From a virus: 26,404 nt of DNA. The notes beneath the pieces are model-generated. The model saw nothing but the letters and a program-made list of their open reading frames with translations. It had not been told where the DNA came from and ran no database searches. The stretch's first letter is position 1. The number at the start of each line of letters is the position of its first letter. A program made the translations under genes and the position numbers. Of this stretch, positions 1 to 26,404 are shown one piece after another. The stretch is from IMG/VR virus record IMGVR_UViG_3300007616_000008, positions 1 through 26,404 of that record. One strand, given 5' to 3'.

Positions 1-618
1 AAGCTCTATGCCCTTTTCTTCAGACTTACGACCCGTGAAGGCTATTCTATCCTCGCGCTCGGTAACAGCGTGTTTAGCAGCCATTCCGTCAACATCTACC
101 GGAAGTCCAGTAACGTGGAGCTTACTCTCATCCACGATTCGGCTATCTGTAATGAGCTGCTTGTGAAACTCGCTCGCCACGAAGATATCATCGACAACAC
201 TGAACCAGGACTCTTCGAGCTTTGAGCCAAACGATTCCATACCATTCTGCGCGGTAAGGTCAGCAGGGTCATACGTTCCTGCGTGCAAGCAGCCAGCTAT
301 ATTGAACTCCATGTCCGTCATATGCTGGACGTAGGGCAGTATCTCTAGACCCGGATACCACAAGTCGAAAAAGAAGACTGTATCATCAGCCTCCAGTTCA
401 TCGAGCTTTTCGACTAGCTTCGCCATTTGCGTGAGCTTGTAGTAGTTAGTCCCTACTGGGTCTAAGAAATACTCGCCTTCTAACTCATGGTCTGTATCAT
501 CTCCTTCGATGACCTCATAGTCGACATCCATCTCGGCTAATGTCTGAGGGAACCACTCATACCACTGACCAGTATATCGGTCCTCGAGAGGCTCAAGAAC
601 CATCAGATACAGTGTCAT
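1..618 (-). CDS. Glycosyltransferase-like protein, C-terminus cut by window edge
   Basis: An open frame of 206 codons starts at ATG 618 and runs off the left edge without a stop. The residues resemble a GT-B fold enzyme of the GT4 type. Near residues 150-178 an entry motif (FVASEFHKQLI) is followed by KLHVTGLPVDVDG, which looks like the linker into the second Rossmann domain. The last visible residues, TGRKSEEKGIEL, match the donor-domain 'GR..EKG' signature. An acidic N-terminal part contains FFFDLWYPGLEI. The start overlaps the stop of the preceding gene as ATGA, so it is the third gene of an operon beginning at 1378. The acceptor is unknown. A role in decorating DNA or virion protein is only inference from context. 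Confidence 0.65.
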   Translation of the reverse strand, partial: MTLYLMVLEPLEDRYTGQWYEWFPQTLAEMDVDYEVIEGDDTDHELEGEYFLDPVGTNYYKLTQMAKLVEKLDELEADDTVFFFDLWYPGLEILPYVQHMTDMEFNIAGCLHAGTYDPADLTAQNGMESFGSKLEESWFSVVDDIFVASEFHKQLITDSRIVDESKLHVTGLPVDVDGMAAKHAVTEREDRIAFTGRKSEEKGIEL

Positions 619-1022
619 TGGAACACCTCGTCATCATTGTACGCTTTCCGCCCATCCCAATATCCAGTCGGATTCATCTCAGGTTCCAAATCAACAACTT
701 GGATGTTATCATCGCGCCTCGTCTTTACGCTCGTCACCCAGTTTGGCACCCGAAGAATAACATTAACGCGCCCGACGAGACTGTTTGGGACTTTATGAAG
801 TCCGTCAACTTCGAGCGTAACCTTTACTCTCCGGTGAATTGATTCGACGACCGAGTCCTTGAACTCATGTCCAAAGTAAACTTCATTTATCTCTGGATTA
901 GCATCAAGAGCATCCTCGATATCACCGAGCTCTGCACCATCGACGAATAGTTTCTTCCCTGTTCCGTCCTCGAACTCTGCTTCTTCCCCTATCCACAGTT
1001 GTACGTTTGCTGTATGAGTCAT
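615..1022 (-). CDS. Hypothetical acidic protein, 135 aa
   Basis: I do not recognise this family. The 135-residue protein is acidic, with predicted strand-rich stretches (VNVILRVPNWV, NIQVVDLEPE) and no cysteine cluster, transmembrane segment or P-loop. It is the middle gene of a three-gene operon: its ATG at 1022 overlaps the upstream stop as ATGA, and its own TGA overlaps the start of the glycosyltransferase-like gene as ATGA. This coupling suggests that the three products work in one process. No function is assigned. Confidence 0.75.
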   Translation of the reverse strand: MTHTANVQLWIGEEAEFEDGTGKKLFVDGAELGDIEDALDANPEINEVYFGHEFKDSVVESIHRRVKVTLEVDGLHKVPNSLVGRVNVILRVPNWVTSVKTRRDDNIQVVDLEPEMNPTGYWDGRKAYNDDEVFQ

Positions 1023-1378
1023 GCTGATTTCTCCACCACCGCTCCATTTTCTCCATCTTCTGTAACTTCGACTTTGTACTGTCGCTTCGAACCATGTTTT
1101 TGTTCGAGTTCATCGAGAATCTCTTTGCACATCATCTCACAGGACATTTGTCCTAGGTCTTGCTTTTCGTAGTTCAGGTCCAGCCAGTTTTTGAGCCATC
1201 TTTTTAGCATGATATACTCCACATCACGGTCGTCATGGAACTGCTGAATGTGGACTGTTACGTGGAATTCATGCCGATGACTGTCTTGCAAAAACTCTAC
1301 ATCGTTAGGAGCTGCATCCCATTGATGCAGCGCCTCGAATCGCAACGAAACCTTCGCCCAAGTTAGCAACTTTGCCAT
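1019..1378 (-). CDS. QueD/PTPS-like T-fold protein lacking the catalytic cysteine
   Basis: The 119-residue protein has the spaced histidines of the 6-pyruvoyltetrahydropterin synthase/QueD zinc site: H18 in FEALHQW, and H34 and H36 in HRHEFHV. These parallel H16, H29 and H31 of the true QueD encoded at 3638-4147. A later SCEMMCKEI segment parallels PTCEILAQW of QueD, and VEVTEDGENG parallels VKETDKYG. There is no cysteine between the first and second histidines, where QueD has its catalytic Cys, so the chemistry should differ or be lost. The ATG at 1378 lies about 29 nt from a TATA element, giving an almost leaderless transcript. It is the first gene of the operon ending with the glycosyltransferase-like protein. 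Family placement is by motif reading only. Confidence 0.6.
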   Translation of the reverse strand: MAKLLTWAKVSLRFEALHQWDAAPNDVEFLQDSHRHEFHVTVHIQQFHDDRDVEYIMLKRWLKNWLDLNYEKQDLGQMSCEMMCKEILDELEQKHGSKRQYKVEVTEDGENGAVVEKSA

Positions 1379-1403
1379 ACGGATTAGACTAACAGAGATT
1401 AGG

Positions 1404-1427
1404 ATATAAATCCATTGATATCAATGG
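1404..1427 (-). promoter_or_regulatory. TATA promoter with 16-bp perfect palindrome
   Basis: On the minus strand a TTTATAT element (1404-1410) sits about 29 nt before the ATG at 1378. Directly upstream of it lies the perfect palindrome CCATTGATATCAATGG (1412-1427). The centre TTGATATCAA is the same as in the boxes at 15453-15467 and 16438-16452, so this is probably a variant of the window-wide upstream box. Confidence 0.65.
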
Positions 1428-1559
1428 CAAACGTAGAATCCCTCTATGGGTCCTACAAAGCGTTTGAATAAATTGGGACTCATGCCCTACGAAAAACTCT
1501 CCGATTGATGAGAGGCACCACTACAGCGCGAGAAATAGCTAATAACCAGTTTGGAGTTT
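1428..1559 (-). other. Intergenic stretch between folE and the QueD-like operon
   Basis: No convincing gene. A minus-strand T5 run (1492-1496) lies about 65 nt downstream of the folE stop and may end that transcript. A 20-codon ATG frame starting near 1483 runs into the palindrome; it has no ribosome site and is not called. Confidence 0.4.
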
Positions 1560-2165
1560 CTACGCTCGGTTCTGAACGTCGAGGAGCTGATAAAACTCCT
1601 GCTTGATACTGGACTCGGTGCGTGCTTCACCTCGAATAGCTGCCGTTCGAGTCTTCGAGTGAGGCTCTTGGACACCGCGAACAGTCATACACTCGTGTTC
1701 AGCTACAATAACAACCATCGTAGCCAGTGGGTTGAGTTCCTCTTGGACGGCGTCGGCAATCTGATTCGTGAGCCGTTCTTGAACCTGAGGTCGCCGCGCG
1801 TATCCATTAGCAACTCGCGCGAGCTTTGAAAGACCCACGACGTCGTCCTGCGGGATGTACCCAATGTGCGCCACACCTCGAAAAGGCAAGAAGTGATGGG
1901 CACACATCGACTGAATTTGGACATTATCTTCAATGAGCCAACCAGCATCACCGTCATGCTGCTCCACATCCTCGAAGGTTGTTTCCAAATGGCGCTTTGG
2001 GTCTTCATCGAGCCCTTTGAACAGCTCGTCCCGCCGAGATTCGACTACACGCTTTGGCGTACCGGACAGGTGTTCGTCATTCTCCCAGTCTTCGAGGCCG
2101 ATAGCCTCCATGAATTTCTGAAAGTGATACTGTGCTCGCGGCGTCTCTGGTGCTTCTGCTGTCAT
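1560..2165 (-). CDS. folE: GTP cyclohydrolase I (FolE type)
   Basis: This enzyme converts GTP to 7,8-dihydroneopterin triphosphate, the first step towards preQ0 as well as folate. The 201-residue protein shows the family core: SMCAHHFLPFRG with zinc ligands C88 and H91, GLSKLARV followed by RRPQVQERLT, and EHECMTVRGV with the third zinc ligand C159. Its length matches the catalytic core of bacterial FolE. The ATG at 2165 overlaps the upstream stop as TAATG. It is the last gene of an operon with queD and queE, so the product most likely feeds 7-deazaguanine synthesis for viral DNA. It looks complete and active. Confidence 0.95.
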   Translation of the reverse strand: MTAEAPETPRAQYHFQKFMEAIGLEDWENDEHLSGTPKRVVESRRDELFKGLDEDPKRHLETTFEDVEQHDGDAGWLIEDNVQIQSMCAHHFLPFRGVAHIGYIPQDDVVGLSKLARVANGYARRPQVQERLTNQIADAVQEELNPLATMVVIVAEHECMTVRGVQEPHSKTRTAAIRGEARTESSIKQEFYQLLDVQNRA

Positions 2166-2539
2166 TATATGAACTCCTTTTTCTCCATGTCGAACTCTTT
2201 CACTAACACGGCTTGACTCTTACGGAGTCTCGCTACGTCAGGCTCCTCAACATGACCGGCAGGGACAATAACCATCGGCTCGCCGTCGGGATGGTCAGCA
2301 GCATATCCAAGTGCCTGTCCTGCTCCTTTCCGAATTGAATTTCGGTCGTTCTCTATTTCGATATACCAAGTGACCTCTGAACGATGGACGATGAGGTCCA
2401 CGAACCAATACGGTTCTGACTGGTAGACTTCACTTTCGACGTTATCTTCGCCTACCTGACTGACCCACCAATCGTACAGTGCATCATGGAAGTCATCCTC
2501 ACTAACGTGATGCTCCATCTCCACGTCATCGTCACTCAT
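2165..2539 (-). CDS. PD-(D/E)XK nuclease-like protein in the preQ0 operon
   Basis: This is a 124-residue acidic protein. A restriction-nuclease-like core is readable: E35/E37 in VESEVY, D48 in FVDLIV, E61-x-E63 in WYIEIEN, and a Q75-x3-Y79 motif (GQALGYA) of the kind seen in RecB/Cas4-like folds. The usual lysine after the acidic pair is replaced by E63. I start it at ATG 2539, which overlaps the queE stop as ATGA; a longer frame to 2608 would lie deep inside queE. It sits between queE and folE, so it may act on or because of modified DNA, but that is inference. Fold assignment is by eye. Confidence 0.6.
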   Translation of the reverse strand: MSDDDVEMEHHVSEDDFHDALYDWWVSQVGEDNVESEVYQSEPYWFVDLIVHRSEVTWYIEIENDRNSIRKGAGQALGYAADHPDGEPMVIVPAGHVEEPDVARLRKSQAVLVKEFDMEKKEFI

Positions 2540-3315
2540 ACGCCAGTCACTTGTCCCCATACCGAAACCTGAAGCCGTGGAGTAAACCGATACCCAGTCT
2601 CCTTGCAAGCTTCGGCGACAAGCGGATACGTCTCACGAAGTTGCTCTCGCGTTTGTCCGGCTGGCATCAGAGACACCTGCTCTTGAGGAATAACGAACTC
2701 GTCGATGATATGCTCGACCTCAACTAAGTCCTCTTCGTCTCCGATGACAAACTTGAAGGTAGCTACTCCATCACCCATATCAACATACTGATTGACATGG
2801 TCAGGAATAACTCTCCGGTCCTCGTCCATGCCGCTGTTGGACAGCTTTAGACTGACATTATAGTGGTCTACGTGGTAAGCAAAGGGCGGAGTGATTTCCT
2901 GAGTACCATTCGTTTCGACTTCGAGGTAAGGGTCATACCCGCCTTTCCGTAGAATACTACCAAACTCAGCGAACGCCTTCTGATGGTTTGGCAACGTAGG
3001 TTCGCCGCCTGTTAGAACGACATGAGCATCTTTGTGACGGATGTGTTCGAGCCATCCTTTCTCTTTCCAATCGAGGTACAGTTCGTCCGGAGTGTACGTG
3101 TTAGCTGCTTCGCGCCACACGTCAATGGAATCACAGACCCAATTAGCCTCGTCCATTGGTTCATCTCCAGGCTCATAATCCTCAAGCTCGCCATCCCAAC
3201 CACAGGACAGATTGCATCCAGCTAGCCGAAGAAATATCGCAGGTTCTCCGGCACTTGGACCTTCGCCTTGAAGACTGTAGAACTGTTCTGCTACCTGTAT
3301 TCGAGGTTCACTCAT
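2536..3315 (-). CDS. queE: 7-carboxy-7-deazaguanine synthase (radical SAM)
   Basis: QueE converts 6-carboxytetrahydropterin to 7-carboxy-7-deazaguanine. The 259-residue protein has the QueE opening FYSLQGEGPSAG, the cluster segment starting LAGCNLSCGW, the SAM-binding VLTGGEPTL, and YLEVETNGT. The cluster cysteines are unusual. C34 and C38 are in place, but the third cysteine of CX3CX2C appears displaced to C61 by an acidic insert of about 20 residues. The ATG at 3315 overlaps the upstream stop as TAATG. It belongs to the queD-queE-folE operon. The function is secure apart from the cluster variant. Confidence 0.92.
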   Translation of the reverse strand: MSEPRIQVAEQFYSLQGEGPSAGEPAIFLRLAGCNLSCGWDGELEDYEPGDEPMDEANWVCDSIDVWREAANTYTPDELYLDWKEKGWLEHIRHKDAHVVLTGGEPTLPNHQKAFAEFGSILRKGGYDPYLEVETNGTQEITPPFAYHVDHYNVSLKLSNSGMDEDRRVIPDHVNQYVDMGDGVATFKFVIGDEEDLVEVEHIIDEFVIPQEQVSLMPAGQTREQLRETYPLVAEACKETGYRFTPRLQVSVWGQVTGV

Positions 3316-3638
3316 TATCGGTCTCCTTGGTCAGTATAAGTGATTTCCGTGACTTCTCCGACTTCTATCTTCATTCGTTGGATATGCTGCTCAGGAACCT
3401 CGTCGTAGTGCTTACTAAGAACCTCTGCGACCTCCTGTGCAGCATCGTCTGCGAAGTTACCGGGCCGGCACGTCACATACCCTTCCTCAGGCGGATACTT
3501 CTCTTGTAGGCGCTGTATGCCAACAAGCGCGTGAATCTGCTCCGCAATCTCGATGGCCTCTTTAGCAGTGTAACTGGAGCCATCAGGAAGGACTAACGGG
3601 CGCTCTTCAGCCGCTTCATCAAACTCAACCTCGGGCAT
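3315..3638 (-). CDS. Hypothetical protein between queD and queE
   Basis: A 107-residue protein that I do not recognise. The N-terminal half is helical (YTAKEAIEIAEQIHALVGIQ) and the C-terminal half ends in strands (MKIEVGEVTEITY). One cysteine is present, in YVTCRPGNF. I considered a QueF-like preQ0 reductase, but the Cys..Asp pattern of that family is not seen. The start is placed at ATG 3638 because it forms TAATG with the queD stop; an upstream start at 3656 would overlap queD by 19 nt. The stop forms TAATG with queE. Position inside the operon suggests a role in preQ0 supply or use. Confidence 0.75.
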   Translation of the reverse strand: MPEVEFDEAAEERPLVLPDGSSYTAKEAIEIAEQIHALVGIQRLQEKYPPEEGYVTCRPGNFADDAAQEVAEVLSKHYDEVPEQHIQRMKIEVGEVTEITYTDQGDR

Positions 3639-4147
3639 TATTCCGCTGACTCCCACGCCTGAGTCTGGATGCCGTACTTGTCTGTCTCTTTGACTGTGAC
3701 ATCAGCGTAGATGATTGCTGGGACTTGATTGATGAGTCGTTCGGCCATCCACTGGGCTAAGATTTCGCACGTCGGGTCACCCTTGAAGATATAGGACTCT
3801 CCGATAGGCTCAATGTCCTCACTCCACATGAAGCCGCACGGACCTATCTCATCTTCATCTCTGTTGTCCAGCTCATCGTGGTCGTAAACATCAGTATGCT
3901 CAAAGACGAACCGGAGTAGCTCGTCATCTCGGCTGAACACGGCAGCGTGGTCGACATCGTCGATGAGCCCGCTGATGTCTTTGAGGTCCACAGGCATATT
4001 GTCATCTTCACCGTATGCCATATCGACCTTAACCTCAACCTGCCACTCCATGTTATGCCCGTGAACATCGCCACAGACACCATCATACTGTGCAAGCCTG
4101 TGTGCTGTACTCGTCGAACGTTCGACCGTAAGGATTCGTGTATCCAT
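3638..4147 (-). CDS. queD: 6-carboxy-5,6,7,8-tetrahydropterin synthase
   Basis: QueD makes 6-carboxytetrahydropterin from dihydroneopterin triphosphate, the second step of preQ0 synthesis. The 169-residue protein carries the zinc histidines H16 (STAHRL), H29 and H31 (VHGHN), and the catalytic cysteine C25 (GVCGD). It also has the LKDISGLIDDVDHAAVF segment, PTCEILAQW, and the VKET glutamate. It is somewhat longer than bacterial QueD because of an acidic insert around residues 85-110. It is the first gene of the preQ0 operon, with a TATA element about 33 nt upstream. QueC, which would complete preQ0, is not in this window. Confidence 0.93.
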   Translation of the reverse strand: MDTRILTVERSTSTAHRLAQYDGVCGDVHGHNMEWQVEVKVDMAYGEDDNMPVDLKDISGLIDDVDHAAVFSRDDELLRFVFEHTDVYDHDELDNRDEDEIGPCGFMWSEDIEPIGESYIFKGDPTCEILAQWMAERLINQVPAIIYADVTVKETDKYGIQTQAWESAE

Positions 4148-4177
4148 CTCTACGCCTCAAAGTAATTGCTAAGGGAG

Positions 4178-4199
4178 TATAAATCTTTAGGTTTCATGA
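4178..4199 (-). promoter_or_regulatory. queD operon promoter
   Basis: On the minus strand a TTTATA element (4178-4183) lies about 33 nt before the queD ATG and would give a leader of only a few bases. The sequence upstream (ATGAAACCTAAAG) does not match the 15-bp box found at the small-gene operons. Confidence 0.6.
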
Positions 4200-4200
4200 T

Positions 4201-4223
4201 GCGACTAAGAAAACTTCGGTCGC
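4201..4223 (-). terminator. Possible hairpin at the end of the 4224-4613 operon
   Basis: GCGAC (4201-4205) and GTCGC (4219-4223) can pair, with an inner AAG/CTT pairing around AAAA. It starts directly after the TAA of the 47-residue gene and precedes the queD promoter. No T tract follows, so this is a weak terminator candidate. Confidence 0.3.
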
Positions 4224-4367
4224 TTACAGACTAACTTCTATGTCCTCGACACCAGTATGACGGATTCCATCGACTCGCGCGACATCACCCATCAGCCGCG
4301 CCTCGTCCTCAAAGGAAAACGCCATACTGGAACCATCATCGTAATACAGCGTGACCTTAGCAGCCAT
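4224..4367 (-). CDS. Small hypothetical protein, 47 aa
   Basis: A short frame from ATG 4367 to TAA 4224 reads MAAKVTLYYDDGSSMAF... and ends in EDIEVSL. It starts directly after the TAG of the preceding gene (TAGATG), so the two are probably co-translated. The upstream GGAGG lies inside the preceding coding end (AAGGAGGTTAAG), with good spacing to this ATG. It is acidic with alternating strands and no known motif. The tight fit and strong ribosome site are the evidence that it is real. Confidence 0.7.
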   Translation of the reverse strand: MAAKVTLYYDDGSSMAFSFEDEARLMGDVARVDGIRHTGVEDIEVSL

Positions 4368-4613
4368 CTACTTAACCTCCTTGACATCTGACGTCCGGCC
4401 CCACATACACGTTCCTGGCGTATTGCCGTTGGTATCGGGGTACATCGCATCAAGGACCTCAACGACCGTCCCGGTCCATCCGGGTGAGCCCTTCTTGATG
4501 TCATCTGCTTTGCTCTCAACTTCGACTAGCAGCTCAGTCGTCGCCATTTTCACTCGAACAGTATCGCCAACCTCGTAGTCCTCGTGGCTTGGGGTGCTTC
4601 GTCCGTACATCAT
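4368..4613 (-). CDS. Hypothetical protein with SH3/KOW-like strand pattern, 81 aa
   Basis: I place the start at ATG 4613 (ATG 4610 is also possible); a TTG at 4622 is less likely. The protein has two glycine-turn strand motifs, YEVGDTVRVKM and GWTGTVVEVLDA. These resemble small beta-barrels of the SH3/KOW kind, which often bind nucleic acid or protein. The family is not recognised. It is the first gene of a two-gene operon with a boxed promoter at 4644-4666. Little more can be said. Confidence 0.7.
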   Translation of the reverse strand: MMYGRSTPSHEDYEVGDTVRVKMATTELLVEVESKADDIKKGSPGWTGTVVEVLDAMYPDTNGNTPGTCMWGRTSDVKEVK

Positions 4614-4643
4614 CTTTCTCAACTAAACAATATAGCGGTACAC

Positions 4644-4666
4644 ATATATATCTGTTGAAACCAATA
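4644..4666 (-). promoter_or_regulatory. Boxed promoter (TATA plus 15-bp upstream box)
   Basis: Minus-strand ATATATAT (4644-4651) is preceded by the upstream box, which reads CTGTTGAAACCAATA on the plus strand (4652-4666). It drives the gene starting at 4613 and is one of nine close copies in the window. Confidence 0.7.
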
Positions 4667-4670
4667 CTCC

Positions 4671-4681
4671 AAAAAAGAAAA
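4671..4681 (-). terminator. Poly-T terminator after the 161-aa gene
   Basis: The minus strand reads TTTTCTTTTTT just 8 nt past the TAG at 4690. Archaeal transcription commonly ends in such T tracts. It abuts the next promoter box. Confidence 0.6.
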
Positions 4682-4689
4682 CAGTCCGA

Positions 4690-5175
4690 CTACAGGTCAG
4701 CCGCGTTTTTGCAAACCGGATACTCGGTGCAGCCCCAGAATGGGTCCCAATTATCATTCCGGCCTGGCTCACGAACAGCCATCCGACTCCCGCAATCATC
4801 GCACACCTTGTCATACTTTCTCCAGTTAGCCACAACGTCCTGGATTTTCGGACGTAGGTTGCCCTGCCATCCCTCTGGGTTCGAGTCCGTCGGTCCGATT
4901 CGCAGCGTCTTCTCACGCCCGCCGATTGGACGGTCTCGCTCAACATCCCAAACCACACACCGGATTGCATCGTTACCTTTTGCGCGTGCCTGTCCTGCAA
5001 CGACCGTGGACCACACTCGGACAACCAGCTCGTCGACTGGCAGCGGAATGTCGTACACTATCTCGTTAGCATCCTCTGGCAGCCGTTTCGTGTATGCGGC
5101 CACACTGTCCATGAACTCGTCGAACTCCTTCTCGCTAACCTTCTCGTACCGTCGTCCGCTTTGTGATTTCGACAT
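4690..5175 (-). CDS. Hypothetical protein with C-terminal topoisomerase-type zinc ribbon, 161 aa
   Basis: The C-terminal third carries four cysteines, CDDCG at about 124-128 then WGC and VCKN at about 148-156. The pattern matches the zinc ribbon found at the end of bacterial and archaeal topoisomerase I and some nucleases. The N-terminal part is an unrecognised alpha/beta region (EIVYDIPLPVDELVV, IRCVVWDVERDRPIGG). The start is set at ATG 5175 because GGAG lies 9 nt upstream; a TTG at 5190 would include that ribosome site in the coding frame. It is a single-gene unit with a boxed promoter upstream and a T tract downstream. A DNA-binding role is likely. Confidence 0.8.
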   Translation of the reverse strand: MSKSQSGRRYEKVSEKEFDEFMDSVAAYTKRLPEDANEIVYDIPLPVDELVVRVWSTVVAGQARAKGNDAIRCVVWDVERDRPIGGREKTLRIGPTDSNPEGWQGNLRPKIQDVVANWRKYDKVCDDCGSRMAVREPGRNDNWDPFWGCTEYPVCKNAADL

Positions 5176-5213
5176 CTTTCTTAGCTCCAATTAGTTATTG
5201 TGCGGGTTGACAC

Positions 5214-5234
5214 TTATATCTATCGGATTCAAGA
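5214..5234 (-). promoter_or_regulatory. Boxed promoter
   Basis: Minus-strand ATATAA (5214-5219) is preceded by the box (plus-strand CTATCGGATTCAAGA, 5220-5234). It drives the gene starting at 5175, about 40 nt downstream. Confidence 0.65.
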
Positions 5235-5239
5235 TGGTG

Positions 5240-5401
5240 CTATGGCACCCAAAGCTCCGTCAAAACATAAGCTCCTTCACTGAATGACTCGCCATCTTCA
5301 TTTCTAACTACTCCGCTATCGTCTACGATAGCCTCATGAATCTCGCCTGTACGCTTCTCTCGAAGCCGAGCGTTTCGTCCCGGCTCAGCTTTGATGACCA
5401 T
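5240..5401 (-). CDS. Small hypothetical protein, 53 aa
   Basis: The frame starts at ATG 5401 (MVIKAEPGRNARLREKRTG...). A GGAG within GTGCGGAGAGTG lies 7-10 nt upstream, so I prefer it to an earlier in-frame start near 5467. It overlaps the preceding gene by 17 nt. It is the last gene of the operon starting at 6490. The family is not recognised; the sequence is charged, with a central EAIVDDSGVV strand. Confidence 0.65.
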   Translation of the reverse strand: MVIKAEPGRNARLREKRTGEIHEAIVDDSGVVRNEDGESFSEGAYVLTELWVP

Positions 5402-5618
5402 AACACTCTCCGCACACCATTTTAATCTTAGTGCGATGCATCGGATGACCGGTGCTATACGTAACACCCTTACAATCGTCCTCTACAGCAGGCTCGCCGC
5501 ATCGTTGACAATAGATGATGTCTACCTCGCGAATGTCTAAGCCGCAGTGACAGACTAATCCCTGAAGCGGCGAGCCGCAGTCTGGACAAAGACGCGGGTC
5601 GTCTACCCTATCAGTCAT
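5385..5618 (-). CDS. Zinc-ribbon protein, 77 aa
   Basis: Four CxxC-like knuckles are visible: LCPDCG, VCHCG, YCQRCG and VCGECY. That is enough cysteines for two zinc ribbons. I start it at ATG 5618 (MTDRVDDPRL), where a G-rich stretch lies upstream; longer frames begin with ATT. It overlaps the preceding 39-residue gene by 8 nt and the next gene by 17 nt. Such proteins in haloarchaeal viruses are usually uncharacterised; nucleic-acid or protein binding is the likely role. Confidence 0.75.
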   Translation of the reverse strand: MTDRVDDPRLCPDCGSPLQGLVCHCGLDIREVDIIYCQRCGEPAVEDDCKGVTYSTGHPMHRTKIKMVCGECYGHQS

Positions 5619-5730
5619 ACAGCCTACCCCAAAAGAAACCACAATCAATGCACACCGTCGTAGGCGTGTGAGGCGACTTTTTCAAATCGAACCAAAACGT
5701 ACTTTCCGTCGCTCCGCATGGGCAGCTCAT
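5611..5730 (-). CDS. Small zinc-binding protein, 39 aa
   Basis: The frame from ATG 5730 to TGA 5611 reads MSCPCGATEST... and later TVCIDCGFFWG. This is a minimal zinc ribbon with CPC and CxxC knuckles. Its ATG overlaps the stop of the upstream membrane-peptide gene as ATGA, with GAGGAG just upstream. Its stop lies 8 nt inside the next gene. The cysteine pairs and precise packing make it very likely real despite the length. Confidence 0.75.
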   Translation of the reverse strand: MSCPCGATESTFWFDLKKSPHTPTTVCIDCGFFWGRLYD

Positions 5731-5843
5731 AGATACTCCTCCATAGCATCAACAGCCAGTTTTCCGAATATCAGTATTGCTGCCATACTCATCAGTACCA
5801 CACCAAACAACAGCGCGTAGACCCCAACAGGAGGAAAACTCAT
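5727..5843 (-). CDS. Small single-span membrane protein, 38 aa
   Basis: The frame MSFPPVGVYALLFGVV... continues to GKLAVDAMEEYL. It has one hydrophobic segment of about 23 residues and a short charged tail. Both ends use ATGA overlaps with neighbours (5840-5843 and 5727-5730). Its function is unknown; small membrane peptides of this type are common in archaeal virus operons. Confidence 0.75.
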   Translation of the reverse strand: MSFPPVGVYALLFGVVLMSMAAILIFGKLAVDAMEEYL

Positions 5844-6100
5844 AGAGTCACCTCCATCGTAATCTCGTCAGGGACTTGAGCCTCGAACTCGTCAATGTTT
5901 CGGTCACGATACTTCTCGGACGCTCTTTGAGCCATCTCCATGTACTCGCTATTGTCAGCATCCTCGATGAACGTGACGAGGCCATAGAACTCACTCTCAT
6001 GAGCTATTCGCTGGACCGTGACGCTGTCGAGCATATTCGTCTTCCCGCTTCGCCGGACTGCTTCATACTGTCTCATGATGTCGTAGTTGTAATCAGTCAT
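5840..6100 (-). CDS. DUF5049-like protein, 86 aa
   Basis: The core IMRQYEAVRRSGKTNMLD, followed by VQRIAHESEFYGLVTFIED and a Tyr-rich end, matches my memory of DUF5049, a small helical phage family of unknown role. The start at ATG 6100 has GGAGGAAAAC directly upstream and overlaps the preceding gene by 8 nt; an upstream start near 6196 would lie in that gene. The stop overlaps the membrane-peptide gene as ATGA. Confidence 0.75.
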   Translation of the reverse strand: MTDYNYDIMRQYEAVRRSGKTNMLDSVTVQRIAHESEFYGLVTFIEDADNSEYMEMAQRASEKYRDRNIDEFEAQVPDEITMEVTL

Positions 6101-6326
6101 CGTTTTCCTCCGGAGTGAACTGAATACCAGCAGCGATGTGACCGTGTGACGGACGGCCATTCTCAGCAGTATATCCTGCCTCGGCCGAAACAGCAATAAG
6201 CTTAGCCATACTGTCCGGCGTCAGTTCGTCGTTTAGGTACACGGTGTAATGCGAGTCGCTACGGACTATCTCGCCCGTGCCATCTATATCATACAGCGCG
6301 TCCGTCGTATCTGCGTCTGGTATCAT
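6093..6326 (-). CDS. Hypothetical protein, 77 aa
   Basis: An acidic protein with a strand segment (SHYTVYLNDELTPDSM) and a histidine pair in SHGHIAAGI. No family recognised. It starts at ATG 6326 as TAATG with the preceding 54-residue gene. The GGAGGAAAAC that serves the next gene lies in its 3' end. Confidence 0.75.
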   Translation of the reverse strand: MIPDADTTDALYDIDGTGEIVRSDSHYTVYLNDELTPDSMAKLIAVSAEAGYTAENGRPSHGHIAAGIQFTPEENDD

Positions 6327-6490
6327 TAGTTAACCTCTCCTGCATCAACAATCTCAGGCTCACTTCGCGGACCTAAGACCAACGTCTCGTTCCATGCGCG
6401 CATTTCGACAACCTCACGGTCTTCGCCTTCGTAGCTCACTTGGTCACCGCATTTGATACCGTATTTCTCTCGCATCTCGATTACGTTCAT
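6326..6490 (-). CDS. Small hypothetical protein, 54 aa
   Basis: From ATG 6490 to TAA 6326 the frame reads MNVIEMREKYGIKCGDQVSY... and ends in VDAGEVN. GAGGAGG lies 8 nt before the ATG, one of the strongest ribosome sites in the window. A boxed promoter lies 40 nt upstream. The K-x-GDxVxYEGEDREVVEM pattern suggests a small SH3-like barrel. It is the first gene of a seven-gene operon of small proteins. Confidence 0.8.
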   Translation of the reverse strand: MNVIEMREKYGIKCGDQVSYEGEDREVVEMRAWNETLVLGPRSEPEIVDAGEVN

Positions 6491-6529
6491 TCTAACTTCC
6501 TCCTCAACTAAACTATGCAGGGGCAGACG

Positions 6530-6551
6530 TATATATCTATCGAAATCTATA
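6530..6551 (-). promoter_or_regulatory. Boxed promoter
   Basis: Minus-strand ATATATA (6530-6536) is preceded by the box (plus-strand CTATCGAAATCTATA, 6537-6551). It drives the operon starting at 6490 with a leader of roughly 16 nt that holds GAGGAGG. A CTGTTTTC tract upstream (6551-6558) probably ends the previous transcript. Confidence 0.75.
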
Positions 6552-6561
6552 TTGAAAACAG

Positions 6562-6744
6562 CTACGCCAACTTCACTGCACCGCCCTCGTCCTCAAGAAT
6601 TTCGTCGAGTAACTCTGGGTCACCAGTCGGTGCAACTCCATGATTGACTCTAGTCGCCTTCCCATAAGCCTCGTCTTCGTTGTCGGCTTTCACTACAATT
6701 ACCTGAGCTTCATAACCTCTTCGATGCCAAACGTAAGTATTCAT
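6562..6744 (-). CDS. Hypothetical protein, 60 aa
   Basis: The protein begins MNTYVWHRRGYEAQVIVVKADNEDEAYGKA, a strand-helix pattern typical of small alpha/beta proteins with an 'A.NEDEA...A' helix. No family is assigned. GGAG lies upstream of ATG 6744, and the ATG overlaps the preceding stop as ATGA. It is the last gene of the operon that starts at 7473. Confidence 0.75.
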   Translation of the reverse strand: MNTYVWHRRGYEAQVIVVKADNEDEAYGKATRVNHGVAPTGDPELLDEILEDEGGAVKLA

Positions 6745-6869
6745 TCTCTACTCCTTTCGAGTTCAATTCGCTGCTGATACCTGATGCCGCCTCCGACTAA
6801 TTTAGCCCGAGACAGCGTGATGCTCAACGTCCAGCTACGAACGGACAATCTTTTGCTAATTAACGTCAT
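6741..6869 (-). CDS. Small basic protein, 42 aa
   Basis: From ATG 6869 to TGA 6741 the frame reads MTLISKRLSVRSWTLS... and ends in IELERSRE. It fills the gap between its neighbours exactly, with ATGA overlaps at both ends. It is arginine-rich, which is unusual among the acidic neighbours. The packing is the main evidence; the composition makes it less certain than other small genes here. Confidence 0.55.
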   Translation of the reverse strand: MTLISKRLSVRSWTLSITLSRAKLVGGGIRYQQRIELERSRE

Positions 6870-7087
6870 TCTTCCATCACCATCACGTGCCAGCCATCAT
6901 CAACTTCATCGACAACTATGTGAACCGGTCCGTCATAAGCATGGTCTCGCTTGTAGTATCGCTTTGCCATATCTCGCGCATCATACTTATGAAGTATACC
7001 GACTGATTCAGTCTCCTGGACATGGAGTAAATCTGCTTTCTGTGCTGGCGTCTGAATCTTAGTGACCGCGTCAGTTAGGTAACTCAT
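6866..7087 (-). CDS. Hypothetical protein, 73 aa
   Basis: It starts at ATG 7087 (ATGA overlap) and ends with ATGA at 6866-6869. The sequence holds a helical part (YLTDAVTKIQTPAQKADLL) and a strand-rich end (GPVHIVVDEVDDGWHVMVM). No family recognised. Confidence 0.75.
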   Translation of the reverse strand: MSYLTDAVTKIQTPAQKADLLHVQETESVGILHKYDARDMAKRYYKRDHAYDGPVHIVVDEVDDGWHVMVMEE

Positions 7088-7473
7088 TGTTCGACCTCGA
7101 CTTCTCCGTACTCAATCTCAACATCCTCGTCTCCGTTAACACTCTCGATGGTAGCCATTAGGCCAACATCGCCGCCGAAGTCATCAAAGCCGTGGTATCC
7201 GGTCCCGTTACTCCCCTCATCCAAATCCAGCGTCATGGAGTAAGAGTTCATCTCAGTGATGACCCCGCTCGCATTGATTTTGTCGTGGCGTGCATTACCG
7301 ATTTCGACGTGGTCACCAACTTCAAGCTGGTCTGCCATCGGATACTCAGTAGGCGTCGGCTCTGGCAGGTCCTCGGGTTCTAGGCGGATTAAGTCTGCAT
7401 CACGCCCGAACGCTGCTTCTGCTTCAAACTGTTCCTCTCCACTCATGTCATCCTGCGTGTTGATTCGTTCCAT
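7084..7473 (-). CDS. Hypothetical acidic protein with SH3-like core, 129 aa
   Basis: A disordered acidic N-terminus of about 45 residues is followed by DQLEVGDHVEIGN and ASGVITEMNSYSMTLDLD. This resembles the first strands of a small SH3-like barrel. It is the first gene of a four-gene operon; GGAG lies upstream of the ATG at 7473, and a boxed promoter lies at 7515-7537. Function unknown. Confidence 0.75.
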   Translation of the reverse strand: MERINTQDDMSGEEQFEAEAAFGRDADLIRLEPEDLPEPTPTEYPMADQLEVGDHVEIGNARHDKINASGVITEMNSYSMTLDLDEGSNGTGYHGFDDFGGDVGLMATIESVNGDEDVEIEYGEVEVEQ

Positions 7474-7514
7474 CTTTCTTATCTCCTTCGCGTTTAGGCA
7501 AACGCAGGGTTGAC

Positions 7515-7537
7515 ATATATATCTATCGAAATCTATA
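7515..7537 (-). promoter_or_regulatory. Boxed promoter
   Basis: Minus-strand ATATATAT (7515-7522) is preceded by the box (plus-strand CTATCGAAATCTATA, 7523-7537), identical to the box at 6537-6551. It drives the gene starting at 7473. Confidence 0.75.
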
Positions 7538-7540
7538 CGT

Positions 7541-7852
7541 CTATCTGCTCACTTTGATGACCAATTGGGGCTCCGATGGCGGATTATTGAAGCAGTCATG
7601 ATACGGATAAATGAGCTCATGATTCCACACATCAGCAGGACGGATGAGTGCCTCAGTCTCCATCTCGATGAAATCGACTTCTTCATCTTCGAGCTTTTCG
7701 ATGAGACCGCGACCCATCCCGTAAGCTAAGTTTCGGTTATCAGAAAAATACTCGAATGGCTCTTGAACCCACTCGAACACTGTAAGACCTTTTCGCTGTT
7801 CGATGAAGCCAACTACACGCCCATTGTACCGGAGTGGTTCGCGCCGAGTCAT
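7541..7852 (-). CDS. Hypothetical protein, 103 aa
   Basis: A mixed alpha/beta protein (RVVGFIEQRKGLTVFEWVQ, GRGLIEKLEDEEVDFIEMET, PQLVIKVSR). The family is not recognised. It is a single-gene unit. The ATG at 7852 is preceded by an 8-bp hairpin whose loop holds the ribosome site. Confidence 0.75.
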   Translation of the reverse strand: MTRREPLRYNGRVVGFIEQRKGLTVFEWVQEPFEYFSDNRNLAYGMGRGLIEKLEDEEVDFIEMETEALIRPADVWNHELIYPYHDCFNNPPSEPQLVIKVSR

Positions 7853-7874
7853 TGTAAAGTCCCTTCACTTTACA
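7853..7874 (-). promoter_or_regulatory. Leader hairpin with ribosome site in the loop
   Basis: TGTAAAGT (7853-7860) and ACTTTACA (7867-7874) are perfect inverted repeats around a 6-nt loop, GAAGGG on the minus strand. The stem ends right before the ATG at 7852. It overlaps the expected transcription start, so it may act as an operator in DNA or as an RNA element over the ribosome site. Confidence 0.5.
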
Positions 7875-7889
7875 GTTAATGGCGCATCA

Positions 7890-7912
7890 ATATAGTTCTA
7901 TTGAAATATAGA
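7890..7912 (-). promoter_or_regulatory. Variant boxed promoter
   Basis: A weak TATAT (7890-7894) is preceded by an imperfect dyad, plus-strand TCTATTGAAATATAGA (7897-7912). This resembles the common box. It serves the gene starting at 7852. Confidence 0.5.
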
Positions 7913-8233
7913 TTAAAGAAGTCCGAATAGCTTCAACAATCCCCACGCAAATGTAACTAGTAACATCAGTCCAAATACAACTAACAGACAATCAGCTGAC
8001 GATTTGTTAGCATCATGAACATAACGGTCTGGCGTAGCTAACACATCGTCATCTCGATACCTACAATTTTTACAGAGTCCGTAGCTCTCTTCAGTCCTTC
8101 CGTCATACATCGGACGATATTGGAACCTTTCACATCGCGGACACTCATTATACGGATACCTCTCAACGATGTAGGGCGGATAGTCGGGCCGAACCCTATG
8201 AACTCCTCTCCATTCGTAATCTGTAATGCTCAT
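7913..8233 (-). CDS. Zinc-ribbon protein with C-terminal membrane anchor, 106 aa
   Basis: CPRC (about 31-34) and CKNC (about 54-57) form a zinc ribbon. Residues about 82-106 (DCLLVVFGLMLLVTFAWGLL...) form one transmembrane span at the C-terminus. The N-terminal part is rich in Tyr, Pro and Arg. It starts as TAATG with the RFC large-subunit stop, so it is the last gene of that operon. Function unknown; probably membrane-bound with the ribbon in the cytoplasm. Confidence 0.8.
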   Translation of the reverse strand: MSITDYEWRGVHRVRPDYPPYIVERYPYNECPRCERFQYRPMYDGRTEESYGLCKNCRYRDDDVLATPDRYVHDANKSSADCLLVVFGLMLLVTFAWGLLKLFGLL

Positions 8234-9453
8234 TACCAGTCGAACACTGACGTCTCCTCAATCTTCTCGCCAGACTCAGTTGCCCACTCCTCATGCTGGT
8301 CTGGGTCTAAGTCGAGCGCCTTCTTAGCTGAATCAGATAGGTCATGCTCAATTGCCATCTGACGTCGCTCCTCAAGTCCGAGGTCAAGCAGTATATCTAG
8401 ATAAACGTGACGGAACTCGTGAAAGTCGCACGTTATTCCAGGACGTCCATCTTCGCCTGCTAACTCTCGAAACAGTGCCGCTTTGTTACTGGACTCTGAA
8501 GTAGCACTTGGCGCACGCACATAGTTTGGAGAGCCATACCGCACATACCCATCGTAAGGCTCTGTCAGCCGAACCTCGGCGATTTGTTTCTGAAGCTGGG
8601 CAGCATAGGCCCAGTACCGATAATCCTCTGTACGGGCCCGTTGCAACCATTTATCCGCCCGTGCCAGCAGGTCCCAGACTACTTGAGCCTCCCAACCATT
8701 GTACTGGCCACGCATACCACTTGTGAGCCATCGCTGAAGGTCATCGGGCGTCATGTCCGTCTGGCCATCGACACCTTTGCCAGTCCTTAAGTCATCGAGA
8801 ACCTCAAAAGGACTTCCTCCGTACTGACGAGCATCCTCAGGGACTTCTTTGCTATCGCCCATCGACTGAAGGTCATGGATAGCGTCCCGGAGATTCTCTC
8901 GCTCTGAAAGCTCCCCGAGCGTAGCCATGTCTAGCTCCAACTCTTCAGCAGCGTTAATCTTCTTCAGCTTCGCCATCCGGCTAGATTTACCTAACTTGAA
9001 GTCGTGGTTGTTGGCGAGCTTTTTGATTCCTCGCGGAACCTCATAATCGTCATTGCAAACGATGAGAATAGGATTCGGCGGGTCATCAAGGACGTCTTTG
9101 AGCGGATTCAAGTTCGTCGAACCCGGAATTGAGTCAGCCTCGTCCAGAAGGATAAGCTGATGCTCGGCGTCGATAGGCTTTAGCTTCATTCGTTCAGCCA
9201 TCTTCTGAATCTCGTCAGTCCGTCGAGCATCACTGGCGTTAATTTCTTCCACCGGTAAATCAAAATCATTTGCTAATGCTTGTGCTGTTGATGTTTTACC
9301 GACACCTGGCGGACCTGAGAGCATTTGGGGCATATCTCCTTTAGAAAAATTACTTAACCAATTTTCTAAAATTTTGAGAGCTTTATTGTTACCTTGAATT
9401 TCATCGACAGTGGTCGGTCTATACTTGTCAACTAATGGTTCTTCTTCGTTCAT
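8233..9453 (-). CDS. rfcL: Replication factor C large subunit (clamp loader)
   Basis: This AAA+ ATPase works with RfcS to load PCNA. The 406-residue protein opens with EPLVDKYRPTTVDEIQGN (RFC box II), then Walker A GPPGVGKTS (47-55), INASDARR, and Walker B LILLDEADS. It is shorter than typical haloarchaeal RfcL. The C-terminus ends TSVFDW, a PCNA-binding-like tail also seen on PolB. Roughly the first 71 codons (9240-9453) are AT-rich (36% G+C in 9301-9400) while the rest is normal (53% in 8761-8860). An orphan GC-richer start of the same gene lies at 10263-10295, beyond the inserted endonuclease. The ATG overlaps that endonuclease's stop as ATGA. Confidence 0.92.
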   Translation of the reverse strand: MNEEEPLVDKYRPTTVDEIQGNNKALKILENWLSNFSKGDMPQMLSGPPGVGKTSTAQALANDFDLPVEEINASDARRTDEIQKMAERMKLKPIDAEHQLILLDEADSIPGSTNLNPLKDVLDDPPNPILIVCNDDYEVPRGIKKLANNHDFKLGKSSRMAKLKKINAAEELELDMATLGELSERENLRDAIHDLQSMGDSKEVPEDARQYGGSPFEVLDDLRTGKGVDGQTDMTPDDLQRWLTSGMRGQYNGWEAQVVWDLLARADKWLQRARTEDYRYWAYAAQLQKQIAEVRLTEPYDGYVRYGSPNYVRAPSATSESSNKAALFRELAGEDGRPGITCDFHEFRHVYLDILLDLGLEERRQMAIEHDLSDSAKKALDLDPDQHEEWATESGEKIEETSVFDW

Positions 9454-10118
9454 GCTATTACTTCCTTACCTTTATTTATCGCTTTGTTAGCTATAGCCTT
9501 CTGTTCTTCTGCCGTTAACTGTTCAATCCGTATTCGGTTCTCGATATAAGAGTGACAAGAACGACATAAAGACATCAAATTTTGGAGCTTATTCGCCTCT
9601 TCGTAATTGTTAAAATCTCTAAAAGCAACTATATGATGAACAACTTCAGCTTCGTTGTTACATACACAACATAAATACTCGTCACGTTCTAATGACTTTT
9701 TTCGTTGTTCATCCCAATTAACTCCTCTCGATTTAGGATTTGGTCCAGGAATCCAATTAGGATTATCCTCGCCTTTCATTCGTTCGGAGTGTGCAGGACG
9801 AGATTGTCCATAAAACGGATGGTTCTGTCCTGACATACGCTCAGAGTGAGTTTGCCTCCATTCATCTGAAACCTTTCTTCCTGTCGAATTGTGTTCAACA
9901 GTACCAACTGCTTCAGATTTCCAAGCACCTAAGCAGTTCTTATCGCAAAATGACTTACCATTAGTATGCTTTTTCTCTTCTTTAATCACAGTGGCTTCAC
10001 AGTTATGGCATTCAGTTTCGTACCCTCGTAACGACTTACCATGTGCGCGAGCGTGATGACGACGCATATCGCCAATAGACTCAAAACTGTCGTTACAGGT
10101 TGGACAATTAGTTGTCAT
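9450..10118 (-). CDS. HNH homing-type endonuclease with zinc finger and NUMOD3-like repeats
   Basis: The 222-residue protein is modular. A C2H2 finger (C5, C8, H21, H26) is followed by a second Cys pair region (CHNC, FCDKNC). NUMOD3-like DNA-binding segments come next (GQNHPFYGQ, GEDNPNW). The HNH domain follows, with C150/C153, H161-H162, N180 and C185/C188-H189. It is AT-rich (31% G+C in 9601-9700), unlike the replication genes. GGAG lies before the ATG at 10118. It lies between thymidylate kinase and rfcL and appears to have been inserted at codon 11/12 of the original rfcL. Confidence 0.9.
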   Translation of the reverse strand: MTTNCPTCNDSFESIGDMRRHHARAHGKSLRGYETECHNCEATVIKEEKKHTNGKSFCDKNCLGAWKSEAVGTVEHNSTGRKVSDEWRQTHSERMSGQNHPFYGQSRPAHSERMKGEDNPNWIPGPNPKSRGVNWDEQRKKSLERDEYLCCVCNNEAEVVHHIVAFRDFNNYEEANKLQNLMSLCRSCHSYIENRIRIEQLTAEEQKAIANKAINKGKEVIA

Positions 10119-10221
10119 CTCTCTCCTTCAGTAACTCCTTCCACGTCAGTTCGTGTTCGTCTTTGTAGCCGGACAATTCGTCGTATTCGTCGTCTGAAAG
10201 TGTGATATTCAGATGCTTCAC
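10108..10221 (-). CDS. Small RHH-like protein preceding the HNH gene, 37 aa
   Basis: From a GTG at 10221 the frame reads KHLNITLSDDEYDELSGYKDE after the start residue and ends in ELLKERDDN. A strand (HLNITLSDDEYDEL) followed by helices resembles half of a ribbon-helix-helix protein. There is no ATG start in frame and no clear ribosome site, so the start is uncertain. It overlaps the HNH start by 11 nt. It may repress the endonuclease, by analogy with the small gene before the other HNH gene. It could also be the broken end of a longer gene. Confidence 0.5.
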   Translation of the reverse strand: MKHLNITLSDDEYDELSGYKDEHELTWKELLKERDDN

Positions 10222-10262
10222 ATCACTAAGTAAGTAACCAACTAACTTAGTTCCATCGAAGG

Positions 10263-10295
10263 ATACTTGTCGACCATCGGCTCGTGTTCACTCAT
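10263..10295 (-). pseudogene. Orphan N-terminal fragment of rfcL
   Basis: From ATG 10295 the frame encodes MSEHEPMVDKY. Eight of its 11 residues match the present RfcL start MNEEEPLVDKY. The nucleotides GACAAGTAT are identical at both places (plus-strand ATACTTGTC at 10263-10271 and 9421-9429). After Tyr11 the match stops and the frame ends at a TAG (10242). It overlaps the thymidylate kinase stop by 8 nt, as a normal next gene in the operon would. I read it as the original rfcL start, cut off by the endonuclease cassette. Confidence 0.75.
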
Positions 10296-10896
10296 TGGTA
10301 ATCCCTTTAACTAAATCGACTGCTTCCCAGATGACGTCGTCTTTAGACTGTTCGCCGTCGATGACGTAATAGGTTGGGCAGAACCTATCCATCTGTCTCT
10401 CTCTGACGAGCCGCTCATAATCGGACTTGACTGCTTCGAGCATCTCGCGGTTTTCATACTTCTCCTCCTCGTCTGCACGTTCGAGCGCGGTATCTACACT
10501 GATATCTACGTAAATGACTACATCAGGTTCGTAGCTCCACGGCTCCATTACAGACTCTATCCACTGTCGTGGCTCCCTCAGCTCATCCTTAAGCTGCTGA
10601 GGCTGGTAAACGCGCGTTGAATCAGCAAAACGGTCACTGATGACTGTGTTACCTTCTTCAACCTCGGGCCGTATCTGCTCCTCTATGTGCAGATGTCGGT
10701 CGGCCATGAACATGAAGAAGTCCACAAACGCTGGCGTATCGTCCTGAAGCGCCCTTCGCAATTGCTCACCTGTCCAAAACTCGGACGGTTCACTGGTGCG
10801 GACAATATCGAAATGTCTATCCAGCGCGTCCGTAATCATTGTCTTTCCTGCTCCGTCGAGACCTTCGATTGCGATAAACTGTCCTTCTCTCGTCAT
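10288..10896 (-). CDS. tmk: Thymidylate kinase
   Basis: The enzyme phosphorylates dTMP to dTDP for DNA synthesis. The 202-residue protein shows the P-loop EGLDGAGKT (residues 11-19), the DRF motif in VISDRFADSTRVYQ (88-90), and VVIYVDISVDTALERA ahead of the lid region. The start is ATG 10896, which overlaps the upstream stop as ATGA; a longer frame to 10977 would sit inside the zinc-ribbon gene. The next gene was probably rfcL before the endonuclease insertion. Confidence 0.9.
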   Translation of the reverse strand: MTREGQFIAIEGLDGAGKTMITDALDRHFDIVRTSEPSEFWTGEQLRRALQDDTPAFVDFFMFMADRHLHIEEQIRPEVEEGNTVISDRFADSTRVYQPQQLKDELREPRQWIESVMEPWSYEPDVVIYVDISVDTALERADEEEKYENREMLEAVKSDYERLVRERQMDRFCPTYYVIDGEQSKDDVIWEAVDLVKGITNE

Positions 10897-11093
10897 TCGT
10901 CTTTCATCCATTGTTTCATTGTAATGTTGACTCTTTCTCTGTCGATGATTTCGTCTCGCCCAAACGTCTGCCCGCACTCCTCACAGACGTATTTGTCGTG
11001 GACGTCGTCAATCTCCCTGCGCCGAACATTCCTAAGGAAGTTCGGGCCGCGTTTACGAAGTGTACGACCACACTCCGGACATTCACGACTCAT
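10893..11093 (-). CDS. Zinc-ribbon protein, 66 aa
   Basis: CPECG near the N-terminus and VCEECG about 33 residues later form a zinc ribbon with basic residues between (RTLRKRGPNFLRNVRRRE), suggesting nucleic-acid binding. The ATG at 11093 is about 30 nt from a TATA element, so the transcript is nearly leaderless. It is the first gene of the tmk-rfcL operon. Confidence 0.8.
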   Translation of the reverse strand: MSRECPECGRTLRKRGPNFLRNVRRREIDDVHDKYVCEECGQTFGRDEIIDRERVNITMKQWMKDE

Positions 11094-11119
11094 GCGAATA
11101 GCAGTTAGCTGGCTAAAAG

Positions 11120-11126
11120 TATAAAT
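11120..11126 (-). promoter_or_regulatory. Promoter of the tmk-rfcL operon
   Basis: The minus strand reads ATTTATA centred about 30 nt before the ATG at 11093. The upstream sequence (GGAACCAATAT) only loosely resembles the common box. The promoter begins within 12 nt of the preceding gene's stop. Confidence 0.6.
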
Positions 11127-11137
11127 ATATTGGTTCC

Positions 11138-11443
11138 CTACTGAAAGGACTGGACAACTTCTAACCGACCGGCAGGATATGCATACTTCTCTTCTTCGAG
11201 GTACTGGTCATCAACAGCTACGAACTTGACCTCGACTACCTTATCGTCAGCTGGCCAATGCTCATTGTATTCGGCAACCGTGGTGTCTGGCCAAATCTCA
11301 TACTCGTCAGCCGTAACTCCCGGGACAATTCCGACGACTATCATCTTACTATCACGGTCCTCACGGTCAACAACATGGTCACCGACGCCGATAACTTTCT
11401 CTCCCTTCTCAATTCGTCCGTCAGGAGTAACGTGCGTACTCAT
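11138..11443 (-). CDS. Hypothetical protein with SH3-like strands, 101 aa
   Basis: The sequence has the pattern of a small beta-barrel (EKVIGVGDHVVDREDRDSKM, DKVVEVKFVAVDDQYL, YAYPAGRLEVV). The family is not recognised. GAGGAGGA lies 8 nt before ATG 11443 and a boxed promoter lies 39 nt upstream. It is a single-gene unit. Confidence 0.8.
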   Translation of the reverse strand: MSTHVTPDGRIEKGEKVIGVGDHVVDREDRDSKMIVVGIVPGVTADEYEIWPDTTVAEYNEHWPADDKVVEVKFVAVDDQYLEEEKYAYPAGRLEVVQSFQ

Positions 11444-11480
11444 TCTAACTTCCTCCTCATGCTAACTAACAGGGCGATGA

Positions 11481-11582
11481 TTATATATCTATGGATTCCA
11501 ATATCCTCTTTCCGACCCAGAGAACCACATTTACCATTATCATGAACACGGCATACGCGATAACAAATGATATCAGTCCCAT
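11481..11582 (-). CDS. Small membrane peptide, 33 aa
   Basis: From ATG 11582 to TAA 11481 the frame reads MGLISFVIAYAVFMIMVN..., one hydrophobic helix of about 23 residues, then a short tail GKRILESIDI. It starts 2 nt after the preceding stop, with GGGGGT just upstream. Its last codons and stop coincide with the box and TATA element of the next promoter. Confidence 0.6.
   Translation of the reverse strand: MGLISFVIAYAVFMIMVNVVLWVGKRILESIDI
11482..11503 (-). promoter_or_regulatory. Boxed promoter
   Basis: Minus-strand ATATATA (11482-11488) is preceded by the box (plus-strand CTATGGATTCCAATA, 11489-11503). It drives the gene starting at 11443 with a GAGGAGGA leader. It overlaps the end of the membrane-peptide gene. 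Confidence 0.7.
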
Positions 11583-11584
11583 GT

Positions 11585-11890
11585 TTACCCCCGGAACGTC
11601 AATTCCAACTTACCATCGCCGCTAGCTGAACTCTTAGCAGGAACTACTTTGCACACCGTATCGTCCATTTCCATCGTGAAATACTTCTGGCCAGTGTCCT
11701 TTATTTCGACAATCGAAGGCCAGCATGGCTCACTATCTACAGAAGCCCATGAAGATTCTGTTTTGACATACTCAGTTTCCCACATACCATAAGCATCACA
11801 TTCAGTTAACTCGAACCCGAGCGCCTCTGCGTGTTTAACTATTTCTCTATACTCCCCGGCACTCTCAACCACTCGCGTAAACTCAGTCAT
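11585..11890 (-). CDS. Hypothetical protein, 101 aa
   Basis: The start is ATG 11890 (MTEFTRVVESAGEYREIV), because GAGGAGG lies 8 nt upstream; an earlier TTG at 11911 would read the ribosome site as Glu-Glu. The protein has helix-strand alternation (HAEALGFELTECDAYGMWET, QKYFTMEMDDTVCKVV). No family recognised. A boxed promoter precedes it and a membrane peptide follows. Confidence 0.8.
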   Translation of the reverse strand: MTEFTRVVESAGEYREIVKHAEALGFELTECDAYGMWETEYVKTESSWASVDSEPCWPSIVEIKDTGQKYFTMEMDDTVCKVVPAKSSASGDGKLELTFRG

Positions 11891-11929
11891 TCTTAGGTCC
11901 TCCTCAAGCAAACAATAGCGCGGCTTAGT

Positions 11930-11951
11930 TATATATCTATCGAAATAATGA
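11930..11951 (-). promoter_or_regulatory. Boxed promoter
   Basis: Minus-strand ATATATA (11930-11936) is preceded by the box (plus-strand CTATCGAAATAATGA, 11937-11951). It lies only 5 nt past the polB stop; the intervening CTGTTTC may act as a short terminator. Confidence 0.7.
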
Positions 11952-11956
11952 AACAG

Positions 11957-14725
11957 CTACCAGTCGAACGCTGAGTTTTCCTCCTTGGTCTTATGGCTAT
12001 CGTCGAAATCTGGCGACTCTACAGTGTCTTCTTCGTCTCCAAACTCGACCGTGGTGTCTGAGTCATCATCGTCATCGAAAGCCGGAGAGCCACCTCCTCC
12101 ACCGCTTAGAACGGACTGCTCCTTGGTACCAGTCTTCAGCTCGCGCCACGTATAATCTAACTCGCCAACGATAGCTGACGTAGGCTGCTTAAGACACTGC
12201 TGAATATGCTTACTCACGTCCATCTCATACCCGTCTGGTAGCTCCTGAGCAGTCCATGGAAGAGCAATCACATCAACCATCGGAAGTCCTTCAGGCGTCG
12301 AGTCTACATATATCAGCCACGGGTCGTCGCCAACGCCCCAGTCATACCTATCCACATACTTGTTCACGTGACGGACTGCTCGCGGCATCGGGCGGTTTGG
12401 ATACTCGTCTACTGGCTTGTTAATAGTCGACGGAATCCCGATAGCTTCGACTCCGTGTTTGAAGCTCCTGATGTCATGAACCTGTTGCTGAACGTAATCA
12501 GAAATCTCGTCGAAACCCTGTGCTTTTAGAACGAGCTCAATGAACGTCTTTTGGATTTCTTTTGCGAGCGATGGTGTATCGGACCGCTGAGACTCCATAC
12601 CGACAGTATCAATCTTATCCACTTCTTTGCCCTCCTTCCAGATAATCCAGCCAGCGTATCGCTTCTTTGAGCCAGCTTGGAAGAACCGCCTGTAAAGCTT
12701 CTCGAACTCATACTGCCAAAGGTGATTCTCGTGGTCCGGAAGTTTATGCGGCATTTCGCTAAGGTCGACATAAGGATGGTCCTCAGGTATGCCAAATTCG
12801 TCCGCTATGGGGGACATCTTCGCGTTGAGGCTCTCCTCAAGGGCCAAGCCCCGTTCGATGACCTCGTCACGCTCAGGCATACTCTCAGAAGCGTCTTTTA
12901 GCTCCAGCATCAGCGAGTCAGTGTCGCCGTAGATGACCGGATATCCGTCGTCTTCAATCTGCTGAACACCGTACCACTGAACAAACCGAGATGAAGCCGT
13001 GATGGAATCGCCCATACCATCTGCTGACAGTCTGAAATACTGATTATCTGAAACCCCGAAAAAGGAGTTCATAATAACCTTCACTGCCCGCTGCTGGTTG
13101 TCATACCGGCCGTACTCAGCATCATCTGGGTCGAAGCTATTTCGTATTTCCTTTAGCTCCTCGCGCTCGAAGAACAGCAGCTTAAGATACTTAGGCAGGA
13201 TGCCCTCCTTATCTAGATTGAAGCCCATGCAGGTCCCTTCGCCAAGCTCCCAACCAATGTCATCCCACGTGATGTCTCCGCTGACTGACTCATAGTTTAG
13301 CGGCATATCTGGGACAATGACATCCGCCTCATCCGGGTCAGTCGTCATAGTCTCCTTACTGATGTTACAAGTGATGATAGAGGACGGATACAGACTCTTC
13401 AGGTCCACTACTCCGACATAATCCTTCACACCTTGACTCGGAGGCATAACGAACCCGCCTGAAATCTCGCCAACCTCATCGTTATTGGTATCGGGTAAGA
13501 TTTCATTCCGGCCCCGGTGCTTAAACAGATAACCTTCGCACTCTTTCATCGTCGAGCCGACTGAGTAAATCGGAATAGAACATATCTCAGCTACCTGAAA
13601 CCAAAACTGCATCATGGCTTGGACATCATCCAATGCTACGCATAGCTGGACGTCGACGACGTTGTACGCCATGAACATGGACCGGTCTTTGTCATAGGAA
13701 TTATCGTCGCCTTTGACCTTACCAAGTCCGAGCATATCATGACTGATGTAATCTAAGCTCCAGGACTCCATGTTGCCATACAGAATCTTCTGCATCGCCG
13801 TCATCATGTCAACTGCTGGCATTCCTGGGACAAATCTCTCAATCATCCAGCCACCAACTGAACCTGTATCCGAAAGCGCGTGGACGTTTAGGTCTTCGTT
13901 GTCGCGGATACGATTAACGAGATACTCGTGGTCGAACTGGACATAGTTCCACCCAGTAACTACATCGGGCCGCTTCTCCTGAATATATCGAACATATCCT
14001 TCAAGCAGCGATGTTTCATCGGCAAACCGCTTGAACGTAATAGGAGCTTCAGTGTACTCCTCCTTCTTGTCGTACCCTTCCCAGTGGTCCTCGATGTGAC
14101 CTCGAATCTGGCCAGGGTCAACCAACCTTTCTGGGTCTAAGCAAAACAGCGTGTACTCGTCATCAAACGTATCATAACAAGTGATGGCTTGAACAACATT
14201 AGGAGCCTCCTCAGAGAAATCGTCTGTGAAGACTTCTGGAACTTCAGTTTCGATGTCAGCTATACAAATCCGAGGCTCAATCGGCTCCTCGACATCTGCT
14301 GCATCTACGTCTTCGACCTCAGTAATCTTAACACTGGACTCATCTGGAACACGGACATATCCCGACAGTCCATAGTCAGCAGTACAACGTCGCTCATACT
14401 TTAGGTCAGACTCATACCGTTGGTCTTCTGGATACTCATCAGCAATGTCCTTCAAATCGCTATGCGAACTAACTACAACCTGAAGCAAACGGACATCATC
14501 GTAAGATTCATATCCTGCTCTGACATCTACTATCTTATCCTGTAGCTCCTCTGGAAGTGATTCAGGAGGCTTAGCAGACTCTGGAATGAACATATACGGC
14601 TCAGTGTCATAGATGTCCTTGACTACTCGCCTCCCGTCACGTGTTCGCCCAACCATCTTGACGATAATCTCCCCATCGTCATCATAGGTCAGGTCAGTAA
14701 CCCGAACTAAATCTTTCTCGCCCAT
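11957..14725 (-). CDS. polB: Family B DNA polymerase with 3'-5' exonuclease
   Basis: This is the replicative polymerase. All family B motifs are present in 922 residues. The exonuclease motifs are DIE (157-159), GWNYVQFD (258-265) and YNVVD (354-358). The polymerase motifs are A, DLKSLYPSS (441-449); B, KVIMNSFFG (549-557); and C, YGDTDS (599-604). Motif B has Phe-Phe where Ser-x-Tyr-Gly is common. A glycine-rich and acidic linker (about residues 865-910) ends in NSAFDW, the same type of tail as on RfcL, likely a PCNA-binding peptide. The ATG at 14725 is about 30 nt from a TATA element. It is a single-gene unit and no intein or insertion is visible. Confidence 0.97.
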   Translation of the reverse strand: MGEKDLVRVTDLTYDDDGEIIVKMVGRTRDGRRVVKDIYDTEPYMFIPESAKPPESLPEELQDKIVDVRAGYESYDDVRLLQVVVSSHSDLKDIADEYPEDQRYESDLKYERRCTADYGLSGYVRVPDESSVKITEVEDVDAADVEEPIEPRICIADIETEVPEVFTDDFSEEAPNVVQAITCYDTFDDEYTLFCLDPERLVDPGQIRGHIEDHWEGYDKKEEYTEAPITFKRFADETSLLEGYVRYIQEKRPDVVTGWNYVQFDHEYLVNRIRDNEDLNVHALSDTGSVGGWMIERFVPGMPAVDMMTAMQKILYGNMESWSLDYISHDMLGLGKVKGDDNSYDKDRSMFMAYNVVDVQLCVALDDVQAMMQFWFQVAEICSIPIYSVGSTMKECEGYLFKHRGRNEILPDTNNDEVGEISGGFVMPPSQGVKDYVGVVDLKSLYPSSIITCNISKETMTTDPDEADVIVPDMPLNYESVSGDITWDDIGWELGEGTCMGFNLDKEGILPKYLKLLFFEREELKEIRNSFDPDDAEYGRYDNQQRAVKVIMNSFFGVSDNQYFRLSADGMGDSITASSRFVQWYGVQQIEDDGYPVIYGDTDSLMLELKDASESMPERDEVIERGLALEESLNAKMSPIADEFGIPEDHPYVDLSEMPHKLPDHENHLWQYEFEKLYRRFFQAGSKKRYAGWIIWKEGKEVDKIDTVGMESQRSDTPSLAKEIQKTFIELVLKAQGFDEISDYVQQQVHDIRSFKHGVEAIGIPSTINKPVDEYPNRPMPRAVRHVNKYVDRYDWGVGDDPWLIYVDSTPEGLPMVDVIALPWTAQELPDGYEMDVSKHIQQCLKQPTSAIVGELDYTWRELKTGTKEQSVLSGGGGGSPAFDDDDDSDTTVEFGDEEDTVESPDFDDSHKTKEENSAFDW

Positions 14726-14729
14726 ACTA

Positions 14730-14759
14730 CACTAACTTAGTGAGTATAAAAATATAAAT
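14730..14759 (-). promoter_or_regulatory. polB promoter with palindrome at the start site
   Basis: The minus strand has ATTTATAT (14752-14759) about 30 nt before the ATG and a second TTTTATAC (14743-14750). Between TATA and ATG lies the palindrome CACTAA-C-TTAGTG (14730-14742), about where transcription should begin. It does not carry the common 15-bp box. Confidence 0.55.
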
Positions 14760-14780
14760 CCAACGGAAAACAGTTCGCTC

Positions 14781-14912
14781 TTACAATCGCGTCTTCCACC
14801 AAATCAGCACTATAGGGACCCCGATAGCGATTGCTGATTCTTCAGCAGGGAACCCGAGCCAAACAGCCATGAGCCAATACAACACGAACATGATAGTTCC
14901 GAGTGGTATCAT
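14781..14912 (-). CDS. Small membrane protein, 43 aa
   Basis: From ATG 14912 to TAA 14781 the frame reads MIPLGTIMFVLYWLMAVWLG, then FPAEES, then a second hydrophobic run (AIAIGVPIVLIWW). This gives a likely two-span hairpin. The ATG overlaps the preceding stop as ATGA. Function unknown; the small size and two spans would also fit a holin-like protein, but nothing else supports that. Confidence 0.7.
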   Translation of the reverse strand: MIPLGTIMFVLYWLMAVWLGFPAEESAIAIGVPIVLIWWKTRL

Positions 14913-15406
14913 CCGGTAGTGATTCCTTTTTTGACGTGCCCGCACTCATTACACTCCCAACGCGGCGCACTGGTAGCGGAGTTCTTTCGCTTCTTACCGA
15001 GCGATTCCCAATCGTCAGCACCACATTCCGAGCAACCACCCTCGCACTCCTCGCAAATCGTGGCAACGTAACTTCCGGTCTTCGTAACCAGCTTGCCTGC
15101 TGGAACACACTTCTCGCACTTCTCGCACGCCGACAGCCCGTTTTCTAAGAGCATCTCGCTCATGACACCCTTGACGTATTTTTCATCGGGCTCGTCCGGA
15201 ATTTTCTCCTCTGGCAGCTTGATTAGCTCTTCGTCGCACCACTTCGTCAGCTTATCAGCCTGTCGCCAGCGCCCGTACTTCTTGTCGTCTTTGTCCGGGA
15301 TAATGTGGACGTACCATCCCGAGCCGACGGAGTAACTATCCACATTAACGCTCTTAATGATGATGCCCTGTTCGCGGTCAACAACTGGTAGTTCGAGTTC
15401 GCTCAT
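14909..15406 (-). CDS. Cysteine-rich zinc-ribbon protein, 165 aa
   Basis: The C-terminal half has many paired cysteines (CEKCEKC, ICEECEGGCSECG, WECNECG), enough for two or three zinc ribbons. The last ribbon resembles transposon-type or TFIIS-like ends. The N-terminal half (ELPVVDREQGIIIKSVNVDS, GWYVHIIPDKDD) is strand-rich and unrecognised. GAGGAGG lies 8 nt before ATG 15406 with a boxed promoter upstream. A nucleic-acid-binding role is likely. Confidence 0.8.
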   Translation of the reverse strand: MSELELPVVDREQGIIIKSVNVDSYSVGSGWYVHIIPDKDDKKYGRWRQADKLTKWCDEELIKLPEEKIPDEPDEKYVKGVMSEMLLENGLSACEKCEKCVPAGKLVTKTGSYVATICEECEGGCSECGADDWESLGKKRKNSATSAPRWECNECGHVKKGITTG

Positions 15407-15444
15407 TCTTACTTCCTCCTCAACTAAACTATACAGTGGTATGC

Positions 15445-15467
15445 ATATAAACCTGTTGATATCAATA
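15445..15467 (-). promoter_or_regulatory. Boxed promoter
   Basis: Minus-strand TTTATAT (15445-15451) is preceded by the box (plus-strand CTGTTGATATCAATA, 15453-15467) containing the palindrome TTGATATCAA. It drives the gene starting at 15406 with a GAGGAGG leader. Confidence 0.75.
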
Positions 15468-15480
15468 CTTCAAAACTGCT

Positions 15481-15759
15481 TCAATACAACGTTTTTTGCT
15501 TTCGCATTTTTCGTTCTGCTTCACGTCGGCGCTTCTTCTCTCGGCGCTTCTTTCGGAATTCTGCTTCTGGGTCTTTGATTGGCCCCGTCTCCTCTCGCTC
15601 ACCGCAGGCGCGCTCATGACGACTCACGTTGAGCTTGTCTGACTCCGTTAAGTCTTCGACTTCATTCGCCGTCGCCCCGCAATGGCGACAATTTGGCTCG
15701 CAATCGTGGTCTTCGCCTATACCGAACTTTTCGCCACAGTGAGCACAAGTCGTTTGCAT
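15481..15759 (-). CDS. Zinc-ribbon protein with basic C-terminus, 92 aa
   Basis: CAHCG and CRHCG form a ribbon in the first 27 residues, with DHDCEPNC between them. The last 25 residues are a Lys/Arg-rich helix (RKKRREKKRRREAERKMRK), likely to bind nucleic acid. The start is ATG 15759, because GGAGAT lies upstream; a TTG at 15774 would overlap that site. It is a single-gene unit with a boxed promoter. Confidence 0.8.
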   Translation of the reverse strand: MQTTCAHCGEKFGIGEDHDCEPNCRHCGATANEVEDLTESDKLNVSRHERACGEREETGPIKDPEAEFRKKRREKKRRREAERKMRKQKTLY

Positions 15760-15795
15760 CTTTCTTATCTCCAATTAGATATTGTGGCGTATTAG

Positions 15796-15818
15796 ATATA
15801 AACCTGTTGATTTCAAGA
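15796..15818 (-). promoter_or_regulatory. Boxed promoter
   Basis: Minus-strand TTTATAT (15796-15802) is preceded by the box (plus-strand CTGTTGATTTCAAGA, 15804-15818). It drives the gene starting at 15759 and lies 3 nt past the stop of the 56-residue gene. Confidence 0.7.
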
Positions 15819-15820
15819 CT

Positions 15821-15991
15821 TCATGATTGCCTATACTTCTGGAGACAATTCTGGCACATTTCACTTTCCGGGACTGGCATATGGCCCTCATGACCCCAAG
15901 TATCAGTTTCCCAGCGCCCGCATAGCGTCTGTCCTTTTTCTTGGCTAACTATGTGGACTTTATGCGTGTGGTTATGACGGAAACACTTCAT
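15821..15991 (-). CDS. Small zinc-binding protein, 56 aa
   Basis: From ATG 15991 to TGA 15821 the frame reads MKCFRHNHTHKVHIV... with TLCGRWETD and MCQNCLQKY near the end. This CGRW..CxxC pattern is familiar from small haloarchaeal proteins, but I cannot name a family. AAGGA lies 7 nt upstream of the ATG. It follows the 126-residue gene after a 19-nt gap and is probably in its operon. Confidence 0.75.
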   Translation of the reverse strand: MKCFRHNHTHKVHIVSQEKGQTLCGRWETDTWGHEGHMPVPESEMCQNCLQKYRQS

Positions 15992-16010
15992 CGTTTAATC
16001 CTTCATGTAA

Positions 16011-16391
16011 TCAGCTGGCAGGCCACCGCCTAACATCTCGTGGCCCGTCACAATGATAGCCCTTACTGGACTCTCCGTTCTTGCATCGCCCGTCTTTCTT
16101 CCACTCAACACTGTAGTCCTTCTGCATCATCGTCTGCTTCAGACGACGCGCTTGGTTTCGCAGCGTCATATTGTTTGCTCGGTACTCGTACGAGATTTCG
16201 ACTCCTGCTGGCTGTTTGCCCGAGCCATCGTGGAGGACCACGTCGACAGCGTAAGTGGACACATCAGATGACTTCGCATCTTCGAGGACGTATGCAGCAT
16301 AGTCGTCTTCAGGCGGCTCTGGGTCGTATGATTCGTTAATCGAACTCTTACTGTCCTTCTCTGCGTCGATGATTTGCGTGGATGCACTCAT
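16011..16391 (-). CDS. Hypothetical protein, 126 aa
   Basis: It has a disordered acidic N-terminus of about 45 residues, a strand region (STYAVDVVLHDGSG, GVEISYEYRANN), then a basic helix (TLRNQARRLKQTMMQ) and a Cys-containing tail (GRCKNG, YHCDGP). The family is not recognised. GAGGAAC lies before ATG 16391 and a boxed promoter lies upstream. Confidence 0.75.
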   Translation of the reverse strand: MSASTQIIDAEKDSKSSINESYDPEPPEDDYAAYVLEDAKSSDVSTYAVDVVLHDGSGKQPAGVEISYEYRANNMTLRNQARRLKQTMMQKDYSVEWKKDGRCKNGESSKGYHCDGPRDVRRWPAS

Positions 16392-16429
16392 TCTAAGTTC
16401 CTCCTCAAGTAAACAAAACAGTGGTACAC

Positions 16430-16452
16430 ATATATATCTGTTGATATCAATA
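16430..16452 (-). promoter_or_regulatory. Boxed promoter
   Basis: Minus-strand ATATATAT (16430-16437) is preceded by the box (plus-strand CTGTTGATATCAATA, 16438-16452), identical to the one at 15453-15467. T runs just upstream (minus-strand TTTTCCGTTTTT, about 16457-16468) may terminate the preceding unit. Confidence 0.75.
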
Positions 16453-16480
16453 CTACAAAAACGGAAAATGAGCTACTAAC

Positions 16481-16540
16481 TCAGAACTCAGCGCGACGTC
16501 GCCGGAAGGAATCGAAGCTCACACCACCAGCACCATTAGA
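16481..16540 (-). pseudogene. Orphan C-terminal fragment of the Cas4/RecB-like nuclease gene
   Basis: The minus strand encodes SNGAGGVSFDSFRRRRAEF followed by TGA, starting one base past the stop of the endonuclease gene. The intact nuclease at 17376-18197 ends SANGAGGIDYTGYKRRRAKF. Eleven of 19 aligned residues are identical and several others are conservative. There is no start codon, so it cannot be expressed alone. Upstream of both copies the nucleotides TTGTAGT are identical (plus-strand ACTACAA at 16541-16547 and 17442-17448). I read it as the original gene end, displaced by the endonuclease insertion. Confidence 0.8.
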
Positions 16541-16541
16541 A

Positions 16542-17285
16542 CTACAAGTCCTCGATAGCTTTAGCACGTTTGTCCCAATCGTAATGGGCATCAGAAGGAA
16601 GTTTTGCTCCGATAACAACATATCTCCAATCAGATTCTAAAACCGTTTTAGCTTTACTAATAGCATCCTCATCGACCCAATATTCGCCTTTCAACTCAAT
16701 AATTATTTGATGATTTGGTAATACAAAATCCGGGTAATACTTTCGGCCATCATCATACTCAAACGTTACACCTTCATACTGATATTCAATCTCAGAATCT
16801 TGTAAGAGCCTACCAAATTTACGCTCCCAATCTGACCGCGTAAAATGACCTAATTTATCATCAAACATCCACTTAGCTTCAGGCGGCTCTCGACCTTTCA
16901 AAGATTCGCTAATCTTCTGTTTAGTTTCATTGGATAGCTCTCGTGTAGTACCGAACATCGGATTTAACTTTCCACTATTATCCCGAAGTTTACCCATCTC
17001 CGAAGCGTGTTTCCTAACTTTTTCTGCTCCAGCAGCTCCGATATTCTCCTCTAAACTTCTTCCAGTTCGTCGTTTAGACTGAGCTTTGTTATAACACTCT
17101 CTTTGACAGTACCAATTATCACCGAAAATTTCTAATTGGCTCTCGTACTCTTTTTCAACTGTTCCGCACCACTCACATTTAACTTCAACAAGTGCTAACG
17201 ACTCATTATGAATTTGAGCATGATGATTTTTCATCCCATTCTCCGTAGCACAACCTTTCCCGCAGGTAGGACATGAAACTGACAT
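16542..17285 (-). CDS. Homing-type endonuclease: zinc finger, NUMOD3-like, PD-(D/E)XK
   Basis: The 247-residue protein has a C2H2 finger (C5, C8, H21 or H22, H26), a further Cys-rich knuckle (CEWCG, WYCQREC), and a NUMOD3-like stretch (GKLNPMFG, LSNETKQKISESLKG). A VSR/EDxHD-like nuclease core follows: W153-E154, YPDF with D186, and IELKG with E197 and K199. The start is ATG 17285; a TTG at 17300 is less likely. The gene is AT-rich relative to its neighbours. Its stop TTG-TAG is formed from host-gene sequence at the insertion point (16541-16547). Confidence 0.87.
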   Translation of the reverse strand: MSVSCPTCGKGCATENGMKNHHAQIHNESLALVEVKCEWCGTVEKEYESQLEIFGDNWYCQRECYNKAQSKRRTGRSLEENIGAAGAEKVRKHASEMGKLRDNSGKLNPMFGTTRELSNETKQKISESLKGREPPEAKWMFDDKLGHFTRSDWERKFGRLLQDSEIEYQYEGVTFEYDDGRKYYPDFVLPNHQIIIELKGEYWVDEDAISKAKTVLESDWRYVVIGAKLPSDAHYDWDKRAKAIEDL

Positions 17286-17286
17286 T

Positions 17287-17354
17287 TTGTCTGCGCCCAA
17301 AAGAATATACTTACGGAACTAATAAAATCGTTTGGGCGGGATTGTCTGCGCCCA
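17287..17354 (-). repeat. Pair of 13-bp direct repeats around the endonuclease promoter
   Basis: TTGTCTGCGCCCA occurs at 17287-17299 and again at 17342-17354 (plus strand), 55 bp apart. The first ends 2 bases before the endonuclease ATG. AT-rich TATA-like sequence lies between them (17301-17327). The distal copy also pairs with TGGGCG at 17333-17338, giving a 6-bp stem just past the nuclease stop. This could be an operator pair, a terminator, or a duplication scar. Confidence 0.45.
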
Positions 17355-17375
17355 CAGATTTTCCGCCTATCTTAC

Positions 17376-18197
17376 TCAGAACTTAGCTCGTCTTCGTTTG
17401 TAGCCTGTATAATCTATACCGCCGGCTCCATTTGCAGAAGCACTACAATATCCTTGATAATCGCACCAGTAGCACTTACTCTCCTCTGGGTCTGGGTCGA
17501 ACTGGTCACGCTGAATGTCTTGGCACAGACTCTTAGCGTGCCGTATCATCTCGTTCCAGTTCTCGTCATTCGGCTCCAGTCCCCGGACCTTACCTTCTTT
17601 GAGGTACACGAACCGAATCTTTTCTGGAGGCTCCCCATACAGCTTTTGATAGCCTTTCATATAGACGGAACCTTGGACAATCTCGGCTTCTTCGCGGACA
17701 CTGCCAGTTTTCCAGTCCCAAATCTCCCCGTTCTCTGTGATACAGTCGATGTATCCGAGGAACTTGGCTTTGATGTCAGGCCGTCCGAGCGTAAACTCGA
17801 ACTTAGGTTCGAGCGCGCGAATAGCACACTCCGGCCTCATTTCAGCTACATACTTGGAACAGGTCTCCAAGCAATTGATACCGCGGTCCCAGAGTTCATC
17901 TTCGACTTGTGGGTTCCATTCCCGAAACTCTTTCACCAAGTCCTGGCGTAGCTGATTCTGCGGACGTGGGTGAGACTGCCAACGGTCTCGTCCAAGCACG
18001 TTCTCGATTGACTCGTGAACTGCTGAACCGAGCTCGAGGTATCCTTTGCCTTCCTTAGTGCCATCAAGGCCATGAATCTTGTAATACTTGAACTGAGCCG
18101 GACAGTTTTTGTGTGTCTTTACTGAGCTGGCTGACAATCTGAAGATTGAATCAGATTCGTCTTCTAGCTCTTTCTCGTCTTCCCATGCGTAACTCAT
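17376..18197 (-). CDS. Cas4/RecB-like PD-(D/E)XK exonuclease with Fe-S cysteines
   Basis: The 273-residue protein has the PDDEXK_1 plan: SASSVKTHKNCPAQFKYY with C32, LELGSAVHESI (active-site His), GYIDCI with D151, WDWKTG with D161 and K163, and Q175-x3-Y179. C242, C245 and C251 near the end join C32 as a likely Fe-S cluster set. It probably processes DNA ends in recombination with RadA or the Sak4-like ATPase. The last 20 or so codons are AT-richer than the body and differ from the GC-richer orphan end at 16481-16540, so this tail seems to have come with the endonuclease. The ATG overlaps the preceding stop as ATGA. Confidence 0.9.
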   Translation of the reverse strand: MSYAWEDEKELEDESDSIFRLSASSVKTHKNCPAQFKYYKIHGLDGTKEGKGYLELGSAVHESIENVLGRDRWQSHPRPQNQLRQDLVKEFREWNPQVEDELWDRGINCLETCSKYVAEMRPECAIRALEPKFEFTLGRPDIKAKFLGYIDCITENGEIWDWKTGSVREEAEIVQGSVYMKGYQKLYGEPPEKIRFVYLKEGKVRGLEPNDENWNEMIRHAKSLCQDIQRDQFDPDPEESKCYWCDYQGYCSASANGAGGIDYTGYKRRRAKF

Positions 18198-18583
18198 TGT
18201 TCTTCGACTAACCTCGCGTATGCTATCACTAGCGGATTGTACACCTTACCGGCTAATGAGACTGCATCAGGAGCCATGAACAGAATTACATCCTCAGGAA
18301 TACCAGGACTCATCTTAATCGGACGGCCCTTGAATCCGCTCGGATGCAACATTGCATTAACCTCAGCCATCTTTTCCATCAGCTCATTATGCGTCACTGG
18401 ATGCATATAGAACTGACACTTATCAGGGCTCACACCACGCATACTAATAGCGTGTATTAGGTCCGTAAGGACGTCTGTGAGCTGCTCCGTGGAATCGACT
18501 TGAGCAGGACCCTTCATGCCGTCTAAAGCGTCGTACTCTAACACTCCTTGAACGACAGCCTCCATGTCCACTGCTGAAGACAT
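18194..18583 (-). CDS. Hypothetical protein in the replication operon, 129 aa
   Basis: A mostly helical N-terminal half (TEQLTDVLTDLIHAISMRG) is followed by QFYMHPVTHNELMEKMAEVN and a strand region (VILFMAPDAVSLAGKVYN). I do not recognise the family. It starts 2 nt after the RFC small-subunit stop, with GGAG upstream. Its stop overlaps the nuclease start as ATGA. Co-translation suggests a role with the clamp loader or nuclease. Confidence 0.8.
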   Translation of the reverse strand: MSSAVDMEAVVQGVLEYDALDGMKGPAQVDSTEQLTDVLTDLIHAISMRGVSPDKCQFYMHPVTHNELMEKMAEVNAMLHPSGFKGRPIKMSPGIPEDVILFMAPDAVSLAGKVYNPLVIAYARLVEEQ

Positions 18584-18585
18584 CG

Positions 18586-19593
18586 TTAAATCTCCGGCTC
18601 GTCGGAAGCCTCTCGATATGGGTCCAGTGAGACGTGCCGTGCCATTCTGATGTCTGTGACGAGCGCGCGGAGCTGAGTTCCGGGATTACTCCCATGAAGG
18701 ATACGCCACTCACAGTCAGCTATCTTATCAACCAACAAAGACTGACTATCAGCAGGAAGGTCATCACGTTCGAGGACCACGTCCATCAGCTCATCGCAAA
18801 GAGCCGCGGCGTCGATACCATCTCGAAGCATAGTGTCGATGAGTTCCATAGCTTCTTCCTGATTCTCATTGACTGCTTCGTCGACGAGCGTCCGTACATC
18901 GTCTTTGTCAATCAGACTCACGACCGCTTCGATGAACTCGTCTACCACAACACCATCAGAAGACGCCGACTGTAGCGTGTGGATAGCTTTGCGAGCGTCA
19001 CCTTCAGACTGGTCTACGATAGTCCCGAGCTGCTCAGCTTCATATTCCAGTTCTTCCTGCTCCGCAACATCAGTCAGAAGCTCCATGATTTGGTCCTCGT
19101 CGAGCGGACTCATCTGAAGTGGCGCACACCGAGACTGGATGGGGTCGATGAGCTTGTTGGGGTAGTTGCAAATCAGGAAGAAGCGCGTTCGGTCGCTGAA
19201 ATCTTCCATGATACGGCGCATGGCAGGCTGAGCGTCGCGCGTCATGTTGTCGACCTCGTCGAGGAGGATGATGTTATAGTCGTGTTCGCCCATAACACCA
19301 CCTTGGCTCGCGAAGTTCTTAATCTGGTCACGCACCACGTCGATACCACGCTCGTCCGAAGCGTTAAGCTGCATCATGTGATTCGCCCACTGGTCGCCGT
19401 ACTTGTCCTTAGCGAAGGCGACTGCTGATGCAGTCTTACCCGTGCCCTGCGGCCCCCAGAACAGAACGTTCGGCATCGCAGGGTCATCTGTCCAGGACTT
19501 GAGACGTTCTACCTCAGCCTCGTTGCCCATCACTTGGTCTAACGAATTCGGTCTGTAGCGCTCCACCCACACGGTATCCTCAACTGTTGTCAT
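18586..19593 (-). CDS. rfcS: Replication factor C small subunit
   Basis: RfcS forms most of the clamp-loader ring that opens PCNA. The 335-residue protein begins with the RFC box WVERYRPNSLDQVMGN. It has Walker A GPQGTGKTA (47-55), LNASDERG, Walker B ILLDEVDN (about 109-116), and the arginine-finger SRC motif (IQSRCAPLQ, 154-156), followed by the helical collar domain. All catalytic residues are present. The ATG at 19593 overlaps the endonuclease gene by 14 nt; GGAG lies 9-12 nt upstream. Codon use is ordinary to the first codon, unlike rfcL. Confidence 0.96.
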   Translation of the reverse strand: MTTVEDTVWVERYRPNSLDQVMGNEAEVERLKSWTDDPAMPNVLFWGPQGTGKTASAVAFAKDKYGDQWANHMMQLNASDERGIDVVRDQIKNFASQGGVMGEHDYNIILLDEVDNMTRDAQPAMRRIMEDFSDRTRFFLICNYPNKLIDPIQSRCAPLQMSPLDEDQIMELLTDVAEQEELEYEAEQLGTIVDQSEGDARKAIHTLQSASSDGVVVDEFIEAVVSLIDKDDVRTLVDEAVNENQEEAMELIDTMLRDGIDAAALCDELMDVVLERDDLPADSQSLLVDKIADCEWRILHGSNPGTQLRALVTDIRMARHVSLDPYREASDEPEI

Positions 19594-20149
19594 AATTTAT
19601 CTCTCCGTTTAGTCCAGTAACTTCCTCTGGGTACTGGTCCCAGTAGTTCGATATTCTATCAGCTCGCTTGTGATGAGTATCGCACAATACTACCAGATTC
19701 TTCGTCTGGTTAACTTTCGAGAAGTCCATAAACGGATGAAAGTAAACGAATCTTCGCGGAGTAACATGATGCACATTATTAGCATCGACTCCGCAAACAG
19801 CACAACTTTCATCATCGCGCTCTAGGACTATATGTCGTTGAATATGCCAATGTGGCCCTGTAGGGATTCCGCGTCCACCTTTCCATGCATAATGGTCAGA
19901 GCCAGAAGCAGGTCCAACTTTCCGTCTTTGTTCTAGTGTTAATTTAGTTCCTGTTTTAGGATGGTCTTCTCCTGTTTGACCGTAATGAGGATTATTTTCA
20001 CCAGCCGAATGGTCTTCGGGTAAGCCGCTCTTAACCTGCTCATGCCACTCATCGCTATTGCTCTGAAACTCTCCACGACAGGAGTATGAACAGAACTTTT
20101 TGTTAGTATGGGTTTCCATACAACTTTCGAGTTGACAAGTTTGGCTCAT
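19580..20149 (-). CDS. HNH homing-type endonuclease
   Basis: The 189-residue protein has an N-terminal Cys knuckle (TCQLESC, KFCSYSC), NUMOD3-like segments (GENNPHYGQTGEDHPKTG), and an HNH domain. The HNH residues are C116/C119, H127-H128, N151, C156 and H159-H160. It lacks the classical C2H2 finger of the other three endonucleases. It lies between the primase and rfcS, starts as TAATG with a small RHH-like gene, and ends 14 nt inside rfcS. No orphan rfcS end was found beside it. Confidence 0.88.
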   Translation of the reverse strand: MSQTCQLESCMETHTNKKFCSYSCRGEFQSNSDEWHEQVKSGLPEDHSAGENNPHYGQTGEDHPKTGTKLTLEQRRKVGPASGSDHYAWKGGRGIPTGPHWHIQRHIVLERDDESCAVCGVDANNVHHVTPRRFVYFHPFMDFSKVNQTKNLVVLCDTHHKRADRISNYWDQYPEEVTGLNGEINYDNS

Positions 20150-20268
20150 TAGTCTCGATTCTCGATTAGTTCATCCAGTTCGTCTCGTACAAACGAAGAC
20201 AAGTTCAAGTGGTTGTCGTCTATCCACTCATCTTGGTCTTCGCGGATGGTAATTGTCTTTTGCTCCAC
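20149..20268 (-). CDS. Small RHH-like protein preceding the HNH gene, 39 aa
   Basis: From GTG 20268 the frame reads EQKTITIREDQDEWIDDNHL after the start residue and ends SSFVRDELDELIENRD. A strand followed by two helices matches the short ribbon-helix-helix DNA-binding plan common in haloarchaea. GTG is the first usable start after an in-frame TAA. A TATA element about 30 nt upstream allows a leaderless transcript. The stop forms TAATG with the HNH gene. It may repress its own promoter and the endonuclease. Confidence 0.75.
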   Translation of the reverse strand: MEQKTITIREDQDEWIDDNHLNLSSFVRDELDELIENRD

Positions 20269-20295
20269 GCATTACACTGTTTACAGCGAAAACAC

Positions 20296-20300
20296 TTATA
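20296..20300 (-). promoter_or_regulatory. Possible promoter of the RHH-HNH pair
   Basis: Minus-strand CTATAAG is centred about 30 nt before GTG 20268 and lies in the short gap after the primase stop. This would let the small gene and HNH gene be expressed apart from the replication operon. Confidence 0.45.
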
Positions 20301-20316
20301 GCCCTTGGATTCAGTA

Positions 20317-21462
20317 TTACACTTGCCAGTTACACTGGCCTCCTTTCCAGCCGAAATGTTCACAGTCCTTACGTTCGTCCCTCTCTTTCACGCACAAACC
20401 TTTCTCTTGGACTGATTGGCATGACATCGTCCGATAACCTTTGCTATAAATATGCTCCAGCTTTTCTCGCGTGATGTCAGCATCATAGTCGAACCAACCA
20501 AGCCGCTTGTAGATTTCAGCGACGTCCTTGACTTTTAGCCCGCAATTGAACAATAGCGTAGCACAATTTAAGCGGACATCATTATCAGGATTCCGTGTCA
20601 TGAGCCGTTCGTACATACACGGCATCTTGAGAGCGTCTTTCAGGAAGGCCTCGAATTGTCCATCAAACGCCTCATTATCAACATCGCCTACTTCACGGAC
20701 TTCTGTATCCACTACACCGCTATCAGATTTCGTTTCGTACTCCTCGATTATCTCCATCTGCGGACGGTCACCGCGTGGAGTCTGAATCTGTCGGGGCTCT
20801 GTGGACCATTTGAGTAACTCCTCTGGAGTGATGTCCTTAAGCTCCTCAACAGTCAGCGGAATCGTATAAAGTCCGAGTTGATGCCCATCTTTAGCGATTC
20901 GTGGACAATTTGCGATTCGACACAGCCGGTTATAATCTCCCTGGCGAGCGCCTTTCTCATCGAGCGTTTTGAGATTAGCATGGTCCTCTATCTGTTTGAC
21001 CATCGTTTTAAGCTCCCTGTCCGGCTGTACCTCCGGTTCCGTTAGTGCGTGAATATGTATACCCATCCCGCTAAAGACTCCAATAGCGGGCCACTGTTGG
21101 TCTTCTAAGTAGCTGGCAGCTTTGCGAGCATCTTCAACTACATCGCCAAGGACCTCGTCGGCTACCATCCTATCAGTTCGCATCTCAGGAATGGTCTCTG
21201 CCGCATAATCTTCAACGTCATCAGGCTTATCAACATCAAGGTCCAGAAAGACCTCATCTAATATTGAGCCGCCCTCGTCTCCGATATACGAGATTCGGGT
21301 ATACATATTGTGTTCCCCGTAATTTGCATCAAGGAACAAATTGAAATTCGTTCGGTCGAACGTAAGAAACTGGTTCCGGTTTTCGCCTCGCTCTGGACCC
21401 ACAAGTCCGACGTGGCGTGGGCTCTCACCGAACAGCGTCCGATTAGCCGGTCCCAGTTTCAT
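20317..21462 (-). CDS. Archaeal-type primase, PriS-like catalytic core fused to PriL-like C-terminus
   Basis: The enzyme makes primers for PolB. The 381-residue protein has the AEP catalytic acids in FLDLDVDKP (D74, D76) and the SGMGIHIH motif (131-138), then a basic core (NRLCRIANCPRI). The C-terminal part has C282, C348, C357 and C367 spaced as in the Fe-S domain of PriL (PCMYERL, MSCQSVQEKGLCVK, DCEHFGW). So one chain seems to supply both primase subunits. It follows an endonuclease gene after 8 nt, with PCNA one gene further upstream. Confidence 0.88.
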   Translation of the reverse strand: MKLGPANRTLFGESPRHVGLVGPERGENRNQFLTFDRTNFNLFLDANYGEHNMYTRISYIGDEGGSILDEVFLDLDVDKPDDVEDYAAETIPEMRTDRMVADEVLGDVVEDARKAASYLEDQQWPAIGVFSGMGIHIHALTEPEVQPDRELKTMVKQIEDHANLKTLDEKGARQGDYNRLCRIANCPRIAKDGHQLGLYTIPLTVEELKDITPEELLKWSTEPRQIQTPRGDRPQMEIIEEYETKSDSGVVDTEVREVGDVDNEAFDGQFEAFLKDALKMPCMYERLMTRNPDNDVRLNCATLLFNCGLKVKDVAEIYKRLGWFDYDADITREKLEHIYSKGYRTMSCQSVQEKGLCVKERDERKDCEHFGWKGGQCNWQV

Positions 21463-21470
21463 TGTAAGGA

Positions 21471-22403
21471 CTACTCCAAGACGCTTTTAAGCGTTTCGTG
21501 ACAGTTACTTACTTCGTCTATGCTACTACAACTGATGTGTTTATCTGATGGCATTCTCGGTCCGTTTCCTTGAATTACGATGTACTCGTACTCGTTATAC
21601 TCCTCACAGAACTGTTCTGCCTTCGTAACGCATTTCTCCCGAGCCCAACCTTTGACCTCGATGACCTTATCTCCGACAATGAAGTCAGGCCAATAATCTC
21701 CGACTGGAAGACTGAAAGATTGAGGCTCGTATTCGTAGTCGATGCCGAGTTCGTGGAGTATGAGGTCAACTTCAACTTCCCAACCGGACCTTACTTCGTG
21801 GCCAGTCTCTTCGACCTCAATAGTCTGGGGAACAGGCGGTGACCGGTCTTCATAGTCTCCGCGTTCGTATGCCTCTTTGACAGACTCCGAGATTTTATCG
21901 CCCCATGTTACTTCACGACCTTCGTTAATCTCTCGGAGTTTCTCTCTCGTCTCCTCGCTATGAGTCTGACCCTTCATCGGACCGTCATGTTCTTCGTAAT
22001 ACTGCTTCAGACCGTCGGAGACTTTATCTATCCAATTAATGTCACGGCCTTGTAGCGTCTCCGAACGTGCCTTATCAGCACACTTATCAGAACACGTCCA
22101 GTTGTACTCTTTAGCATACCATTGACTCACTTCACCTTCGGTACCGCACACAATACACTCGACTTCGATTTGCGTCAATGACTCATCATGAGATTGGACG
22201 TGGTGCTGTTTAACAGCGTTCTCGGAGACGAACATCCGTTCGCAGGATGGGCATGGGACATCAACCTCGCGAGCGTCAGCTATACAACTGATTGACTCTC
22301 CGTGGGTCTTAGCGTGATGGGTCCTCATACCTTCCTGGCTTTTGTACTCGGTATCGCACGTCGGGCAAACAATTCCGCAGTTTGAGCAACTACACTCCGG
22401 CAT
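21471..22403 (-). CDS. Homing-type endonuclease with two zinc fingers and PD-(D/E)XK core
   Basis: The 310-residue protein has a C-rich start (CSCSNCG), two C2H2 fingers (C13/C16 with H29-H34; C51/C54 with H67-H72), another knuckle (CIVCG, WTCSDKC), and NUMOD3-like helices (HSEETREKLREINEG). A VSR-like nuclease core follows, with W208-E209, WPDF with D240, and EVKGW with E249 and K251. I start it at ATG 22403; a TTG at 22409 is possible. Base composition is close to its neighbours, so it may be an older arrival. It lies between PCNA and the primase, and no orphan gene end was found beside it. Confidence 0.87.
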   Translation of the reverse strand: MPECSCSNCGIVCPTCDTEYKSQEGMRTHHAKTHGESISCIADAREVDVPCPSCERMFVSENAVKQHHVQSHDESLTQIEVECIVCGTEGEVSQWYAKEYNWTCSDKCADKARSETLQGRDINWIDKVSDGLKQYYEEHDGPMKGQTHSEETREKLREINEGREVTWGDKISESVKEAYERGDYEDRSPPVPQTIEVEETGHEVRSGWEVEVDLILHELGIDYEYEPQSFSLPVGDYWPDFIVGDKVIEVKGWAREKCVTKAEQFCEEYNEYEYIVIQGNGPRMPSDKHISCSSIDEVSNCHETLKSVLE

Positions 22404-22418
22404 ACTCAAACTAACAGC

Positions 22419-22444
22419 AGGAGCCTTATTACTCCTATGCTCCT
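22419..22444 (-). terminator. Hairpin after PCNA
   Basis: AGGAGC (22419-22424) and GCTCCT (22439-22444) are perfect inverted repeats with a 14-nt loop, 8 nt past the PCNA stop. It may slow transcription into the endonuclease. An AT-rich loop (minus-strand TAATAAGG) at about 27 nt from ATG 22403 could also serve as that gene's TATA element. Confidence 0.35.
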
Positions 22445-22452
22445 AACTCATG

Positions 22453-23253
22453 TCATTCTGCGGCACCCAAAACGTGCCTCGCGGTTCCGTAATTCATCTC
22501 TTTGAGGATGAGAAGCGGACTGGATTGCTCCACGTGGAGCGTAATCTGCCCATCGAGGGACTTGATGACCTCTTTAAAGCCGGAGCCATACAGATTGTCC
22601 ACATCATCACCTTCTGCATCGCCCTGAAGCTGAGCGTTCACATACTTACCCTGCTCACTTCCGACGTTCAGCTTGAAGTGGCCATCTTCAACCACGATGG
22701 GGTAGTATTCGAGTTCTTCTCGGAGGTCGACCACGTCGAGAATCTTCTTGAGCGTCTCAGTGTAAGTCTCGATGTGCGTGTTCACCGGACGCTGCTCCTT
22801 CTGATTCATCAGGACGTTATCCTCGTCGAACAGCTTCGGCAGGTCCGTCGGAACGTTATCCATCGCAGAACTGGATGCAGGCAGCGTCAGCCCGACTTCG
22901 AACCGATGGCTCCCTGCTGCCGAGATTCGTAGCTGTTCAGCCAGCTGGTTGTTCTCAGACCCGATGAACTCGAGGACTAGGTTAGACGAAGTACCCTCCG
23001 ATGCCAGGTCGATGTAGTCCTGAAGCGCGGGGACTTTGATTTTGGCCTCTGCCTCTCCGTCGATTCGCTCGATATCGCCTTCGATGAAGTCTGTGTAAGC
23101 GACTACAGTACCGCCAGGAGTGCCTGCGAGGAACCGGACTCGGCCGTCCGTAATCTTACAGTACACCTCCTCATGGTAGCCTGCCGCAGTCGCGTTAATC
23201 ATCTCGTTAATCTGACTCTTATTCGCCTCGATAGTGCCTTGAGTTTCACTCAT
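22453..23253 (-). CDS. pcna: PCNA-like sliding clamp
   Basis: The 266-residue protein is near the size of haloarchaeal PCNA and has its strand-helix rhythm. An N-terminal KSQINEMINATAAG helix leads to a strand region, then NVPTDLP near the interdomain linker and a C-terminal half with ELEYYPIVVEDGHFKLNVG. It ends GQITLHVEQSSPLLILKEM, like the final strands of archaeal PCNA. It is strongly acidic. Its place next to a clamp loader, PolB and primase supports the call. It starts 8 nt inside the upstream gene. Confidence 0.85.
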   Translation of the reverse strand: MSETQGTIEANKSQINEMINATAAGYHEEVYCKITDGRVRFLAGTPGGTVVAYTDFIEGDIERIDGEAEAKIKVPALQDYIDLASEGTSSNLVLEFIGSENNQLAEQLRISAAGSHRFEVGLTLPASSSAMDNVPTDLPKLFDEDNVLMNQKEQRPVNTHIETYTETLKKILDVVDLREELEYYPIVVEDGHFKLNVGSEQGKYVNAQLQGDAEGDDVDNLYGSGFKEVIKSLDGQITLHVEQSSPLLILKEMNYGTARHVLGAAE

Positions 23254-23521
23254 TGTTGTTAACCTCGTCTTCGTATTCCGCGATTAGTTCCGCAACGACG
23301 TCGTTTGCACTGACATTTTGGCCAGCCATCTTCTTAACTCTCTGTGATACTTCCGGCGGCGTGGGAATTGCAACCACGTCCTCGTCGATACGTTCGATTT
23401 CATCGACATCCTCCGGCAGTATCCGATTGAGAGTATCCAGCAAAGACTCTCCGTCTTTCTGAATGACCTTGAGCTGCTTGTAGGTCTTCGAGTGGAGCCG
23501 AATGGACGAACTACCGCCCAT
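23246..23521 (-). CDS. RHH-like small protein, 91 aa
   Basis: The first 35 residues (SSSIRLHSKTYKQLKVI, then ESLLDTLNRIL) follow the strand-helix-helix plan of ribbon-helix-helix regulators. The rest is acidic, with a second helical part (VSQRVKKMAGQNVSANDVV). The ATG forms TAATG with the preceding gene. It overlaps the PCNA start by 8 nt. It may regulate the replication operon, but no target is visible. Confidence 0.75.
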   Translation of the reverse strand: MGGSSSIRLHSKTYKQLKVIQKDGESLLDTLNRILPEDVDEIERIDEDVVAIPTPPEVSQRVKKMAGQNVSANDVVAELIAEYEDEVNNNE

Positions 23522-24399
23522 TATGAATTGTTCTCCCTGTAAACGATGTCAGGGTCACCTGTGAACAGGTCAACACCTAACTCCTTTTCGAGACTGTCTA
23601 GATGAATCTCCTCGTCAGACGTTTCAGCCGCATACATCTTCTCTACGGCATCGGAGAGTTTAGGCCAATCGGGCCACGCCATCTTCCCGAACTTCAGTTT
23701 GGTAAGACTGGTCTTCTTCAGATTAGCGTTAGGTCGGCCCTGCGGACCCTCAAACACGTGGATGAGCTCACTACACTTGTAGATGTTATTTTTCTCCCCC
23801 GACGGCTTCATGGGAGGCTCATCAGCATCGCCCGAAAGGACTGCTCCGAAGTCTTCGTTAGACTTAGCTGTCCAACAGAAGTGGAACGGAGACTGCACCA
23901 TTCGAGCGCGGAACTCGTCATTGTGGAGCCGTTTGATGGCCTTCCAATCAGAGTCACGACCACCCTGAAGGGCAGACTGGAACTCAACGTCATCCACACT
24001 CTTACCGGGGTAAGCCATGGAGACATACTTCTGCTGAGCCCAGTCCCACATCTCCGCCATGCTGTCAACTACGATAGTCCCGAGCGTGCCTTCCTCGAAG
24101 CCGTCCACATCACCGTTCTTGATTGCGTGAAGAGCGTCGAGCGCCTCTGCCAGTGCCTGGGACGCTTCATCGTAATTGTCGGGGTTCCAGTACACTACTT
24201 CTTTATCGAACTTATCGAGGATTTCGTTACCTTTCCCCTCAGTGTCGATATGCATGACTGGTCCCGGCATGGACAGGCTGAAGTGAGTCTTACAGGTGCC
24301 CGGATTCCCATAGATTAGTACGCGCCAGAGTTTCTCTGACGACTCAGCTTCACCTTTTGATTGCGCCGATGGCGCAATGTCTGTGATTTCTGTTGCCAT
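23521..24399 (-). CDS. RecA-fold ATPase of the Sak4/AAA_24 type
   Basis: The 292-residue protein has Walker A YGNPGTCKTHFS (G31-T38), a following PVMHIDTEGKG segment, and Walker B LGTIVVDSM (D112). There is no RadA-type N-terminal domain. In phages such proteins (Sak4 family) act with SSB in single-strand annealing recombination. Here it lies 8 nt downstream of an SSB-like gene, which fits. The ribosome site GAGGT overlaps that gene's stop. An alternative is another phage-type AAA ATPase. Confidence 0.82.
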   Translation of the reverse strand: MATEITDIAPSAQSKGEAESSEKLWRVLIYGNPGTCKTHFSLSMPGPVMHIDTEGKGNEILDKFDKEVVYWNPDNYDEASQALAEALDALHAIKNGDVDGFEEGTLGTIVVDSMAEMWDWAQQKYVSMAYPGKSVDDVEFQSALQGGRDSDWKAIKRLHNDEFRARMVQSPFHFCWTAKSNEDFGAVLSGDADEPPMKPSGEKNNIYKCSELIHVFEGPQGRPNANLKKTSLTKLKFGKMAWPDWPKLSDAVEKMYAAETSDEEIHLDSLEKELGVDLFTGDPDIVYRENNS

Positions 24400-24407
24400 T
24401 AGTTACC

Positions 24408-25385
24408 TCAGATGGTACGTTCTTCGTCTGCACCGGCACCAGTGCCGCCCACGTTATCTTCAGAAGCGGACGAACTGCTACCACTACTACCACCGTTATT
24501 GCCAGTATCAGGTGCCTCAGTAGCCTGAATCGGGTCCACACCATAAATGGACATCAGCACCTGCCCGTCCTGCGTAGGAGTAACTGCTCCAAACAGGTCC
24601 ACGAAGGACGCTTCGCCGAACTCGATGATGTCTGGGTCAGCAAAGCCTGCCAGCCCCTGGTCACCATCCTCACCAGTAATGTCGCTCCCGAGGTCGCGCG
24701 CATCTACGAAGGAGTCGTCCTGCACCACGAGCCGGGCCGCGTTCTCGCCAACACGGACCTCATGGACGTAAGCACCCTCAATCTTTCGCAGGTCTACACC
24801 GAAAGCAGCAGCGAAGCCCGAATCGTTTGTGAGCGACAGATTGTCACCGATTTCAGAGATTTTCGTGGTGTCGATGTAATCATCGACCATCTCTTTCAAC
24901 TCTTCGCGGGACTTCTCTCCCTCATACTCCTCGATGGTAGTATTCTCAACAGCCGAGAGCTTGTAGGCGTTGGACCCAACAGGCTTCTCAGCGTTTTGAA
25001 TATCAAAGTCACCAGCGATGGTGTTATACGGTTCGTAGAAGTGGTGCATCATCGAATCAGCATCGACAGTGTCACGACGGAACTCGACCACTCCCAGCTT
25101 CACCGGCTGGTCTTCGGGAATACATAGCGCGTAGCCGACGAAAACGTCTCCGTTGTTGAACGGGTCGTCCTGCGCGCCAATCGTAATCATCTTGACGTTG
25201 CCATCGGCGCCCGTGTTAATCCAGCTGTTGAAGTCAGCCTGAACTGCCACGCGAGCCATCTTCTCGTCTCCGTACTGGTCGATTTTGTCCGTATACCAGT
25301 CTTCAACGTCTTCGATGGTAACGTCGTCTACTTCTTTAACTCGCTCGCCAAAGGTCTCAGCGACCCAATTATCCTCGTCTGTCAT
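24408..25385 (-). CDS. Single-stranded DNA-binding-like protein
   Basis: The 325-residue protein has a strand-rich core suited to OB folds (ARVAVQADFNSWIN, VFVGYALCIPEDQPVKLGVV, KPVGSNAYKLSAVE). It ends in a disordered Gly/Ser-rich and acidic tail (residues about 290-325). This two-part plan is that of SSB proteins, whose acidic tail recruits partners. It is the first gene of the replication operon and is followed by a Sak4-like ATPase. The call is from architecture and neighbours, as no sharp motif exists for this family. Confidence 0.65.
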   Translation of the reverse strand: MTDEDNWVAETFGERVKEVDDVTIEDVEDWYTDKIDQYGDEKMARVAVQADFNSWINTGADGNVKMITIGAQDDPFNNGDVFVGYALCIPEDQPVKLGVVEFRRDTVDADSMMHHFYEPYNTIAGDFDIQNAEKPVGSNAYKLSAVENTTIEEYEGEKSREELKEMVDDYIDTTKISEIGDNLSLTNDSGFAAAFGVDLRKIEGAYVHEVRVGENAARLVVQDDSFVDARDLGSDITGEDGDQGLAGFADPDIIEFGEASFVDLFGAVTPTQDGQVLMSIYGVDPIQATEAPDTGNNGGSSGSSSSASEDNVGGTGAGADEERTI

Positions 25386-25420
25386 TAGTTAGCTACTCCG
25401 TCTTAGTCTTATACGGACGC

Positions 25421-25427
25421 ATATATA
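25421..25427 (-). promoter_or_regulatory. Promoter of the replication operon
   Basis: Minus-strand CTATATAT is centred about 39 nt before the ATG at 25385, with GGAG in the leader. The upstream element reads CGCAAAGA, not the common 15-bp box. Confidence 0.6.
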
Positions 25428-25471
25428 GTCTTTGCGAAGTTAGTGCCGCGAGCGAAGCCGAATTCGCCCAT

Positions 25472-25483
25472 GAAAAAAGAAGA
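25472..25483 (-). terminator. Poly-T terminator after the radA operon
   Basis: The minus strand reads TCTTCTTTTTTC starting 12 nt past the TAG at 25495. This matches archaeal T-tract termination and lies before the promoter of the replication operon. Confidence 0.6.
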
Positions 25484-25494
25484 CTCCGGCTGAA

Positions 25495-25932
25495 CTACCC
25501 GTAAATACGGGCCAGCGCGCCAAGAGCGTCGAAGCAGGTCTCCAATTCTTCTTCAACAGTGAAAGGCAGATGCATCCAATGGTTGAAGTCGCTCCCATCC
25601 ATGTTATAGATGACTACTGGGGTGTTTACTTTTTGCGCGTGTCGTATCTCAGCTTGAGTACCCCATGACTCGCAACCAGCAGGACGATAGGCAAACACCG
25701 CGTCTGCATCTTCAACACACGTCAAGTCCTTTCGTATCATCTCCCAACCGGACGCGTACTCCGGTTCGAGCTTCATCGGGTCAATGAAGTCGATTTCAGG
25801 AAGATACTCAGACGCTGCTTGGATGATAGCAGTATGAGTCTGCTGGGGAGTTTCATAATCTGACAACGGACCTGCCAGATAGACATTTAGTTTGTCGTCC
25901 TCGAACTCGTCTTGGAACCTGAAATCGCTCAT
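25495..25932 (-). CDS. Nucleoside 2-deoxyribosyltransferase-like protein
   Basis: The 145-residue protein has the opening NVYLAGPLSDYETP and a later CVEDADAVFAYRPAGCESWGT with QAEIRHAQKVNTPVVIY. These match the nucleoside deoxyribosyltransferase fold: the YLAGP start, the Asp-rich turn and the Glu that attacks the sugar. It may salvage or remodel deoxynucleosides, or hydrolyse a nucleotide in the modified-base pathway. It starts as ATGA with the radA stop. Confidence 0.8.
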   Translation of the reverse strand: MSDFRFQDEFEDDKLNVYLAGPLSDYETPQQTHTAIIQAASEYLPEIDFIDPMKLEPEYASGWEMIRKDLTCVEDADAVFAYRPAGCESWGTQAEIRHAQKVNTPVVIYNMDGSDFNHWMHLPFTVEEELETCFDALGALARIYG

Positions 25933-26404
25933 TGAGGTTCACCTACTCCATCGTCAGTTATCTGTAGGTCTAACTCCTGATTGGACACTTCGGGGTGGTT
26001 CCGAATCTCCATGTTCGTAAGAGCGCCCTGTCGTCCTTTCATGAACATCACGTAATTGACCATATGATGCATCAGCGAACCACCATAAATAGTCTGATTC
26101 GGTCCGTAAGAGTCCGGGTTAGCACTAATCTGACACGTGAGGATAATCGGGACCTCACACGCCGCGGCTAGCTTGTCTAACTTGTCTAAGTGCCTCGACA
26201 TCACTGTGTGTCGGTCCGGAAGGTCTTGGCGGCCCGTGAAGTCATCTGACATACGGAACCGAGATGTGAAGGAGTCTACAACGACGAACGCGAGGTCGCT
26301 CGGAGTATACTCCTCAAGGATAGTTTCGTATGCTAACTCCTGCTGGTCGAGACTGTACGCTGGAATCTTTGCAATCTGCTCCTGCGTCTCCTTATCGTAC
26401 ATCT
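25929..26404 (-). CDS. radA: RadA-family recombinase, N-terminus beyond window edge
   Basis: At least 157 residues of the C-terminal half are present. Walker B LAFVVVDSFTSRFR is followed by a GRQDLPDRHTVMSRHLDKL helix, PIILTCQ (Walker B-distal strand) and GGSLMHHMVNY (loop L2 end). The order and spacing match archaeal RadA. The Met at 26402 is probably internal, as the Walker A motif is not in the window and the frame is open to the edge. It would drive strand exchange in viral recombination. Confidence 0.9.
   Translation of the reverse strand, partial: MYDKETQEQIAKIPAYSLDQQELAYETILEEYTPSDLAFVVVDSFTSRFRMSDDFTGRQDLPDRHTVMSRHLDKLDKLAAACEVPIILTCQISANPDSYGPNQTIYGGSLMHHMVNYVMFMKGRQGALTNMEIRNHPEVSNQELDLQITDDGVGEPQ

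Follow-up and report, generated by a model that had tools for sequence, protein, structure and literature searches.

In the window, by which we mean the whole 26,404-nucleotide stretch of viral DNA analysed here, a Cas4-like nuclease gene has very probably been entered by a homing endonuclease cassette that supplies a substitute gene end and has left the native end stranded as an orphan. The element, at 17447-16542, would be a free-standing cassette composed of the substitute 3' end and an endonuclease gene. Reading the minus strand from 17447 to 16481, we found the end of the Cas4/RecB-like gene, a 75-nt spacer, the endonuclease gene, and an orphan copy of the last 21 codons (Table 1). The Cas4-like gene, which shows 31-35% identity to the Cas4-like genes of HCTV-1, HCTV-5 and HVTV-1, ends in ...GYC SASANGAGGIDYTGYKRRRAKF and a stop codon. 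In a frame other than that of the endonuclease, TGT AGT TCT AAT ... TTC TGA encodes CSSNGAGGVSFDSFRRRRAEF and a second stop. The heptamer TTGTAGT is identical at both junctions, and its TAG is the endonuclease stop codon, exactly as the original prediction described. The endonuclease reading frame opens with TTG at 17300, while the ATG at 17285 is more likely to be its start.

Table 1. Features of the Cas4 and rfcL loci in the window
Feature	Position	Strand	Support or remark
Cas4/RecB-like PD-(D/E)XK nuclease gene, split by the insertion, with its end supplied by the putative cassette	17376..18197	-	PDDEXK_1 8.5e-25
Attached (substitute) tail, codon C251 to stop	17376..17447	-	GC 45% vs 50% in gene body
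TTGTAGT, identical heptamer around C251 in the attached tail	17442..17448	-	
Free-standing homing endonuclease: zinc finger, NUMOD3, PD-(D/E)XK (endonuclease I-like)	16542..17300	-	
TTGTAGT junction heptamer at the orphan, source of the endonuclease stop codon	16541..16547	-	
Orphan tail CSSNGAGGVSFDSFRRRRAEF and stop, presumably the original 3' end of the Cas4-like gene	16481..16546	-	L008/L009 comparison
Orphan 5' end of rfcL (MSEHEPMVDKY), mirror case	10263..10295	-	
HNH homing endonuclease of the rfcL cassette	9450..10118	-	NUMOD3 2.6e-5, HNH 9e-4, zinc finger
rfcL gene with attached start (MNEEEPLVDKYRPTT)	8233..9453	-	

The resemblance between the two Cas4 tails far exceeds chance, with a best local score of 70 against a mean of 28.0 +/- 3.6 and a maximum of 48 in 3000 shuffles (p ~2e-7), and the layout recurs in a second assembly of this virus (L006/L047, 99.9% identical); the junctions of the window and of L009, the related contig discussed below, are from metagenomic assemblies. 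The orphan copy noted beyond the endonuclease is real, but "duplicated" is not quite the word for it: the 3' end was substituted, and the original was left behind. The orphan is also GC-richer than the attached copy, as had been claimed (54% versus 45%), with 50% in the Cas4 body and 40% in the endonuclease, which is the step expected if the orphan is native and the attached tail came in with the endonuclease. Against phages, a megablast with the window gave no matches; a scan of genome contigs gave remote bacterial nucleases only, and a search for Cas4-endonuclease pairs returned none beyond the two known viruses. Directly after the orphan tail, at about 16390-16460, lies an AT-rich intergenic repeat of 65-74 bp containing AGATATATATG, with at least three further copies (80-86% identical), near 15402-15475, 4618-4681 and 6487-6551; it is possibly a shared promoter or leader.

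The window endonuclease combines a nuclease domain with a homing-type DNA-binding module. Its N-terminus carries a zinc-finger module (CxxC/HH) common to many endonucleases of these viruses, followed by a NUMOD3 match above the cut-off (1.1e-5). The PD-(D/E)XK domain is related to T7 endonuclease I, with a Pfam Phage_endo_I match of 3.3e-5 that falls under the family cut-off and a PDB profile match to endonuclease I at 1.7e-5, and its SxWE, PDF and ExKG motifs align with those of three related endonucleases. Foldseek with the endonuclease model (mean pLDDT 67) returned no matches at E<=0.001; the weak PD-(D/E)XK matches include T7 endonuclease I and Vsr. One full-length relative (30.5%), HVTV-1 gp37 (L126 17488-18213), is annotated as replication factor C small subunit, a misannotation judging from its homology and from the RefSeq copies, which say endonuclease. 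Elsewhere, endonucleases with the same double zinc-finger N-terminus lie between PCNA and primase (window 21471-22409 and L104 11069-11752), with a PD-(D/E)XK nuclease domain in the window and an HNH domain in L009; here the nuclease part appears to have been exchanged, with the DNA-reading part and the site retained.

Scans of viral contigs yielded two closer relatives, L009 (Cas4 64% identical) and L008 (67%), and the Cas4 site is polymorphic among them, occupied in the window and L009 and empty in L008. In L009, an attached tail is followed by a truncated relative of the endonuclease (61% over 83 aa) and an orphan, ...WDSFKGRRAKF and stop, whose upstream part is lost and whose 3' neighbor is the gene that directly follows Cas4 in L008; the L009 element is the same cassette as that of the window in a decayed form. 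The blastn alignment of L009 with L008 runs without gaps through Cas4 until 17 codons remain, is interrupted there, and picks up again in the L009 orphan, so the uninterrupted gene continues into the orphan and not into the attached tail. For the window, the orphan agrees with L008 at 31/51 nt and the attached tail at 25/51, a difference that is not significant alone, and the attached tails of the window and L009 show no particular similarity to each other (26/51 nt), which gives no sign of the unit having passed between these two viruses. It had been stated that an uninterrupted relative with a tail like the attached copy would count against this reading. The tail of the closer L008 leans towards the orphan; the distant, uninterrupted L010 (45%) does have a tail like the attached one, GGIDYIKF, which indicates that the Cas4 tail is variable. 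In the isolates, HCTV-5 has an intact HNH endonuclease directly 3' of Cas4, and HCTV-1, HCTV-16 and HVTV-1 retain only the C-terminal part of that enzyme (intact gene and remnants at L001 6753-7364, L002 6753-7049 and L003 6766-7062), which would represent an independent use of the Cas4 3' side followed by endonuclease decay.

The clearest cases come from cultured viruses. Over the replication region that we compared, HCTV-1 and HCTV-16 share about 97.8% identity, and the HNH gene gp70 of HCTV-1 starts with 20 queE codons, in frame, of which 59/60 nt equal the uninterrupted queE of HCTV-16. This native queE start is stranded upstream of the HNH gene, while the functional queE lies downstream and differs from that of HCTV-16 in 13 of the 19 codons 2-20, 10 of them synonymously, compared with 16 changes in the next 225 codons (p 1e-9). 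The rewritten stretch matches the stranded one in extent, and over the first nine codons the orphan matches the uninterrupted relative at 27/27 nt and the attached copy at 18/27. At the 3' end of HCTV-16 rfcL, a rewritten attached tail (26/36 nt relative to HCTV-1) is followed by a spacer of about 62 nt and an orphan tail identical to HCTV-1 (36/36), with no endonuclease between them; the site is a cassette scar that has lost its endonuclease.

The terL gene shows the transfer itself. HCTV-16 (Hacavirus) and HVTV-1 (Tredecimvirus) have a terL endonuclease (99%) in common, and with it the same rewritten terL start of ~120 nt (90-100%); past this start, HCTV-16 terL is 98% identical to that of HCTV-1 and 77-89% to that of HVTV-1. 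Since the endonuclease and the rewritten start are common to the two genera and the rest of the gene is not, the endonuclease and the gene end have moved as one block at terL, where the predicted ability of the mobile gene to carry the end of its target gene is seen directly. HCTV-5 has an unrelated endonuclease (34%) at its terL site, and a different terL start. In both the queE and terL cassettes, the start codon of the working gene sits in an ATGA overlap, preceded by GAGGTG within the last endonuclease codons, a motif to which we infer a ribosome-binding role.

Further metagenomic loci repeat this arrangement. The predicted mirror case in the window is present, with the orphan rfcL start MSEHEPMVDKY (10295-10263) facing the attached MNEEEPLVDKY that begins at 9453 (p ~2e-4); the available relative does not decide between these ends (12/30 versus 13/30). 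The L009 primase ends in GGQCSWNGRSE, and its orphan GGQASW is fused in frame to a PD-(D/E)XK gene; compared with the native GGQSSW of L008, the orphan matches at 17/18 nt and the attached end at 11/18. Similarly, L009 rfcS ends in ISLNPYREESDHPEV and its orphan VSLDPYREDTEEHPNL is fused in frame to an HNH gene, with 24/27 nt of the orphan and 16/27 of the attached end matching the native L008 end, VSLNPYREDSDRAQL; all six of these ends are closed by a stop. In L064, the first eight rfcS codons, MNVDDKIW, run on in frame into the gene of a LAGLIDADG enzyme (the motif can be seen by eye; the Pfam match, 0.024, is weak), and the working rfcS again begins with MNVDDKIW, using five synonymous codon changes; the comparison with an uninterrupted relative is marginal (orphan 18/24, attached 16/24). 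The other two endonucleases of the window (19580-20149 and 21471-22409) have no adjoining orphan that we could find. Small ORFs lie directly before HNH endonucleases at L104 14874-14990 (VAPB_antitox/RHH match) and in the window at 20149-20268 (RHH-like by eye) and 10108-10266 (no clear match). In L117 (8001-11609) and L118 (8001-11822), the PolB matches spread over 3.6-3.8 kb and not the usual ~2.7 kb, which suggests an intein or other insertion.

Altogether, orphan ends across an endonuclease were found for Cas4 and rfcL in the window, Cas4, primase and rfcS in L009, queE in HCTV-1, rfcL in HCTV-16 (the scar) and rfcS in L064. Uninterrupted relatives group with the native end and not with the inserted one, clearly at primase, rfcS 3', rfcL 3' and queE and weakly at both Cas4 loci and rfcS 5'. 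The expectation that uninterrupted relatives resemble the orphan is hence supported at the former four, weakly so at the Cas4 loci and marginally at rfcS 5'. The proposed entry of a cassette with a substitute tail also proved to be a recurrent design: in related haloviruses it affects several genes, at 3' as well as 5' ends, and involves nucleases of the PD-(D/E)XK, HNH and LAGLIDADG families. Some candidates from the census of duplicated gene ends were false leads, namely the PIP-box-like endings common to rfcL and other genes in L115 and L118, HhH repeats in L057, zinc-finger repeats, and a primase "tail" match in the window that falls inside an HNH gene.

How well does exchange by ordinary mosaic recombination account for these data? 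According to this explanation, intergenic endonucleases were exchanged with divergent relatives by homologous recombination, and the diverged gene end is a co-converted flank with no role in rescue or resistance. When 158 gene ends were ranked by excess divergence between HCTV-1 and HCTV-16, the top 11 included five of the eight that abut an endonuclease found in only one of the two viruses (p 3e-5, an indicative value, as the eight were hand-listed from annotation after the ranking had been seen). End divergence is enriched beside endonucleases and is not exclusive to them: the remaining diverged ends are beside a methyltransferase gene or reflect annotation differences, and the polB 3' end is not among the diverged ends though it abuts an endonuclease. 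The methyltransferase, a C5-cytosine enzyme of HCTV-16 (L122 24105-25235), lies between rtcB and mazG and is absent from HCTV-1; both gene ends beside it are strongly diverged, and no endonuclease is there now. This favors mosaic recombination, as do the rewritten ends without orphans at acetyltransferase, terL and queE 3'. However, flank exchange leaves no second native gene end on the far side, such as the orphans at the loci listed above; nor does it foresee that the codons rewritten in queE are the very ones that were stranded. We therefore consider mosaic recombination unlikely.

The insertions interrupt coding sequence, and the orphan retains both its reading frame and its stop, as would be the case if the attached tail and endonuclease formed an intron or similar spliced element and the functional protein used the orphan end. 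But the attached ends are complete and their protein sequence is conserved (of the 13 changed codons in queE, 10 are synonymous, and so are all five in L064 rfcS), as one would expect only of translated sequence; moreover, the window contains no Rfam intron at gathering threshold, and the upstream part of the L009 Cas4 orphan is gone. A spliced element is thus very improbable, and we rejected it. Two copies flanking an endonuclease would also arise from a tandem duplication of the gene end within one virus, with the endonuclease inserted between the copies later. Such copies should be equally close to an uninterrupted relative, yet the orphans of queE and rfcL are near-identical to it and the attached ends strongly diverged, and at terL the endonuclease and the rewritten end travel jointly between genera; we rejected this origin too, as an extremely improbable one.

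The substitute-end cassette suggests the following course of events. It would have entered the Cas4-like reading frame at codon C251 or immediately before it, where the gene body became joined to the cassette's tail so that a complete protein could still be made; the original viral tail, stranded downstream, would now also form the far flank of the insertion. The likeliest trigger is a cut by the endonuclease in a conserved part of the coding sequence close to the gene end; repair would then copy the cassette, whose differently spelled end would restore the reading frame and remove the cut site. The occupied allele is expected to escape further cutting because its end is spelled differently, and the gene would survive because the peptide encoded by that end hardly changes. 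Where a 5' end is affected, the endonuclease can take over the native start codon (queE, L064 rfcS); where a 3' end is, it can end by reading into the orphan (L009 primase and rfcS) or at an orphan-made stop (window). The architecture, the native identity of several orphan ends and the block transfer at terL are seen in the sequences themselves; that the enzyme cuts, where exactly it cuts, that rewriting confers immunity and that the orphan acts as a homology arm are what we infer from the arrangement. The rewritten spelling may have been selected for resistance or inherited from a divergent donor, and both can be true. More tentatively, it is possible, although we would stop short of favoring it, that these cassettes are a natural and recurrent counterpart of home-and-rescue designs, in which three unrelated nuclease families target conserved coding sequence near gene ends and persist via a short rewritten, cut-resistant end, with the orphan as the far homology arm and the rewriting kept by selection and not merely inherited from the donor.

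Phage homing genes are thought to be intergenic, or to break a gene unless an intron or intein rescues it; a short rewritten gene end would be a third, splicing-free way of living inside an essential gene. Such cassettes would explain the abrupt end divergence of replication, packaging and queuosine genes in haloviruses, and gene ends adjoining endonucleases, whose history differs from that of the gene remainder, are unfit for trees. HCTV-1 and HCTV-16 were both isolated on Haloarcula californiae, making homing with gene-end rescue testable in culture. Integrases that rebuild tRNA gene ends are likewise mobile elements that restore the end of the gene they enter. The analogy is functional only, since they act by site-specific recombination and their ends are identical rather than rewritten.

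Like the T4 intronless homing genes, the halovirus genes are free-standing homing genes beside essential replication genes, with co-conversion of flanks (PMC2988022). However, T4 SegF, SegG and MobE lie between genes and cut hundreds to thousands of bp away, and the coding-sequence insertions at Aeh1 nrdA and T4 gene 60 are described as gene-splitting, with no substitute end (PMC2988022), whereas the halovirus cassettes appear to enter coding sequence and bring one. We found no earlier report of gene-end-carrying homing genes in viruses in the open-licence literature. In the synthetic, CRISPR-based HomeR drive of Drosophila, a cassette with a re-coded 3' end (22 or 27 aa) and flanking homology is placed at the cut site in an essential gene (PMC7968924); the halovirus cassettes share the re-coded end and the position at a predicted cut site, but they are natural, and their rewriting may or may not have been selected. 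The closest parallel is found in the mobile ORFs of fungal mitochondria, where in Glomus atp6, atp9, cox2 and nad3 the C-terminus is replaced and the native end left downstream (PMC3630166), with Allomyces atp6 cited there as an earlier case. In these, too, the endonuclease ORF brings a substitute 3' end, the native end can stay downstream, and the native end groups with relatives while the inserted end does not (PMC3630166). The halovirus cases differ in belonging to DNA viruses of archaea and not to mitochondria, in carrying 5' ends as well, in using HNH, PD-(D/E)XK and LAGLIDADG nucleases, and in pieces of 6 to ~45 codons. Substitute gene ends were thus already known from fungal mitochondria, and the halovirus cassettes would extend them to viruses.
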